A DNA stretch of 64,000 nucleotides from Nitrospira sp. bin75. GTDB taxonomy: Bacteria; Nitrospirota; Nitrospiria; Nitrospirales; UBA8639. Of this stretch, positions 1 through 64,000 are shown piece after piece. Below the pieces are notes generated by a model, which ran no database searches, had not been told where the DNA came from, and was given only the letters and a program-made list of their open reading frames with translations. The first letter of the stretch is position 1; every line of letters starts with the position of its first letter. Made by a program: the position numbers and the translations under genes. The stretch covers positions 1 to 64,000 of the forward strand of contig MPMZ01000002.1 in NCBI GenBank assembly GCA_002238765.1, read 5' to 3'.

Positions 1-23
1 GGGAATTATCCTTTTAACTTGAC
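1..23. repeat. Terminal inverted repeat of the IS1595-like element (passenger end)
   Basis: Exact reverse complement of 2371-2393. It starts GGGAATTATCC. The passenger gene's stop codon (TAA on the minus strand, 14-16) lies inside this repeat, so the coding sequence runs to within 13 bp of the element end. Confidence 0.95.
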
Positions 24-1285
24 GGCTGTTCTCTGAAATTTCCTTTGAGCAAGTCGTCAACGGTGAGCAGTTGTACATCAAGCCCTTCGCGTCGCCATTG
101 CGCCGCCCGCTCCTTTGCAGGCTTGGTATACCCATTCAGCGTGATATAAATTCCGCGTCCGTGTTGTTTGACCGGATAATAAAATCCTCGAAAACGGTCT
201 GTATCCCCTGACGGCTTATCCTCTTTTTTCACTTGAATCGGCGTCCCATCAAACGCCAAACGACCGTCAATTCCTCCATCAGCCACTTGAGCATGATTCG
301 TTACGCCTCCGATATATCGGACAGCGGCCTTCTCGAACTCAAATGGAGGAAGCGTTCTAAAATCTTTTCCTGATAGTGGTTTCATATCAAGCGGGACAAA
401 CAAAGAACAGTACTCAATTAAAGCGTTTCTCGTCACTTCACATGCCGTAATGCCCGCATCACAACCAACCCATTGACGATTCAATCTTTGAGCAGCCACA
501 ACCGTCGTCCCACACCCACAGAAAAAGTCAGCCACAATGTCATTAGGTTCTGTGACAGTCTCAATAATTCTGCTCAACAAGGCCAAAGGCTTCTTCGTCG
601 GCCACTCAACAGCCTCTTTGGCTTTTTGCTTTTTTCCTTTTCGTTTGACGGGGGTAATATCGAACCACCAATCGGCTTCGGACGTGCCTTTCTCAAGATC
701 AATCCAAACCTCATTCAAATCGTCTGGCCTTGCTTTTAACGCCGCAAATACTCCTGGGTTTGTCTCTTTCAGCCGTTGATACGTGATCTGCCCATTGTGG
801 TCAAAGTATGGTCGATACCGCTCAATGGTTGAGGCTGATAAGCGTGTTGTCGCAATTTTATTCGTTTTATAGTGCTTCCTGTTCTTGGCATACCAAAAAA
901 TGACATCATGTGTTTTTTTGTAATAACTTGTGTTTCGTCTGCCAGCTGGATCAATGTAGCACCAAATGATTTCGTTGATAAAATTTGTCTGGTCTTGCGC
1001 TGGATTCTTCACACCAAAAATCTTATCCAGTTCAACTTTGATGTAATGCGCCATTCTCCAATCAAGATGAACAAATAACGATCCTGTTGGTTTCAAGAGT
1101 CGGTGCATATGACGTAAGCGTTCGACCATAAATTCCACGTAGCCATACACACCGCCTCCCCAAATATCATAAAACTGTAACTCTTGAACCTTTTCTTTGA
1201 ACGCATTAGATCTCCATAACGACTGTGTACCGAAGGGGGGATCAATATAGATCAAATCAATCGACTCGTCGGGCATATCTGGCAT
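14..1285 (-). CDS. DNA methyltransferase fused to Mrr-like restriction endonuclease domain (IS passenger)
   Basis: The N-terminal half is a beta-type amino-methyltransferase: the catalytic DPPFG motif lies at about residues 16-20 and the SAM-binding FFCGCGTT motif at about 254-261. The last ~115 residues look like a PD-(D/E)XK nuclease of the Mrr type, with FEFEKAAVRYIGG, then GGIDG and IQVKKED. A single polypeptide could therefore modify and cut DNA. The listed ATG omits upstream in-frame sequence that reads NAIYQGDNLYF, a normal part of such enzymes; no ATG, GTG or TTG precedes it in frame. A second ATG at 1378-1380, directly after the transposase stop, opens a plausible N-terminus in another frame, so a frameshift near 1320 is suspected. 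The specificity is unknown. Confidence 0.8.
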   Translation of the reverse strand: MPDMPDESIDLIYIDPPFGTQSLWRSNAFKEKVQELQFYDIWGGGVYGYVEFMVERLRHMHRLLKPTGSLFVHLDWRMAHYIKVELDKIFGVKNPAQDQTNFINEIIWCYIDPAGRRNTSYYKKTHDVIFWYAKNRKHYKTNKIATTRLSASTIERYRPYFDHNGQITYQRLKETNPGVFAALKARPDDLNEVWIDLEKGTSEADWWFDITPVKRKGKKQKAKEAVEWPTKKPLALLSRIIETVTEPNDIVADFFCGCGTTVVAAQRLNRQWVGCDAGITACEVTRNALIEYCSLFVPLDMKPLSGKDFRTLPPFEFEKAAVRYIGGVTNHAQVADGGIDGRLAFDGTPIQVKKEDKPSGDTDRFRGFYYPVKQHGRGIYITLNGYTKPAKERAAQWRREGLDVQLLTVDDLLKGNFREQPSS

Positions 1286-1380
1286 AAAGTATAAGTTATC
1301 GCCTTGATAAATTGCGTTAGTTGAAATTGTGCCGACATGATAATTTCTGCTACCCTGGGAAACGCTCTTCTGCTCTTCAT

Positions 1381-2316
1381 TTAGACCTTCCCCGTCAATT
1401 CCTTATACGTGATGGGCTTCCCTGGCATCGCTCCGAACAGCGAGGCCATGCGATCCACGGTATCAACCTCACAATTCCCCTCATTGAGCCGGAAGGCGAA
1501 CTCATGCGCATATCGACCAAGGTGCTTGTAACTCACATGATGGAACGTCCCATGAATCCCTCGCTTCAAGACCGCCCACACGCTTTCCATACTGTTGGTA
1601 TGGACAAAGCCCTTCGCCCATTCCTTTTGTGAATGTCTGACCGAATCGTGATAGGACACAACCTGATTCAGGCTTCGATAGGCGCGGTGCTCATCCGTAC
1701 AGACCACACTCTCAGGCTCAACGTGACGGGCAATGATCGGGAACATGGCGTGTTTGTTGGCGTCGGGAACGGGTTGAATAACCACCTTTCCACCACGTTG
1801 ACGCATGCCAAGCAAGGGTTGTTTGCCGACTGGTCCGCGTCCACCTTTCAATTTCTTGGTTTCCTTTTTGTTCCCTTCCAAACCGCCGATGTAGGTTTCG
1901 TCAATCTCAACAATACCAGATAAGAGAATAGAGTCGGTATCACAGGCCAGACGAAGTCGGTGCATCATGTACCACGCCGTAGGTTGCTTCACCTTGAGTT
2001 CTTTGCCTAACTGAATCGAGGAAATACCCTTTCTGGCCGTGAGCATCAAATACGCCGCAAAGAGCCACTTGCGGGCATCCACCTTGTTGCGTTCAAGTGG
2101 AGTATTGGTGAAAACCGTAAAGTAGGCCCGACACATGCCGCACCAGTAGGTTCCCACCTTTTTCTGAGGGGTGATCTTGTCTGCCTTCTCACACTTGGTA
2201 CAGGCTGGGGAACCTTGCCAGCGAACCCGTTCAAAGTAGCGCACGGCACTGTCAATCGTGGGAAACATCTCAGTCAACTGGAACAGGCTTAACGTAGTGG
2301 CTTTGCGTTTTTTCAT
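1381..2316 (-). CDS. IS1595-family (ISXO2-like) transposase
   Basis: 311 residues, normal for the family. The N-terminus has a zinc ribbon (CTKCEKADK ... CGMCRAYF, about residues 38-62). The catalytic core includes EIDETYIGG, CTDEHRAY and HTNSMESVW followed by LKRGIHGTFHHVS, matching the DDE-type ISXO2 core. A clear AGGAG lies about 8 nt upstream of the ATG. The gene appears intact and would act on the inverted repeats at 1-23 and 2371-2393. The passenger frame begins immediately after its stop. Confidence 0.95.
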   Translation of the reverse strand: MKKRKATTLSLFQLTEMFPTIDSAVRYFERVRWQGSPACTKCEKADKITPQKKVGTYWCGMCRAYFTVFTNTPLERNKVDARKWLFAAYLMLTARKGISSIQLGKELKVKQPTAWYMMHRLRLACDTDSILLSGIVEIDETYIGGLEGNKKETKKLKGGRGPVGKQPLLGMRQRGGKVVIQPVPDANKHAMFPIIARHVEPESVVCTDEHRAYRSLNQVVSYHDSVRHSQKEWAKGFVHTNSMESVWAVLKRGIHGTFHHVSYKHLGRYAHEFAFRLNEGNCEVDTVDRMASLFGAMPGKPITYKELTGKV

Positions 2317-2346
2317 CTGCTAGACTCCTTTCGTGACCATGCTCGG

Positions 2347-2375
2347 AGTCTATCAGAAGTCTATCCCTTTGTCAA
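2347..2375 (-). promoter_or_regulatory. Transposase promoter overlapping the terminal repeat
   Basis: On the minus strand TTGACA (2370-2375), a 17-bp spacer and TAGACT (2347-2352) precede the transposase start. The -35 box overlaps the inner edge of the inverted repeat, so a transposase bound to the repeat would occlude its own promoter. GATAGACT is directly repeated (2347-2354 and 2358-2365). Confidence 0.65.
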
Positions 2376-2393
2376 GTTAAAAGGATAATTCCC
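2371..2393. repeat. Terminal inverted repeat of the IS1595-like element (transposase end)
   Basis: Perfect 23-bp reverse complement of 1-23. It marks the boundary with the chromosomal flank, 26 bp before the likely queA start. Confidence 0.95.
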
Positions 2394-2418
2394 CTCTTTT
2401 TTGTCGACGTGGGTACCT

Positions 2419-3441
2419 GTGCGACTTTCCGAGTTCGACTTTCCTTTCGATGATTCGCTGATTGCCGATCATCCGGTTTCTCCGAGAGATCATGCTCGGC
2501 TGTTGGTCGTGCCCCGAATGGGATCCCCCGTGTTTCAACATGCCAGGGTGAAGAATCTGCCTGACCTGTTGCAGGCCGGCGACGTGGTGGTCTTGAACGA
2601 CACGAAGGTGATGCCCGCCAGGCTCCACGGCACCAAACGGTCGAGCGGCGGAAAGGTCGAGGTGTTGTTGGTCCGGCCTTTGGAGGCAACGAGTTGGGAA
2701 GTCTTGTTGAAAGGCCATGTCGCCACCGGGCAGATTCTGCAATTTCAGGATGAGGCGACCGCCGAGGTCCTGGAACGGACACAAGCACGCACGGTCCTTC
2801 GTATCGATACCCGAGGGTCCATCAAAGACCTTCTGGACAGGATAGGCGAAGTCCCGCTTCCGCCCTACATCAAGCGTCCGGCCGACGAGCGGGACAAAGA
2901 AGCCTACCAAACGGTCTTCGCGCGCTCGGAGGGGGCCGTGGCCGCACCGACTGCGGGTTTGCATTTCACCGAACAATTGCTTGTCGCGCTCAAACAGCAG
3001 GGTATTCAACTCGTGACCGTCACGCTGCACGTCGGGCCCGGGACGTTTCGTCCCGTCACCGTGGACCATATCGAAGACCATCACATGACCGCCGAATGGT
3101 TTGAAATTTCCGGGGAAACGGCGAAATGCCTTAATGCCGCAAAGGCCGAAGGCCGGCGAGTCGTAGCGGTCGGAACCACGTCGGTGCGCACGTTGGAATC
3201 AGCAATCGACGAAGCCGGAAAAATCCGTCCGGGTCCGGGTGAGACCCGGTTGTTCATCACGCCCGGGTTCCGCTTCACGATGGTGGACGCCCTGCTGACC
3301 AATTTTCATTTGCCGCGCACCACGTTGCTCATGCTGGTCTCCGCGTTTGGCGGTCTCGATCAACTGCGAGCGGCGTACGCGGAAGCCATCACCGCCAGGT
3401 ACCGTTTCTACAGCTACGGCGATGCCATGTTAATTCAATGA
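2419..3441 (+). CDS. queA: S-adenosylmethionine:tRNA ribosyltransferase-isomerase
   Basis: Transfers and isomerises the ribosyl moiety of SAM onto 7-aminomethyl-7-deazaguanine in tRNA, giving epoxyqueuosine. The 340 residues match the family length. Recognisable stretches are RLSEFDFPFDD at the N-terminus, LPPYIKRPADERD, AAPTAGLHFT, TLHVGPGTF and NFHLPRTTLLMLVSAFGG. The GTG at 2419 is chosen because the family starts with M-R-L-S-x-F; a TTG at 2401 is the other option. The IS1595-like element ends at 2393, so the native promoter and leader have probably been displaced. Confidence 0.95.
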   Translation: MRLSEFDFPFDDSLIADHPVSPRDHARLLVVPRMGSPVFQHARVKNLPDLLQAGDVVVLNDTKVMPARLHGTKRSSGGKVEVLLVRPLEATSWEVLLKGHVATGQILQFQDEATAEVLERTQARTVLRIDTRGSIKDLLDRIGEVPLPPYIKRPADERDKEAYQTVFARSEGAVAAPTAGLHFTEQLLVALKQQGIQLVTVTLHVGPGTFRPVTVDHIEDHHMTAEWFEISGETAKCLNAAKAEGRRVVAVGTTSVRTLESAIDEAGKIRPGPGETRLFITPGFRFTMVDALLTNFHLPRTTLLMLVSAFGGLDQLRAAYAEAITARYRFYSYGDAMLIQ

Positions 3442-3588
3442 GTCGGGATTCGTTTCGACAGAATGCCAAGACTGTTTGCGCCTTAGTAAATGCACTGATG
3501 AGTAGAAAGGTTCTTTCTTGGGCTCAAAAATGTAACATGTTAATGTGCAGTTACAAGCACAGGGATTTGGAAGCCAAGAATTAGAACG

Positions 3589-4515
3589 ATGAAAAAGAGG
3601 AAACTTTTTGAGGAAAGAAAAGCGTTTTCCGCGGTCCTGACAAACTTCGTTAAAGGACTTGCCGGATACGTATCAGCCGAGGACGGTCAGTGGACCGTAA
3701 AGGGCTTCATTGACATTTATAGGAACGTTTACACTATCAGTTCTGACACCAAGATCGTCTCGAAAATCCTTGAAATCCATTTATTTCCGCAAATCCTAAA
3801 ATTTGCCCAAGACAACGGTTACACAATCGTTCTTGCAGAACACCAAAACTGGTATCCTGACATCACTTTCATCAAGCGAGATGATCAGAATGTTAAGTTT
3901 GCAGTAGACCTGAAAACTACTTACCGAGATCCGAACTTCCCGGACCACGTCAATGGCTTCACTATGGGAAGTCATTGAGCATATTTCAAGAATCGTATAT
4001 CAACGAAAAACATCCAGTTCCCCTATGCGGACTACTCTGGTCACTTCTGTTTGGGGATCATCTACAGCAGAGTAGATGTCAAAGATTTGGATGAAACCGA
4101 AATCATGCACGTTGCCGAGCTGGAAAGCAAAAGAAACAAAAAACCATCACGTCAATATTCTATGACCAACGTTGATAACCTTCGCTCAATTGCCTCAGTT
4201 GTTAGAGATTTCCAGTTCTTTGTATGTGAGAAATGGCGCTTGGCGAGCGATAAGCAGGGATCCGGCAACACGGCAAATATCGGCTCGATCACTTGCATCG
4301 AAGATGTCCTCGTTGGGAATGGCGTTTTCGCTAAATTGGGCGAGGAGTGGTTCGATGAATACTGGATGAACTACGGTGTCTCGACAATGATGAAGAAGGG
4401 CAAGGCCATTCCCATCAGATCAATAGGAGACTTCTTAGATTTCAAGGGTGGCGATAACAGCAAGATTGTAGCAGTAAAGACCAAGAGAAAGACAAAGAAT
4501 AAGGAGGAGCAATGA
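3589..4515 (+). pseudogene. EcoRV-like type II restriction endonuclease with an in-frame stop
   Basis: Reading through one TGA (3976-3978) gives about 308 residues that align along their length with EcoRV. Visible matches are the active-site equivalents E62 (KILEIH), D91 (NWYPDITF), D107 and K109 (AVDLKTTY), and the recognition-loop segment GSGNTANIGSI (EcoRV has GSGNTTNIGSI). The sequence resumes in the same frame after the stop (AYFKNRISTKNIQFPYADY), so this is a nonsense change at codon 130, not a frameshift. GATATC is the inferred target. The stop lies between the catalytic centre and the recognition loop and should inactivate the enzyme. The 3' end overlaps the methylase by ATGA. Confidence 0.9.
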
Positions 4516-5459
4516 CGAGAATAATTGTTCCTCCAATTAAAAGCCAGGGGATTAAGACCAAACTCGTTCCTTGGATTCAAGCCCTTGTTCCAGACGTTAG
4601 CGGAAAGTGGATTGAGCCTTTTTTGGGAACCGGGGTTGTTGCGTTCAACTCTGGGTTTCAGAAAGCACTTTTAAACGACACCAATCCCCACGTTATTCGT
4701 TTTTATCAATGCGTGAAAGATCGTGAAATCACGCCCCAACTGGTTCGAGAGTACTTAGAGAAAGAAGGGGAACAACTTAGGATGGCGCCTGAATGTGGAT
4801 ATGCCCACTTTCGGGCCATTAAAGATAGATTTAACGTTACTCATGATCCACTGGATTTTCTATTTCTTTCTCGTGCAGGTTTTAACGGAATGATGCGCTT
4901 CAATCGCGCTGGGGAGTGGAATATCCCCTTCTGCAAAAAGGCGGAACGTTTTTCCCGCAGCTACATCACGAAGATTGTGAATCAAGTACGTGATGTCGAC
5001 TGCCTCATCCAACCTTCTTGGATTTTCACTGTAGAAAATTTTGAAGCCACCATCGAAAAAGCAGAAAAGGACGACGTCATCTATTGTGATCCGCCTTACA
5101 TCGGAAGATACGTGGACTACTACAGTGGCTGGACAGAGAAATCCGAACGAAGGCTCTTCGACCTTCTGTCAGCTTCGCCGGCTCGGTTTATTCTCTCCAC
5201 GTGGCATCATAATGATTATCGTCACAACCCATATATAGATTCATTATGGAGTAAATTTAATATCGTCACCCGGGATCATTTCTATCACTCCGGCGGAAAG
5301 ATTGAAAACAGAAAATCGATTGTTGAAGCATTGGCGTTCAATTTTGAGGCGAATATTAAAAGACACAATCACGATGTATATCCGAAGCCTGAGCAATTGT
5401 TGCTTTGCGAAAACAGAGCGAAATATATCACGCAACAATTGAGTCGAGTTGACGTGTGA
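4512..5459 (+). CDS. EcoRV-type adenine-N6 DNA methyltransferase (D12/Dam class)
   Basis: A Dam-class enzyme predicted to methylate adenine in GATATC. At 315 residues it resembles M.EcoRV throughout: VPPIKSQGIKTKLVPWI near the start, EPFLGTGVVAFN (SAM binding, about 36-47), LDFLFLSRAGFNGM, CDPPYIGRYVDYY (catalytic DPPY from D193) and FILSTWHHNDYR. It overlaps the broken endonuclease by 4 bp and is intact, so the host probably retains solitary methylation after losing cutting activity. It is AT-richer than the flanking core genes. Confidence 0.95.
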   Translation: MTRIIVPPIKSQGIKTKLVPWIQALVPDVSGKWIEPFLGTGVVAFNSGFQKALLNDTNPHVIRFYQCVKDREITPQLVREYLEKEGEQLRMAPECGYAHFRAIKDRFNVTHDPLDFLFLSRAGFNGMMRFNRAGEWNIPFCKKAERFSRSYITKIVNQVRDVDCLIQPSWIFTVENFEATIEKAEKDDVIYCDPPYIGRYVDYYSGWTEKSERRLFDLLSASPARFILSTWHHNDYRHNPYIDSLWSKFNIVTRDHFYHSGGKIENRKSIVEALAFNFEANIKRHNHDVYPKPEQLLLCENRAKYITQQLSRVDV

Positions 5460-5493
5460 TGTGCAGTATACTGGAGGAGGGGCAAAAGGATTT

Positions 5494-5748
5494 TTGAAGA
5501 ACAAAACCAAATATACGGATGAGCCTCTTGGCCGATTGAGCGTGATTGAAGATTTTCTCCCACCGCCGGACGAGTTGGTGCTTCGCCGGGACCAAGTCAA
5601 GGTCACGATGTCTTTGAGCAAATCGAGTGTGGATTTCTTTAAAAAAGAGGCCGGGAAACGCCGGACTTCGTATCAGGCGATGATCCGCAGGCTTATCGAC
5701 CTGTACGCTGCCCAATATGAAAAGCGCCTCAAAAGGCGCTCTCCCTGA
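5494..5748 (+). CDS. BrnA/CopG-like ribbon-helix-helix antitoxin
   Basis: About 84 residues from the TTG at 5494 (KNKTKYTDEPLGRL...), the start expected for this family; an upstream TTG at 5449 would overlap the methylase. The segment EDFLPPPDELVLRRD followed by QVKVTMSLSKSSVDFFKK and SYQAMIRRLIDLYA is typical of BrnA/CopG antitoxins that bind DNA through a C-terminal ribbon-helix-helix. No toxin gene adjoins it: the gene upstream is the methylase. It is thus an orphan antitoxin or a regulator left from a lost module. Confidence 0.75.
   Translation: MKNKTKYTDEPLGRLSVIEDFLPPPDELVLRRDQVKVTMSLSKSSVDFFKKEAGKRRTSYQAMIRRLIDLYAAQYEKRLKRRSP
5723..5740 (-). terminator. Hairpin terminator for the minus-strand gene at 5848
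   Basis: AGCGCC and GGCGCT form a 6-bp stem around a 6-nt loop. On the minus strand it is followed by TTTT, so it fits the end of the transcript coming from 6750. It overlaps the 3' end of the antitoxin gene. Confidence 0.45.
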
Positions 5749-5847
5749 CGATTCTCTGAACCACAACACGCAGGCTTAAAGGGAATCATCTATCCTGATC
5801 AAACGCTTGCATCGGTTCATGCTTTCAGCTTCGGATGGTTTTCTACA

Positions 5848-6750
5848 TCATTCGTTTGGGTCGGTTTCAACGGGTTCACCTATCATCTCACGGTATCGTT
5901 TGACGCACGGCCAGATCTTCCGATACCCAAGCCACCTCGCTTCTTTATTATTTTTGGCACATCGTTCTACCAAGCCGGTGTAGCGGTCTTGGTTTAACAT
6001 AGAGGCCACGAACCTGGAATAGCCGGTGATGGTCTCCTTCACGCATAGCGTATCATCAACAGCCGTTTTTTCATTGATGAATTTGAGCAACAAATCGTTA
6101 TAAGTCCGAGCATCGACCAATTCTTTGTATTTATCCCAAGAATCACTTCGGCTTGGATTAAGAAGGATTCCTTGTTTTACTAATCGTCGTTCGCCTGCAT
6201 AGCTTTCCAGGCGCGTTTCCCCAATGTTCCATGATATCCCTGCCTCTTTGATCCATTCGAGGCTATGTCTGATTGTCCAAGTACAGGCCTTCACAATATC
6301 GTCCAGAGTTTCCAAACATTCGACGACTTCTACCGGATCATCCGATTGCCAAATAGCCTTGCAATGAGCGGCTCGTTTCTTGTGACCTTGGCCTGCCTTG
6401 ACGTGGGCGATAGCTTCATCAAAGGCAGCCGCTGCACGAGCGGCGCGTGACTTGGCCCAGGCATCCATTTCTTTTTGGGTTTTGGCCTCTTCAGATCGGG
6501 CATTGACTTCGTTGATGGCGGCTTTATATACAGAGAGCGCTTCAAGCGTCGCTCGGTGTACAACCAAGGCTTCATCGATGACTCTGGACAAGGTCTCCGC
6601 AGACGCGACTGCCGACACTCTTCCCTGTGTAGCTTTGGCTTTGTCGAGTTCGGTTATGGCCTCGGGCAACGTCTCGGCAAACGAGGCCATCGGCATGCTT
6701 CCCAGCAGAACGATAACGACAAAGAAGCTCTTGAACAAAATGGTCTTCAT
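5848..6750 (-). CDS. Secreted protein of unknown function
   Basis: Not recognised. The 300-residue product begins with a clear signal peptide (MKTILFKSFFVVIVLLGS ... SFAETLP), so it is probably periplasmic or exported. Residues ~30-120 are rich in Ala, Glu and Lys and look helical; the C-terminal half has four Cys (CKAIW, CLETL, CTWTI, then CVKE and CAKN further on). AGGAG lies about 11 nt upstream of the ATG. It sits alone, divergent from the 410-residue gene at 6927, within the accessory block. Confidence 0.6.
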   Translation of the reverse strand: MKTILFKSFFVVIVLLGSMPMASFAETLPEAITELDKAKATQGRVSAVASAETLSRVIDEALVVHRATLEALSVYKAAINEVNARSEEAKTQKEMDAWAKSRAARAAAAFDEAIAHVKAGQGHKKRAAHCKAIWQSDDPVEVVECLETLDDIVKACTWTIRHSLEWIKEAGISWNIGETRLESYAGERRLVKQGILLNPSRSDSWDKYKELVDARTYNDLLLKFINEKTAVDDTLCVKETITGYSRFVASMLNQDRYTGLVERCAKNNKEARWLGYRKIWPCVKRYREMIGEPVETDPNE

Positions 6751-6926
6751 GGTTTTATTGCTCCTGGTGTGTGTGATGGTTCAGTTGCTTGTTCGACACA
6801 AACGTAGAAAAAGACAGGAAGAGCCGTCAAAGGCTCTCATGTTTTGCGTGGGCAAACACATATATAATTCCCTTACGATAGAGGGAAAAGGGCTATATTA
6901 TGCTTTAATTTTGGGAAGGAGAGTCT

Positions 6927-8159
6927 ATGGCTGATGATATCTTTAGCGAAACTGACGAATTCATGGAAGAAGTTGTGAACGATCCCGAAAGCCAGCGCGA
7001 AATGCAGCGTGAAATAGAAGAATGGGAGACGCAACGCCTCGATATTATATCGAGGCCTCAATCCGGGCCTATGGCACCAACCGACGGGGAAATCCTGAAC
7101 CTCATAGGCAAAGGATTCGATCTCTTCTGCGAGGTCCCGTTTGGCAATCACTACGATCATCTTATCGAGCGACTTTCTTTTACGCATAGTGAGCTTGAGG
7201 TTGACGATGAACGTAAGTTGAAAACAGCATGGACGACGTTCCTGAACGAAGCTGACACTACATTCGACGAATTAATCCTGAGTGAGGGCGTGGCTGGATG
7301 GTACGAGGAACGTGAGATGTACGCTCATGCCATTGCTGTCTATGAACATTTATATACTCTTGTTCGTCGCGGTGAGCTTGGGTGTGATCATTTCGATCAG
7401 AGGTTTGATTCGAGCGAGAGAAGTTTGCTCGAAATCTGGCTGGGCAGTCTCGTTTCTCTCTACTACTATCGCCTAAAACAACCTGAGCGAGCGAGACATT
7501 TTTGCGAACTTATCGAAGATTATTACAATGATGACTATGTATCTCTCGTGGGGTCTGCGGAAGCCATCTCCTGGAGAGATGAACTGAGTCGTGCCGCTAT
7601 TAACCCAAGATTTCAAACAGACTTGGATGCGGCGCAGAACAGACTGAGACATGAATACGGCTCATTATTTGACGATCTCCATAATAGAACTAAGAAGTTT
7701 GTCGTAGGGGCGGAGTTGTGGAGCGACAAGCATTGGATAAAAATCAATCCTTGGTCAGTTCCTCTACGCTGGGCGCTGTCGATAGAGTCGGAATTTCATT
7801 ATCAGGTATTTCAGCCCAACCGGCATCAGATCGAAAAATTGCTTGGTGACGATGCCCCACGTCGTAACCAGATATGTGGTTTAGGGCAAATTATCACAGT
7901 GTTTGAAAAAGCAGGACCCAACGTTGGTCTAAGCTGCATATTAGCCCCTAAGCGCAATAGAGAATTTCTTACTTCTCGGGATACGCTTGCAAGACTGAAG
8001 GTTGTACGTAACGATCGCAATCGAGTCGCCCATGCCAGCGAAAGGAACGCCTATACCTTGGCGGAGAGCCTTGATTTTGTCGAGGAAATTCGAAAGACCA
8101 AATGGGTGTTCAAATTTATGGACGCGTTGCAGCCGAAAAATCGCTCTACTCGCAACTGA
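6927..8159 (+). CDS. HEPN-like protein of unknown function
   Basis: 410 residues preceded by a good Shine-Dalgarno (GGAAGGAGAG). The N-terminus is very acidic (ETDEFMEEVVNDPESQ). The middle resembles a helical TPR-like region around ALSVYKA-type helices (AIAVYEHLYTLVRRGEL). The C-terminus has VRNDRNRVAHAS at about residue 362, which fits the R-x4-6-H signature of HEPN nucleases. The position between an R-M system and a toxin-antitoxin pair suggests a defence role, but that is inference only. Confidence 0.6.
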   Translation: MADDIFSETDEFMEEVVNDPESQREMQREIEEWETQRLDIISRPQSGPMAPTDGEILNLIGKGFDLFCEVPFGNHYDHLIERLSFTHSELEVDDERKLKTAWTTFLNEADTTFDELILSEGVAGWYEEREMYAHAIAVYEHLYTLVRRGELGCDHFDQRFDSSERSLLEIWLGSLVSLYYYRLKQPERARHFCELIEDYYNDDYVSLVGSAEAISWRDELSRAAINPRFQTDLDAAQNRLRHEYGSLFDDLHNRTKKFVVGAELWSDKHWIKINPWSVPLRWALSIESEFHYQVFQPNRHQIEKLLGDDAPRRNQICGLGQIITVFEKAGPNVGLSCILAPKRNREFLTSRDTLARLKVVRNDRNRVAHASERNAYTLAESLDFVEEIRKTKWVFKFMDALQPKNRSTRN

Positions 8160-8218
8160 CAAACGCTGGCGCTGCTACGATGATGAAGAAAGCTAAGGCT
8201 GCCCCCATTGAAACAGCG

Positions 8219-8247
8219 TTGACATCAGATGCGTTCTCTCTTATCAT
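8219..8247 (+). promoter_or_regulatory. Sigma-70-type promoter of the vapBC-like pair
   Basis: TTGACA (8219-8224), a 17-bp spacer and TATCAT (8242-8247). Transcription would start around 8254, only a few bases before the ATG at 8257, implying a nearly leaderless mRNA. Confidence 0.65.
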
Positions 8248-8256
8248 CATGACATC

Positions 8257-8496
8257 ATGCCGAGAACGACCGTTGACATTGATGGGCCTCTGTTGAAGGA
8301 ACTCAAAAGCCTTCAAAAGAGAGAGAACCGATCATTGGGACAAATTATGTCTCAACTGCTGGCGGAAGCTCTCTTTCAAAGGAGAAAGACCCCGCGAGTA
8401 GCCAAACTGCATTGGGTGTCTCGTTCTATGAAGGCCCGCATTGATTTTTCCGACAAAGAGGCCCTTTATGCCCTGCTTGATGAGAACGTGAAGTGA
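8257..8496 (+). CDS. VapB-like ribbon-helix-helix antitoxin
   Basis: 79 residues starting PRTTVDIDGPLLKELKSL, typical of ribbon-helix-helix antitoxins in PIN-toxin pairs. The C-terminal part (VSRSMKARIDFSDKEALYALLD) is the usual toxin-binding tail. Its TGA overlaps the GTG start of the downstream PIN gene, showing translational coupling. No Shine-Dalgarno is visible, consistent with the very short leader. The gene is intact although its toxin is broken. Confidence 0.85.
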   Translation: MPRTTVDIDGPLLKELKSLQKRENRSLGQIMSQLLAEALFQRRKTPRVAKLHWVSRSMKARIDFSDKEALYALLDENVK

Positions 8497-8916
8497 GTTA
8501 TTCGGTCGATGTGAATATCTTTTTGTATGCATCGGATCGGGCCAGTTCTCATCATTCCTCAGCCTTGGAGTTCCTTCAAAGCTGTACCATCCATTCTGAG
8601 CCATGGTACGTGGCTTGGCCGACGTTGATGGCGTATCTCCGGGTGGCGACTCACCCTCTGATCTTCTCTCACCCTTTGACCCCACAGAAATGTCCAGGCC
8701 CTCTTACGGTTACCTCATGTGAGACCATTGTCCGAAGCGGATGGATTTTTTGAAATCTATCGAGAAGTCACGCGGGACTTTCCCGTACGAGGAAATTTGG
8801 TTCCCGATTCGCATTTGGCGGCTCTTCTTCGGCAACATGACATCCTCAAACTGTACACCATGGATAGAGACTTCAGGAAATTTGACTTTTTGGATGTCCG
8901 AAATCCGCTGGAGTAG
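8493..8916 (+). pseudogene. VapC-like PIN-domain toxin, frameshifted
   Basis: The first frame reads SYSVDVNIFLYASDR and AWPTLMAYLRVATHP up to SHPLTPQK, then leaves the family consensus. From about 8688 another frame restores it: NVQALLRLPHVRPL, FFEIYREVTRDFPVRGN, PDSHLAALLRQH and MDRDFRKFDFLDVRNP. Both halves carry PIN acidic residues (D6 early; PDSH and DRDFRKFD late). A short out-of-frame deletion near 8685-8690 explains the join. As an Mg-dependent ribonuclease toxin it should be inactive. Confidence 0.88.
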
Positions 8917-9010
8917 GACGGTATCGGCGCCCCCTCCGGTTTTTGAAGAATCGGCGGTGCTGCCGTTTTGATCCGTTCAGGGGAAGAAAGATTGGGGAAT
9001 CGCGAAGGAT

Positions 9011-9721
9011 CTAGAGGAATTCCTGCCGGATTTCGACGGCGGAGGAAGCCCGCAGGGCTTGTTGGAAGGCTTCGAGGGCTTGCTGTTTCTTTTGGATCAG
9101 GAGTTGAAGCCGGATGCGGGCATTGATCTTTTCGATCTCTTGTTGGTCTTCCAGCCCCGCGGTTTGCCCTGCGGCGAGTTCCTTGACGAGTTCCTCATCC
9201 ACCGGATTGAGGGTTGCCACGTCCTGAACCAAGAGCTGAACTTTTTGCCTGCGAAGGTCTTTCATCAGGCCTTCTTCAAACTTCGCCGGAGAAATCCGGT
9301 TGAGCTCCAGGAGGCGGTGATAGACCCCCGGGTCGAATACCCCATCCTTTTGAAATTCCTGGCGCTTGAGGATGCTGTCCCGCAGTTCGTCCGGATGCAC
9401 GTCCAGATTGAGATCGTCGGCAGCCACAAGCCACAGTTTCCGCTCGACCAAAGAGGTCATGACGTTCTGCTTGAGCACTTTGCGGTCGGGGACTTCCTGC
9501 TCGGGCTGATTCCTATAAAAGGCCTCGATCCTGTTAAATGCTTCGCGGAATTCACCCAGTTCCACCTGATACGCCCCGACCGTGGCCACCACGTTGGGTT
9601 GTTGCGAGGTTTCATACCCGAACCACCCCATCCCGATGGTAAAGGTGACCGCGATCACCAACATAATGATCTTCAAGAGCCATGGGTGTTTCGTCGAACC
9701 TTCACGAATCAGTTTAATCAT
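9011..9721 (-). CDS. SurA/PpiD N-terminal-domain protein, membrane anchored
   Basis: 236 residues. One transmembrane helix near the N-terminus (LLKIIMLVIAVTFTIGMGWF) is followed by a SurA_N/PpiD-type chaperone region (VATVGAYQVELGEFREAFNR, DLNLDVHPDELRDSI). No parvulin domain follows, so this is a chaperone-only version of a periplasmic folding factor held in the inner membrane. The tail is a Gln/Glu-rich coiled coil. It is divergently arranged with the cupredoxin gene. Confidence 0.75.
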   Translation of the reverse strand: MIKLIREGSTKHPWLLKIIMLVIAVTFTIGMGWFGYETSQQPNVVATVGAYQVELGEFREAFNRIEAFYRNQPEQEVPDRKVLKQNVMTSLVERKLWLVAADDLNLDVHPDELRDSILKRQEFQKDGVFDPGVYHRLLELNRISPAKFEEGLMKDLRRQKVQLLVQDVATLNPVDEELVKELAAGQTAGLEDQQEIEKINARIRLQLLIQKKQQALEAFQQALRASSAVEIRQEFL

Positions 9722-10040
9722 GGGACCATCCGCTTTGTGGAATCGTCGATTAGTCCTTCTAACACGCGAGATACTGCGATTTCAAACCAGCCACCCCCCT
9801 CTCGCGCAGACGCCCCTTCCCATTCATGTTCACCGTTTCCCCCTTTTCCTGAACCTTCTCCCACCGGGGGTGAGCGCCAGCCCCGGCCTCGATTCCCGGG
9901 CTGGGGTGAGGCGGCACGCGCCCCCGATCCTCGTTTGCCACTGACGGCAGGGTATACATTTGTGCAGGTTTCAGAGACTTTGTTACACTATGGGCGGACG
10001 TGATTCATTGGAGATTGCGGGGGAAAGCACGATCAGACCG
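9722..10040. other. Divergent intergenic region
   Basis: About 320 bases without a convincing gene. A GC-rich inverted repeat centred near 9890 (CCAGCCCC/GGGCTGG) is the only notable structure. It should contain the promoters of the two flanking divergent genes, but none could be assigned with confidence. Confidence 0.4.
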
Positions 10041-10478
10041 ATGCAGGTATTCAAACGCGCCGGCGTTTTTGTCGCCTTGGCGTGCGGTGTGTGGAGCCCA
10101 GCCATCGGCTTTGGTGAGTCCGTGTCAGCCGGGGCGCGGGGTCAGGAAGAGATCACCGTGACGGTTCGCATCGAGAGTCGCCGGTTTATTCCGCACGTGG
10201 TGAACCTTCGCGTCGGGCAACAAGTCCGTTTTATCCTGAAGAACGAAGACGTTGAACTTCATGCGTTTGTTCCCGCGAATCTTCTGGTTCGGACGAACGT
10301 CCAAGTGAGTGGTGACGGGGCGCCCCAGTTCGGCAAAGAGGGGTTCCACCGTGTGTTGATTCCTTCAGAGGGCCAAGTCGAGTTGGTCTTCGCGTCGAAG
10401 GAAGCAGGCTCTTTTCCGTTCTTTTGCGATTTGCCCGGGCATAGGATGAACGGGACGATCGTGGTTGATGATCTCTGA
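10041..10478 (+). CDS. Cupredoxin-domain periplasmic copper protein
   Basis: About 145 residues from the ATG at 10041 (MQVFKRAGVFVALACGVWSP, a signal peptide); an upstream ATG at 9990 would add a non-signal extension. The mature part has the type-1 copper ligands of plastocyanin-like proteins: His in ELHAF, then Cys, His and Met in FFCDLPGHRMNG. A role in periplasmic electron transfer or copper handling is expected. The large exported TPR-like protein follows in the same direction, near the cytochrome cluster. Confidence 0.82.
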   Translation: MQVFKRAGVFVALACGVWSPAIGFGESVSAGARGQEEITVTVRIESRRFIPHVVNLRVGQQVRFILKNEDVELHAFVPANLLVRTNVQVSGDGAPQFGKEGFHRVLIPSEGQVELVFASKEAGSFPFFCDLPGHRMNGTIVVDDL

Positions 10479-10533
10479 GAGATAGGCTGGAGTCGGATCA
10501 TTGTGATGATGGTTTTGAAGAGGAGACGTGCTC

Positions 10534-12276
10534 ATGAGGTTGGTTAATTTATTCTACGGTAAACGGACCCGCGCAGGTCACCGAAAGCCAGCGCAGGTAT
10601 TCGCGATACATGGTCTCGGCCTGGGAGTTCTGATAGTCGGGCTGGTTGGGGTCGGGACGGCTGATTATTCACGTGCCGCAGCCCCCGTTTCGGCTGCCGG
10701 GAGCCAGGCGGTCGTGCAGGCAGTCGAAAACTACGCCCTGGCTGTGGCCGGCCGGGATTCCGTCGGGGTGGCCCAGAACGACTTTGTCTGTCTCCTGAAG
10801 ATGGTGGAAGCCGGGGCCACGGGGAAAGAGCAGTTCTTGCCTGAATCGGATCCGGTGTATTCCTGGTGCTGGGACCGGCTTGTTCAAGCGCACGCGGAAG
10901 TGCTCCAGAGCCGTGACCTGGCGTTGGACGAGTTATGGCCTAGTGTCGGAAAGTTGGTGAATTATCGGGATTTCAAGCGATTCGAGATCGCGGAGACCCG
11001 GGCGTATCAGCGTGCGCCGTCCTTTTTTGCGATGCCCGAGATTGGTGACATGTCCGAGGCACCAGGGTTCACATTGAACGTACTCAATACGGCGCCGCTT
11101 CCCCATGCGTCCTTTCAGGTTCCGGGTTCCGACCATATGGTGGCCGTGCCGACGACCTTGGTCCGGGTACGCGTGGCTTATCCTGATCCGATGACGTCAC
11201 CGGCGGCGAATGGCCCGGGTCAACAGGATTGGGTCGTGCCGTATAAAAAACCCATTCATCCGATCAAGGCCGTGACCGTGAAGTGGGTCGTGTTGTCGGG
11301 GTTGTTTCAGCATGGGTTTCCCGTTGATACCGCCGTCCTCAATATGCCGTTAACGTCTGCCATGGGGACGCCGATTCCTTTCGTCGTCGATCCCGGCGGG
11401 TTTGAGCAGAAGTCCACGGAGTATTGGACGCCGAAAGAAGCGCAGGCGGCATTGACGGCCGGACTGGAACGGGCGAAAACATTGCCGACGCGCCGGGAAC
11501 GGATCTCTATGCTCAACCGGATTCTGGTGGTGAACCCCTGGCACGTGGAAGGGTTGCAAGCCATTGCCACCGAACTGTACGCCGGGCTGTTGGATTTCGG
11601 AGCACGGACGCATGGCGTTCAGTTGGAGAGCGAGCCGCTGTACCAGGCCTTTAACGCCCTCTATTGGACAATCCAGTCGTCAACGGACCGGATGGATATA
11701 TCCCTTGAGATGGAAATGGGCGGCAAAACCGAGCCGACCCCGGCCGATTATCTGTATCGCTTGATTCCCGCGATGGAAACCTTGGTGGATTTACAACCCG
11801 GAGATTTTGAAACGCGCTTGAAACTGACGATGGCCTATCGCTGGACAAACGACCAGGTGTCAGCCATCATGGCCCCTCAGCAGTTGCTTTCCGAATTGCC
11901 CACGGATCAACCGAACATGCGTGCCAGGATCTTGATGGCCATTGCCTGGTCACGAATCAGCAAGGTCGCGTGGAATCGTTTCTTTGACGACCCGGATATC
12001 ATCCAGGGGTACAAAGAAGCCGATGAGGCCTTTACGTTGTCGTCAGATCCCCTGATCAAATTCTCCGCAGCCTATGCCAAAGCATACAGTTTGGTATTTC
12101 GCCCCAAGCGTGACGATGAGGCGATGTTCGCACTCTTGAAGGAAGCACGACGCTGGTATCGGCAGATTCCGGGAGCCACGCCCCAGTCTTGGGCCTTTCT
12201 CCTGCTAAACGATACCTTGAAAGGGTTCGTGGACACGGATCCGAAGTTTCACTCGTTGATGACGGTGAATTCTTAA
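10534..12276 (+). CDS. Large exported protein with TPR-like C-terminus, function unknown
   Basis: About 580 residues; GAGGAG (10518-10523) favours the ATG at 10534 over the GTG at 10528. A hydrophobic segment at residues ~25-45 (HGLGLGVLIVGLVGVG) acts as signal or anchor. The C-terminal ~250 residues are helical with TPR-like periodicity (LERAKTLPTRRERISMLNRI, FETRLKLTMAYRW, KEADEAFTLSSDP). No enzymatic motif was found. It follows the cupredoxin gene by about 55 bp and probably shares its transcript. Confidence 0.65.
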   Translation: MRLVNLFYGKRTRAGHRKPAQVFAIHGLGLGVLIVGLVGVGTADYSRAAAPVSAAGSQAVVQAVENYALAVAGRDSVGVAQNDFVCLLKMVEAGATGKEQFLPESDPVYSWCWDRLVQAHAEVLQSRDLALDELWPSVGKLVNYRDFKRFEIAETRAYQRAPSFFAMPEIGDMSEAPGFTLNVLNTAPLPHASFQVPGSDHMVAVPTTLVRVRVAYPDPMTSPAANGPGQQDWVVPYKKPIHPIKAVTVKWVVLSGLFQHGFPVDTAVLNMPLTSAMGTPIPFVVDPGGFEQKSTEYWTPKEAQAALTAGLERAKTLPTRRERISMLNRILVVNPWHVEGLQAIATELYAGLLDFGARTHGVQLESEPLYQAFNALYWTIQSSTDRMDISLEMEMGGKTEPTPADYLYRLIPAMETLVDLQPGDFETRLKLTMAYRWTNDQVSAIMAPQQLLSELPTDQPNMRARILMAIAWSRISKVAWNRFFDDPDIIQGYKEADEAFTLSSDPLIKFSAAYAKAYSLVFRPKRDDEAMFALLKEARRWYRQIPGATPQSWAFLLLNDTLKGFVDTDPKFHSLMTVNS

Positions 12277-12510
12277 GCGAGCATGTCCGGGCGAGAATTC
12301 AGCCGTTCATCTTGTTGAAGTGGCTGGTTCTCGCCTGCTGCCGAACAGTCTCGCCTCACGATTCTTTGTCCTTTCAAGGCTGTTTTCGTTTGGCTTTTCG
12401 TCTCCGCCTCGGGACCGGAAGGATCGGTGTGAAGTCTCGACCCGGACGGAATAACTGGTCGCGCAAGGCGGCAAAGACAGCCTAGACGCGTGCGTACGGT
12501 TTGACGGGTT

Positions 12511-13932
12511 TTGGCCTTGTCCATTCCAAAAGAAGACTTCCAACTCGATTTTCGCAAAAATCCGCAGGTCCTCGGTACGATGGTCGACGCCATGGGCGAT
12601 GGCGTGTTTACCGTGAATGCGCGCGGTCATATCGTGGCGTGGAGTACGGGCGCTGCCAGGATTACCGGCTATTCCAGCGATGAAGTGATCGGAAAATCCT
12701 GCCATATTCTTGAGGGACCGAACTGCAAAGGGTTCAGCAAGCTCACCGAGTTTTTGGAGAACCCGACGCCCTATCCGTGGGGAATCTGCAATCAGGAATG
12801 TAAGGTATGGTCGAAGGCCGGCAAAGAACTCTATATCTATGGAAACGTGTCCGTGTTGCGGGATGAACGCGGTGCAGTTGTGGGAGCCGTGGGAACGTTT
12901 ACGGACCTCACCTCCTTTATTTTCGCCAAAGAAAAAATTCGGGTATTGGAAGAGCAGGTTGGGTCCAGGGAGTCGTTTCAGCAAATGGTCGGACGCAGTG
13001 TCGCCATGCAGGACGTCTTTCGACGCCTGCGACTGGCCGCGCAAGGAGACGTACCCGTCTTGCTGACCGGGGAGTCGGGCACGGGGAAGGAATTGGCGGC
13101 CCGGGCTATCCATGCCCTCAGTGCCAGAAAGGACAAGCCATTTTTTGCCATCAATTGTTCAGCCATTCCGGAGACCTTGATCGAAAGCGAGTTATTCGGT
13201 CACGTGAAGGGGGCCTTTACGGGGGCGATTCGCGACAAGGTGGGCGTGTTCCAGGCGGCCGAGGGAGGCACCCTCTTTTTGGATGAAATCGGCGATACGA
13301 GTCCGTTACTCCAGCTCAAACTGCTTCGCGTATTGCAGGAGAGCGAAATTCGGCGCGTTGGTGATGAAAAACACATCAAAGTCGACGTGCGACTCGTAAC
13401 GGCGACGAACAAGGATTTAAAGCACTTGTTGACCACGGGGGCGGTACGGGAAGATTTTTTTTATCGCATTCGGGTCTTTGAAATCACCATCCCGGCGCTG
13501 AGGGAGCGTCGCGAAGACCTGCCCTTGTTGGTTAGGCACTTTCTCGCCGAAGGGTCGAAAGTATACGGCCGTGCCATCAACGAAATTTCGCAGGATGGCA
13601 TGCAGCAGATGGTGAAGTATTCATGGCCGGGCAACATTCGGGAATTGCGAAATGCCATTGAACATGCTTTTGTGACGGCGGAGGGGGACTGTGTGACCGT
13701 ACTCGACCTCCCTCTGGAGATTCGTACGGCCGCGTCGCATGCATCAAATGCGGTAAGCACAGATCCTCTGACCCCTGAGCAACAGGCCGAACGGGATCGG
13801 ATACTTGAGGCCCTTCGACAAACTCAGGGAAGTAAAACCAAGGCTGCCAAATTATTAGGGTATAGCCGGGTCACGCTCTGGAAAAAACTGCAAAAATTCG
13901 GCGTATCTGGAACATCCTCCCCATACCGTTAA
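12511..13932 (+). CDS. PAS-domain sigma-54-dependent transcriptional activator
   Basis: 473 residues: N-terminal PAS (about 20-140), AAA+ sigma-54 activator domain (about 155-385) and Fis-type HTH (about 430-468). Key motifs are GESGTGKE (Walker A), GAFTGA (sigma-54 contact), GGTLFLDEIGD (Walker B) and the HTH region ILEALRQTQGSKTKAAKLLG. The PAS domain contains four Cys (C64, C72, C93, C97), suggesting a redox, haem or metal input. The TTG at 12511 is a weak start with no clear ribosome site. The downstream cytochrome genes have a sigma-54 promoter and are the likely targets. Confidence 0.93.
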   Translation: MALSIPKEDFQLDFRKNPQVLGTMVDAMGDGVFTVNARGHIVAWSTGAARITGYSSDEVIGKSCHILEGPNCKGFSKLTEFLENPTPYPWGICNQECKVWSKAGKELYIYGNVSVLRDERGAVVGAVGTFTDLTSFIFAKEKIRVLEEQVGSRESFQQMVGRSVAMQDVFRRLRLAAQGDVPVLLTGESGTGKELAARAIHALSARKDKPFFAINCSAIPETLIESELFGHVKGAFTGAIRDKVGVFQAAEGGTLFLDEIGDTSPLLQLKLLRVLQESEIRRVGDEKHIKVDVRLVTATNKDLKHLLTTGAVREDFFYRIRVFEITIPALRERREDLPLLVRHFLAEGSKVYGRAINEISQDGMQQMVKYSWPGNIRELRNAIEHAFVTAEGDCVTVLDLPLEIRTAASHASNAVSTDPLTPEQQAERDRILEALRQTQGSKTKAAKLLGYSRVTLWKKLQKFGVSGTSSPYR

Positions 13933-13969
13933 CATGCTAACTTAGCAAGTTAACGCTTTTGTGTTAACG
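13927..13969. promoter_or_regulatory. Nested palindrome with three CGTTAAC-type half-sites
   Basis: CGTTAAC (13927-13933), TGCTAA (13935-13940), a central C, TTAGCA (13942-13947) and GTTAACG (13949-13955) form a near-perfect 29-bp dyad. A third GTTAACG follows at 13963-13969. It begins within the stop codon of the sigma-54 activator gene and lies about 90-130 bp upstream of the -24/-12 promoter, the usual distance for an upstream activator site. Confidence 0.6.
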
Positions 13970-14263
13970 TCTCACCTCCTCGTTGTCTTCGGCCTGCACT
14001 CAAGTCATAACTCATTGAAATATTGAGAAAAATTATTTCCTTTGTCAGATGAAAATTTGGCATAGCCTTTGCTATATTTAAGTTAAGATATGAATGTGAT
14101 CGAAAAGGAAACCATAGGATGGGGACGCGACAGACGATTACAGGATCGCTTCGGGTGAATGCAACAAGGGTCAGGATTTTATGGTATATTGCGCCAACGG
14201 GAAAAATAGTTTTATTACCGTGAGGCAGGAAGATGTCTTTATTCAACCGTAAGGAGGTGGGTA
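13933..14263. other. Regulatory intergenic region before the cytochrome cluster
   Basis: About 330 bases holding the GTTAAC palindrome, the sigma-54 promoter at 14057 and a ~190-nt leader. No convincing gene is seen; short open stretches downstream of the promoter are interrupted by stops or lack starts. Confidence 0.6.
14057..14073 (+). promoter_or_regulatory. Sigma-54 (-24/-12) promoter
   Basis: TTGGCATAGCCTTTGCT has GG (14059-14060) and GC (14071-14072) separated by exactly 10 bp, the sigma-54 arrangement. It drives toward the DUF1264 and cytochrome genes; the neighbouring upstream gene encodes a sigma-54 activator. Confidence 0.8.
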
Positions 14264-14779
14264 ATGGTGAGTTTGATTCGTTCCATGAGTTTCATTGTGC
14301 TGCTCAGTGTCTTCTGTATCGGATTGATGGTCACGTCGGCCATGAGCGAAGGTGGCCCGGCGGATGGCTTCGGCCTGCACGTCCAGGCCCCCCACATGAT
14401 GGCCGATGGACAGATTGGTGGTCCTTTCCATCACTATTGCAAGGGCATATCCGATGAAATCCTCCAATGCCTGCTCTTTCAGTCCACCGACACCAAAGCG
14501 CCGTTGGTGGGAGTGGAATACTTCGTGGCCAAGGACCTGGCCCGCAAGGAAGTCCCGCTCATCAAATGGAACAGGAATTTCCACGACCATGAAGTGGAAA
14601 TCGCCACCGGTCGCGTGCTCATTCTGGACATTGAAGATAAAAACAAGGTGGCGGAAATTGCCGCCGTCGCCTCGCAAACCGACGGCGTCATTTATCACCT
14701 CTGGCAACCGGGCCAAAAAGTGCCTGATGGAACGGTGACGATTCCGAATTCGGTCGGTCATAAATTCCGGACCGAGTAG
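14264..14779 (+). CDS. DUF1264 family exported protein
   Basis: 171 residues with an N-terminal signal peptide (SFIVLLSVFCIGLMVTSAMS). The mature part carries the DUF1264 hallmarks, LHVQAPHMM, HHYCKGI, QCLLFQS and LVGVEYFVAKD. The family includes plant oil-body-associated proteins; its biochemical role in bacteria is unknown. AAGGAGG is optimally placed before the ATG. It is the first gene after the sigma-54 promoter, so it is probably expressed together with the cytochromes. Confidence 0.88.
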   Translation: MVSLIRSMSFIVLLSVFCIGLMVTSAMSEGGPADGFGLHVQAPHMMADGQIGGPFHHYCKGISDEILQCLLFQSTDTKAPLVGVEYFVAKDLARKEVPLIKWNRNFHDHEVEIATGRVLILDIEDKNKVAEIAAVASQTDGVIYHLWQPGQKVPDGTVTIPNSVGHKFRTE

Positions 14780-14786
14780 TGTCGTG

Positions 14787-14818
14787 CCGGTGCGGGAACG
14801 TCTGATTTCCCGCACCGG
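14787..14818 (+). terminator. Strong intercistronic hairpin
   Basis: CCGGTGCGGGAA pairs with TTCCCGCACCGG around a 7-8-nt loop, just after the DUF1264 stop. A T-run follows only ~14 nt later, so it may attenuate or stabilise the upstream mRNA rather than fully terminate. Confidence 0.5.
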
Positions 14819-14861
14819 TCCTTGTTCCCACCGTTTTTTCTTCACGAAAAGGAGACGTCTG

Positions 14862-15308
14862 ATGGTGTTGACGAGCGAACGAGGGGCGACCTGCGTCTTC
14901 GCCATGTTCTTGCTGGGAGGTTCGGTGGTCTTGGGAGCTGATCCTGCGGTTCTCAAGCCGCGGGTGCCGCCCGATCAAATCGAAGAAGCCAAAACGTGGC
15001 GGAACCCTTTGCCCGGTACGCCCGAACGTCTCGAACGAGGCAAAGCAATCTTTCACGGCAAAGCCTTTTGTGTGACGTGTCATGGGAAGGACGGCAAAGG
15101 CTTGGGAAATATTCCGGGCCTGCGAGGAAAGCTCCCGAGAAATTTCACGGATAAAGCGTGGCAGGCCGCGCGGACCGATGGCGAACTGTTCTGGATTTTG
15201 AAAAACGGGAGCCCGGGCACGGATATGGCCTCGTTCATTCCGCTCGTGTTGACGGAAGAAGAAGCCTGGGACGTGCTCCTGTACGTGCGTGCCTTTGGCG
15301 GAACGTAA
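14862..15308 (+). CDS. Monohaem c-type cytochrome
   Basis: 148 residues from the ATG preceded by AAAAGGAGACG. A signal peptide (FAMFLLGGSVVLGA) is followed by one haem motif, CVTCH, at about residue 70, and candidate axial Met residues further on (GTDMASFIP). The C-terminus reads EEEAWDVLLYVRAFGGT. It is a class-I periplasmic electron carrier. A scrap of a second copy of its 3' end lies at 16839-16892. Confidence 0.92.
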   Translation: MVLTSERGATCVFAMFLLGGSVVLGADPAVLKPRVPPDQIEEAKTWRNPLPGTPERLERGKAIFHGKAFCVTCHGKDGKGLGNIPGLRGKLPRNFTDKAWQAARTDGELFWILKNGSPGTDMASFIPLVLTEEEAWDVLLYVRAFGGT

Positions 15309-15345
15309 CCCGTTGGCCTGCATGGTTGCAGAAGGAGGTGTCGTC

Positions 15346-16776
15346 ATGAAACAGAAGTTCCGGTCTTTAGCGATAACGTTGGAAACGACAGGCTGGGTTG
15401 CAATCATCGGAGCCTGCGTGACTCTGTTGACATCCTCTCTGCTTTGGGCCGCCGACGCAGGACAGGCCGAAACCACGGTGCGGAACGTGTGCTCGACCTG
15501 CCACAAATTCCAAGGCGAACCGGAAAGCCGGTTCAATTTGAAAGCCCCGGATTTGATGTGGGCCGGGAGCAAATACCAGCACAACTGGCTGGTCGGGTTT
15601 CTCACCGGAAAAGAACAACGGTTGTATGCCAAGAGCTATCGATGGGATCAGGGGCGGAAACCGGATGCGCACGTGAGCCTTCCCGAAGATCAAGCCGAGG
15701 CGGTCGCGACGTACTTGGAAAAACAGTACGTTGACCCGCGCGTGCAGGTCGGCGCGTTCGATCTTTCAAGGGTCACGAAAAAAGAAGCGGAGTTCGGCTC
15801 CCTGGCTTTCAAGGAACATGCCTGCATCGGCTGCCATACCATAGAGGAAAACGGCCAATTGGTCGGTGGTCCCCAAAGTGCCGATTTGGCAGCGGCCGGG
15901 AAACGCTATAACCCTTACTGGCTCTACCGGTTTACGCTCAATCCTCAAGACTTCGCGCCTCATAGCGGAGAATTCGTAGGCGACGCCACGGAATTCGGCG
16001 TCCGGGCGCTTGTCGGATATGTGATGACTCTGGGCGTTCCGGACTTCAGCTATCACGAGCCATGGACCAGCCCGGAGTTTGCGAAGGCCAGCGTGGAACG
16101 GGGAAAAGTCGTGTATAAAGAATACTGTTCGCAATGTCACGGCGCCACGGGAGAAGGGGACGGCCCGGCGGCGTCGGGCTTGAATCCCAAACCCGCGGTC
16201 CATGCGAGGATGGCCTTTGATAAGCTGCCGGTGGAATACCTCTACAACGTGATCTATCACGGCGGGCGAAGCGTGGGAAAGTCGACCACCATGCCGTATT
16301 GGGGTCTCACGATCGGCCAACAAGGGGTGGCGGACGTCATGGCGTATCTGAAGGCGACGTTTAAGGGTGTGCCGGAAATGGAAGCTGCCACAACGGGGGG
16401 CGGTCCATCAGGGGTATGCCCACAGCCACGCAAAACCAAGCGAGCTCCGGGAAAGTTCAGGAACATGACGAATCCCTTACCTGCCAATGCGTCCAGCATC
16501 AAGGCCGGTGAAACGCTGTTCCAACGAACGGCTCAACCCCTGGCGTGCTTCAACTGCCATGGAGCCAAGGGTGACGGACAGGGACCGATGGGAGCCGCCC
16601 TGAATCCGCCGCCACGAAACTTCACGTGCGGGGAAACCATGAAGGATATTTCCGACGGACAGATGTTCTGGATCATCAAAAACGGCTCCAAAGGCACCGG
16701 CATGATGGCCTTTTCCAACGTGCCGGACAATCAGATCTGGCAAATGATTCACTACGTCAGGACGTTGGTGGAATAG
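15346..16776 (+). CDS. Tetrahaem c-type cytochrome
   Basis: 476 residues; the start at 15346 follows GAAGGAGG. After a signal/anchor segment it contains four haem-binding motifs, CSTCH (~48), CIGCH (~159), CSQCH (~260) and CFNCH (~400), so it is a tandem of monohaem-like modules. The last module resembles the preceding monohaem cytochrome (MFWIIKNGSKGTGMMAF versus LFWILKNGSPGTDMASF). It probably moves electrons in the periplasm as part of an alternative respiratory branch controlled by sigma-54. No partner oxidoreductase is encoded here. Confidence 0.93.
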   Translation: MKQKFRSLAITLETTGWVAIIGACVTLLTSSLLWAADAGQAETTVRNVCSTCHKFQGEPESRFNLKAPDLMWAGSKYQHNWLVGFLTGKEQRLYAKSYRWDQGRKPDAHVSLPEDQAEAVATYLEKQYVDPRVQVGAFDLSRVTKKEAEFGSLAFKEHACIGCHTIEENGQLVGGPQSADLAAAGKRYNPYWLYRFTLNPQDFAPHSGEFVGDATEFGVRALVGYVMTLGVPDFSYHEPWTSPEFAKASVERGKVVYKEYCSQCHGATGEGDGPAASGLNPKPAVHARMAFDKLPVEYLYNVIYHGGRSVGKSTTMPYWGLTIGQQGVADVMAYLKATFKGVPEMEAATTGGGPSGVCPQPRKTKRAPGKFRNMTNPLPANASSIKAGETLFQRTAQPLACFNCHGAKGDGQGPMGAALNPPPRNFTCGETMKDISDGQMFWIIKNGSKGTGMMAFSNVPDNQIWQMIHYVRTLVE

Positions 16777-16781
16777 AACAA

Positions 16782-16823
16782 GAGGGGCGGCTGCAGCCTT
16801 CGATCTATGACAGCCGTCCCCTC
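16782..16823 (+). terminator. Hairpin after the tetrahaem cytochrome gene
   Basis: GAGGGGCGGCTG and CAGCCGTCCCCTC form a ~12-bp stem with one bulge. There is no T-run, so factor-independent termination is uncertain. Confidence 0.4.
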
Positions 16824-16838
16824 TCCCACCTGCTCAGA

Positions 16839-16892
16839 TTGAAAGAGGCCTGGGACGTTCTGTCGTACGTTCGCGCCTTTGGCGGAATGTAG
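16839..16892 (+). pseudogene. Relict 3' end of a duplicated cytochrome c gene
   Basis: Seventeen codons plus stop (LKEAWDVLSYVRAFGGM) nearly match the C-terminus of the monohaem cytochrome at 14862. The rest of that gene is absent. It is best explained as the remnant of a tandem duplication whose body was deleted. Confidence 0.7.
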
Positions 16893-17117
16893 CTTCTTGG
16901 CATGAATGGTCGTCCAGGCCATGTTCGACATGAAGCCCGAACTCCTGACCGGAGGTGACGGGAAAGGTGGACCGGGTCGTGATTGACGCGTACCGTGTGA
17001 CCTTGTTAGCCTAGGGTCCTCACCTCCTTGGGAGCCGCTCAACGGCAACTTCATCCTCACAAAATTCGGAACCTCGGCAGAGCTTAGTCATGAACCTATA
17101 ACAGAGGAGCATCAACC

Positions 17118-17666
17118 ATGAAAGACAAAAAGCACCAATCTATTTCTATGGCGGCAAGCATGAGGAAGTATTGGAGATCCATGTCGCTCTTAATCGGAAT
17201 CCTTGGCGTCTGTGCCTCAACGTTGGCAGTCGCACCATCTGTTGTTCGTGCCGACGCTGCAAAGAATGACGTCAACGAAGCCTTTGCACCTGTGTTGAAG
17301 TTGGAAGGAAAAGCCCGTAAGGAGATTAACGCGATTGCGAACATGATTGCTCCCGGGTCGAAGATGGTGCCCATTGATGCCACCAAGGCCAGTGGCGAAA
17401 TGTGTATGCTGGAGACGGTGACCAAACACAATATGATCCACTTTTCGCAAACCCCCGAACAAACCCATGAGGACGTCGTGTATTACCTCAATCCTGCCCA
17501 GTTTATCGAAAGCGGCCTGGATATCAAGAAACTTCCTCGTCACCCCGGTGAATTGGGGAAGATGGAGCCCCTCCAATGGTATTACTATGATGGGACCTAT
17601 GTGGAACCTCATCAGGGCAGCCAACTGAACAAGGCATTCGTCATCATGACCGTGGACGTGAAATAG
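17118..17666 (+). CDS. Exported protein of unknown function
   Basis: Not recognised. 182 residues with a signal peptide (SLLIGILGVCASTLAVAPSVVRA). The mature part has a single Cys-containing MCMLETVTKHNMIHFSQ segment and a Tyr-rich LQWYYYDGTYVEPHQG segment. GAGGAG precedes the ATG at good spacing. It sits between the tetrahaem cytochrome and a polytopic membrane protein, so a role in the same periplasmic electron-transfer system is plausible. Confidence 0.7.
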   Translation: MKDKKHQSISMAASMRKYWRSMSLLIGILGVCASTLAVAPSVVRADAAKNDVNEAFAPVLKLEGKARKEINAIANMIAPGSKMVPIDATKASGEMCMLETVTKHNMIHFSQTPEQTHEDVVYYLNPAQFIESGLDIKKLPRHPGELGKMEPLQWYYYDGTYVEPHQGSQLNKAFVIMTVDVK

Positions 17667-17884
17667 CTCAAGAGGATCGATGCATGAATCTCCGCTCTGT
17701 ACGGAACGGTGTCATTCATGACGGCGAACGAGGTTGGCCCCCATACAGTAAGAATTGAAGGAAATGAGGCAGGATGCCTGGATGTCGCTGATTCGCGGGC
17801 ACGTCCAGGCACCCCTCGACATTTGCTCCGGATCAACTCACGACCCATGAGATCAAACCCCAACATGGAGGCGCTTCCTGAGCC

Positions 17885-18976
17885 TTGAATTCCATCTTGC
17901 ATGGATTCCTGTTGATCGGTTTCTTACTGCATGCCCTATTCATGAACCTCGTTGTCGGTGGCACCCTGATTCTGGTGGTGACTGATTGGCTTGGATTTGG
18001 GACTGGTCGCGGACGCTACCGACGATTAGGTGCCGCGTTGGCCAAATTGTTGCCTTCGTTTCTGGTTTTCGCCGTGGTGTCAGGCGCGGCATCCCTCCTG
18101 TTTGTCCAGGCGGCATACGGCCCCGTGTTCTATCCCTCGATGCTCCTTGTCGGCAAGACGTGGATCGCGGTCCTTGGTGCCGTCCTTCTCGGGTGCTATG
18201 GGTTGTCTGTCTATAAACATTGGAGAGTTGGTCGCCGTCCCGTCTTCCATCTCGCAATTGGAAGTGTCAACGTCGTTCTCTTTTGGGCGGTGACAGGGAT
18301 CTTTGTGATGGTCGGCATCCTGATGTTGGATCCGGAGCACTGGAAAGACATTCAAGCGAGCGGGTTGCGTGGAATGATCTCCCTTCCCTCCCTGTTCCCG
18401 CGGTATGGACATATGGTCCTGGCAGCCGTGGCAGGCACGGGAATCTTTCTGGTGTGCTATGGGTTGTACCTGGGCTCAGGCTTTAGACGTCGGGACTCTG
18501 CGGGAGATGGACCGACAGAAGGCGATGCGACCTGGGTCACCAAGTATGGGGTGGCATGGGCCTTGGCGGGCACGTTGCCTCAAATTGTGGTTGGCCCGTG
18601 GCTCCTGTTGTCTCTACCGGATGAGGTTCGGGCCGACCTCATAAGCGGCCAGAACCTGGGTTCTCTTGCGTTTTTCGTGGGACTCACCTTTGGATTGCTC
18701 AGTCTGGTGCTATTGAATGCGGCATTGATGATTCCCCACGTGCGGGGAATGGCTTTGGCCGGTATTGTGAGCTTACTGGTCACCGTGTGCCTGATGGTCG
18801 TGGTCCGGGACGCGGTTCGCCAATCCTGGTTGACGAAACACTTTGTCGCGATGCAACCGAGCCCTGACTGGGGTGCCATGGCAATGGGGGTCGTCGTCTT
18901 TGTCATGAGCTTGGGCCTTATTGGGTACGTCGGGCATGCCTATCAGAACGCTCATCCTTCACGCCGTCGTTCCTGA
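17885..18976 (+). CDS. Polytopic membrane protein, possible b-type haem protein
   Basis: 363 residues with about nine hydrophobic helices. The start is a TTG with GGAGG 13 nt upstream. Helix 1 contains ILHGFLLIGFLLHALFMNLVVGG with two His spaced as in membrane haem proteins; further His and Met lie in RYGHMVLAAV and LTKHFVAMQ. The context (mono- and tetrahaem cytochromes upstream) suggests a quinol- or cytochrome-linked membrane electron carrier. The haem assignment is inference. Confidence 0.62.
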   Translation: MNSILHGFLLIGFLLHALFMNLVVGGTLILVVTDWLGFGTGRGRYRRLGAALAKLLPSFLVFAVVSGAASLLFVQAAYGPVFYPSMLLVGKTWIAVLGAVLLGCYGLSVYKHWRVGRRPVFHLAIGSVNVVLFWAVTGIFVMVGILMLDPEHWKDIQASGLRGMISLPSLFPRYGHMVLAAVAGTGIFLVCYGLYLGSGFRRRDSAGDGPTEGDATWVTKYGVAWALAGTLPQIVVGPWLLLSLPDEVRADLISGQNLGSLAFFVGLTFGLLSLVLLNAALMIPHVRGMALAGIVSLLVTVCLMVVVRDAVRQSWLTKHFVAMQPSPDWGAMAMGVVVFVMSLGLIGYVGHAYQNAHPSRRRS

Positions 18977-19135
18977 CGAAATCTTCAAATCAGCAGAATA
19001 GTTGCGGCGAGCCCCTCCGGTTTATGCCGGCGAGTGTCTCCCGGACTATGGTTAGGCTGCCTGTACGGAGCCCTTCCGTGGGGCCCCATCCCTCCGACAC
19101 TCCTCCGATCTGATGTGGTGTCAGCGGCAGACAGG

Positions 19136-19181
19136 TTGACAAACAGGTCAATTAGGAGTGTATTAGATCAATTGATATAAT
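19136..19181 (+). promoter_or_regulatory. Candidate promoter(s) of the secretin operon
   Basis: TTGACA (19136-19141) with TGTATT 17 bp downstream, and a perfect TATAAT at 19176-19181 lacking a clear -35. Either could serve the gene at 19232. Confidence 0.35.
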
Positions 19182-19231
19182 TGCGGGCGTCTTGGTTTGC
19201 AATCTGAGAACGTCATGGAATTTCAAGAATC

Positions 19232-20803
19232 ATGCAAATTCCGGTTATCAACGTACTGAGGAACGAGCTTCATGGGTCCTGTGACCGGCGACGAGTGCGG
19301 GTGCGGCGCCCGGGGATCGTCGTGCTGAGCGTTCTCCTGCTCGCCATGTCGGCGAGTTGTACGACGGTTCCTGCTCAGTCAACGAGGCCTCTTCAGAGTG
19401 AATTCCCTCGGCAAGCGGATATTCCGCACGATGCTGGTTCTACGGAAACGGCCGTCAGGGAAAGTCCGGAACCAAGCCGGGCCCCGTTTTCTCTCGAAGA
19501 TCGGATGGTCCTTGGAACCCCTTCAAGCCCATCTTTCACCGACGGCGAGCCAGCCCGGGTGTTCAGTTTTCGGGCACGGGAAATGCCGTTACTCGATGCC
19601 TTACGTCTGTTTTCACGAGCGAATGCGCTCAACATTGTCGTGGAGCCGGGGATCGAAGGCGTGGTGACGGTGGACTTTCAGGGTTTGGCTCTCGAAAAAG
19701 CCATGGCCGCGCTGCTGGATATGCAGGGGTACTATTGGGAAAATGATGGAGAATTGATCGTCGTACGCCGGCTGAAGACACGTATTTTCACGCTGGATTA
19801 CATTCGCCTGGAACGTTCCGGAGAGGGACGCAATAAAGCGCAAGTCACGTCCGGGTCCGGCAGAAGCGGCGGGCAGGACGCGGGTGAAGTGATCTTGAGC
19901 CAACAGGATGACATTAAGTTTTGGGAGGAAATTGAAGCTCAGATCGGTGCGCTCCTCTCGCCCGAAGGACGCTTCGTGGTCAATCGGTTGTCCGGCACCA
20001 TTCAAGTCACGGATCTGCACCGGCGGGTCGAAGAGGTGGCGACGTTTCTGGTCAACGTGCGCAACTCACTGTATCGCCAGGTTGAGATCCAAGCCAGGAT
20101 TTATGAAATCGCGTTGCGGGACGAGTACAGCCTGGGTGTGGATTGGAGCCGGATTGCTCTCAGGACTCCCAAGGGCAGTTTCAAGCTGGCGAACATCATT
20201 ACGGCGCCGGCCGGCGGCTTTCTCTCTCGCGCGGCGACCGCGGCCTTCAGTTTCAATGACGGTGACTTTGAGGGCGTGATTCAAGCCTTGCAGGAGCAGG
20301 GTGACGTGCAGGTGGTGTCGCAACCCCGGATTCTGACGCTGAATAATCAACCGGCGCTGATCAAGGTCGGGACGGATCAATCCTTTTTTACCTCGACCAC
20401 CACGCAAGGGACGGCGGGGGCCGGGAACATTGTGACGGAACAAGTGCGGACCGTGACTTCGGGGCTAGTCCTTTCCGTGACTCCTCAAATTTCCCGGGAC
20501 GGGTGGATCATGATGGACGTGTCGCCCATTATCACCCGTTTGACCGATACCGTGGAGTCACGGAATGGATCCACGGCGCCTGTGTTGGAGGTGAAACAGT
20601 CCGGAGGGCTGGTCCGTATCCGTGACGGACAACTGGTGATGATCGGCGGACTGATCCAGGAGCAACTCACGAACACCGAACGCGCGGTGCCGTTCCTGGG
20701 CGATCTTCCCGTGCTGGGTTCGTTCTTCAGCGGCACCTATCAGGCCGAGAGAAATACCGAACTCGTCATCTTCCTCATGCCCCGTATTCTGCGCGTGACG
20801 TGA
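19232..20803 (+). CDS. MshL/PilQ-like secretin lipoprotein
   Basis: 523 residues. A lipobox-like LLAMSASC gives an acylated N-terminal Cys. An N-terminal STN-like domain (FRAREMPLLDALRLFSRAN ... GLALEKAMAALL) is followed by an N1-type domain and the secretin core (QPRILTLNNQPALIKVG, VTPQISRDGWIMMDVSPII, LVMIGGLIQEQ, VPFLGDLPVLGSFF). It would form the outer-membrane pore of a type IV pilus or type II secretion-like machine. It overlaps the next gene by 4 bp. The inner-membrane and pilin partners are not in this window. Confidence 0.93.
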   Translation: MQIPVINVLRNELHGSCDRRRVRVRRPGIVVLSVLLLAMSASCTTVPAQSTRPLQSEFPRQADIPHDAGSTETAVRESPEPSRAPFSLEDRMVLGTPSSPSFTDGEPARVFSFRAREMPLLDALRLFSRANALNIVVEPGIEGVVTVDFQGLALEKAMAALLDMQGYYWENDGELIVVRRLKTRIFTLDYIRLERSGEGRNKAQVTSGSGRSGGQDAGEVILSQQDDIKFWEEIEAQIGALLSPEGRFVVNRLSGTIQVTDLHRRVEEVATFLVNVRNSLYRQVEIQARIYEIALRDEYSLGVDWSRIALRTPKGSFKLANIITAPAGGFLSRAATAAFSFNDGDFEGVIQALQEQGDVQVVSQPRILTLNNQPALIKVGTDQSFFTSTTTQGTAGAGNIVTEQVRTVTSGLVLSVTPQISRDGWIMMDVSPIITRLTDTVESRNGSTAPVLEVKQSGGLVRIRDGQLVMIGGLIQEQLTNTERAVPFLGDLPVLGSFFSGTYQAERNTELVIFLMPRILRVT

Positions 20804-21633
20804 TGGACGGACGCGATCTGAACGTATGCTATGAAGAACTGGGCTTCACCGAAGCCCCGTTTCAGGTGACGCCGGATACCGATTATTTTTTCCCATCGCA
20901 GCAGCACCTGCACGCCTTGGAGCATTTGCAATTCGGGGTTGCCAGTGGCGAGTTGACGATGTTGACCGGTGAAGTCGGGGTCGGGAAAACGCTGGTGTGC
21001 CGGTACCTGTTGCGGCATCCTCCGAAAGGCGTACGTTTTGCCTACCTCTTGAACCCCGATCAATCGTACGCGGATCTGCTGGGTTCAATCTACCAGGACC
21101 TCACCGGGCAGGTCCACCAAGATCGCAGCATCGGCGCCCTGCAACGGACGTTGTCCCACGTGTTACTCGAGTTGGCCGGGAATGGGGAACGGGTGGCTGT
21201 CTTGGTTGACGAAGCGCATCGGTTGAGCGGGAAAGTGCTGGAAGGACTCAGGCTGTTGTCCAACCTGGATACCGAAAAAGAAAAACTCATGTGCCTGGTA
21301 TTCGTAGGACAGCCCGAACTTGAGCGGACGTTATCCCGACATGCGCTTCGCCCCCTGTCTCAACGCATCAGCACTCGATTCAGATTGAAGCCGTTCAATT
21401 GCCGGGAAACCATGGCGTATATCCGCCATCGCCTGCTGGTCACGGGCCCGGGCACCCGGTTCCGATTTCCTCCAGGCGCCATGATACTCACTCATTACCT
21501 GAGCGGGGGAGTGCCGCGACGGATAAACCAGTTGTGTCATCGTGCTCTGCTTGCGGCGTTCGCCAGTCACCGGTTTGAGGTGAGTCTCGGCATGGTACTC
21601 CGTGCGCGCCGGGAAATCACCGGCCTGCCCTGA
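20800..21633 (+). CDS. ExeA/MshM-like AAA ATPase
   Basis: 277 residues. Walker A is GEVGVGKT (about 50-57), Walker B AVLVDEAHRL, and the arginine-containing segment RPLSQRISTRFRLKPF follows. GspA/ExeA/MshM-type ATPases are coupled to secretin assembly through the cell wall. No peptidoglycan-binding tail is present. The ATG overlaps the secretin stop, showing coupled translation. Confidence 0.92.
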   Translation: MMDGRDLNVCYEELGFTEAPFQVTPDTDYFFPSQQHLHALEHLQFGVASGELTMLTGEVGVGKTLVCRYLLRHPPKGVRFAYLLNPDQSYADLLGSIYQDLTGQVHQDRSIGALQRTLSHVLLELAGNGERVAVLVDEAHRLSGKVLEGLRLLSNLDTEKEKLMCLVFVGQPELERTLSRHALRPLSQRISTRFRLKPFNCRETMAYIRHRLLVTGPGTRFRFPPGAMILTHYLSGGVPRRINQLCHRALLAAFASHRFEVSLGMVLRARREITGLP

Positions 21634-21739
21634 GCCGGGGGCGAAGAATCAAGGAGCCTGCCCTGCCTGTCCTGAGCGTAACGGAGCGTAGCCGAAGGAA
21701 GCGAAGCGAACGGGTCGGTGCAACAATCAGAGTCGGACA

Positions 21740-22783
21740 ATGAGTATTATCACGGAAGCGCTGAACCGGTTGCAGGCTGAACGGGCGCGGCGCCCCGGGC
21801 AGCCCCGGACTTCCGCGACATCGGACAGTGTGGAAGCCGCCGATTCCCCGGACCCCGTTTTTCCTTTTCTTCACTTCTCGGCCCGGGCTCTGCGCAATCA
21901 TCTGCCGTCTATAGCGGTCGGACTGGGAGTTGTTGGGCTTGCGGCCTACCTATGGGGACTCCCGCTGATTGCGGCTCCGGACAAGGTTCCCCCAGAGCAG
22001 GAAACGGTGAAGGAATGGAATTCCGTGCAACACGTTCCGTCTCAGATCGTCGAGGCGATTCCTGAACAAAGGGAAGAATCTTTCACCCCGACAGTGGCAA
22101 AGGCGAACGAGGACCCCAAGCCGACGGAGGCAGTTTCAGCCACAGCAATCGATCCATCGGCACAGCCGACGGTTGCCAAGAGCGTCTCGACCCCGAAGCC
22201 GCGCTCCTCTCCGGGTTTGCGGGCAACGGCGGCACCGACGCGCAACGCCGATTCGGTATCTTCCAATCAACGGAAAAACCGGGGTTCCTCTTTTCTTCGA
22301 AATGCCACCCCGCTTCAAGTCACACTGGTGCGTGCGCAAATTTTCATAAAGAAACGGCAATACGCGCGGGCCGTGACTGTCCTGCAATCCCTGTTCGTGC
22401 AGCCGCCTGAACGTTGGGAGCCCTGGTTTTGGTTGGGCACGGCGCAATTGGGATTAGGTCAATGGGAGAAAGCCCTGGCGTCGTTGGTGGAAGGGCTCGC
22501 ACGTGATGCCACGGTGCCGCAACTGTGGGTACAACGTGCTTTGGTGAGTCAGCAGCAGGGCCGATTCGGCGAAGCATTGGATGCCCTCAGGCAAGCGGAA
22601 TTGTTGGCTCCGAAGCTTCCCGAGGTGCAATTGAACTTGGCGTATGCTCTCGACGTGGAGGGAAACCGGCTCGTCGCCGTCAGGTATTACCGGACGTTTC
22701 TGGCCCTGACCGAAGGCCGGAAAGCCTACCACGGTACCCGCAGGAAGGTGTTGGATCGCATCAGTCATTTAAGCAAAACCTGA
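21740..22783 (+). CDS. MshN-like TPR membrane protein
   Basis: 347 residues. It begins MSIITEALNRLQAERARR, a typical start of MshN/GspB-like proteins. One transmembrane helix (SIAVGLGVVGLAAYLWGLPLI, split here at about 55-75) is followed by a Pro/Ser/Thr-rich linker and three TPR-like repeats from about residue 200 (IKKRQYARAVTVLQSLF, GQWEKALASLVEGLA, GRFGEALDALRQAE). It is third in the secretin operon after a ~105-bp gap. Confidence 0.82.
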   Translation: MSIITEALNRLQAERARRPGQPRTSATSDSVEAADSPDPVFPFLHFSARALRNHLPSIAVGLGVVGLAAYLWGLPLIAAPDKVPPEQETVKEWNSVQHVPSQIVEAIPEQREESFTPTVAKANEDPKPTEAVSATAIDPSAQPTVAKSVSTPKPRSSPGLRATAAPTRNADSVSSNQRKNRGSSFLRNATPLQVTLVRAQIFIKKRQYARAVTVLQSLFVQPPERWEPWFWLGTAQLGLGQWEKALASLVEGLARDATVPQLWVQRALVSQQQGRFGEALDALRQAELLAPKLPEVQLNLAYALDVEGNRLVAVRYYRTFLALTEGRKAYHGTRRKVLDRISHLSKT

Positions 22784-22829
22784 GCCCTGTCCTCCTGCAC
22801 GCCGCACCGGCGGTCTGCGTAGGGCGTGC

Positions 22830-23177
22830 CTAGCCTTCGCGAAATGTGCTTCGGATGGTTTGCAGCAATCGAGTGAGGATGCCCTCGGGCTCGGGGTCGA
22901 GGTGTTCCTCCCACAATTCCTGGCTGCCCAAATAGGCTGTTTCTCGAAATTGGAGGCGGCTGCGCAGTTGGGTGTAGCCCCGGTTCTGTAATTGATTGAT
23001 GAGCATGGCGATGGCGGCCTTTTCAGTGACTTGCGGTTCGGTCTCCAGCAGGAAGCGTTCATACCGGAAGACAGCCTGAAACGTTCCATCCAGGATCTTC
23101 ATTTCGACCTGCCGGTTGAAGCCTCGGCCCAGGTCATCCAGTCCGGCAAGTTGATAGGTATTGGACGGGGAGACCAT
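22830..23177 (-). CDS. Conserved-looking hypothetical protein downstream of the response regulator
   Basis: About 115 residues from the ATG at 23177 (MVSPSNTYQLAGLDDLGRG); a TTG at 23201 would add eight residues. No known domain was recognised. The central EKAAIAMLINQLQNRGYTQ and FRETAYLGSQELWEEHLDP look like a compact alpha/beta fold with no signal peptide or membrane segment. It follows the sigma-54 response regulator gene closely on the same strand, so it may be co-transcribed. Confidence 0.6.
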   Translation of the reverse strand: MVSPSNTYQLAGLDDLGRGFNRQVEMKILDGTFQAVFRYERFLLETEPQVTEKAAIAMLINQLQNRGYTQLRSRLQFRETAYLGSQELWEEHLDPEPEGILTRLLQTIRSTFREG

Positions 23178-23218
23178 GTGATCGACCGGGTCGGAGTGCA
23201 ACGGCGTTGCCGGACGGG

Positions 23219-24613
23219 CTATTCAAACTCATCGGCAATCTTTTTCAGGCGCCGGTCCAGCGCAAACCGGGTGAGGCCTAATTTTTGAGCGGCCAGACTC
23301 TTATTCTGCCCGCAGAGTTTCATGACTTCCTCAATAATCGCGGACTCGGTTTCCGCCAAGGTTTGCCTTCCCAATACCATCTCCAACTTGAGCACCGGTT
23401 CGTCGGTACTGATTGTGGATGAAACGACTGGTTTGGTTTCTTCATGAAGTTCCCGGGGCAAGTCTCCGGGCGTCAACGTTTTCCCACGGCAAAAGATCAC
23501 GGCTCGTTCGACGATGTTCTCCAGCTCCCGAATGTTTCCCGGGTACGCGTAGCGCTCAAGCAGTGCCCGGGCTTCCGGGTTGATCTCGCCGATGTCCTTG
23601 TTGATGTCCCGGCTATGGTGCACCAGGCAGCGCAGGCTCAGAGGATAGATGTCTTCAACGCGTTGTCGAAGGGGCGGAAGTTCCAACGACACGACGTTGA
23701 GCCGAAAAAACAGATCCTCTCGAAACGTGCCCTGGCTCACTTCTTTTTTCAAATCCCGGTTGGTCGCGGCAATCAGCCTGAAATCCACGGTAATATCGTC
23801 CTGGCCTCCCAGCCGTTTAAAGGAGCGTTCCTGAAGGACGCGAAGCAGCTTGGCTTGCATGGATGGATTCAGGTCACCGATTTCATCCAGAAACAGCGTG
23901 CCGCCTTCGGCCTGTTCACAGAGCCCCGGTTTGCGCCGGGCGGCGCCGGTAAACGCCCCGCGTTCGTACCCGAACAGTTCGCTTTCAAAGAGTTCCTGCG
24001 GAATGGCCGTGCAATTCACACCGACAAAAGGCGCCTCCCCTCGGGGCCCATTGTGGTGCAGGACCCGGGCGATGAATTCTTTGCCCGTTCCGGTTTCGCC
24101 TTGGAGTAGCACGGTGGTCTTCGCGTTTTCGCTCAATTCCTGGACTTGCACCACCAGTTCCCGCATGCCGGGGCTGTCGGCGATGAGATCCTTGAGCGCA
24201 TAGCGCCCGGCACTGCCCTGGTTTTCAAAACTGACCCGGCGACGGAGGGTCAGATAGTCGAGCGCGCGTTCGACGACCGGACCGACACCGGACAGGTCAA
24301 CGCTCTTGATCAAAAAGTCATACGCCCCTAAGCGCATGGCTTCCACGGCGTCTTCAATGGTCCCGTAGGCCGTCAACAGGATGACCAGCGTTTGCGGGGC
24401 CTTGGGCCGAATATGCTTGAGGGTTTCGATGCCGGTCATCCCCGACATTTTCAGGTCGAGCAGGATGATGTCGGGAACGTCGTGGTCCAACTCTTCAAGT
24501 AGTGCTTCTCCGGAGTCGAAGCTGCGCACGTCATGCCCGCTGCGAGCGAGCCGGCGGGTAATCGATGCGCGAACGACTTCGTCATCGTCCGTGACAAAAA
24601 TGGATGCGTGCAT
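23219..24613 (-). CDS. NtrC-family sigma-54-dependent response regulator
   Basis: 464 residues: receiver domain (1-120, phospho-acceptor D53 in IILLDLKMSG, Lys in FLIKSVD), AAA+ domain (about 145-380; GETGTGKE, GAFTGA, GGTLFLDEIGD) and Fis-type HTH (KLCGQNKSLAAQKLGLTR). It activates sigma-54 promoters when phosphorylated by the kinase encoded immediately upstream. The ATG lies 1 nt after the kinase stop. Confidence 0.95.
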   Translation of the reverse strand: MHASIFVTDDDEVVRASITRRLARSGHDVRSFDSGEALLEELDHDVPDIILLDLKMSGMTGIETLKHIRPKAPQTLVILLTAYGTIEDAVEAMRLGAYDFLIKSVDLSGVGPVVERALDYLTLRRRVSFENQGSAGRYALKDLIADSPGMRELVVQVQELSENAKTTVLLQGETGTGKEFIARVLHHNGPRGEAPFVGVNCTAIPQELFESELFGYERGAFTGAARRKPGLCEQAEGGTLFLDEIGDLNPSMQAKLLRVLQERSFKRLGGQDDITVDFRLIAATNRDLKKEVSQGTFREDLFFRLNVVSLELPPLRQRVEDIYPLSLRCLVHHSRDINKDIGEINPEARALLERYAYPGNIRELENIVERAVIFCRGKTLTPGDLPRELHEETKPVVSSTISTDEPVLKLEMVLGRQTLAETESAIIEEVMKLCGQNKSLAAQKLGLTRFALDRRLKKIADEFE

Positions 24614-24614
24614 A

Positions 24615-26543
24615 TCAGACCAACATTGCGGGTTGTGGTTGAAGGGTTAACGGAAGCCAGATGGCGATGACGGTGCCGACGCCCACCTGGCTGTCGGCCT
24701 TGATGTTTCCCCCATGAGCTTCAATGATATTGCGGCAGATGGCTAAACCCAACCCGGTGCCGCGCCGTTTTCCCATCGTGAAAAAGGGATCGAAAATTCT
24801 GGGAAGATCCGCAGGGCTGATGCCTTTCCCATTGTCCCGTATGGTGGTCAGCAGCCCTCTGTGGCCGTCCCGTAGTTCCTCCAGCGCTTCGATCCGAATG
24901 TCTCCGTGCTCTGCCAAGGCTTCGACGGAATTTTGAATCGCGTTGAGCACAACCTGCTTGATCTGGTCACGGTCGGCTTCGAGTGCAGGGAGATCCGGGG
25001 GAAACGCCACGGTCAGGTTCAAACGTTTCTGGCCGGCGGAGTGTCGGACGAGGTCCAGGGTTTCTTCAACCAACGCGGCCATGTCGAACGAGCCCGGGAC
25101 GATGTCGCGCGGTCTGGCGTATTCGACAATCTGCGTCACGATCCGGTCCAGCCGCCGGGTTTCTTTGAGGATCGTGTGCAGGTCCTGCCGTTTGACGTCT
25201 TCGGGCGGAAAGTCTTCCATGAGCAACGACGTCGTGGAGCCGATGCCGACGAGGGGATTGCGAATCTCATGCGCGATGCCGGCTGCCACCTGTCCCAAGG
25301 TGGCAAGCCGTTCCGTCCGGCTGAGTTTTTCCTTCATCTGTTCAAACGCCGTGATATCGACGTTGAAGCCCTGGTACAGCGAACTGCCGCCTTGCCCGTC
25401 CTGGATGGGGACGGCGCGGCTCAGGACCTTGTGCGTGGTCCCGTCGGGATGCACGAACCGAAAGACGTTTTCAAAGGGAACTTGTTGCTCCGTCGCCTTG
25501 GAGAACGCCTCATGCACTTGGGCGCGGTCACCGGGATGAACGGCGTCCCAGATCCGTTCCGGATCCAAGGAATTATTCGGATCGTACCCGGCCAGCTTCC
25601 AATTTTCGCGATTGCAGAAAATGATGCGCCCGTTCTTAGCCGTAAAAATACCGAATGGGGCATTGTCCACAATCCCGCGATATTTGGATTCCGAATGCGA
25701 CAGGTCGATATTCAGGTTGCGCAACGCGGCTTCCGAGGTTTGGATTTGGCCGATGAATTCCCGAATCTGTTGGCCCATCTCGTGCATCACCCTGGTCAGG
25801 TCACCGATTTCATCTCCACGGTCCAGGACCTGGACGTCCGGGACCGTCCCGCCCGCCCGGTTTTCCACGGACTTGGCCAGGGACACCAGGGGACCGGCAA
25901 TCGATTGCGCCAACAGACGGATCACAAACACCATGGGGATGAGCGCCAATGATCCGCCACCCACGATCACAGTCAACAGAAAGGCCCGGTCATTGGACGT
26001 GCGTTTCAGGGTTTGCCGTAAGACCTCGCCTTCCCGCTTGTCGAAACGGGCAATTTCTTCACGGATACTCAGCATCAGTCTCCGCCCGGCCCCGGATTCG
26101 ATGTACTCCAGCGCTTGCTCCGCATGGCCCAGCTTGGCTTGTTCGATCAACCGGTCCTTATCCCCCAGCAACGTATAGACCAGGGCCTGAACGTTCAGGA
26201 TTTCAGCATGTTGTGCCCGATCATGCTCGACCATTTGGGCAAGAGTACGTCCGACTTCCAACACGCGTTGTTTCGCGGCATGATAGGGATTCAGAAATTT
26301 CGGTTGGAGGGTCAGGACGAATCCGCGGAAGCCCGTCTCCAAATCGACAATCAGTCGCAAGTAGTCGGCGGCCGTGGTCTGGACGTGATACACTTGGTTG
26401 AGCCGGTCTTCATCCTGGGAAAAGGTCTGAACGCTGTTAAAGGTGATGATGCTGAGGACGGCAAGCGTGAGGATCGGAATAACCGAAACCAGAAGGAGCT
26501 TTTTTTCAATCGGCAGGTTGTTGAATCGTCGAAAAATTCGCAT
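24615..26543 (-). CDS. Membrane sensor histidine kinase (CHASE3-like, HAMP, PAS)
   Basis: 642 residues. An N-terminal transmembrane helix (LLLVSVIPILTLAVLSIITF) and a second near residue 190 (LLTVIVGGGSLALIPMVFVI) flank a CHASE3-like periplasmic domain (YHVQTTAADYLRLIVDLETG). HAMP, PAS (~285-400), HisKA with IAHEIRNP (His about 422) and HATPase (RDNGKGI, GTGLGLAICRNI) follow. It would phosphorylate the adjacent NtrC-type regulator; the ligand is unknown. It forms an operon with that regulator. Confidence 0.95.
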   Translation of the reverse strand: MRIFRRFNNLPIEKKLLLVSVIPILTLAVLSIITFNSVQTFSQDEDRLNQVYHVQTTAADYLRLIVDLETGFRGFVLTLQPKFLNPYHAAKQRVLEVGRTLAQMVEHDRAQHAEILNVQALVYTLLGDKDRLIEQAKLGHAEQALEYIESGAGRRLMLSIREEIARFDKREGEVLRQTLKRTSNDRAFLLTVIVGGGSLALIPMVFVIRLLAQSIAGPLVSLAKSVENRAGGTVPDVQVLDRGDEIGDLTRVMHEMGQQIREFIGQIQTSEAALRNLNIDLSHSESKYRGIVDNAPFGIFTAKNGRIIFCNRENWKLAGYDPNNSLDPERIWDAVHPGDRAQVHEAFSKATEQQVPFENVFRFVHPDGTTHKVLSRAVPIQDGQGGSSLYQGFNVDITAFEQMKEKLSRTERLATLGQVAAGIAHEIRNPLVGIGSTTSLLMEDFPPEDVKRQDLHTILKETRRLDRIVTQIVEYARPRDIVPGSFDMAALVEETLDLVRHSAGQKRLNLTVAFPPDLPALEADRDQIKQVVLNAIQNSVEALAEHGDIRIEALEELRDGHRGLLTTIRDNGKGISPADLPRIFDPFFTMGKRRGTGLGLAICRNIIEAHGGNIKADSQVGVGTVIAIWLPLTLQPQPAMLV

Positions 26544-26732
26544 TGCGGCACTCCGTGCGTAATCTTAGGGGTGACGCGTGGGGGTGTCAAACCGGAGGCC
26601 CAAATTGCCGCACGATGGATGCACAGAGGCGACGAGAGGTCCGGAAAAGTCCTCTGGTGAGTTGAACCTGGTTTCAGGTATGATGAAGCCAGAGCTTGGC
26701 CGAATCCGGATTCAATCCGGTGACGTGAAAAC

Positions 26733-27308
26733 ATGAAGAAACGAACCTTCGCGTTATACGTCGTGATCTTTGTGCTGGGGCTTGGAGCAGGGTGGACGCT
26801 CAACACTCAACGACTGCCCGTCCAGGGCATTTCTGCAAGAACCGCAGCCGATTACCTTCACGGGGTGATTGAGGCCGACAGGACGTTTTATACACAGCAC
26901 GTTGTCGAGCGTATGGAAGCCATGCTGATTGTGAATGCGTCGGAAGAGTGGGCCCATGACAAAACTTTGCCGCTGCCCGCACAGTTTTTGCGCGAAGCAT
27001 CGCGCAGCCTGCGTTTGCGTGACGCGCCGTTTCGCTACCGGTTGGTCAGCCTCTGGCCGCTGAATCCTCAAAATTCCCCCGCTTCGGACCACGAACGCCA
27101 GATGTTGGAGCAAGTCGTGGAATTCGGGGAGGTCATGGAAGGCGAAGTGACGTCGAATGACAAACGCTACTTTCAGGCGATCTATCCGGACAGAGCCGTA
27201 AGCCGAGCCTGCGTGTCGTGTCACAATGCGCACGTCGAGTCTCCGAAGCGCGACTTCAAACTCAACGACGTGATGGGCGGGCTGGTTATCGAAGTGCCCT
27301 TGGACTAG
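26733..27308 (+). CDS. Tll0287-like (DUF3365) c-type haem protein
   Basis: 191 residues. An N-terminal signal anchor (TFALYVVIFVLGLGAGW) is followed by a Tll0287/DUF3365-type domain: TAADYLHGVIEADRTFYTQ, FRYRLVSLWPLNPQN and a C-terminal haem motif CVSCHNAHVESPK at about residue 160. Such domains occur in haem-based redox or gas sensors, here as a stand-alone periplasmic protein. It is divergent from the histidine kinase gene, whose stimulus it might influence; that link is inference. Confidence 0.82.
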   Translation: MKKRTFALYVVIFVLGLGAGWTLNTQRLPVQGISARTAADYLHGVIEADRTFYTQHVVERMEAMLIVNASEEWAHDKTLPLPAQFLREASRSLRLRDAPFRYRLVSLWPLNPQNSPASDHERQMLEQVVEFGEVMEGEVTSNDKRYFQAIYPDRAVSRACVSCHNAHVESPKRDFKLNDVMGGLVIEVPLD

Positions 27309-27439
27309 TGAAATCTGTGTAAAACATCCGCGTCCGTTCCAGTGCACCCTCGGGTCACGTCACTTTTCCTCTTCAGGTTATTGAAGATTTCCTCCGGTCT
27401 TTGCTACGGTTTCTTCCAATTGCCTGCGGCAAGTGGATT

Positions 27440-28876
27440 ATGATCAAAACCTATTCCATAACCATGTTGTCCTTCAGCGCGATCACGCTGTTGCTCGGCT
27501 TGCCCGAACTTGTCTGGGGGACGGACGACTCGATCACTCACGTCGATCTGAGCCAGTCGGCCGTCGGGTATTTCGCGTTGGGCATCTTTGTCCTGGCCTA
27601 TGCGCTGGTCATGGCCGAGGAATTTACGCACCTCAGGAAGTCCAAGCCCGTCATGTTGGCGGCGGGAATCATTTGGGCAATAGTGGCGTGGTCGTATCCC
27701 GGCGACGACCCGCATGCCGTGGAACATGCGCTCCGTCACAACATTCTCGAATATGCGGAATTGATGTTATTCCTGCTCGCCGCCATGACGTACATCAACG
27801 CCATGGAAGAACGGCTGGTCTTCGAAAGCCTGCGGTCGTGGCTGGTGCGCAAGGGATTCACCTACCGCCAACTGTTTTGGCTCACGGGAATCCTGGCGTT
27901 CTTCATCTCGCCGGTGGCGGACAACCTGACCACCGCCTTGCTGATGTGCGCCGTGGTGTTGGCGGTCGGTCAGGACAATCCCCGGTTCGTCAGTCTGGCG
28001 TGTATCAATATCGTGGTGGCGGCCAACGCCGGCGGGGCCTTCAGTCCTTTCGGCGACATTACGACGTTGATGGTATGGCAAAAAGGGATCGTGGGCTTCT
28101 TCACGTTTTTCCTCCTGTTCGTGCCCTCGGTGGTTAACTACGTGGTGCCGGCCGCGATCATGCACTTTGCGGTTCCCCGGGTGTCGCCGGCGCCGTCAGA
28201 CGAAGTCGTGCACATGAAACGGGGCGCCCACGTGATCATGCTCCTGTTCTTTCTCACGATTTGTACGGCCGTGAGTTTTCACAATTTCCTCCATCTCCCG
28301 CCCATGGTGGGCATGATGACCGGCCTGGCTTACCTGAAATTTTTCGGGTTTTACCTGCAGAGGACGCACCATCAATATGCGGAACCGGGAACATGGAGTG
28401 AGAAGAAAGCTCAAGAAACGCTTGGCGACATGATCCCATTCGAAATCTATCAACACGTGGCCAGGGCGGAATGGGACACCCTGCTGTTTTTCTACGGCGT
28501 CGTCCTGTGTGTGGGCGGGTTGGGCTTTCTCGGCTACCTCGCGGTGGTGGCGCAGGTAATGTATATTGATTGGGGGCCCACGTTCGCGAATACGATGGTC
28601 GGGATTTTGTCCGCCATCGTCGACAACATTCCGGTGATGTTTGCCGTGCTGACGATGAATCCCGACATGTCTCAGGGACAGTGGCTGTTGGTGACCTTAA
28701 CGGCCGGGGTTGGGGGGAGCATGTTGTCCATCGGGTCGGCCGCCGGTGTGGCGCTGATGGGTCAGGCGCGGGGCAAATATACGTTCTTCAGTCACCTTCG
28801 ATGGACCCCGGTGATCGCGCTTGGGTATGTGGCGAGCATCCTGTGTCATCTATGGATCAACTCGAGTCAATTTTGA
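27440..28876 (+). CDS. nhaD: NhaD-type Na+/H+ antiporter
   Basis: 478 residues and about 12 helices after an N-terminal signal-like helix. Ion-transporter-superfamily signatures of NhaD are present: FFISPVADNLTTALLM, NIVVAANAGGAFSPFGDITTLMVW, and ILSAIVDNIPVMFAVLTM. It would expel Na+ in exchange for H+ across the inner membrane. The ATG at 27440 is chosen because the upstream extension is not hydrophobic. The SulP permease follows behind a structured leader, giving a sodium/bicarbonate pairing. Confidence 0.93.
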   Translation: MIKTYSITMLSFSAITLLLGLPELVWGTDDSITHVDLSQSAVGYFALGIFVLAYALVMAEEFTHLRKSKPVMLAAGIIWAIVAWSYPGDDPHAVEHALRHNILEYAELMLFLLAAMTYINAMEERLVFESLRSWLVRKGFTYRQLFWLTGILAFFISPVADNLTTALLMCAVVLAVGQDNPRFVSLACINIVVAANAGGAFSPFGDITTLMVWQKGIVGFFTFFLLFVPSVVNYVVPAAIMHFAVPRVSPAPSDEVVHMKRGAHVIMLLFFLTICTAVSFHNFLHLPPMVGMMTGLAYLKFFGFYLQRTHHQYAEPGTWSEKKAQETLGDMIPFEIYQHVARAEWDTLLFFYGVVLCVGGLGFLGYLAVVAQVMYIDWGPTFANTMVGILSAIVDNIPVMFAVLTMNPDMSQGQWLLVTLTAGVGGSMLSIGSAAGVALMGQARGKYTFFSHLRWTPVIALGYVASILCHLWINSSQF

Positions 28877-28911
28877 GGCGCACGTCCGCAGGTTGGCGCA
28901 AAGAAAACCTA

Positions 28912-28940
28912 TTGCTCCCCGGATGCGTGCAGGCTACAAT
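28912..28940 (+). promoter_or_regulatory. Candidate promoter of the SulP leader transcript
   Basis: TTGCTC (28912-28917), 17-bp spacer, TACAAT (28935-28940). It places transcription start near 28947, upstream of the structured leader. Confidence 0.5.
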
Positions 28941-28946
28941 TTGGCG

Positions 28947-29150
28947 AACGACAAAGCAGAAGAGGCAATCCGGATCTTCGAATAATCCGAACGGCTGTTG
29001 AGAAAGTCCCGTCCTCGCGCTGGCGGGAGGTTCGTTCAACGGACGTGTCAGGCATGTAGGGTAGCTGGCTGTCGGCTGTCTGAGGCCGGCCACAGTACAA
29101 GCCGGTTGAGCATTCAGGAACGCGACCCCTGAATGGCAACCGGCTTTCTT
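28947..29150 (+). promoter_or_regulatory. Structured leader (riboswitch-like copy A) before the SulP gene
   Basis: Contains a 5' hairpin (GTTGA ... TCAAC), then GTAGGGTA (29056-29063), a variable stem, then CACAGTACAAGCC (29091-29103). The last AAGCC is also the 5' arm of a terminator: AAGCCGGTTG (29099-29108) pairs with CAACCGGCTT (29137-29146) followed by TCTT, with a nested stem (ATTCAGG/CCTGAAT). Copies B (36153) and C (40977) share the two conserved blocks and the terminator layout. It is about 30 nt from the SulP start. The ligand is not known from sequence; the Na+ (DUF1646-type) riboswitch is the first candidate to test. Confidence 0.75.
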
Positions 29151-29180
29151 GCGTCGCAAACCGATAGACGAGGTGAGAGC

Positions 29181-30821
29181 ATGGGCGTCGAGAAAGCAGA
29201 CATCCCGCGAGGCACGTTGGCCGGGCTCCGGCAGAACTGGAAGGCCGACCTGCTGTCCGGATTCCTGGTATTTCTGATTGCGCTGCCGTTGTGCCTCGGG
29301 ATTGCCCTAGCCTGCGGATATCCCGCCATCGCCGGCATCTTCACCGCCATTATCGGCGGCATCCTGGCCACGTTTTTCAGTAATTCGGAACTCACGATCA
29401 AAGGTCCGGCTGCGGGGCTCATTGTTATCGCCATCGGCTGTGTGACCGAATTCGGGTTTACCGGTGGGAAGGATCCGGCCGCCGACTATCAAGCCTATCG
29501 GCTGGCGCTCGGCGTGGGGGTGGCCGCGGGTGCCAGCCAGATCCTGTTCGGATTCTTCCGCGCCGGCATCCTCGGAGAATTTTTCCCCACGACGGCCATC
29601 CATGGGTTATTGGCGTCCATCGGGGTCATCATCATCGCCAAGCAGTTCCCGGTGGTCATGGGGCTCAGCCCCGAAGGTTCTCCCCTGCACCTGTTGGCCA
29701 ATATTCCTACGTTTATCATGAACATGAATCCCAAAATCGGTCTGATCGGGATCGTCAGTCTCCTCATCGTGTTCGGGTATCCGTTCATCAAACACCCCGC
29801 ATTCAAAGTCGTTCCGGCACCGATGATCGTGTTGCTTGTTGCGGTGCCGATGGGCCTGTATTTGAACGTCGGTCAGGAAGGCACCTACACCTTTAACGAC
29901 CAGACCTATGCCTTGGGAGCGAAGTTTCTGGTGGACGTGCCGGCGAACATGTTCAGCGCGCTCACGTTCCCGGATTTCTCCGGACTGACGACTTCCATCG
30001 GGATCAGGTACGTGATCATGTTTGCCCTGATCGGGAGCGTGGAATCATTACTCAGTGCAAAGGCCATCGACCAGATCGACCCGTGGCAGCGCAAGACGGA
30101 TCTGGACCGTGACATGCTGGCAGTCGGAGTCGGCAATACCCTAGCGGCGTTTGTAGGCGGGCTCCCGATGATCTCCGAAATCGTGCGCAGCAAAGCCAAC
30201 ATCGACAACGGGGCCAGGACGAGATTCGCCAACATGTTTCATGGCACGTTTCTGCTGATCTTCGTCGCCTTGATTCCGGGGATGATCAATCAGATCCCGC
30301 TTGCGGCCCTGGGCGCGTTGCTGGTCTTTACGGGGTTCCGGTTGGCTTCCCCCCAAGAATTTGTCCATATGTATCATTTGGGGAAATACCAGTTCATCGT
30401 GTTCGTGTCCACGGTCATCGGCGTTCTCGCCACGGACCTCCTGATGGGCATCGGGATAGGCATTGGGGTGAAGGTTGTCCTTCACATCATCAATGGTGCC
30501 CCGCTTCTCTCGTTTATCAGACTGAATGCGGAGATTACCCACGAAGACGACACCTCGGCGACCATTGTGGTGCGGGAGTCGGCTATCTTCAGCACCTGGA
30601 TCCCCTTGCGCAAACATCTGAACCGGTTGCTGCAGGAAGGAAAAACCGTCACCCTGAATCTGGCCGAGACGCGAATTGTCGATCACAGCGTCATGTCAAA
30701 ACTCAACGAATGGGTCGGTGAATTCGAGGAAAAGGGCTGTGAGTTGTTCATCCGGGGGTTGTCGCAACACCGCCCTATGTCCGATTCCGTAGTCGCGGCG
30801 CATATCAAGCCCAAGGATTAG
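29181..30821 (+). CDS. SulP-family anion permease, probable bicarbonate transporter
   Basis: 546 residues from the ATG at 29181. The core resembles SulP/SLC26 transporters of the BicA kind: FLIALPLCLGIALACGYP, GPAAGLIVIAIG, GGLPMISEIVRSKANIDNGARTR, then a C-terminal STAS-like domain of about 100 residues (TVTLNLAETRIVDHSVMSKL). BicA-type members are Na+-dependent bicarbonate symporters; the substrate here is inferred from the neighbouring NhaD gene and the leader shared with dabA. No carbonic anhydrase gene is adjacent. Confidence 0.9.
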   Translation: MGVEKADIPRGTLAGLRQNWKADLLSGFLVFLIALPLCLGIALACGYPAIAGIFTAIIGGILATFFSNSELTIKGPAAGLIVIAIGCVTEFGFTGGKDPAADYQAYRLALGVGVAAGASQILFGFFRAGILGEFFPTTAIHGLLASIGVIIIAKQFPVVMGLSPEGSPLHLLANIPTFIMNMNPKIGLIGIVSLLIVFGYPFIKHPAFKVVPAPMIVLLVAVPMGLYLNVGQEGTYTFNDQTYALGAKFLVDVPANMFSALTFPDFSGLTTSIGIRYVIMFALIGSVESLLSAKAIDQIDPWQRKTDLDRDMLAVGVGNTLAAFVGGLPMISEIVRSKANIDNGARTRFANMFHGTFLLIFVALIPGMINQIPLAALGALLVFTGFRLASPQEFVHMYHLGKYQFIVFVSTVIGVLATDLLMGIGIGIGVKVVLHIINGAPLLSFIRLNAEITHEDDTSATIVVRESAIFSTWIPLRKHLNRLLQEGKTVTLNLAETRIVDHSVMSKLNEWVGEFEEKGCELFIRGLSQHRPMSDSVVAAHIKPKD

Positions 30822-30997
30822 TTCGTATCGTCTTGCCTCTGCTTGATGCAGCCAATAGGTGTCGCATCCTTCCCAACACTCCTTCCTCGATCACGCGGTT
30901 TAGTGCGATTTCGCTCACCTGGACGCGTGCGTTTTTGCTAATTGCCGAAGCATGATAAGCTGATCAGGCAAATCCTATTTATAACCGATTGATTTTC

Positions 30998-31022
30998 AAA
31001 CGGTTTCATGGAAAACGGTTTC
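30998..31022. repeat. Direct repeat AAACGGTTTC x2 beside the sigma-54 promoter
   Basis: AAACGGTTTC occurs at 30998-31007 and 31013-31022, one and a half helical turns apart. Each unit is itself nearly palindromic. It lies 10-35 bp upstream of the -24 box, too close for a usual enhancer, so it may bind a local repressor or IHF-like protein. Confidence 0.5.
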
Positions 31023-31032
31023 CAGGGGAAAC

Positions 31033-31048
31033 TGGCACATCCTTTGCT
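31033..31048 (+). promoter_or_regulatory. Consensus sigma-54 promoter
   Basis: TGGCACATCCTTTGCT matches the TGGCAC-N5-TTGCW consensus with the exact GG-N10-GC spacing. It points at the 51-residue gene at 31089. Confidence 0.9.
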
Positions 31049-31088
31049 TTACAGAAGATAGTGCCTGCTTAAACCTTTGGAGGATATC

Positions 31089-31244
31089 ATGAGTGAATTT
31101 TCCATCTTGTACAAAAGCCTACATTGTGAGCAGAAACGAACGAAGAAAACCGAAAAAAACGACGCCTCCTCACAGGTAAAGAGCGAGGCTCAATCCAAAT
31201 CGATCCTTGCCCCGTTCCGGACGTTGATAGCCAAGATTTTCTAA
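31089..31244 (+). CDS. 51-residue Lys-rich small protein under sigma-54 control
   Basis: Not recognised. GGAGG (31079-31083) is optimally placed before the ATG. The product starts MSEFSILYKSLHCEQKRTKK, has a polar Lys/Ser/Glu-rich middle and ends with a possibly amphipathic SILAPFRTLIAKIF. It lacks a signal peptide. The transcription start from the sigma-54 promoter would be about 35-40 nt upstream. A regulator, stress microprotein or membrane-associating peptide are all possible. Confidence 0.65.
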   Translation: MSEFSILYKSLHCEQKRTKKTEKNDASSQVKSEAQSKSILAPFRTLIAKIF

Positions 31245-31282
31245 GCCGGTCGTTTCTCTCCCCTTGCTGTCATCCCTGTATG

Positions 31283-32332
31283 TGTTCAGTCATTCGTTGA
31301 CAAGATTCGTTGATCTGTTTCGGGGTTTGTCCGTCCAGCGCCTGATGCGGGCGCACCTCATTGTAGTAGAGGAGATATTGCTCCAATTCGTCCCGAAATT
31401 CCTCCAGGGACGCAAACGTGGTGCCGTCGATCAGGTCGTCGTTCAGGGTCCGCCAGAACCGTTCCACCTTGCCGTCGGTCTGTGGCCGATACGGCCGGGT
31501 ATACCGATGCTTGATGCCCAACTCCAGCAGCATCCGTTCAAACGGGTGGGTCGCCGGCTGGGTGGGAGCCGCGAACTCCGAGACATTGTCCGTTAAGACC
31601 TCGGCAAACTGGAGTTGATACCGCTGGTGGAGCAGATTGAAGCTCTTGAGGGCACTGAACATCACCGTCAGACTCTTCAGATCGGGCACCACCTCCGCCC
31701 GGCCAGGCGGGTACAGGCATCAAGCACACACACCAGATAATACCGGGTGGGATCACTCGCCAGCAGATCCTTACTCAAGTCATGGCAGTCCAGATGCCCC
31801 AATTCCCCGGCTTTCTGCTTCACAATGCGGCGTTTCTCCTCTCGCAGCTTCGGCGTTAAGCGGTTCAGCCCATGTCGGTACGTGATCCGATAGACCGTAC
31901 TCGGGGACGGCGTCAGGTGCTTCAGTTTGGGGGCCAGCAGCTGGCAAATCTCATAGCGATTGACGCCCAACCGCCGGTGCTGCAAGACCTGCTGCTCAAG
32001 ATCCCCGTAGACCCGCCGACTTTTCCACTTCGGGCCGCGCGTTTGGGGGACCAGCGCCTGGTCGGCCTCACTCTGGCGGAACCGGTGATAATACTTGAAG
32101 AAGGTCTGCCGGTGGGTCTGATGAAACCGGTAGAAATCGGCCACAAACCGGAATTTGGGGTGGCGTTTCTGTTTGACCAACTCGTACTCCTGGATCAGGA
32201 ATTTCCATTTCCGGACATAATTGCGGTAGAGGGTCTTGTCTTGGGTCTTGGGTCTTGGGTCTTGGGTCGCATGGCTTCGCCTCCAGGTGATAGGATGAGT
32301 CACCCTACATTCTGTCAACGAATTAGTGAACA
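31283..32332 (-). mobile_element. IS481-like element (inactive)
   Basis: TGTTCAGTCATTCGTTGACA (31283-31302) and its imperfect complement at 32313-32332 (ends in GTGAACA) match at about 17 of 20 positions and frame the broken transposase. No clear target-site duplication was found, so the exact ends are tentative. Confidence 0.6.
32231..32268. repeat. Heptamer tandem repeat (GGGTCTT)
   Basis: About five units of GGGTCTT, one interrupted by a GTCTT half-unit, inside the N-terminal coding region of the IS481-like transposase. It is prone to slippage and makes the start of that gene uncertain. Confidence 0.7.
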
Positions 32333-32410
32333 TCTACAATCCCCGGCCCGATCGGGGATCCGGTGCCTTTTCTTTTCCTGTCATCTTCGACACTTATCGG
32401 GCCTCCTTTC

Positions 32411-32710
32411 TTAGATCAGTTTGAGGATCGACAGCCAATGCAACGGCTGTAAGAGGGTCGTGGTTTTCATGCCGTCACGCGACCGGATGACCAGCGGCGT
32501 GATCTCCCAGCCATACAAAGAGTCACGATCACCATAGGCTCCAAAGCGAATCGGATAGCCAAAGAAATCGCGTCGCCACTCGTCGGGATCCTTGATAGCC
32601 CGTTTACTCGACCACTGGTTTGTGAGGGGTTTGCCGCGCCTCCAGACTTTGGCAATGACAGCGGGACTATAGGGGTGACGACGGCGAGCGGGTCCGGGAG
32701 CATGGCCCAT
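32411..32710 (-). pseudogene. HNH-like protein lacking the DH of the active site
   Basis: 99 residues with AAGGAGG before the ATG. The segment DPDEWRRDFFGYPIRFGAYG then DRDSLYGWEI closely follows a small HNH family in which GWEI is followed by Asp-His-Ile. Here GWEI is followed directly by TPLVIRSRDG, so the DHI triplet is missing, and the tail diverges after LQPLHW. The nuclease should be inactive. It could alternatively be a non-catalytic DNA-binding derivative. Confidence 0.55.
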
Positions 32711-33016
32711 ACCCTACCTCCTTGGTCGAGCGAAACACGAAAATACGGGCTTTCCTGTGTTAGAGCGCGGTGGTGAGTTTCGTAGTGGTTGGATGGAGAC
32801 ACCCGCCCTGTTTGTTTTGCGCGACGCTATACTAAACTATACTGATCCTTTCGGTCCGGCGCATCGTATCTGCTCAGGCCTTGCCCGTCAATCCAGCATA
32901 TAAGTCCCATGAGACTCATCTTGACCTCTCCCAGGGAATGGCTTATACCATGGCGAGCTTATGCTTGCGGCTCAGGAGTGCACAAAATCCTTGACGAGTA
33001 GAAAGTCCTTCCTCCC

Positions 33017-33388
33017 ATGAAGAACGGTCTAACCAAAGGTGAGTCTGAGACGGCCATCCGCAATGCCGTCATCAAATTCGAACAGGAATTCATGGGACGC
33101 GGGCCCACGGAGGTCAAGGCGTTCATTCTGCGCGACATGGTTTTGGTGCGGCTCAAGGGCGTCCTGACTCCGGCCGAACGTCAACTCGCCAAGAACGCCG
33201 AGGGCGTGGATATGGTCAAACGCATGCGGCAGAACCTCATCTCCCAAGGACGGGAACGCCTCTGCAGCCAGATTTCCGCCATCACCGGAGTCGAAGTCAC
33301 GGGCCTGTTTACGGACATCGAAACGCACAGCGGCGAACGGATGATCGTCTTCACCCTCGAATACGACCTCGACAATTCGTTTCGCTGA
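33017..33388 (+). CDS. DUF2294 family protein
   Basis: 123 residues matching DUF2294: FEQEFMGRGPTEVKAFILRD, VRLKGVLTPAERQLAK and ISAITGVEVTGLFTDIE. The family is found in autotrophs and other bacteria; its molecular role is unknown. It is cytoplasmic, with no membrane segment. It stands alone, followed by a strong convergent hairpin. Confidence 0.85.
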   Translation: MKNGLTKGESETAIRNAVIKFEQEFMGRGPTEVKAFILRDMVLVRLKGVLTPAERQLAKNAEGVDMVKRMRQNLISQGRERLCSQISAITGVEVTGLFTDIETHSGERMIVFTLEYDLDNSFR

Positions 33389-33415
33389 CGACGAAGGGAA
33401 GAGGAGTTGTCCTGA

Positions 33416-33449
33416 GCAGGAGGAAGGATCTCGCAACCCTTCCTCCTGC
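33416..33449. terminator. Bidirectional hairpin between convergent genes
   Basis: GCAGGAGGAAGG pairs perfectly with CCTTCCTCCTGC around a 10-nt loop, between the DUF2294 gene and the convergent TbpB-like pseudogene. Confidence 0.6.
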
Positions 33450-33463
33450 CCAGGGTGAAAAGG

Positions 33464-34383
33464 CTATCGACCGGCACCGAATGCATCGATAATGTGGTCA
33501 CGCTCGAAAATCCCGCCGACTTCTTCATGATTCGGGCCGTAGAACTGGCCTTGAATGGAATTTCCGTGACTGCCTGTCCCGAACGTGCCGTTCGTCAGGG
33601 CCAAACCGTCCCACATCATGTCATCCCGAGATTGTTCTGTGACCATGTCATGGATATTGGTAAAGGCCACATCCATCGCCATTTGATCCATATCGAGCGT
33701 CAGCGTCGCATCCCCCCGGACAAGATCCCTGTCGGATCCGACAGAACCACCGACCATGCCGCCCCTCCAGGTGGCATTGCCGGACAAGACCGGGTTTGTG
33801 CCTGTGGCATGGCCGATTGAGTACGCATACCCCGCCTCTAAGCCGGCCACGTCGACTCCGTCACTTGTCTCGTGCGTGACCCCTTCAAGTTGGACGGCAA
33901 AAAAATTGTGATCCACCCAGCCGCCCAACAACGTCACGTCCTCGGAAGTCCCCGGTCCTGTCAGTTCTCCGCGTCCTTCGGCAATGGGGACGCCTTGCTG
34001 CGAGGCGGTCCGTTGCCAGGCAAAAGGGCATCCAAATCGGATGCAGACACACGTACATGTTCCTTCCCGTTGTAGTGTGCCGTGCACGAATCTGCTGCGC
34101 ATGTCGTGTCAAAGCGAAACGGCATCATTTGTCCGCCGACGGGAACGCTGGCCAAGACGTCGCTGGCCAATAGTGAATCGGCCGACCCGGCATTTGTGAG
34201 ATGGTCGCTTGAATGTCATCGACCATGGGAGGACAGTTCATCACCATGGCGGAACTACCGCCGCCCCCACCGCAACCGCCAGCAGACCCGCCATAAGGAT
34301 GAACGCGACAATGGGACGCCTTAAAGAAAGAGGGGGGCCGCAGAACGCAAGGTACTTGGAACCACAGAAGTGAAGGGTTTCAT
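33464..34383 (-). pseudogene. TbpB-like beta-barrel lipoprotein, multiply frameshifted
   Basis: The 3' part encodes a transferrin-binding-protein-like barrel (GGWVDHNFFAVQLEG ... IQGQFYGPNHEEVGGIFERD). Upstream fragments lie in other frames: VGGQMMPFRFDTTCAADS with SASDLDALLPGNG, and a lipoprotein-like SAGGCGGGGGSS. The natural start is ATG at 34383 with AAAGGAGG upstream and a product beginning MKPFTSVVPS. At least two frameshifts separate start from barrel. Such proteins are surface-exposed; this copy should be dead. Confidence 0.75.
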
Positions 34384-34508
34384 GTCGTCCTCCTTTCATG
34401 TTCTTTGTTCATCAGCTCTTAATTTCATTAACGGCCCGAAACATGAATTGGACAAATACATCTTCCTGACCTTCTTCATCCAAATATTGGATATATGATT
34501 GCATGCCC

Positions 34509-34607
34509 ATGGACCGGCTCAACGAACATCATGCGCGCTATTTCCGGGTGATTGCCGGGGCAGAATCCATGAAGCAGGCCCGTGAAATGCTGCGGGCCGC
34601 CCCATAA
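34509..34607 (+). pseudogene. Truncated N-terminus of an NhaR-like LysR gene
   Basis: 33 codons (MDRLNEHHARYFRVIAG ... KQAREMLRAA) match the start of the intact regulator at 35192 (MDWLNYHHLLYFWVIAR ... KKAREVL). The upstream intergenic sequence is also similar. The helix-turn-helix is cut off by a stop, so it is non-functional as a regulator. Confidence 0.8.
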
Positions 34608-34646
34608 AAAAAAGAGGGAGACCGGGACGTGGTCCCGGTCTCCCTC
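34606..34646 (-). terminator. Rho-independent terminator
   Basis: A perfect 15-bp stem (34614-34628 with 34632-34646, loop GTG) followed on the minus strand by eight T. It ends the transcript of the small exported protein at 34712-35068. Confidence 0.92.
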
Positions 34647-34711
34647 CCATGCCTGCCAGCCGGACGTTTGTTATGACGCCGGTTGGGTTTCTGGTTGCCA
34701 GTCGCTTTGTT

Positions 34712-35068
34712 TCATGTTTTCAACTGAGCCAGTTGTTCTTCATGCCAGACAATGCGTTGCCGAATGTCCCTTAATTCCCCGCGCCACGTCGCAACCATTC
34801 TCTTCCAACTGGCTTGTCGAAATCCTTTGGGATCCCGGTAGGAGTTCTTGAACATGTCCAGCCGGTTTTCCAAGTTTTGGATTTTTTGTTCAAGCACGGC
34901 TGCTTTGTCCTGGTGTTGCTGAATGGCGGTCTTGTGAGATTCGACGGATTGCGCCATGGCCTCTTCTGCGAAGGGTCCGTTGGAAACGGCGCCATCCGCG
35001 GCAAATGCGGGTAGCGTGAGTCCCACACACAGCACGAACGTTGGAATCACAGAGGTGAAGGTTTTCAT
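34712..35068 (-). CDS. Small exported coiled-coil protein
   Basis: 118 residues. The signal peptide (MKTFTSVIPTFVLCVGLTLP then AFAADG) is followed by a long heptad-rich helix (SHKTAIQQHQDKAAVLEQKI). No Cys or catalytic motif is present. AAAGGAGG precedes the ATG. It is divergent from the NhaR-like gene, 123 bp away, and so is a candidate target. Its first ten residues nearly equal those of the TbpB-like pseudogene (MKPFTSVVPS). Confidence 0.75.
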   Translation of the reverse strand: MKTFTSVIPTFVLCVGLTLPAFAADGAVSNGPFAEEAMAQSVESHKTAIQQHQDKAAVLEQKIQNLENRLDMFKNSYRDPKGFRQASWKRMVATWRGELRDIRQRIVWHEEQLAQLKT

Positions 35069-35191
35069 GTCAACCTCCTTTCTTGTTCATTGTTCATCAA
35101 CCGTTAATTTATTAATACCCATAAAAATAAATAAAACAAATAAATAATTATGAATTGAGTTATCCAAAATATGGATGTATAATTTCATGCC

Positions 35192-36091
35192 GTGGATTGG
35201 CTCAACTACCATCATCTGCTCTATTTCTGGGTGATTGCCCGGGAAGGATCCATTAAGAAAGCCCGCGAAGTGTTGACGTTGTCGCAGCCCGCCCTGAGTG
35301 CTCAATTGCGCGCGCTCGAGGACGCGATCGGTGAAAAACTGTTTTCTCGCGTAGGCCGCAAACTGGTTCTGACGGACGTCGGAAAAGTGGTCTACCGTTA
35401 CGCGGATGAAATTTTTTCGCTCGGCAGAGAATTAACCAGCACGTTGAAAGGCTATGGAACTCAACGCCCGATTCGGCTGGTAGTCGGCATTGCGGAAGTC
35501 GTCCCCAAGATGGTGGCCTATAAACTGCTGAAGGCGGCGTACAAACAGTTCGAGCATATGAAAATCGTGTGCTGGGAAGGTCGCCTGGAAAGGTTGTTGG
35601 GGGAACTGGCTCTGCACGCACTGGACATTGTCTTGACGGACACTCCGGTCCCGCCCAGCGTCAGTATCGAAGCTCATGCCCATCTGCTCGGGGAATCGGG
35701 AGTGACACTCTTCGGACCCGAACACTTGGCTTCTCACTATCAGCGGAAGTTTCCACGGTCATTGGATGGGGCGCCGTTTTTGTTGCCCGCGCCCAATTCC
35801 GTGCTGAGACGGGGCTTGGATGATTGGTTTCGAAAACACGGCATTGAGCCTTTCATTGTCGGCGAGTTTGAAGACGGGGCCACGATGCAAGCGTTCGCCC
35901 GGGAAGGGCACGGGTTGTTTCCCGGCTCTTCGGTCGTTGAGTCGGAAATCGCCCGGCAGAATCAAGTCCGAAAAGTGGGACAAATCACGGGCGTCAAGCA
36001 ACTGTTCTATGGCATTACCGTTGAACGCCGTTTAGATCATCCGGCCGTCATGGCCATTTCCGAAGCCGCGACAGAAAAAGTCTTCAGGTGA
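35192..36091 (+). CDS. NhaR-like LysR-family transcriptional regulator
   Basis: 299 residues from a GTG. It has the LysR HTH with the NhaR-type opening LNYHHLLYFWVIAREGSI and LSAQLRALEDAIGEKLF, then VYRYADEIFSLGREL, LDIVLTDTPVPP and an effector domain ending in ERRLDHPAVMAIS. E. coli NhaR activates nhaA in response to Na+. Here the gene lies directly upstream of dabA and its leader, among Na+ and bicarbonate transport genes. Na+ sensing is inferred from homology and context. Confidence 0.85.
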   Translation: MDWLNYHHLLYFWVIAREGSIKKAREVLTLSQPALSAQLRALEDAIGEKLFSRVGRKLVLTDVGKVVYRYADEIFSLGRELTSTLKGYGTQRPIRLVVGIAEVVPKMVAYKLLKAAYKQFEHMKIVCWEGRLERLLGELALHALDIVLTDTPVPPSVSIEAHAHLLGESGVTLFGPEHLASHYQRKFPRSLDGAPFLLPAPNSVLRRGLDDWFRKHGIEPFIVGEFEDGATMQAFAREGHGLFPGSSVVESEIARQNQVRKVGQITGVKQLFYGITVERRLDHPAVMAISEAATEKVFR

Positions 36092-36117
36092 TTTTCTTGC
36101 CGTCGAGCAGATAGCAG

Positions 36118-36146
36118 TTGTACCGCGTGTCGAACGTTGGTATAAA
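36118..36146 (+). promoter_or_regulatory. Promoter of the dabA leader
   Basis: TTGTAC (36118-36123), 17-bp spacer, TATAAA (36141-36146). The same layout with TTGGTATAA at the -10 is found before the Mrp leader (40942-40970). Confidence 0.7.
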
Positions 36147-36152
36147 GATCTC

Positions 36153-36248
36153 AACGGAAGAAAGAGCCGTTCCGTGGCCGGTAGGGTGCCTGCCTTCTAC
36201 GGTGTAGGGCCGGTACAGTACAAGCCAACCTGACGGGTTGGCTTTTTT
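36153..36248 (+). promoter_or_regulatory. Structured leader (riboswitch-like copy B) before dabA
   Basis: After a 5' hairpin (AACGG/CCGTT) come GTAGGGTG (36181-36188), a variable stem and TACAGTACAAGCC (36214-36226). AAGCCAACC (36222-36230) pairs with GGTTGGCTT followed by six T (36243-36248), a classical terminator whose T-run touches the dabA ATG. Formation of the conserved aptamer-like fold would compete with the terminator, so ligand binding should switch the gene on. Confidence 0.8.
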
Positions 36249-39200
36249 ATGCCCCATACGAGCCGCATTATGAGCCTCACGTCGATACAAGCGCTTTCCC
36301 GGGAAGAACGGGATCGGGTCCGAGCGACGGTTGCCCAAGCCAGCGAACCGACCCCCCCGTTTTGGCCCATGCAGATCATGGTGTCCCAAAATCCCATGCA
36401 CGGCTTGGAGTATCTGCCCTTCGATCAAGCCGTGCGGAAAGGCCAACACCTGCTCGGCGGTCGCGGGTACCTGCCCAATGCAGAGTATCGTGCGTTCTAT
36501 CGAGAGGGACGGATCACCGGCGACATTCTGAAGCGGGCGTTGGCGCGCCTCGGTCCCCGACCAGACCACGATGTGGCGATCACGCTCGGGAGTCGCCGGA
36601 TCACGGCTGAGGACGTGTGGTTTTTGCACCTCGCGTTCGGCTGTGAGGCCTTGGAGCCCCGTCTATTGGCTTGGGAACTGGATCATCAGGCCGCCACGAA
36701 GCGGTTCCGGCGGGACCTTCCTGAAGAATCCAGACAACGGATCATCGACCGCACACTGCGGGAATGCGAGCAATGCAAGCATCATCCCGAGGCGGCGTAT
36801 GTGACCAACTCGTGGCAGGTCATCTTGTCTGTCTTGGGGTTGTCCGAGGCGTTGTCCGGCGAGCACGGCGGATCTGCGCACCCCGGCGCGCCGGAGGAAT
36901 TGCGCGCCTCCATCGACGTGGCCTTGCCGGCCGGCCGGACGATCAGCGATTGGGTGGACGCGCTGACCGGTACGAGTCTCGTCGAGCAGATCAACAACCA
37001 ACTCATCAAATGGTTGTCGGCATTCGCGGATGAAGGATTGGCCGGATGGGAAATGCCGGGCCGGCACGGGGGGTTCTATGCGGCCTGGCGGGACTTGGCG
37101 CCTCATGACCGGTCTCTCCGTCTTGGGGGCATTCCCGCGTTCGAGCAGGCCGTGAGCGATCTGCCGCCGGAGCCCGAGGATGCGATTGCGTCGAGCCTGC
37201 ATCGTCTGGGCGTGCCCGAGGAGCGTTGGAGCGATTACCTCGCCCGCCAGATGTCCCAATTGCCGGGCTGGACCCGGTTCGTTCGCTGGCTGGAGACGAA
37301 TCCCGCGTATCACGCGCAACGCAAACATCCGGTCGATGCGGTCCAGTATCTGGCAGTGCGGTTGGTCTACGAAGCCGAATTGACGCAGGCGGCCTGCCAA
37401 CGGGAGTGGGGGATTGACGCCACCGTTTCGGCGCTGGTCGCCTATTGGCAAGAGCGGTCCGACGAATACGAGACAAAGATGGACGGGGGCGCCCATGCGG
37501 TTGACGCCGGCACGCGGGCCGTCTGCCGGGACGCCTGGCGGCTGTTTCACCTGGCGCAGGTGCTGGAGTTGTCCCTGACCGAGCTGGCCGATCTTTCCTC
37601 GGATGATGCGCGGACGTTGCTGAGATGGCTGGATGCCTTTCCTCCGGACCAACACGGACAGGTGTGGCTTGAAGCGTATGAGGAGGCCTTCCGGGCCGAG
37701 ATCATCCGGAAACTCTCGGCACACCGGGGAACCGTGCCGCCGCTCGATACTCGCCCCCAGGCGCAACTGGTGCTCTGTATCGACGTGCGTTCGGAATCGA
37801 TCCGGCGACACGTGGAGGCCCAAGGTCCGTATGAAACGTTCGGGTTCGCGGGATTCTTCGGGATTCCCCTGAGTCATCAACCCTTTGACAGCGAGGAGCG
37901 GGACGCTTTGTGCCCGGTGTTGCTATCGCCCAAGCACGCGGTGACGGAAATCCCACGTCTCAACGAGGAAGGCGCCTTGCGGGAGTATGCGACAGGGACG
38001 CGCTGGCGTCACCTGGGGCAGCATGTTTTTCACGACCTGAAACATCACCCCGTCGGGTCGATGATGCTGATCGACGTGCTGGGGTTTTTCTTCAGTCTGG
38101 GGTTGCTGGGCAAGACGCTGCTTCCCAAAGCGTTCCATGCGGTCCGCTCGAAACTCCAGGCCTGGTCTGACCGCACGGTGCCGACGCGGATGGCCGTGGC
38201 CGCGCCGGCGGATCCGGACTATCCCCAATGGGCCGAGACGAAACCCGAAGGGATTCCCGATTGTCTCGCGCAGGGGTTCACGCTTCAGGAACGGGCCACG
38301 TTCATCGAGACCGGGCTCCGGGTGATGGGGTTGCCCCGGAACTTCAGCCGGCTGGTGGTGCTCTGCGGGCATGGGAGCCAGACTGACAACAATCCGTATT
38401 ACGCGGCCCTGGATTGCGGGGCCTGCGGGGGAAACCACGGTGACGCCAACGCACGGGTGTTCGCGGCTATGGCCAACGATTCTGACGTCCGGTACATCGT
38501 GCGTGCGAATGGACTGCCCATTCCCGAGGATACCTGGTTTCTGCCGGCCAAGCACAATACCACCACGGACCAGTTTACATTCTACGACCTGGACGATTTG
38601 CCCGAGACCCATACGGAGGATCTGGAGGCGTTGATCCGGGATCTGGAGCGGGCGGGCATGAGCCAGGCGCTGGAACGCTGTCGTCGCATCCCGAGCGCGC
38701 CGGCTGACATTTCTCCGGAACGGGCGTTTGCGCACGTGGAGGAACGCAGCCGTGACTGGGCGAATCCCCGTCCGGAATGGGGATTGTCCGGCAATGCGGC
38801 CTTTTTGATCGGGCGGCGCACGCTGACCAAGGGTCTGGATCTGGAAGGCCGTGTCTTCCTGCACTCCTATGACCCGATTGCCGACCCGAATGGCACCAAT
38901 CTCGAAAAAATCATGACGGCCCCCTTGATCGTCGGCGAGTGGATCAATACCGGGTATTACTTCTCCTCCGTTGATCCGTGGCACTATGGGAGCGGGAGCA
39001 AGGTGATCCACAACGTCGTGTCGGGCGTGGGGGTGATGCTGGGCAGCGGCAGTGATTTACAGATCGGGTTCCCCTTGCAGACGGTGAACGACGGCGAGGT
39101 CCACTATCACGAGCCGATGCGGCTTCTGGGCATGATTGAGGCGCCGCCGGACCGGATCTCGGCCATCATTCAGAAGCATGCGATCCTGCAGCAACTCTTC

Positions 39201-39293
39201 CATAACCAATGGCTCAATCTGGTGGCCATCGATCCTTACACCTTGGAGTTTCATCGCTATCTTCCCGACGCTACGTGGGAACGGATTGGATGA
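36249..39293 (+). CDS. dabA: DabA-type inorganic carbon transporter subunit (DUF2309)
   Basis: 1014 residues, normal for DUF2309. The beta-carbonic-anhydrase-like zinc site is visible: CIDVRSE (Cys and Asp, about residue 510), then LCGHGSQTDNNPYYA and LDCGACGGNHGDANAR (His and Cys, about 708-725). With a NuoL-like partner (DabB), DabA converts CO2 to bicarbonate vectorially using an ion gradient. No dabB directly adjoins; NuoL/NuoM-like genes at 45121 and 47327 are candidates. The ATG touches the leader terminator; an ATG at 36279 is an alternative. Confidence 0.94.
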   Translation: MPHTSRIMSLTSIQALSREERDRVRATVAQASEPTPPFWPMQIMVSQNPMHGLEYLPFDQAVRKGQHLLGGRGYLPNAEYRAFYREGRITGDILKRALARLGPRPDHDVAITLGSRRITAEDVWFLHLAFGCEALEPRLLAWELDHQAATKRFRRDLPEESRQRIIDRTLRECEQCKHHPEAAYVTNSWQVILSVLGLSEALSGEHGGSAHPGAPEELRASIDVALPAGRTISDWVDALTGTSLVEQINNQLIKWLSAFADEGLAGWEMPGRHGGFYAAWRDLAPHDRSLRLGGIPAFEQAVSDLPPEPEDAIASSLHRLGVPEERWSDYLARQMSQLPGWTRFVRWLETNPAYHAQRKHPVDAVQYLAVRLVYEAELTQAACQREWGIDATVSALVAYWQERSDEYETKMDGGAHAVDAGTRAVCRDAWRLFHLAQVLELSLTELADLSSDDARTLLRWLDAFPPDQHGQVWLEAYEEAFRAEIIRKLSAHRGTVPPLDTRPQAQLVLCIDVRSESIRRHVEAQGPYETFGFAGFFGIPLSHQPFDSEERDALCPVLLSPKHAVTEIPRLNEEGALREYATGTRWRHLGQHVFHDLKHHPVGSMMLIDVLGFFFSLGLLGKTLLPKAFHAVRSKLQAWSDRTVPTRMAVAAPADPDYPQWAETKPEGIPDCLAQGFTLQERATFIETGLRVMGLPRNFSRLVVLCGHGSQTDNNPYYAALDCGACGGNHGDANARVFAAMANDSDVRYIVRANGLPIPEDTWFLPAKHNTTTDQFTFYDLDDLPETHTEDLEALIRDLERAGMSQALERCRRIPSAPADISPERAFAHVEERSRDWANPRPEWGLSGNAAFLIGRRTLTKGLDLEGRVFLHSYDPIADPNGTNLEKIMTAPLIVGEWINTGYYFSSVDPWHYGSGSKVIHNVVSGVGVMLGSGSDLQIGFPLQTVNDGEVHYHEPMRLLGMIEAPPDRISAIIQKHAILQQLFHNQWLNLVAIDPYTLEFHRYLPDATWERIG

Positions 39294-39338
39294 GAGAAGG
39301 CTGGGGTAACGGGGCATTCGGCGGCGTTGCAGGCATGG

Positions 39339-39344
39339 TATAAT
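39339..39344 (+). promoter_or_regulatory. Candidate -10 element of the protease gene
   Basis: ATGGTATAAT contains a perfect TATAAT; no good -35 is present. It lies about 40 bp before the protease ATG. Confidence 0.35.
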
Positions 39345-39382
39345 TTCGTCGTCGGCCATGATTTTCAGCTAAGGAAGGTACG

Positions 39383-40924
39383 ATGCGAGTTCAGCGGTCC
39401 CTGACTCCTGTCTTGAAAAACCCCGTCGTCCTGGCGATCGGGAGTTTTATCTGCGTGTGCTTGGCGTTAGGCGCAAGTGCGACGTTCTTCCAGCCGTCCA
39501 CGGTCACTCAGGCTTCGGAGGAGCAGGTCGCGCCATCGGTTCAGCCGGCCGTTGTTCAACCGGCCGCCTTTGCTCTTTCCTCCACGAGCGAAGACCTGCT
39601 GCGGTTCAACCAGCATCTCATCGCGATTGCGAAAAAGGTCAAGCCCGCGGTGGTCAATATCTCCATCGTCAAGACGAGCAGCCCGCGAAGTTCCCCGTTT
39701 CCGCATTCGCCGTTCTTTGACGACCCCTTCTTTCGGAAATTTTTCGGAGACAGGTTCAGGGAGGAACGCCGCCAGGAGCCCAGACGCCGGCAGCAGGGCA
39801 TGGGGTCCGGGGTCATCGTCAATCCCGATGGCTATATCGTCACCAATAATCACGTGGTGGCCGAGGGCGATGAAATCCAGGTGGTATTGGGGGATCAACG
39901 GAAATTCGAGGCGAAACTGATCGGCACCGATCCCAAGACCGACTTGGCCATTGTGAAAATTGAGGCGTCGGGTTTGCCGTTTCTGTCGTGGGGCGATTCC
40001 AGCACGTTGGAGGTCGGGGAGATGGTCGTGGCCGTGGGGAACCCCTTCGGCTTGAACCAGACCGTGACCATGGGCATTATCAGCGCCGTGGGACGGGCCG
40101 GCGTGGGGCTTGCCGATTACGAGGACTTTATCCAAACCGATGCGGCCATCAACCCTGGGAATTCCGGCGGGGCCCTGGTGAATTTGCGAGGGGAACTCAT
40201 CGGGATCAACACGGCCATCTTCACCAGAAGCGGCGGGTACATGGGCATCGGGTTTGCCATCCCGAGTGATATGGCCAAAGGGGTGGCGCGCAGTTTGGAA
40301 GCGCACGGCAAAGTGGTCCGGGGCTGGCTCGGGGTGTCCATCCAGGACCTGACTCCGGATCTGGCAAAACAGTTCGAGGCCGCGGACACCAAAGGCGCCT
40401 TGGTGACCGACGTGGTCGAAGGGAGTCCCGCGGAAGACGCCCGGTTCAGGCGGGGTGACATTATTCGGGAATTTGACGGACGACTGGTGGAGAATTCGAC
40501 CAAATTACGCACCTACGTGGCCGAGACTCCGCCCGAGACCAAGGTGGACGTGAGGATTCTTCGCGAGGGCAAGAAGAAGCGCCTGACCGTGGTCATCGGC
40601 CAAATGCCCAAGGATATGGCCGGGCCCGGCGACGCGGGTACGGTCGGCGTGCGTCATGTCCTGTCGGGAATGACGGTCGAGTCGGTGGCTTCCGGGTCTG
40701 CTTCCGATGATAGAGGGGTGCGCGTCCTGAAAGTCGAGCCAGACAGCCGTGCCGACCGGGCCGGCATTCGCAAGGATGACGTCATACTGGAAATCAACCG
40801 GATGACCATCAAGGACGTGGACGACTTCGATCGCGTCACCGGCTGGCTCGAGGAAGACGATTCGGTGCTGGTTCTCCTGAGACGAGGCCGCTCGATGCTG
40901 TTTCTGTCGCTTGGCGGAAGATAA
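39383..40924 (+). CDS. DegP/HtrA-type periplasmic serine protease
   Basis: 513 residues. A signal anchor ([20 protein letters not shown]) is followed by a trypsin-like domain with the triad His (TNNHVV), Asp (KTDLAIVKI) and Ser (NPGNSGGAL), then two PDZ domains ([11 protein letters not shown] and the second from about residue 415, ending [16 protein letters not shown]). It degrades or refolds damaged envelope proteins. GGAAGG precedes the ATG. It stands between dabA and the antiporter operon without clear functional linkage. Confidence 0.95.
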
Positions 40925-40941
40925 CTGATGCGCCAAATCTG

Positions 40942-40970
40942 TTGTGTCCGCGCCTCAATATTGGTATAAG
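40942..40970 (+). promoter_or_regulatory. Promoter of the Mrp/Mbh leader
   Basis: TTGTGT (40942-40947), 17-bp spacer, TATAAG (40965-40970), in the same TTGGTATAA context as the dabA leader promoter. Confidence 0.65.
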
Positions 40971-40976
40971 GGCCGT

Positions 40977-41132
40977 GACTTCATACCGGTCGGTCGTGGG
41001 TGAGAACCCCCTGAACCGATTGCATGTGCCCGTGGCCGGTAGGGTGACCACTTGGCGGAAAAGGGTGGGCACAGTACAAGCCAACCAGAAGCTGTTCGAA
41101 TCACGCATTTGAGGCGTCCGGTTGGCTTTTTT
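40977..41132 (+). promoter_or_regulatory. Structured leader (riboswitch-like copy C) before the antiporter operon
   Basis: Shares CCGTGGCCGGTAGGGTG with copy B (conserved block 41039-41046), then CACAGTACAAGCC (41070-41082). AAGCCAACC (41078-41086) pairs with GGTTGGCTT plus T-run (41120-41132), forming a terminator ~70 nt before the first gene. The 5' region has an extra stem (CGGTCG ... CCGATTG). The common promoter, two conserved blocks and terminator support one regulatory RNA family. Confidence 0.8.
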
Positions 41133-41202
41133 ATTGATTGGAGCGCTTGCAAATGGCACGTCAGGCCACAGACAACCACGTTTCTTTCGATAAAGCTGAT
41201 AC

Positions 41203-41736
41203 ATGAGACCGGTTTCTTCAGAATTTCTAGTCCTGAAAGCCACGGCATTGTTCGTGTTGTGGGTCCTGTTGTCCGGGAGTTTCGATTGGGTCCATCTTGT
41301 CCTGGGCGGCGTTCTGTCCTTTACCGTGGCTTGGATCAACTCCGGTCATTCGCCCTTTGTTCCCAAATTCCGCCTGTGGGGCAACATTCTTCTGTATCTC
41401 CCCTGGCTCTTTCTCAGGATCGTCGAAGGCAGCCTTCACATGTCAAAGCTCATCCTCAATCCTGATCTTCCGATTGATCCCCGGTTGATTCGCGTGGAGC
41501 CAAAACTGGGTCATCGGTCGGCCGTCGTGCTTCTTGGGAATTCCATCACGTTAACCCCCGGAACCATCACGGCTGAAGTCGATCACGATGTCGTTCCCGA
41601 AACCCTCATTGGTGAAGCCGATCCCGATGCTCTCCTGGTGCATGCCATTGATGAGACATCGGCAAGGGACGTGACGAGCGGGAGGCTGGAAGCCAAAATA
41701 GCGGAAGTCTTCAAGAACGAAGAGCGAAGTTTGTGA
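41203..41736 (+). CDS. mrpE: Mrp/Mnh antiporter subunit E
   Basis: 177 residues of the MnhE/MbhA family: two to three N-terminal helices (FLVLKATALFVLWVLLSGSF, ILLYLPWLFLRIVEGSLHMS), then a cytoplasmic domain with NSITLTPGTITAEVD and LLVHAIDE. It is the first gene of a tightly packed antiporter operon and overlaps the next by 4 bp. Multi-subunit Mrp complexes exchange Na+ for H+. Confidence 0.93.
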   Translation: MRPVSSEFLVLKATALFVLWVLLSGSFDWVHLVLGGVLSFTVAWINSGHSPFVPKFRLWGNILLYLPWLFLRIVEGSLHMSKLILNPDLPIDPRLIRVEPKLGHRSAVVLLGNSITLTPGTITAEVDHDVVPETLIGEADPDALLVHAIDETSARDVTSGRLEAKIAEVFKNEERSL

Positions 41737-41999
41737 AGACCTTTTTTTTCCTTGTCCTGTTGGTTCTGGCCATTCTGATTGGCGCGTATCTGTACCGTGT
41801 TCTCCAGGGTCCCACGATTTTTGATCGCCTGTTGGGCCTCAACGGCATCTCGACCAAAGCGATTATTTTACTCGTGCTGATGGGAACCGTGTTTGAACGG
41901 GTCGACATGTTCATCGACATCTCGACCGGCTACGCGTTACTGAATCTCGTGGGGGCGCTCGCAGTCGCCAAGTACCTGGAACAAAAGGGCCTTCCGTAG
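41733..41999 (+). CDS. mrpF: Mrp/Mnh antiporter subunit F
   Basis: 88 residues, three helices, with the MnhF pattern LYRVLQGPTIFDRLLGLNG and IDISTGYALLNLVGALAVAK. It starts with GTG overlapping the mrpE stop and ends one base before mrpG. Confidence 0.92.
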   Translation: MKTFFFLVLLVLAILIGAYLYRVLQGPTIFDRLLGLNGISTKAIILLVLMGTVFERVDMFIDISTGYALLNLVGALAVAKYLEQKGLP

Positions 42000-42000
42000 C

Positions 42001-42300
42001 ATGGACATTCTGTCCGTTCTCTTTATCCTGGCAGGATTGTTTTTTCTGATCGTGGCGGCGATCGGCGTCATACGTTTGCCGGACGTCTTCAGTCGTGCTC
42101 ATGCGGTTTCGTTAACGGACTCGTTGGGCGCATTTCTGATGTTGGTCGGCCTTGCGCTCCATGAGGGGCTGAGCAAGAACAACCTGAAAATTATTGCCGT
42201 GTTGGCATTACTCTATATCCAGAATCCGGTCATCACGCATGCCACGATTCGGGCGGCTCTCCGGGCCGGCCTGAAGCCGTGGCGACGGAGACCTTCATGA
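42001..42300 (+). CDS. mrpG: Mrp/Mnh antiporter subunit G
   Basis: 99 residues, three helices, with the MnhG motif AAIGVIRLPDVFSRAHAVSL followed by TDSLGAFLMLVGLAL. The start is 1 nt after the mrpF stop. Confidence 0.92.
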   Translation: MDILSVLFILAGLFFLIVAAIGVIRLPDVFSRAHAVSLTDSLGAFLMLVGLALHEGLSKNNLKIIAVLALLYIQNPVITHATIRAALRAGLKPWRRRPS

Positions 42301-42827
42301 CCTTTTCATTTGAAATTCCCCTGCTCCTGCTTCTCCTTGTGACTGCGGTGGGTGCCGTGTTGGTCGAAGACCTGATCAGCGCGATCCTGCTTCTGGGCTC
42401 CTATAGCTTTTTCCTGGCGCTGGTGTGGGCCTGGTTGGGCGCCGTGGACGTGGCGTTCGTGGAAGCCGTCGTGGGCGCGGGTTTGGCCACGGTGCTTTTT
42501 CTGCTGACTCTCTTTGGAACGGCGCCGAAAGTCAGCCGTCTTCGGCTGCCGCCTCCTCCCATGGCGGCATTGGTCAGCCTTCCTCTTTTGGGGCTTCTGT
42601 TGCTCTATGCCGCGAATGATCTCCCTCAATTCGGAGATCCTCAATCCCCGCCCAGCACGCACATTTCGCCGACCTATCTTGAACAGAGTTACCAGGATAC
42701 CCATACCCCCAATGTGGTCACGTCCATTCTCATGGACTATCGGTCTCTCGACACAATGATCGAAACGGTTGTGATCTTTACGGCGGGCATTGCCTGTGCC
42801 CTGTTGCTGCGGAGACATTCGTCATGA
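42297..42827 (+). CDS. MrpA C-terminal/MbhD-MbhE-like subunit (DUF4040)
   Basis: About 176 residues, starting at an ATG overlapping the mrpG stop. The first half is DUF4040/MbhD-like (AVLVEDLISAILLLGSYSFF, DVAFVEAVVGAGLATVLFL). The second half resembles MbhE, ending NVVTSILMDYRSLDTMIETV, the usual lead-in to MrpB. In canonical Mrp systems this is the C-terminal part of MrpA; here it is a separate gene, as in Mbh operons. Confidence 0.85.
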   Translation: MTFSFEIPLLLLLLVTAVGAVLVEDLISAILLLGSYSFFLALVWAWLGAVDVAFVEAVVGAGLATVLFLLTLFGTAPKVSRLRLPPPPMAALVSLPLLGLLLLYAANDLPQFGDPQSPPSTHISPTYLEQSYQDTHTPNVVTSILMDYRSLDTMIETVVIFTAGIACALLLRRHSS

Positions 42828-43276
42828 TTCGACCCCATGACAGTATCATCGTTCAGTCCTTGGGCCGTTTTCTTATTCCCGTGACCCAAATGTTCGGCCT
42901 CTACGTGTTGTTTTTCGGCCAATACGGTCCGGGGGGCGGGTTTGTCGGCGGGGTGATTTTGGGAACCAGCATGATTTTTTCCGTTCTGGCTTTCGGGCAT
43001 GATGCCTCTCGCAGCCAACTCGCCAAGAAGGTGTTGCATGGCGACGGGGTCGGCATGTTGATTTATGCCGGCGTCGGCGGCCTGTGCATGATCGGCGGCG
43101 GCGAATTTCTCAATTTTGCCGATTTCGAGATCCCCGGTCTGGAGACGGCTTCCCGCCGCTCATTGGGTATCGTGCTCACGCAACTCGGCGTGGCCGTGGA
43201 CGTGGCCGTCACGGCCGTGTCCATTGTGTTCAGCTTATCCGCCGAGGAGATCATTGAGGATTCATTGAATGGTTGA
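42824..43276 (+). CDS. mrpB: Mrp/Mnh antiporter subunit B
   Basis: 150 residues, four helices. The MnhB signature LYVLFFGQYGPGGGFVGGVI is clear. It overlaps its neighbours on both sides, consistent with translational coupling. Confidence 0.92.
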   Translation: MIRPHDSIIVQSLGRFLIPVTQMFGLYVLFFGQYGPGGGFVGGVILGTSMIFSVLAFGHDASRSQLAKKVLHGDGVGMLIYAGVGGLCMIGGGEFLNFADFEIPGLETASRRSLGIVLTQLGVAVDVAVTAVSIVFSLSAEEIIEDSLNG

Positions 43277-43646
43277 TGCCGTTTTAGCGCTCTTCCAGCG
43301 TCCCAACTTCCTGACCTTCGTCGTCATTTTTCTTTGGGGCTTTTACATCATGCTCACGCGGTACAACCTCGTGAAGAAACTTGTCGGGATGTACCTTGTC
43401 CAAACCAGCGTGCTTTTTTTCCTGGTGTCCATCAGCGGGAAGAAAGGTGCGACGGTCCCCGTCCTCCTGAACACGACGGATCCCGTCCGGGCCGCCGACT
43501 ACGTCAATCCGTTGCCTCACGTGCTGACGTTGACGGCGATTGTGGTCGGGGTTGCCACGCTGGGAGTCGCCTTGGCCTTGTGTGCCGCGATCTACCGGCA
43601 ATATGGCACCCTTGACGAGGAAGAAGTTCTGAAAAAACTGCAATGA
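43269..43646 (+). CDS. mrpC: Mrp/Mnh antiporter subunit C (NuoK-like)
   Basis: 125 residues, three helices, with the MnhC/NuoK pattern (GFYIMLTRYNLVKKLVGMYL, then NPLPHVLTLTAIVVGVATLG). It has 4-8-bp overlaps with mrpB and mrpD. Confidence 0.92.
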   Translation: MVDAVLALFQRPNFLTFVVIFLWGFYIMLTRYNLVKKLVGMYLVQTSVLFFLVSISGKKGATVPVLLNTTDPVRAADYVNPLPHVLTLTAIVVGVATLGVALALCAAIYRQYGTLDEEEVLKKLQ

Positions 43647-45112
43647 ACGAGCACCTGCCCGCCGTTCTGTTCCTTCTTCCGTTGTTTGCCGCGATTGCGA
43701 TGCCGGTGGTGTGCCTGAAGCATCGGGAATGGAGTCGCCCCATCTCCCTCACCGTGCTCTCGGCGATGGTCGTGGTCTCCGTACTGAATCTCAACAGCGT
43801 CATTCGATACGGAGAGGTCCGGTATGCTTTCAGCGGGTGGGCGCCGCCCTTGGGCATCGAGTGGGTCGCCGACGGTTTGGCCAGTGTCGTCCTGGTGGCC
43901 TTGAGCGTCTTGGGGTTGCTCGCGTTGGTTTTTGCCGGACCGACCGCTCCAAGAGATCTGGGCGGCCGTGTCGTGCATTTCTATGTCTTGATCCTGTTGC
44001 TTATTGCGGCGCTGACCGGCATTGCCTTTGCCGGGGACTTGTTCAATCTTTTCGTCTTTCTGGAGGTCGCGGCTATCGCGAGTTATGGTCTCGTGGGCGT
44101 CGCCGGGGGGAAAGCCTTGTTTGCCGCCTTTCGCTATCTTCTGCTTGGCACGCTCGGGGCCTCTCTCTATTTGTTGGGCGTGAGTTATTTCTACGCCGCG
44201 AGTGGAACACTCAATATGGCCGATATGGCTGAACAATTGCCTCATTTGTTGACCTCCAAAGCGGTCGTCGGCGGTCTTCTCTTTATGTTTATCGGATTGG
44301 GAATCAAGATGGCCTTGGTGCCGTTTCATGTTTGGCTGCCGGATGCCTATACCCATGCCCCTGAATCCATCTCTCCTATATTGGCGGCGCTGGTCACCAA
44401 AGTCGCACTGTTGGGGTGGATCAGAATCATCTATTGGGTCCTCGGCGCCAAAGTCATTATTTACGACATTCCCGTTCTTTTGCTCGTGGGGGTACTCGGA
44501 ACGCTGGCGGCGGTGATCGGCGCCGTTCTTGCACTGATGGCCCGGAATATCAAGACGATGTTTGCCTATGGAGGGATTTCGCACATCGGCATCATCCTCA
44601 TTGGGGTCACTCAGGGAAACAAGACGGGTTTTGCGGGCGGCGTCTTCTATTTGTTGAACGATGCCGTCATGCAGGGGGCGTTGTTTTTTCTGGCGGGGGC
44701 CCTGGTTTTCCAGTATGGGGTCCGCACGGTGCAGGACCTGGGGCAAATCGGCAAACGAGTCCCCTGGCTCACCGGAGCCCTGATTGTGATCGCCCTGGGT
44801 ATGGTCGGTCTTCCGCCGACGGGCGGATTTTTCGGAAAGTGGTATATCATTCTTGGTGCGCTTGAAGCGCACAATTACGTCGCCGTCGCCGCTGTCTTGC
44901 TTTCGACTCTACTCACGCTGGCCTATTTCGTGAAACTGTTCGAGGCCATGTTTCGCCAAAGGCCACCCCGGTCGGACATCCTGCAGAGTGAGCTTCCTCT
45001 TTCCTGCAAACTGAGTTTGGGGGTGACGACGGCATCGATTGTGATGTTGGGCCTTTTCAGCGATCCCATTGTCCAGTGGATATTGAACCAGGCGTTGCCG
45101 CCGACGCTTTGA
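43643..45112 (+). CDS. mrpD: Mrp/Mnh antiporter subunit D (NuoN/M-like)
   Basis: 489 residues with about 14 helices. Proton-antiporter-like motifs include FLEVAAIASYGLVGV (Glu of helix 5), ALVPFHVWLPDAYTHAPESI (Lys/His channel region) and NIKTMFAYGGISHIGIILIG. It completes the E-F-G-A'-B-C-D set and is followed by two further antiporter-like subunits. Confidence 0.92.
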   Translation: MNEHLPAVLFLLPLFAAIAMPVVCLKHREWSRPISLTVLSAMVVVSVLNLNSVIRYGEVRYAFSGWAPPLGIEWVADGLASVVLVALSVLGLLALVFAGPTAPRDLGGRVVHFYVLILLLIAALTGIAFAGDLFNLFVFLEVAAIASYGLVGVAGGKALFAAFRYLLLGTLGASLYLLGVSYFYAASGTLNMADMAEQLPHLLTSKAVVGGLLFMFIGLGIKMALVPFHVWLPDAYTHAPESISPILAALVTKVALLGWIRIIYWVLGAKVIIYDIPVLLLVGVLGTLAAVIGAVLALMARNIKTMFAYGGISHIGIILIGVTQGNKTGFAGGVFYLLNDAVMQGALFFLAGALVFQYGVRTVQDLGQIGKRVPWLTGALIVIALGMVGLPPTGGFFGKWYIILGALEAHNYVAVAAVLLSTLLTLAYFVKLFEAMFRQRPPRSDILQSELPLSCKLSLGVTTASIVMLGLFSDPIVQWILNQALPPTL

Positions 45113-45120
45113 AGCATCTC

Positions 45121-47217
45121 ATGACTCTCTTTGTTCTGATTCCCCTGCTTCCACTCTGCGCGTCCGTCCTTCTTGTCCTTGGAGGAAGACGGTGGGGTGA
45201 ATATGGTCATCGGATCGGGATTCCCGCCATATGGCTCTCGTTCGGTTTGTCCGTCTTCGCGTTCCTTGAAGTGTTGAACAACGGGCCTTTCTCCCTTTCT
45301 TTTTATCGGCTCTTTCAGTCCGGATCATTGGTCGTTGATATCAATTTCTACGTGGATCAACTCACCGTTCTTCTTCTGCTGCTCGTGACGGGGGTCAGCG
45401 GTATCGTCCACGTCTATTCCTCCCGGTACATGATCGGGGATCCGCGATACAACCGCTTCTGTGCCGTGATCGCGTTGTTTACGTTCAGCATGGTGGCGTT
45501 GGTGATGAGCGGCAATCTCCTGGTGTTGCTGATCAGTTGGGAAGTCATGGGCCTGTGTTCGTATCTTCTGATTGCACATTGGTCTGAGCGAACAGCGGCC
45601 TGTGCCGCGGCGACCAAGGCGTTTCTGGTCAACGCCGTGGCGGATATCGGTTTCAGTTTCGGAATCATCCTGACCTTTGTCACGTTCGGCACGCTCGATA
45701 TCCAGACGATCCTGGCGCAGGCGGAAGGCATGCAGAGTCATACCGTCAATCTGGCGGGATGGCTTGGGTGGGATCTTCAAATCCATCCGGTCACGGTCAT
45801 TCCGTTGTTGTTTTTTATCGGGGCCATGGGCAAGTCCGCGCAAATCCCGTTTCACGTCTGGTTGCCCTATGCGATGGAGGCTCCGACTCCCGTGTCGGCG
45901 TTGATTCACGCGGCGACCATGGTGAATGCCGGACCGTTCCTGTTGGTGCGATTGAGCCCGCTCATCATGCTTTCTCCCGTTGCGATGACGGCGATTGCGA
46001 TCATCGGGGCGGCCACCGCACTGTTCGCGGGCCTCGTCTCGCTGACGCAATCCGATATCAAAAAGATTCTGGCTTATTCCACGATCAGTCAAATCGGCTT
46101 CATGATCATGGCGTGTGGCTTGGGTGCGTTCGTCGTGGCGATTTTTCACCTGCTGGCTCACGGCTGTTATAAAGCGTTCTTTTTTCTTTCCACCGGCAAT
46201 GCCCTGCAATCCGTACAGGCGGCTCGCGGACATGGGGAGACCCATCCCGCGTCCCGTGGCACGTGGCCCTTGTACGGCGGGGCCTTCCTATTGGCGTGCC
46301 TGCCTCCGTTCATCCTGTTTTCCGGATCGTATGAATCCCTGTGGGGCGTCACGGGATTCGCCTCTGCCACGGTCGGGTTCTGGATCATTGGCTTGGTCAC
46401 GGTGTTCGTGACGTCCGTGTATCTCTTCCGCAGCGTGACGTCGTTGTTTGTTCACGCCCCGAGGACCTATTGGACCACGTCAGGGCAACCGGCCTTGGAA
46501 GAACGTTCCATTCACCCCCGGTTTGTGGACGGTCCGATCCTGGGCGGCCTGGTCCTGGCAACGGTTCTGGTGGGGGTGACGTTGGCCTTGTTCTGGAGTT
46601 GGTTCGCCGGATTCCTCGCCCCGGCGGTCATCCCTCCCGGTGCTTCTTCGGGTGCGGGAGGCACTGAAGCCGGTTCCCCGGTTTGGATTCCGGTGGCGCT
46701 CGGCGTCGCCTTTGCGGGTTGGGTTTATGCGTATTCATTGCATATTCGCCCTCGACCGGAGGGATCCGCATCGGACCGCAAGAAGACGTGGCTGTATGTC
46801 CTCTTCTGGAATAAAGGTTATTTCGATGAATTCTACGATGCCTATCTGGTGAACCCCAACATTCAATTGGCCCATTGGCTCTGGCGGGTTATTGATATGA
46901 GGCTGATTGACCGGGCCATTCATTCAGTCGCCTCCCATTCCGTTCTCTTTGCGCAATGGCTATGGAGAATTGTGGATATCAAAGGCATTGATCGGATCGT
47001 CGTCGGCATTGGCCAACAGAGCGTCGGGCTGAGTCGTTGGCTGTGGCAGGTGGTTGGCGTTGGATGGCTGGAACAAAAAGCCGATCAAGAGGGAAGCCGG
47101 GTTGACGTGGCCGGATCATTCCTGCAGGAGGCTGAAGCTCGCACTATCCAACATCAATTATTGGTCATGATCCTTTGGTTGGTTTTGGCGACCGGGACCT
47201 TATATCTGTTGGTCTGA
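45121..47217 (+). CDS. NuoL/MrpA-like antiporter subunit with repeated C-terminal helix
   Basis: 698 residues; the ATG at 45121 gives the expected N-terminus (MTLFVLIPLLPLCASVLLVL). The core has NuoL motifs: ISWEVMGLCSYLLIAHW, SAQIPFHVWLPYAMEAPTPV, SALIHAATMVNAGPFLLVR and SDIKKILAYSTISQIG. The tail resembles the NuoL lateral helix but contains three related segments (HWLWRVIDMRLIDR, QWLWRIVDIKGIDR, RWLWQVVGVGWLEQ). It may replace the N-terminal part of MrpA or serve as DabB for the distant DabA. Confidence 0.88.
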   Translation: MTLFVLIPLLPLCASVLLVLGGRRWGEYGHRIGIPAIWLSFGLSVFAFLEVLNNGPFSLSFYRLFQSGSLVVDINFYVDQLTVLLLLLVTGVSGIVHVYSSRYMIGDPRYNRFCAVIALFTFSMVALVMSGNLLVLLISWEVMGLCSYLLIAHWSERTAACAAATKAFLVNAVADIGFSFGIILTFVTFGTLDIQTILAQAEGMQSHTVNLAGWLGWDLQIHPVTVIPLLFFIGAMGKSAQIPFHVWLPYAMEAPTPVSALIHAATMVNAGPFLLVRLSPLIMLSPVAMTAIAIIGAATALFAGLVSLTQSDIKKILAYSTISQIGFMIMACGLGAFVVAIFHLLAHGCYKAFFFLSTGNALQSVQAARGHGETHPASRGTWPLYGGAFLLACLPPFILFSGSYESLWGVTGFASATVGFWIIGLVTVFVTSVYLFRSVTSLFVHAPRTYWTTSGQPALEERSIHPRFVDGPILGGLVLATVLVGVTLALFWSWFAGFLAPAVIPPGASSGAGGTEAGSPVWIPVALGVAFAGWVYAYSLHIRPRPEGSASDRKKTWLYVLFWNKGYFDEFYDAYLVNPNIQLAHWLWRVIDMRLIDRAIHSVASHSVLFAQWLWRIVDIKGIDRIVVGIGQQSVGLSRWLWQVVGVGWLEQKADQEGSRVDVAGSFLQEAEARTIQHQLLVMILWLVLATGTLYLLV

Positions 47218-47326
47218 TGATCCCCGGAACTTTGGTTTGGGTCTGGAAGATGACGTTGAAAGCCTTCACGAGGACCGGCCTGCGGCCGGGCAGGTTTGAC
47301 GACGGGAGCATGGAGAAGTCGAGGTC

Positions 47327-48829
47327 ATGGCTGTCCTGATGGATCATTTCATCAGTTGGATGATTGCCGTTCCTTTCCTGGGAATTGCGACCATGGCGTT
47401 TGTCCGCGACCAGGAATGGATTCGTCGGATCGCTTTTGGCGCGACCATGGTGGAATTGGCGCTCTCGCTTTTTCTGTGGGGGAATTTTGATTTCACCCGA
47501 CAGGGCATGCAATTCGTCGAGCGCGTGGAGTGGATGCCGACGTTCAACATTCAGTATGCCGTGGGTGTCGATGGGATCAGTATCCTCTTGGTGTTGCTCA
47601 CCACCTTGCTGTGTCCGCTGTGCGTCCTCTGTTCCTGGACGGCCGTTGCCACGCGAGTGCGAGCGTACATGTCGCTGATCTTGCTGGTTGAAGGAGCCAT
47701 GATCGTCGTCTTTACCGCGCTCGATCTGTTTCTCTTCTTCATGCTGTGGGAACTCACCATGATTCCCATGTATTTCATGATTATTCTCTGGGGCGGTCCC
47801 GGTCGCATTGCCGCGGGCCTGAAATTTGCCTTGTACAGTCTCACCGGCAGCTTGTTGTTGTTAGTGGGCATCCTTGGTCTTTACCTGGAAGGCGGGCACA
47901 CCTACGATCTGTTGGTTCTCAGCGAACAAACCTATTCCTCCACCACGCAATTCTGGTTGTTTCTCGCGTTCTTTTTGGCTTTTGCCATTAAAATGCCCAT
48001 GGTTCCTTTCCACACGTGGTTGCCTGACGCTCATTCCGAGGCGCCGACGGCCGGCAGCGTCATTCTGGCCGGGGTGCTGCTGAAAATGGGGGGATATGGG
48101 TTCTTGCGATTTTGCCTGCCGATCTTTCCTGACGCCTCCGCGCAGTTTGCTCCATTTATTTTGTGGCTGTCCGTGTTGGCCATTGTCTACGGCGGATACA
48201 TGGCATTGGCGCAGTCCGATCTCAAGAAGCTGGTGGCGTATTCTTCCATTTCCCACATGGGATTCGTGACCCTGGGCATTTTCGTCTTCAACAGCCAAGG
48301 CATCCAGGGTGCGATTCTCCAGATGTTCAACCACGGTATCACCACCGGCGCCTTGTTCTTGGCAGTCGGGCAATTGTACGACCGCACGCACAGCCGGTCC
48401 ATCCAAGACTATGGTGGGCTTCACAAACCCATGCCCCGGTTCGTCGCGCTGTTTTGTCTCTTCTCCGTGGCATCCTTCGGCCTGCCGGGCACGTGTAATT
48501 TCATCGGTGAATTTCTGGTACTCGTGGGTACGTCCTCCGATAGTTTCGTAAAAGTGCTGCTGGCCATGGCGGGTATTGTGCTGGCTGCTGCGTACACGCT
48601 TTGGATGTTGCAACGCGTGGTGCTGGGACAGGCTCGAACGCCGGTTGCCTCACGGCTTCCCGATCTGAACTGGCGGGAGACGGCTACGATGATCCCCCTG
48701 GTGGTGATCGTGTTGTGGGTGGGGTTGTATCCCGCGCCGTTCCTCAACGTGATGGACGCGAGTGTCACGGCGCTCATTCAACACACGACCGGGGGGCACT
48801 CGGCGTCCCAGTTGGCTCTGGGTCCCTGA
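47327..48829 (+). CDS. NuoM-like antiporter subunit
   Basis: 500 residues with about 14 helices. NuoM hallmarks: FFMLWELTMIPMYFMIILWG (helix-5 Glu), MPMVPFHTWLPDAHSEAPTA, QSDLKKLVAYSSISHMGFVTLG and FNHGITTGALFLAVGQLYDR. It lies ~110 bp after the NuoL-like gene. A stand-alone NuoM beside a complete Mrp/Mbh-type module and a NuoL is unusual; a second ion channel in one complex or a Dab-type partner is possible. Confidence 0.9.
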   Translation: MAVLMDHFISWMIAVPFLGIATMAFVRDQEWIRRIAFGATMVELALSLFLWGNFDFTRQGMQFVERVEWMPTFNIQYAVGVDGISILLVLLTTLLCPLCVLCSWTAVATRVRAYMSLILLVEGAMIVVFTALDLFLFFMLWELTMIPMYFMIILWGGPGRIAAGLKFALYSLTGSLLLLVGILGLYLEGGHTYDLLVLSEQTYSSTTQFWLFLAFFLAFAIKMPMVPFHTWLPDAHSEAPTAGSVILAGVLLKMGGYGFLRFCLPIFPDASAQFAPFILWLSVLAIVYGGYMALAQSDLKKLVAYSSISHMGFVTLGIFVFNSQGIQGAILQMFNHGITTGALFLAVGQLYDRTHSRSIQDYGGLHKPMPRFVALFCLFSVASFGLPGTCNFIGEFLVLVGTSSDSFVKVLLAMAGIVLAAAYTLWMLQRVVLGQARTPVASRLPDLNWRETATMIPLVVIVLWVGLYPAPFLNVMDASVTALIQHTTGGHSASQLALGP

Positions 48830-48907
48830 CAAATCGTCATGGATTCTGTCAAGTGGAAGTTTGCGGCTCTCTTGACTTGTTCCCATTTGAGCATTAACAA
48901 TTTTAGT

Positions 48908-49609
48908 ATGAAGCAGTTGCGTCCCTTAACCCATGATGAGAAAAAAGCCGCGGAAGCGGCCTACCGGGGCCGAGCCTTCGATGCCTCGTGGTCGCAGGCT
49001 GCCCGGGCCGTGTATGACGGCATTCTGACGGCCCGAGGGTATGCGGTGGATGCGTTTGACTCGGACCGTGCCGACCGGGAAGCCGCCAAGGTGTTCGAAA
49101 CCCCGGAAACCTTGTTTTCTGAGGCGATGGGGCCGGCGCGCTTGTCCGGTGAGCAAAACGCAGGTGACCCGGCAACGGCCCGTCACGCGCCTTCCCGCCA
49201 GGAAGCCATCGAGGCCGGGTTACTGGTCGACGTCACCAAGAAGGCCAAACGTATCGGCTTTGACGTGGCGGTCGGGATCACGAAGTCTTTGTGGGACCGG
49301 AACATCACGAAATCCCTTGATCTCGACCCGCATGAATGGGACCTCCGCGTCCGCGATATGTTGTTGGCGGTTCGTTTGCGAATGGCCGGTCAGGGCACGT
49401 CGGGGCCGTGGGTTGAAGTACCGGTCGTGTTTCCCTCGACACAAGGCGAAGAGCCGCCCCAGATGTTTTCCATCTACGCGTTGTTTCATAAGGATCCGGT
49501 TGCCGAAGATTGTGTGACCCTAATCCATCGCAACGAATTCTCCTCGATCATGCGCCTCTCTTCTTCTCATTCCGAGACGGGAGACAACCCGTCTTTCGAT
49601 TCCCTTTAA
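48908..49609 (+). CDS. DUF6573-like hypothetical protein
   Basis: About 233 residues from the ATG at 48908 (MKQLRPLTHDEKKAAEAAYR); an in-frame ATG at 48839 is possible. The pattern RGRAFDASWSQAARAVYDGI, VFETPETLFSEAMG and GLLVDVTKKAKRIGFDVAVG matches the DUF6573 type of small proteins often seen on plasmids and accessory DNA. No signal peptide, membrane segment or catalytic motif. No good ribosome site is visible. Confidence 0.65.
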   Translation: MKQLRPLTHDEKKAAEAAYRGRAFDASWSQAARAVYDGILTARGYAVDAFDSDRADREAAKVFETPETLFSEAMGPARLSGEQNAGDPATARHAPSRQEAIEAGLLVDVTKKAKRIGFDVAVGITKSLWDRNITKSLDLDPHEWDLRVRDMLLAVRLRMAGQGTSGPWVEVPVVFPSTQGEEPPQMFSIYALFHKDPVAEDCVTLIHRNEFSSIMRLSSSHSETGDNPSFDSL

Positions 49610-49768
49610 GGGTGTCCCGCTCTTCCCCCCAAGGTTTGGGTTCGTTATTCCGGAAGCAGGGATGCGTGTATCGAGAGCGTGGGGAACCGGCGTTTCCACG
49701 ATCACCGGCCTTCCGTGACGCCCCGCATTCCGGCCATGCTGCCGTGCGGGCCTTCGAAGTAATATGCT

Positions 49769-50230
49769 ATGGTGGCGTCTATGCCGGACGATGCTGTAGG
49801 GGCGGACCTGCGTGTCCGCCTGTTAGTCAACGCGGTGCTTGGAGCCATGGCCGTCACGGGAGGGCTTTGGTTTCTTCAAGGAGGCCTCTCCCTGGGCGCG
49901 ACCGTTGTGGTGGTGGTGGGGCTCATGGTGGTGTTGGCGAAGACCTGCCCCGGCGTCGCCCAGGTCTGGATGTGGTCCACCCTGCTGCTGGGGCTTGAAA
50001 GCCTGGCGTGGCCGTTCCTCATGTTGGGCGAACTCCGGCAATTCGGTCCCGAACCGCCGCTCGAAGAGATGAGCAAGGTTTTTACGGCGGTGTTGTTCGG
50101 GGTGTTTTCCGGCATCTTCTGGCTGACGTTTGCCTACGGACTGTATCGCCGGATCCAACCCAAAACCGAAGACCCGTCTGCTCCGTTAACCCAGAATCAG
50201 GCCAAAGCCAAGCGGAAAAAGCAACGGTAA
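49769..50230 (+). CDS. Small integral membrane protein, unknown function
   Basis: Up to 153 residues; starts at 49769 or 49781 are equally possible. Four hydrophobic helices (LLVNAVLGAMAVTGGLWFL, GATVVVVVGLMVVLAKT, MWSTLLLGLESLAWPFLML, VFTAVLFGVFSGIFWLTFAY) are followed by a highly basic tail ending QAKAKRKKQR, probably cytoplasmic. No family was recognised. Confidence 0.6.
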   Translation: MVASMPDDAVGADLRVRLLVNAVLGAMAVTGGLWFLQGGLSLGATVVVVVGLMVVLAKTCPGVAQVWMWSTLLLGLESLAWPFLMLGELRQFGPEPPLEEMSKVFTAVLFGVFSGIFWLTFAYGLYRRIQPKTEDPSAPLTQNQAKAKRKKQR

Positions 50231-50283
50231 CGCACTTCCTTACATCTTGACTGGGCAGTCTGTTTTCTGTAAAATCGTAAATC

Positions 50284-50496
50284 ATGAAATACGATTCAGC
50301 AAACAAATCTCGTAAATGGGTGGTGCGTGAGGAGTCTCCTGTGTTCGGAGTAAATCCTGGGGAAACGAAACGTTTGACGATTGACGTTCCAGCTTCTTTG
50401 CATGCCAATATCAAGGCAGGGTGTGCACGACAAGGCATTAAAATGGCAGATGCGATAAGGGAACTTCTGGAAGAACAATTCGGAAATATCGAGTAA
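50284..50496 (+). CDS. Ribbon-helix-helix DNA-binding protein
   Basis: 70 residues. The C-terminal half (GETKRLTIDVPASLHANIKAG, split at the turn, then MADAIRELLEEQF) fits a ribbon-helix-helix protein of the ParG/CopG type. It opens the second AT-rich accessory block and lies ~170 bp before the R-M genes. It could be a plasmid-partition remnant or a local regulator. Confidence 0.65.
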   Translation: MKYDSANKSRKWVVREESPVFGVNPGETKRLTIDVPASLHANIKAGCARQGIKMADAIRELLEEQFGNIE

Positions 50497-50670
50497 TGAT
50501 GGGTACGAAACAAGTTGAAATGCTTTTTGACTTGACTGAACGTTATACGCCTTCAGGAAGAAGACCTAATTTCATTGGCTTTGTAAAATTGCTGAGCGCG
50601 TAAAATATGGGGGCTACATACACAGGCTATATATACCTGTGATCACCTTTGAAAATTACAGGAGTTATCT

Positions 50671-51583
50671 GTGTCTACAAGTACAAAAATAGGCTTGTTT
50701 CACATAAATACAGTTATTGAAGGTGATTGTCGCGATCTAATTCCTAGGCTAGAGGACGAAAGCATAGATGTCCTTGTTACCAGTCCTCCGTATTGGGGAC
50801 AAAGAGTCTCTAACGGAACGCACGGAAGAAGATCCTAGGGACTATTTGAAATTCCTGACCGATACCTTTACAGCCTTTATGCCTAAGCTCAAGAAACACG
50901 GACTTATGTGGATCAACTTGGGGGATTCCTACAATACCCCTGTAAATTGGAAGATGGATGACCACAAGTATAGTTCTCTGGGCCCAAGAAAAAACGGACT
51001 GGCGAACAATAACTCTGCTTACATAAAGCCTCGGGCCAAGAGAAAATCCTTTATCGATAAGCACGCTGACTGGCTCACTTATGGCAACTTGCTCGCCCTC
51101 CCCAACAGGCTCGTAATCTCTCTTTGCGACAACGGTTACCTCTACAGAGGCGAGGTCATATGGCGAAAGAAAAATCCTATGCCAGAAGGCCGCTGCCGTC
51201 GCCCGCACCGCCAACATGAACCCATCTTTCTCCTAACCCGTGATGAATGCCATCTTTTTCGTGTGTCGCCTCCTGTTGGCAGTGTGTGGGAGTTTCCAAA
51301 CGAGAAAATTGACGGTCCGGCTCATTTCTCCCGCTTTCCGGAGGAACTGCCTCGACGGTGCATAGAAGCATATGGCAAAGCTGGTCAGGATGTGGTGATT
51401 TTTGATCCTTTTTCAGGCTCCGGCACGACCGGCTTGGCAGCTTTGAAGTTGAATTGCTCTTACATCGGCTTTGAGATCGACCACGATCAAGTTGTCGCGT
51501 CCAACCAGCGCCTCGAAGATGTCCTGGAAAACGATGTGCCGTTGCTCAGACAGGCCGGCGTTTTCGCCACCGCTCAAGGATGA
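50671..51583 (+). pseudogene. DNA amino-methyltransferase (R-M), frameshifted
   Basis: The natural start is the GTG at 50671 with AGGAG upstream, reading VIEGDCRDLIPRLEDESIDV and LVTSPPYWGQRVSNGT, where SPPY is catalytic motif IV. That frame ends at a stop near 50838. The rest of the enzyme continues one frame over (EEDPRDYLKFLTDTFTAF ... FDPFSGSGTTGLAALKL). Removing one C near 50824 joins them as NGTTEEDPRDYL. The SPPY motif points to an N4-cytosine or N6-adenine enzyme. Its tail overlaps the convergent endonuclease gene by ~38 bp. Confidence 0.85.
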
Positions 51584-52684
51584 ATCGCGAGAAGGCGTCA
51601 TCCGGACATCTAAAGTCACAAACATATACCCGTCGGTCCGGGGCTAGGTTTTCTGCACTTGGTTGGGTATTTCGATTGTACGAAAAGCATCCGGTAAAAT
51701 ATCTCTCATCTTCTATGTCTTCGCGCTTCTCAGACCTTGAGGTGTCCCGAGTTCACCCCGGTTTCTAGGCAGTTTCGCAGGCGTGCTTTTACAATCCATC
51801 GTCCAAAGGGGCGATGTGTATCCTGCCCGCATTAGCGCTACGCTCATGGGCACATCATCAGTACGGCGCTCAGCAAAACTCGCCTTGACATGTACAACCC
51901 CAAAGAATCGCTCGTCCACTCCTCCTCTCAGCACCACATCGATTTTGTCGGCTTCTAAACGGTCTTCCACATCAAGTTCTTTCACGATCGCCTGCTTCGT
52001 GGCCCCATCAGCGATGAAGAGCTTTACTCCATGCTTAGCCAGAAAGGGGCCGTAATGCTGTACCAGTATCTTTTCTAATGCCCAACCGCTAGTTCGTTTC
52101 CAACTTTGTGTGAAGTCGAGACGGGCGAACTGGGCTGGGTGGTTGAAAGGATCACAGTAGGCTCGATAGATGATGAACCACCACAAGTCAGAAGGATTCG
52201 CATCCGGCCATGTCTCAACGGCCTTGAGGAAGGCCCGTGAGACCGAGTCGGCCTTGATCGCTTCGCTTAATTCTTCTTCGACAACTGCAAGCTGAGCGAG
52301 ACCGTCACGCAGTGTTTTTATGATTGCTTCAAATTCATCGGCCGTCGCATTTTCAAGAGTATAGGTGGCATCAAACTTTGCGTAACGAAAATGGATTCTG
52401 ATATCGGTCCCAACCTGCTCCGCAAAGATGAACCGTTCAATTCCGGCTGTGCCCGGGTAATCAGGAAGATCCACCAGCAGATCACTCAGTGTTGATCCAG
52501 TTTCATGAAGAATCGCGAGAAGCATGTCGATGTTCGGGGTTGTTTCACCTTCTTCAAAGCGTGTGATCCAGCCTGGTCCCAAGATCAGCCGGTCTTCTAT
52601 CTCCTCTGGTGAAAGCCCTGCTTTCTCACGTAAGGTGCGGAGGTTGTTTAACAGGTGTTTGAGATAATCATCTGTCCCGGTCAT
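51546..52684 (-). pseudogene. XRE-BsaWI-like type II restriction endonuclease, frameshifted
   Basis: An N-terminal XRE helix-turn-helix (LRTLREKAGLSPEEIEDRL ... WITRFEEGETTPNIDMLL) precedes a nuclease domain resembling the BsaWI family (DKIDVVLRGGVDERFFGVVH, then VKASFAERRTDDVPMSVAL and SPLWTMDCKS). The intact frame stops at 51713 after RSAKT. One frame over, the C-terminus continues as EDIEDERYFTGCFSYNRN and VYVCDFRCPDDAFSRF, reaching a stop at 51546-51548. The enzyme lacks its normal last ~55 residues and is probably inactive. BsaWI cuts WCCGGW; specificity here is inference. Confidence 0.8.
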
Positions 52685-52731
52685 TCAAAACTCCAGAGGC
52701 GAAACCAAAGAGCATTAGCAATCATGTACAT

Positions 52732-52974
52732 TCAGTAGACTGTCAATCTAACAGGCTCACACATTTCCTTTGTCAGTTCGGAAACAGAAACCCCGAGAGA
52801 TTTTGCGATCACCTGTTTGTTCTTTAAAGCAACGTTGCTTTCGCCACGCTTGATTCCACCAAGGTAAGTTCTGTCGAGTCCACAGTCAAACGCGAACGAT
52901 TCTTGCGAATATCCCTGAGACTTTCGGAGTTTCCGTACGCGTTCGCCGAATTTCTCAAGAAGATTGTCAGCATT
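52732..52974 (-). pseudogene. XRE-type helix-turn-helix protein remnant
   Basis: The minus strand encodes [20 protein letters not shown], then [20 protein letters not shown] and [20 protein letters not shown], a typical XRE domain like R-M controller proteins. No ATG, GTG or TTG is in frame; an out-of-frame ATG at 52971-52973 suggests a lost base at the 5' end. It lies just upstream of the endonuclease gene. Confidence 0.65.
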
Positions 52975-53112
52975 TATGCCGATGAGTATTGTTATTTGAT
53001 GTCTAATAGTCTACGGATTATAAGCATCTCGAGGTTTCATGTGAGCAAGGATCTGTTTTGCTCGTTATTTTCGTGAATAAGTCCGCTTCAAGATCGAGTT
53101 CATTCGAATCCG

Positions 53113-55569
53113 TCAGCGGTCCCAGCAGCACCTCTTGTACTTCTTGCCACTTCCGCAGGGACAGAATTCGTTGCGTCTGATTTTTCGACTTTCAGTTATG
53201 GCGTTGGAGAGTCGCTTCTGGCGCAAGCCCTTCGTTTTCAAACGCAACCTTGGTAACTGGTCAGGCGGGATATTGGCCAACCCGACCCATTTCCAATCGA
53301 CTTCTTGAAGTTCACCAGTCGCTGAATAGCTGAGTTCCATCAGGAGCCGACGCGACTCGCTATGCATGACGACGAGCGTTTGGGCGTGATCAAGTCCCCA
53401 AGCTGCTTTTCTTGGTCCTGAATGTTCAGTCCAACAGTAGATCGTTAATTTAACATTGCCATGCGTTGAAAAAGGCTTGGGTCGCTTTGTGGTAGGTTGG
53501 CGTGTCAATTCTTCAATGATGTCGGTGTCAATCTTTGTTCGCCAATCGCCTCCGATATCGAGTATGTAGGCTACGACCGCTGCTCGCCCAGGTTTGTTGT
53601 TCTGAGACAGAACTTCGATGATTTTCTGAAGACGTGCTGGTATACCCTGCTTTAGCGAACAGGGTGCATTGGAATCAAACATACGTTCGTGAAAGAATTT
53701 GTCAACCTTCGAACGGTAGCCGATGAAATCGATTGGAGCGTCTGAGTCGCCTTGCACCCCCTTGGCGTGGGTACTGTAATGATTATGATCGAGATAAAGA
53801 CCGAGATGATCCAATTCATCGTTACATTGGATGACATCCGAATCGAAAGCCTGCATGCGCTGTTCGATATAATGGAGAAAGACCAAAGGATTTTCGAAAA
53901 TGTCTGCATAAACTCGCAAATCGTCTAAAGATATCGCCCAAACAGGTGATGCACCAACGTCGACGCCGATCTTTCGGAGATGTTGAATTTGTGCCGCAAG
54001 TTCCGTGAACGGATCCAAAGTAACAGGGCAAATCGTGATATGCCGAAAATCGGACTTGCGAAGTTTATCAATCTGACTATGATTGCTATCGAATAATGGA
54101 ACACTTTCGGCAGTCTTCAAATAATCGAGGAATCTTCGCCCCTGCATTGCTGGTTTCAAGACGAGATTCTTAAGTGAAATGATGTATGCGGGAAAGTCAC
54201 TTGATGGGGGTGTGTATGTGAAAGCACCGCCTCGCGCTTCAATGACAAATAGATGAGCGTCGTAAATCAAGAGACCGTCGGCTTCACACCACTCAGTCGC
54301 ACCCGAGTCAGTCTTGCCACGATAGTAAACGTTCTTCAGCACTTTAGCGCCCGGCAGTAGACGTTTAAGATATTTGAAGGGTAGATCCTCTGATTGACTG
54401 CGCTGGATTGTATTCCAAGTCTCCTGATAATCAGGTTTCAGGCGCAGGATAACACGCTGCATGACGCGGTATATATTGTCGAACAGGCTGTAGAGGTCAA
54501 AGCAATAACATTGATCTTCCAGCCGAATAAATGGGCGCTTGAATACTGGCCAAATGCGCAATGGCCAGCCACGGAATTCACCTTCAGCAAAGAAATCTTT
54601 CTCCTCACCTGTCCGCCAACTCAGTTCTACTAAGAGTTTCTCTGGAAGAGCAGTAATTTTTTGGACATCGAATAGATTCATGCCTAATAATCGACCCCCA
54701 ATATCAGCATGGCGATCTTCCCAAGTATTTTCTTTAATAACCGTGGCTATTAGATCAGAAAGATTTGGGTTGGAATCCGAAGATAAATCAATGACTTTTT
54801 TGTCGACAGCGTCCATCGTGTCGCTCTGGAATTGTTTGAGGTCATCGAAGCGGTCCTGGATGCCAAACGACAAAGCATGCCAGATTTTCGTAATTTCTGT
54901 GACGAACTGCTCACCAGAGATTCCGAAGAGCTCTTGAAGAATGCCAGTATGTGGGTGGAACATATCTTCTAGATAGGCTGGTTCGTGGACTTGATACCTA
55001 CGACCCCTTACATTGCACCAGAAAAGTTGAGCTTTGAACTGAAACTCCTCGAAGTTTTTGTCAAAATGGGGATCGTCGGTTCTATTCTTTGCCGTACGGC
55101 AAATCTGGTAGTCCAAGTTTATCTTAGTAAATAGCTCTTCAATTTTAGACCTGAGGTTATCCCACTCTTCATTCGTTACGTCGTCTCTTTGATTTTTTGC
55201 CGGTGGGACTGCTGCAATGACGCTTTGAACATAGTCAATCATGCGCAATGAGGCACCTTCTTTTTCGCCAATTTCGACTTCCGCCTCAATTCTTACATGC
55301 GCCATCGCCATTTCCCACCAAGCACGATGTAGGAGTTTTTCTGGGGGTAGCACCTTGATGAGATCCGCGATTTCGGTGACTAGCATATTGATGTCTCCGA
55401 CAATCTTTGGATGCTCTTCGACTAGATGTTTTTGGAATTTTTCAAATTCCCCATCTTGCCAATTGGACTTATAGATAATGTTTTTTCCAAGACGTGCCAT
55501 GGCAGGAGATCCCATTGATAGCGTTTTGTCTGGCTTCTGTGGCTTCAATTTCTTGGCCATGATGTTCAC
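53113..55569 (-). CDS. Large SEC-C protein with PD-(D/E)XK-like motif, unknown function
   Basis: 818 residues. The extreme C-terminus is a SEC-C zinc motif (RRNEFCPCGSGKKYKRCCW). Near residues 428-450, EWCEADGLLIYDAHLFVIEA followed by RGG resembles the core of NERD/PD-(D/E)XK nucleases, with Arg where Lys is usual. The N-terminal ~300 residues are helical and unassigned. There is no signal peptide or membrane segment. It follows the dead R-M pair in an AT-rich block, so a nucleic-acid-directed defence role is possible but unproven. Confidence 0.65.
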   Translation of the reverse strand: MNIMAKKLKPQKPDKTLSMGSPAMARLGKNIIYKSNWQDGEFEKFQKHLVEEHPKIVGDINMLVTEIADLIKVLPPEKLLHRAWWEMAMAHVRIEAEVEIGEKEGASLRMIDYVQSVIAAVPPAKNQRDDVTNEEWDNLRSKIEELFTKINLDYQICRTAKNRTDDPHFDKNFEEFQFKAQLFWCNVRGRRYQVHEPAYLEDMFHPHTGILQELFGISGEQFVTEITKIWHALSFGIQDRFDDLKQFQSDTMDAVDKKVIDLSSDSNPNLSDLIATVIKENTWEDRHADIGGRLLGMNLFDVQKITALPEKLLVELSWRTGEEKDFFAEGEFRGWPLRIWPVFKRPFIRLEDQCYCFDLYSLFDNIYRVMQRVILRLKPDYQETWNTIQRSQSEDLPFKYLKRLLPGAKVLKNVYYRGKTDSGATEWCEADGLLIYDAHLFVIEARGGAFTYTPPSSDFPAYIISLKNLVLKPAMQGRRFLDYLKTAESVPLFDSNHSQIDKLRKSDFRHITICPVTLDPFTELAAQIQHLRKIGVDVGASPVWAISLDDLRVYADIFENPLVFLHYIEQRMQAFDSDVIQCNDELDHLGLYLDHNHYSTHAKGVQGDSDAPIDFIGYRSKVDKFFHERMFDSNAPCSLKQGIPARLQKIIEVLSQNNKPGRAAVVAYILDIGGDWRTKIDTDIIEELTRQPTTKRPKPFSTHGNVKLTIYCWTEHSGPRKAAWGLDHAQTLVVMHSESRRLLMELSYSATGELQEVDWKWVGLANIPPDQLPRLRLKTKGLRQKRLSNAITESRKIRRNEFCPCGSGKKYKRCCWDR

Positions 55570-55602
55570 CCGCCTTGTTTAGTATTCGAGAAGTCCTTCC
55601 TG

Positions 55603-57834
55603 CTACTTCACGTCGAGTGGATCCACGTTCACCACGAATTTCAGGCGTCGATAGGCTTTTTCCCTCGTCATCAACTCGAGCGTCCGTTGGACGAGGGTTC
55701 GCCCGGCGGTGCCGTCAGCGACTTTGACCAACAGATGATAGTGGGAAAGCCCTCGGGGCTTGGCCCCATGTGAGGCGAGGGGACCCAGGATGGCGTCCTG
55801 TTCATGCCGTTGTGTGTCTCCTCGCGCGATCATGTCGGCGAGGCCATTCGTGAGATGCTGCCGCCATATGTTTGCGGCTTCCTCGGCTTCGGTTGCTGCC
55901 TGGCCCGAGACGTGCAACTGGATGAGCTGCCCGAAGGGAGGGTACCCCACCAGCCGGCGAAAGGCCAATTCATGGTCGTAGAAGAGCTTGGGCTGTTGTT
56001 GGCCGACGGCGTGCATCACCGGATGCGACGGCAGGCGCGTTTGAATGATCGCGGACCCGGAGAGGCCGGGGGTTAACAGATCGACGGCTTGCTGGAGATG
56101 GTGAAACACGCGTTCCGACGATCGAAAGTCCGGCACGTGCAGGTCGGCGTCCGCGTAGGGGATGACGACGCATCGCACCGGCGTGAAGGGGGAGGCCTGA
56201 AAAAGCAGTTGCGTCCCGACGATGATCTGCATCTGTCCTTGTGAAAATTGCTCTCTGACGCGGCGTGCAATGGATTCGCTCCGGATCGTGTTGCCGTCAT
56301 ACCGTCCGACGGCGGCGTGGGGGTACAGCCGTTGTAACTCTTCTTCAAGGCGTTCGGTGCCGAATCCCACCGGTTCCAAGCGAATGCCGGAACAGGCTGG
56401 ACACGCGGTTGGTATGGGCTCGGCCTGCCCACAATAGGAGCACCGCAGTTGTGATTGCCGGAGACTCAAGGCAATCCGGCAGCGCGGGCATTGCGGCGCC
56501 GTTCCACAATCCCGGCAGGTGACGGACGAAGAAAACCCTTTTCGATTGTGATAGACGACGACCCCGCCACCTTGTGCCATGGCCTGCTCGATGTCGTTTT
56601 GCATCGCATCCGAGAAGATCGTGCCGAACGGAGTTTCTTGAAGGCTGATGATCTGAATCGGATGTGGTGTGCTCCGGCCGGCGAAAGTCCGATGGGACTT
56701 CTCGTCGTTCGCAAGGCGATGGACGCTCTCCAGCGTGGGGTACGGCGTGTGAAGCACCAGCACGGCGTCGTCCAATTCGGCTCTTTTTCGTGCGACCTCT
56801 CGGGCGTGATAGTGCGGACTCGGATCTTCCTTGTAGGCGCTGTCCTCTTCATGTTCGACCCACACGCAGCCCAGGGCAGGGAGAGGAAGGAACAGCGCGG
56901 ACCTGGTCCCCACGACCACGGGATAGTGCCCTTGTTTGATGGCTTGCCAGTGTTGAAAACGCTGTTTGTCTGAAAGGCCGCTGTGAAACTCGGCTATCGG
57001 ACATTTGAGCGAGTGCCGGAGATGCGCGATCAGGCGCGCTGACTGGTTGATACTCGGGGCGATCACCAGGACCGTGCGTGCCCGGGCCGTGGTTTCTCGT
57101 ATGACGTTGCCCAACAGGGAGTGCGGAAATGTCGATTCAGTGGTCAGCACTTCCCCGAATCGTTCGGCTTGCAGGTGTTGCTGAAAATTGCCCCACCACG
57201 AGGGGAGGCCGGGGCTTTCATCCGGGACTTCGAGAAAGCCCTGTACAGGGGACGTTGGTGGAGGAACGTGGTGAAACGGCAGTTCGGTCCAGTCTTGCCG
57301 GTCCTGAATCCACTGGTGCCGTTTGAGCCGTTGCAGGACAGTGGAGGGGTTATCCAGCAGCGTGTCAATGGTTGAGCGTGCCAGGCCTTTGGAACGTTTG
57401 GCGAGAGCGGCAAGGAGTCTGTGCGTGGAGGTACCGGCGCGGGTGGTTTCCAGGTGTTGTCGGCCTTGCGGGGTAATAGTCCAACGGGTACTGCTGCGAA
57501 AGGGGACGTCCGGCGGTTGGACAAGCCCCAGGCAGGTTCCCGTTGGTGCCAGGTAATAGTCGGCTATCCATTGCGCCAAGGCGATGAGCGTGGGGTCCGG
57601 GTCCCAGTGCGCGGAGGTGAGGAGATGCAGGTCGCGAATACGGCCCGGAGCAACGGGGGGTTGCTTCGCGTTCCCGGCAAGAGAGACAATAATCCCGGGC
57701 TTGACACGCGGCCCGAACGGCGCCAGCACCCATTGCCCTATTTTAGGATTGGAACGCCACGACTGGGGAATACGGTACGTAAACGATTGAGAGGTCCTGG
57801 GAGGAAAGACAACGTCGGCATAGGATGGTGGCAT
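55603..57834 (-). CDS. priA: PriA-like primosomal protein lacking helicase ATPase motifs
   Basis: 743 residues. The N-terminal DNA-binding region (YADVVFPPRTSQSFTYRIP, then GQWVLAPFGPRVKPGIIVSL) and the PriA zinc-binding region (CRDCGTAPQCPRC, CSYCGQ, CPAC) are clear, as are GTERLEEEL and VGTQLLFQASPF. The Walker A expected before LLGNVIRE is absent (TTESTFPHS replaces a GxGKT loop), and the DEEH box reads WVEHEEDSAYKED. Actinobacterial PriA proteins are also annotated as lacking helicase activity. It probably scaffolds replication restart. Confidence 0.88.
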   Translation of the reverse strand: MPPSYADVVFPPRTSQSFTYRIPQSWRSNPKIGQWVLAPFGPRVKPGIIVSLAGNAKQPPVAPGRIRDLHLLTSAHWDPDPTLIALAQWIADYYLAPTGTCLGLVQPPDVPFRSSTRWTITPQGRQHLETTRAGTSTHRLLAALAKRSKGLARSTIDTLLDNPSTVLQRLKRHQWIQDRQDWTELPFHHVPPPTSPVQGFLEVPDESPGLPSWWGNFQQHLQAERFGEVLTTESTFPHSLLGNVIRETTARARTVLVIAPSINQSARLIAHLRHSLKCPIAEFHSGLSDKQRFQHWQAIKQGHYPVVVGTRSALFLPLPALGCVWVEHEEDSAYKEDPSPHYHAREVARKRAELDDAVLVLHTPYPTLESVHRLANDEKSHRTFAGRSTPHPIQIISLQETPFGTIFSDAMQNDIEQAMAQGGGVVVYHNRKGFSSSVTCRDCGTAPQCPRCRIALSLRQSQLRCSYCGQAEPIPTACPACSGIRLEPVGFGTERLEEELQRLYPHAAVGRYDGNTIRSESIARRVREQFSQGQMQIIVGTQLLFQASPFTPVRCVVIPYADADLHVPDFRSSERVFHHLQQAVDLLTPGLSGSAIIQTRLPSHPVMHAVGQQQPKLFYDHELAFRRLVGYPPFGQLIQLHVSGQAATEAEEAANIWRQHLTNGLADMIARGDTQRHEQDAILGPLASHGAKPRGLSHYHLLVKVADGTAGRTLVQRTLELMTREKAYRRLKFVVNVDPLDVK

Positions 57835-57913
57835 ATCGGCTATTGTGCCAAAGGATGGGCGCCCTCACAACGAAAGGGAAGCAGGTTCTGAGAAAAAATC
57901 TGAATTTCGTGGG

Positions 57914-57941
57914 GTAGGGAACAACGATCGTTGTTCCCTAC
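57914..57941. promoter_or_regulatory. Perfect 28-bp palindrome
   Basis: Both halves begin GTAGGGAACAACGA; symmetry is complete with no loop. It lies 14 bp before the ATG at 57956 and ~80 bp before the divergent priA start. It may be an operator or a cruciform/terminator element. Confidence 0.6.
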
Positions 57942-57955
57942 GCGGATTACCGGTC

Positions 57956-58489
57956 ATGATCAACAAGAGAACAGGGAACGGTGTGCTCCTCGTGATGCTT
58001 TGGGCGTTTGTCGGGATGGCAGGCATGCTGCCTTGGCCGGTGTATGGACAGGAAGAGGCGCCGACCTCGCTCCCGAGTCCTTCGCCTTCCCAATCTTCCG
58101 GGGAAACGCATTTGCGGGATTTTTCTCCTCTTCCGGAAGAGCCCGAAGAGTTTGACGATCGTGAGGTCAAGGCGTATTACGACTGGCGCAATGATCTGTT
58201 CTTTCGGGAATTCGACATGAACGGGGACGGCGTGGTGAACTACATGACCGCCAGGCGAACCTACAAGGTCTGGTTGGATGAATTCGGCACACCCGTCGTC
58301 GTGACGGTCGGGGCTCCGTTGTTCTATTGGCTGGATCGCAACGGGAATGGGGCATTTGAAACGGGCAAAGGCGAGATGTGGTCGGACCCGGACGAGGACG
58401 GCCTCACCGGCAATGAAAAGACGTACGATACCAGCCCTCTGGAACAGCAGCCTTCGCGTATTCCACGGTGGTCCGCGCCTTCTCCGTAG
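57956..58489 (+). CDS. Exported EF-hand-like calcium-binding protein
   Basis: 177 residues. The signal peptide (VLLVMLWAFVGMAGMLPWPV then YGQEE) is followed by a Pro/Ser linker and EF-hand-like loops: DMNGDGVVNYMT, DRNGNGAFETGKGE and DPDEDGLTGNE. The acidic loops suggest Ca2+ binding in the periplasm. The ATG at 57956 is chosen because the signal peptide starts there. A perfect palindrome overlaps its upstream region. Confidence 0.75.
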   Translation: MINKRTGNGVLLVMLWAFVGMAGMLPWPVYGQEEAPTSLPSPSPSQSSGETHLRDFSPLPEEPEEFDDREVKAYYDWRNDLFFREFDMNGDGVVNYMTARRTYKVWLDEFGTPVVVTVGAPLFYWLDRNGNGAFETGKGEMWSDPDEDGLTGNEKTYDTSPLEQQPSRIPRWSAPSP

Positions 58490-58654
58490 TCACTGGTCGG
58501 TTTTTTGTGATTGGTGACGCCCCCCACCGGTTCGCCGGCGGGCTTTGCCCTTGGCTCACCGACTCCCCCTCAAGGGGGGAGTGATAGCCAAGTACCATCG
58601 GTAGACTTACGCATCTCGTTCTTTTAAGATGGCGTCTTGACGGAAGAAAGGGCA

Positions 58655-59005
58655 ATGTCAAGTTCCATTGCCGGAATAAAAGCGGTTATCCGACCGAGCG
58701 TGCGGACCACGATCCGTAACACTTTGGCCTCGGTGATTCAGGAAGTTACGGAGCAAGAATTACGGATAGCCTCAAAAACTAAAAGTTTCCGTGAGTCGCT
58801 GATGGAGGTGATTCAATCCATGAATCGCGTTCAGCCGGATAAAGAAAAACAAGCAGACGAAAAAGCGCCGAAACGCATTCAAACGCAGATCCATCGGCGT
58901 AAGAAGGCCAAGGCGGTCTCTCCCCTGACGAATGAATGGGAAAGTTCGCAAGCTGAACCTCCCAAAGGCTTGAAACGCCCACCGCAGGATATGCGGAACT
59001 CGTAA
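58655..59005 (+). CDS. Small basic hypothetical protein
   Basis: About 116 residues from an ATG preceded by AAAGGG. The N-terminal half is helical (RTTIRNTLASVIQEVTEQEL); the C-terminal half is Lys/Arg/Pro-rich (IQTQIHRRKKAKAVSP) and probably disordered. No family recognised. A nucleic-acid-binding role is possible. Confidence 0.45.
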   Translation: MSSSIAGIKAVIRPSVRTTIRNTLASVIQEVTEQELRIASKTKSFRESLMEVIQSMNRVQPDKEKQADEKAPKRIQTQIHRRKKAKAVSPLTNEWESSQAEPPKGLKRPPQDMRNS

Positions 59006-59152
59006 ATCTTCCGCCCCCCTTCGATCCTTGTCAATCAAGCGCGACGCAAGAAGAGCCCCAGAGGTGAGCAAGGATCTAAGCAATGGGTGATTACACGTGT
59101 TCATACGAGTTGCCTGCCATGATACCGTGGCGTCTTGGTCCGGAGTGAATTC

Positions 59153-61489
59153 ATGCATGCAGATTTGATTCGAACCCTTGCCAAAGTCGACCGGCCAGGC
59201 GACGTCTGTGCGGCTGGCGATCTCCCGCTGACGATGCCGGGTTTGGAGGTTGAGGGCCTGGGCACGCTACGTCTGCCGCTGGCAGAGACTCAGGCCCGCG
59301 CCCTGATAGCGCGATGCGTGCAGGCGCCCTACGGCAAGGGTACGCAAACGCTGGTGGACACGGACGTACGTCGCGTTTGGGAGATGGATCCAGCGTGTTT
59401 CGAGTTGACCAACCCGAAGTGGGAGCGGTTGATCGAGTCGATTCTCCATGAAGTACAACAGCGGTTGGGGCTTGAGGAACGCAAGCTGTCCGCACACCTG
59501 TACAAGCTGCTGGTATACGAGAAGGAGAGTTTTTTTCTGCCGCACCGTGACGGGGAAAAGCTGGACGGAATGGTGGCCACGTTGATTGTCGCTTTGCCGT
59601 CGGTGCATGAAGGCGGGGAATTGGTTATCCGACATGAGGGCCGGGTACATGAGATCGTTTTTGCTGGTGCAGCCTCAGGGCTGGAATTGAGTTACGCGGC
59701 CTTTTACGCCGACTGCCAGCATGAGGTCAAACCCTTGATCAGCGGTTATCGCCTGTGCCTGGCCTACAACGTGACGCTCGCCAAGTCCCCGGGCAGGCAA
59801 GGTCTCCATGCACCGTTGTATGTCGACGTGGGCATCAGGGTTGCGGAACTTCTCGGAGCGTGGCGCGAGAAGGGAGAAACGGAAAAGCTCGCCGTAACCC
59901 TGGAGCATCGGTACACGCGGGACGGGCTCACGCTGAACAAACTCAAGGGCATCGATCGCGCACGTGCAGAGGTGTTGTTCGAGGCGGCGGAGCAGACTGG
60001 CTGCGTCGCGCACCTGGCCCTGGTCACCCTGTGGCAGTATGGCGCCGTCGACTATGACGAAGACGATTACTTCCATCCGGTCCGGGGACGATATTACCGG
60101 CGTTACGACAATGATGACGTTGATGGAGACATCGGCAGCGGACGTGAGATGGGTGAAATCTTCGAGACCAGTTTGACGGCGAATGACTGGTCAGACCGTC
60201 ACGGAGACACCTGTCGGTTCGGCAGGATGGAACTGGACGACGATGAAATCGTCACCAACGCGGCCCTCGACACCGACGATCCAAGCGAGGAAGAATTCGA
60301 AGGCTACACCGGTAATGCGGGCATGACCCTGGCTCGCTGGTACCACCGGGCCGCGGTCCTGATCTGGCCGCGAGAGCAACACTTCTCCGTGCTGTGCAGC
60401 ACCGGAACAGAGTTCGCCATCGGTGGCCTGGAAGCGATGGTGAAAGCACTGAAACGGGCTCCCGGGACGCAGCGAGCAGCACAGCGGACGGACTGTTTGA
60501 AATTTGCAAGAGCCATCATCGATAGCTGGACACTGCCACGTGGTGGGTGGTTTGACGAGAGCAACGGTGAAACAGATCGAAGCGTATTCTCCAAGCTGCT
60601 GAGCACGCTGGACGATCCGGACCTGATGCGCCGTTTCCTGTCTGAGGTCGTACCGAACGATGGTGGTATCAAATTCCCTCCCGAGTTCGTAAAATTTTGC
60701 AGGCGCCACGGCTTGGTCGGCTTCGGGGCAGAGTTGGCCAGGGTGATCGGTGTCGTTACGAAAATGACGCTTCTCAGGAACGCGGAATTGCTGTTCTTGC
60801 TTTGCCGTCAGCTTGATAACGAGGCAGACGACCTCGCGCTCTGCATCCGCTTGTGCGAGCACGCGGCCCTGTCACTGGAGAGATTTGACAGTCAAGCTCC
60901 GGAAGACCAAGGGCAAGCCCAGGAGCTTGACCGTACCGCCTTGCTCTGCACGTTGGTGAGCGCGATGCTGGACGTCGATGCGGAAGGCCCGTTGTGGAAA
61001 GTGATCGATCACGCCTTGGCCCATCGGGACAAGTATGAATTGACCAGGACTCACCTGGCTGCAATCTTCAAGCTTGAGTCTCGGCTTGGAACGCGGTCGC
61101 CGTCCAGCGAGGCCATTGCACGCTGGCTATCAACGTGCCGGCGCGAATTGCAGGAGCGAACCGCAAAGGCACCGCAGGCGCCCACGGATTACCGGCGCGA
61201 CGAGAGGGTTTCCTGCCACTGCGCTGACTGTCAAGTCCTGAGTCGTTTCCTGGCAAATCCGGTCGAGCGGGAGTGCCGCATGCCGTTAAACAAGGAGCGG
61301 CGCATGCATCTGCACCAGATCATTGACGGGAATCGTTGCGACCTGACACACGTGACGGAGCGTCGAGGCCGCCCGTACACCTTGGTTTGTAGAAAAACCA
61401 CCGCCTCATACGAAAGGGCATGCGCAACGTTCGAAAGAGACAAATGCAATCTCTCCCGGCTTACCGGAATCGAGCAACGCCTCGGTTAA
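59153..61489 (+). CDS. 2-oxoglutarate/Fe(II)-dependent oxygenase-domain protein
   Basis: 778 residues from the ATG at 59153. The N-terminal ~230 residues form a prolyl-4-hydroxylase-like domain: iron ligands H131 and D133 (FFLPHRDGE) and H190 (CQHEVKP), and 2-oxoglutarate-binding R200 (GYRLCLAYN). The remaining ~550 residues are unassigned and include an acidic stretch (YDEDDYFHPVRGRYYRRYDN). Possible substrates are protein or nucleic acid. It stands alone between hypothetical genes and nuo. Confidence 0.82.
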   Translation: MHADLIRTLAKVDRPGDVCAAGDLPLTMPGLEVEGLGTLRLPLAETQARALIARCVQAPYGKGTQTLVDTDVRRVWEMDPACFELTNPKWERLIESILHEVQQRLGLEERKLSAHLYKLLVYEKESFFLPHRDGEKLDGMVATLIVALPSVHEGGELVIRHEGRVHEIVFAGAASGLELSYAAFYADCQHEVKPLISGYRLCLAYNVTLAKSPGRQGLHAPLYVDVGIRVAELLGAWREKGETEKLAVTLEHRYTRDGLTLNKLKGIDRARAEVLFEAAEQTGCVAHLALVTLWQYGAVDYDEDDYFHPVRGRYYRRYDNDDVDGDIGSGREMGEIFETSLTANDWSDRHGDTCRFGRMELDDDEIVTNAALDTDDPSEEEFEGYTGNAGMTLARWYHRAAVLIWPREQHFSVLCSTGTEFAIGGLEAMVKALKRAPGTQRAAQRTDCLKFARAIIDSWTLPRGGWFDESNGETDRSVFSKLLSTLDDPDLMRRFLSEVVPNDGGIKFPPEFVKFCRRHGLVGFGAELARVIGVVTKMTLLRNAELLFLLCRQLDNEADDLALCIRLCEHAALSLERFDSQAPEDQGQAQELDRTALLCTLVSAMLDVDAEGPLWKVIDHALAHRDKYELTRTHLAAIFKLESRLGTRSPSSEAIARWLSTCRRELQERTAKAPQAPTDYRRDERVSCHCADCQVLSRFLANPVERECRMPLNKERRMHLHQIIDGNRCDLTHVTERRGRPYTLVCRKTTASYERACATFERDKCNLSRLTGIEQRLG

Positions 61490-61734
61490 TGCCTCGACGT
61501 CAGTGAGCCCCGGACCCGCAAACACGACCACGTTCCACGTGCGATTTTCTTGTCATTACACTGCCCGCGGCTCGTGGACGCGGCAATGGGGCTTTTGAAA
61601 CGGAATGGTAGGTCTTTTGTTCTCTTGATTCGTCCAAAAATGGGGTGCTACGATGAAAAACTGTGCGAAAAGATTGAAGTTTTTGACCCCCGCTTCCGGA
61701 CATCGGAGGCAAGTCCCTGCGAGGTCGAATCCTT

Positions 61735-62121
61735 ATGGTCGGTGGCCTGGATCTGTTTTTTGACTATCTCGCGAAATATTCGCCAATAGTCGTGTTTATT
61801 ATCCTGGCGTTGGGATTCGGGGTGGTCACGCTCCTCCTGAGTTATCTCGTCCAACCGAAGTATCCCGAAGCAGAAAAACTCAGCGTCTATGAATGCGGCA
61901 GTGAGCCGTTTTCCGATTCCCGGATGCCGTTTCCCGTCCGGTATTACGTCATCGCGATGCTGTTCGTTATTTTCGATATTGAAGTCATTTTTCTCTATCC
62001 CTGGGCCGTCACCTTTGACCAACTCGGCGTGATCGGCCTCATTGAAATGATGATTTTTATCGGTCTGTTTGTCGTGGCCTACGTGTATGCGTGGAGAAAG
62101 GGCGCGTTGGAGTGGGACTGA
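61735..62121 (+). CDS. nuoA: NADH-quinone oxidoreductase subunit A
   Basis: 128 residues and three helices, with [19 protein letters not shown] and [20 protein letters not shown], the loop that lies at the quinone site of complex I. It opens a nuoABCD run at the window edge. The 3' end overlaps nuoB by up to 31 bp. Confidence 0.96.
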
Positions 62122-62648
62122 TCCAAATAGGGAAAAAGCACGAGAAAGACGGCGATATCGGGGTCATCACGCTGTCTCTGGAAAAAGCCGCGAATTGGGC
62201 GCGGAAAGGATCGCTTTGGCCGATGACGTTCGGGTTGGCGTGTTGCGCGATTGAGATGATTGCCGCGGTCTCCTCCCGGTATGACGTCGACCGGTATGGG
62301 GCCGGCGTGTTTCGCGGATCTCCGCGCCAATCCGATTTGATGATCGTGGCGGGTACGGTGTGCCGGCGTATGGCTCCGGTCATTCGAAAAATCTACGACC
62401 AGATGCCCGAACCCAAATACGTCATTTCCATGGGGTCCTGCGCCACGTCCGGGAATATTTACGATAGCTACAGCGTGGTCCAAGGCGTGGATCGCTTCGT
62501 GCCGGTCGATATTTACGTACCGGGATGTCCGCCGACCCCCGAAGCCCTGTTCGACGGGATTTTGAAGCTTCAGGATCAGATTATGCAGAAGCGGGTCTTC
62601 ACCAAACAACCCGAGGAAGTCAGACCCCGGGACAAGGTGAGCGGGTAA
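62091..62648 (+). CDS. nuoB: NADH-quinone oxidoreductase subunit B
   Basis: Up to 185 residues; a GTG at 62112 is an alternative start. The N2 [4Fe-4S] ligands are present: adjacent Cys in [11 protein letters not shown], Cys in [18 protein letters not shown], and [11 protein letters not shown]. Its stop overlaps the nuoC start (TAATG). Confidence 0.96.
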
Positions 62649-63148
62649 TGCATCCTCTTGCCGAAACCATCCAAGCCCGATTTTCCGACGGGTTCCTGAG
62701 CGCCGAGGAATGGCGGGGTGACCTGGCCGTGACGGTGAAGCGCGACGCGTTGCACGCGATCTGCCGGTTCCTGAAGGATGATCCGTCCATGGCTTGCGAT
62801 TACATCGTCCTCGTCAGTTCAGTGGATTGGCCGGATGAGGAGGAACGCTTTGAAGTCGTCTATGAAGTCTATTCCATCCGCCATCGCCATCGCATCCGTG
62901 TGAAAACGCGGGTGCCGGAACACGACTGTTTCGTGGATTCGTTGACGGATATTTGGCCGGGCGCCGAGTTCATGGAGCGGGAAGTGTTCGACATGATGGG
63001 CATTCGTTTCAACAACCACCCGGACATGCGGCGGATATTGATGCCGGACGACTTTCCCGAAGGCTATCCGTTGCGAAAGGATTTCCCGCTGCAAGGCAAG
63101 GGTTGGCGCGATACGTTCGAGTTTCTGAATGAGGGTGCGACCCCCTGA
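62648..63148 (+). CDS. nuoC: NADH-quinone oxidoreductase subunit C
   Basis: 166 residues from the ATG at 62648. The 30-kDa subunit signature is clear: WPGAEFMEREVFDMMGIRF, RRILMPDDFPEGYPLRKDFP. It is separate from nuoD, which follows after 27 bp. Confidence 0.95.
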   Translation: MHPLAETIQARFSDGFLSAEEWRGDLAVTVKRDALHAICRFLKDDPSMACDYIVLVSSVDWPDEEERFEVVYEVYSIRHRHRIRVKTRVPEHDCFVDSLTDIWPGAEFMEREVFDMMGIRFNNHPDMRRILMPDDFPEGYPLRKDFPLQGKGWRDTFEFLNEGATP

Positions 63149-63175
63149 CGGGCAGGTACGCTTCGAGAAGCAACC

Positions 63176-64000
63176 ATGGCGCATTTAGAGGACCAACGCG
63201 AAACCATCTATAAAGTCGATCCGGCCCATCCGGAGACCGAGGATCTGCCGATCCTGCGGACAGAGGAACTGTTGTTGAACATGGGGCCGCAGCATCCCGC
63301 GACGCATGGCGTGCTGAAAGTGATCCTCGACCTGGAAGGAGAGCGGATTACGAAGTCCACGGTGGTCATGGGTTTTCTCCATCGGGGCGTGGAAAAACTC
63401 GCCGAACACGGGACCTATCATCAATTTATTCCTCATACGGATCGTCTCGACTACGTCTGCGCGATGTATAACAACTTTGCCTATTGCCGGGCCGTCGAGA
63501 AACTGATGAACGTGACCGTGCCCGAGCGGGCGGAGTATTTGCGCACTATCGTGGCGGAAATCCAACGAATTATCGGGCATCTGTTTTGGTTGGGGACGCA
63601 GGCGCTGGATATCGGGGCGATGACCGTGTTTTTCTACACGTTCCGTGACCGTGAGATTCTGCTCGACTGGTTCGATGAACTATGCGGGGCCAGGCTGACC
63701 ACCAGTTGGTATCGGATCGGCGGGGTGGAACGGGATTTTACCGCCTCGTTGGAGACCAAGATCCGGGACTTTCTTGCGTACTTTCCTCCCAAGATCGATG
63801 AATACGTGGTGTTCCTGGAAAAGAACCGTATTTGGCTGGCTCGGACCGTGGGTGTGGCGGTCATTTCGGCGGAGGACGCCTTGGGTTATGGGTTGAGCGG
63901 GCCGACGTTGCGGGGGTCGGGCGTCGATTACGACTTGCGCAAATACGAGTCGTATGGCGCGTATCCCAAGTGCGAGTTCAGCGTGCCGGTTGGCAAGAAC
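63176..64000 (+). CDS. nuoD: NADH-quinone oxidoreductase subunit D, cut by the window end
   Basis: 275 codons remain open to the last base. LLLNMGPQHPATHGVLKVIL, GFLHRGVEKLAEH and HTDRLDYVCAMYNN are diagnostic of the 49-kDa subunit that lines the quinone pocket. The rest of the nuo operon lies beyond the window. Confidence 0.95.
   Translation, partial: MAHLEDQRETIYKVDPAHPETEDLPILRTEELLLNMGPQHPATHGVLKVILDLEGERITKSTVVMGFLHRGVEKLAEHGTYHQFIPHTDRLDYVCAMYNNFAYCRAVEKLMNVTVPERAEYLRTIVAEIQRIIGHLFWLGTQALDIGAMTVFFYTFRDREILLDWFDELCGARLTTSWYRIGGVERDFTASLETKIRDFLAYFPPKIDEYVVFLEKNRIWLARTVGVAVISAEDALGYGLSGPTLRGSGVDYDLRKYESYGAYPKCEFSVPVGKN

Follow-up and report, generated by a model that had tools for sequence, protein, structure and literature searches.

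R-M genes move frequently between genomes, and the vehicle of that movement is usually unclear. In outline, it is known that IS elements can carry passenger genes, and methyltransferases are among these: passengers and 8-bp duplications have been described for IS1595 elements (PMC5704250), tIS with methyltransferase passengers have been reported in another IS family (PMC11891212), and restriction-modification (R-M) systems moving with IS are also on record (PMC3031569).

Here, we analyzed a 64,000-nucleotide stretch of DNA (the window), of which positions 1 to 2393 make up a complete IS1595-family transposon, with a transposase and a passenger gene between perfect inverted repeats of 23 bp (Table 1). 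A preliminary description, made from the sequence alone, had already claimed such repeats around a transposase and a methyltransferase-Mrr gene, with the passenger stop codon inside the terminal repeat, and we found the same repeats, matching domains, and the stop codon within the left repeat. In a profile search, the transposase frame matched DDE_Tnp_IS1595 (PF12762, E 5e-43) and the "IS1595 family transposase" model NF033547 (193.7 bits, cut-off 75); its N-terminal zinc ribbon (PF12760) scored 24.2 bits, just under the cut-off of 25.4. The passenger lies downstream of the transposase and reads the same way. Most of the elements compared have a TTGACA box with a 17-bp spacer, recognized by consensus match only, at the inward-facing end of the transposase-side repeat, and related elements share this promoter-like arrangement. 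Transposase and passenger would form one operon, probably transcribed from a promoter with its -35 box in the transposase-side terminal repeat.

Table 1. Features of the window (positions in window coordinates) and IS1595 elements with methyltransferase passengers in the genus (own, same genome as the window)
Feature	Position	Strand	Remarks
Terminal inverted repeat, passenger end	1..23	.	GGGAATTATCCTTTTAACTTGAC; 23/23 complementary to 2371-2393
Passenger frame, beta-class DNA methyltransferase + Mrr-type nuclease (predicted)	14..1378	-	open from TAA before 1400 to TAA 16-14
Mrr_cat nuclease domain	47..349	-	residues 344-444; putative catalytic residues DGGIDG...QVK; alignment
N6_N4_Mtase domain	431..1261	-	residues 40-316; motif IV DPPF, later motif I DFFCGCGTT (beta order); alignment
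Octamer-repeat remnant	1364..1377	-	one AAGAGCAG + partial AAGAGC
Natural passenger start, ATG	1378..1380	-	right after transposase TAA; out of frame; opens 42-aa frame only
IS1595-family DDE transposase, 311 aa	1381..2316	-	PF12762, NF033547
Promoter-like TTGACA-17-TAGACT	2347..2375	-	-35 box in inner end of transposase-side repeat; consensus match only
Terminal inverted repeat, transposase end	2371..2393	.	23/23 complementary to 1-23
8-bp target duplication, right copy	2394..2401	.	CTCTTTTT; left copy is final 8 bases of contig C91
EcoRV-like restriction endonuclease gene	3589..4515	+	PF09233, E 5.6e-50; in-frame TGA at 3976-3978
D12-class adenine methyltransferase	4512..5459	+	intact; after EcoRV-like gene
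7-bp tandem repeat GTCTTGG	32238..32268		perfect, 4.4 copies; near 5' end of frameshifted integrase-type transposase remnant
Own C57			window element; methyltransferase-Mrr
Own C86			2487 bp, 26-bp repeats; methyltransferase-Mrr frame, ATGA overlap with transposase; no exact duplication
Own C97			HsdR_N/HsdM frame + HsdS frame
G008:C156			methyltransferase-HNH; duplication TTTACAAA
G008:C22			methyltransferase-HNH; duplication CTTACAAA
G009 (L192)			806-aa IIG-like; duplication ATTCAATT
G002			C5 methyltransferase + 246-aa protein; duplication CACTCGAC
G006:C73			methyltransferase + 140-aa protein; repeats not found

Base 1 of the window is base 1 of contig C57, and because this contig starts at the element, no left flank is visible. 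The flank was recovered by synteny: the queA neighborhood is uninterrupted in congeners, i.e., the empty site is kept, and contig C91 of the same genome, found with the upstream side of one congener's queA locus, is the counterpart of the upstream neighbor of queA in the congeners. The preliminary description had made its case depend on a target duplication in the left flank; C91 ends in ...GGCCTCTTTTT, and its final 8 bases are those that follow the element in the window. A second insertion was found on contig C14, which breaks off within the element on its transposase side, has 127 bases in common with it (what looks like one assembly word), and carries the flank CATTTTTG. Its other side, again located by synteny, is contig C80, which starts with CATTTTTG and completes a perfect 8-bp duplication. 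The 23 bp of the passenger-end repeat also occur on C14 and in G012. An assembly artifact at the contig end was set aside, as the flanks match congeners and carry duplications. With two insertions that both have clean 8-bp duplications, the unit has therefore moved; it transposes as a whole, its 8-bp targets are T-rich, and its own genome has two copies. The further copies with the same ends and passenger envisaged in the preliminary description are represented by this second insertion as far as the ends go, and we infer that the passenger is present there from the assembly structure, the interior being collapsed with no internal branches seen. That the locus is a transposon with a passenger gene is well supported.

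The same genome also harbors transposase-less relatives of 945 bp, which keep only the last ~22 transposase codons, together with other cargo. Two of them are complete (L007 1451-2395 and L009 1451-2395), with repeats one base different and 8-bp duplications TTCAATTT and TATTTTTG; there are at least six copies, at least four of them at contig ends (L004, L005, L006, L008). These derivatives are the closest relatives of the window element by end sequence, and they lack its passenger. They bear on the idea that the passenger regulates transposition: by methylating the ends or the promoter it would limit or time movement, and the nuclease domain would process DNA or be inactive. Dam methylation limits or times IS10 and IS50 transposition, and a passenger in the transposase operon, with the promoter in the terminal repeat, would be well placed for such a role. 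However, the 945-bp copies moved without the passenger in cis, and the passengers of related elements belong to unrelated methyltransferase classes, for which different target sites are expected; we regard this explanation as very improbable.

The passenger frame matched N6_N4_Mtase above the curated cut-off (E 2e-44) and, with a modest score, Mrr_cat (26.4 bits, cut-off 21). The methyltransferase part resembled CcrM, M.BceJIV, MboIIA, and RsrI both by sequence and by predicted fold (model mean pLDDT 72); both domains were thus recognized at the sequence level, and the fold match concerns the methyltransferase only. The product would probably consist of an N-terminal beta-class adenine/cytosine-N methyltransferase and a C-terminal Mrr-type (PD-(D/E)xK) nuclease, with the predicted catalytic residues of both domains on one chain. 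In congeneric elements, methyltransferases are fused to an HNH domain instead, and fusion to two unrelated nuclease folds points to restriction as the common purpose. Judged from the domains, the conserved motifs, and this alternative fusion, the passenger is likely a single-chain R-M enzyme; no Res helicase-nuclease gene, as in Type III R-M, was found in the element or the adjoining 6 kb. The methyltransferase-Mrr architecture also occurs, at ~32 to 34% identity, in MAGs of Acidobacteria, Verrucomicrobia, and Planctomycetes, where, in the DNA covered, it is not beside an IS1595 transposase. Among 80 relatives of the methyltransferase from named genomes, one adjoins an IS1595 transposase (L079, from an alphaproteobacterium; frameshifted), and one more (L100) has an adjoining transposase fragment.

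The EcoRV-like gene and the D12-class gene (Table 1) are probably a half-dead second R-M system, ~1.2 kb from the insertion. A perfect tandem repeat of a 7-bp unit lies elsewhere in the window, near the 5' end of a transposase remnant.

The preliminary description had proposed that a self-contained R-M gene could act as an addiction module; in such a module, residual nuclease would kill the cell once the element is lost. Type II systems can do so (PMC3031569), and the cargo of other IS1595 elements includes PIN-domain genes of toxin-antitoxin type. Yet addiction is less likely because the enzyme would be single-chain: methyltransferase and nuclease would dilute together, with no separately unstable antitoxin. 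Type I systems that were examined lacked post-segregational killing (PMC3874152), and the window copy, which appears to be in an off reading frame, seems unexpressed. We therefore consider addiction quite unlikely.

The first in-frame ATG, GTG, or TTG of the passenger is at 1285, beyond the conserved N-terminal segment, which corrects the preliminary description. A start at this ATG was set aside, as the protein would then lack its first strand along with D27 and L29, which are nearly invariant. At the junction with the transposase, the element on G008:C22 reads ATG(AAGAGCAG)6 AAGAGC, followed by a 100-N gap, six more units, and then TCCCAGGGTA as in the window. This amounts to at least 13 octamer units, the exact copy number being hidden by the 100-N gap, versus one and a partial unit in the window. 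The number of units sets the frame, with the ATG in frame only at n = 0, 3, 6, or 9 (multiples of three). G008:C22 has the sole other octamer array found; viral contigs and a further 295 genomes of the phylum showed no such pattern. In G008:C156, the passenger ATG overlaps the transposase stop. This comparison suggests that the window copy has, or once had, a phase switch, which is off in the consensus sequence. Its repeats are too few for frequent slippage, however, and it may simply be broken; the passenger might also begin at a different codon. A -1 ribosomal frameshift from the transposase into the passenger, while possible, was set aside.

IS1595 transposases were present in 12 of the 14 genomes of the genus, and a methyltransferase gene followed 8 of the ~19 transposases in these genomes. 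The passengers fall into several unrelated architectures (methyltransferase-Mrr, methyltransferase-HNH, HsdR_N/HsdM plus HsdS, IIG-like, and C5), most of them bounded by repeats and duplications; the transposase of the C86 element is only 33% identical to that of the window element. By ORF calls and Pfam, none of ~38 IS1595 transposases sampled elsewhere in the phylum had a methyltransferase passenger (Fisher p 5e-5), the counts being approximate, with ORFs scored on one strand only and roughly a dozen of the elements from outside the genus being short IS without cargo. No match to the element was found in plasmid DNA; the plasmid methyltransferase homologues examined (Acetobacter, Megaera) were not beside IS1595, and seven annotated plasmid records had PIN, AAA ATPase, regulator, and other genes next to IS1595 and no methyltransferases. 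Related elements do not always lack a passenger, since C86, the congeners, and one alphaproteobacterium carry comparable ones. The earlier view that the gene is not a chance capture is supported by both target duplications, the second insertion, the apparent transposase-passenger operon, and this recurrence in diverged IS1595 elements.

An ordinary tIS with neutral cargo would have taken up whatever lay downstream, methyltransferases being common in these genomes, and its passenger would be dead or dying. Congeneric elements also carry P63C, KilA-N, glycosyltransferase, and Cas2-like genes, and across the genus and phylum the cargo extends to PIN and other genes; the window passenger is out of frame, and there are many derivatives that lack the transposase and carry other cargo. 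Such a history would, however, sit poorly with the excess of methyltransferase neighbors in the genus, with the long intact frames and conserved catalytic residues, and with the tight coupling to the transposase (ATGA, TAATG), and we hold it to be unlikely.

Several other observations were made on these elements. One IS1595 subgroup (L150 rc 3744-7104, L149 rc 3495-6963, L188 39-3005, L189 1955-4795) uses (C/T)TTACAAA, inside a repeated CCCCTTACAAAGGGG palindrome, as its insertion site, so that its target seems to be a REP-like repeat in these genomes. A short basic ORF of 54 to 56 aa (GRPV...SPE.IA.A) lies between the passenger and the right end in L150 (rc 6901-7068), L149 (rc 6768-6932), and L079 (2834-3004). 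The IS1595 elements of L231, L237, and L273 (a Roseomonas plasmid) have, 3' of the transposase, a two-gene operon for a ~250-aa protein and a PIN-domain protein, a toxin-antitoxin-like cargo.

Taken together, we consider it probable that the element is an IS1595 tIS in which transposase and a single-chain R-M passenger form one operon, with a repeat-switched start and a role in host defense or element persistence. Translation of the passenger would begin at the start codon directly after the transposase stop, and gain or loss of 8-bp units close behind that codon would bring the gene into or out of frame; the window copy is probably off. The benefit would most likely lie in defending the host or in helping the element to persist there. 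More tentatively, and with some doubt, the IS1595 transposons of this genus could be interchangeable R-M carriers that acquire, swap, and spread unrelated methyltransferase-nuclease genes, some of them repeat-switched. If so, the host could receive a new and switchable methylation pattern with every transposition. The R-M vehicle would here be a unit of 2.4 to 3.6 kb whose ends are defined, which makes target duplications, and whose operon includes the transposase; within one genus it comes with at least five passenger architectures. This offers a tractable system for asking whether defense genes pay for the upkeep of a transposon and whether the methylation state of a cell can be reset by a transposon.

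Among known enzymes, Type IIG/IIC proteins resemble the window passenger in having nuclease and methyltransferase on one polypeptide. The classical Type IIG order is nuclease, gamma-class methyltransferase, and specificity domain. The window passenger, in contrast, has a beta-class methyltransferase first and the Mrr domain last, and departs from the IIG order; the G009 element is closer to IIG. With phase-variable R-M systems, e.g., type III mod genes, the element has in common a 5' repeat tract, of a unit that is not a multiple of three, in a beta-class methyltransferase gene, whereas here the unit is 8 bp, the gene is on a transposon, and variation is proposed from sequence. With the IS1595 tIS MTnSag1/tISSag10, tISCpe8, and ISNha5, it shares a DDE transposase, inverted repeats of ~25 bp, the 8-bp duplication, and an internal passenger (PMC5704250, PMC11891212). 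The published IS1595 tIS compared carry lincomycin resistance or regulators, while here R-M-like passengers of many architectures occur in one genus; Siguier 2009, on the IS1595 family, may already list methyltransferase passengers. PaeR7I (Takahashi et al. 2011, PMC3031569) likewise exemplifies R-M genes moving with IS, but its genes were co-opted by host IS copies, whereas the window gene is built into an IS between its own ends. The present case brings IS1595 passengers, methyltransferase cargo, and R-M movement together in one small operon-like element, with unrelated R-M passengers occurring repeatedly in one genus.
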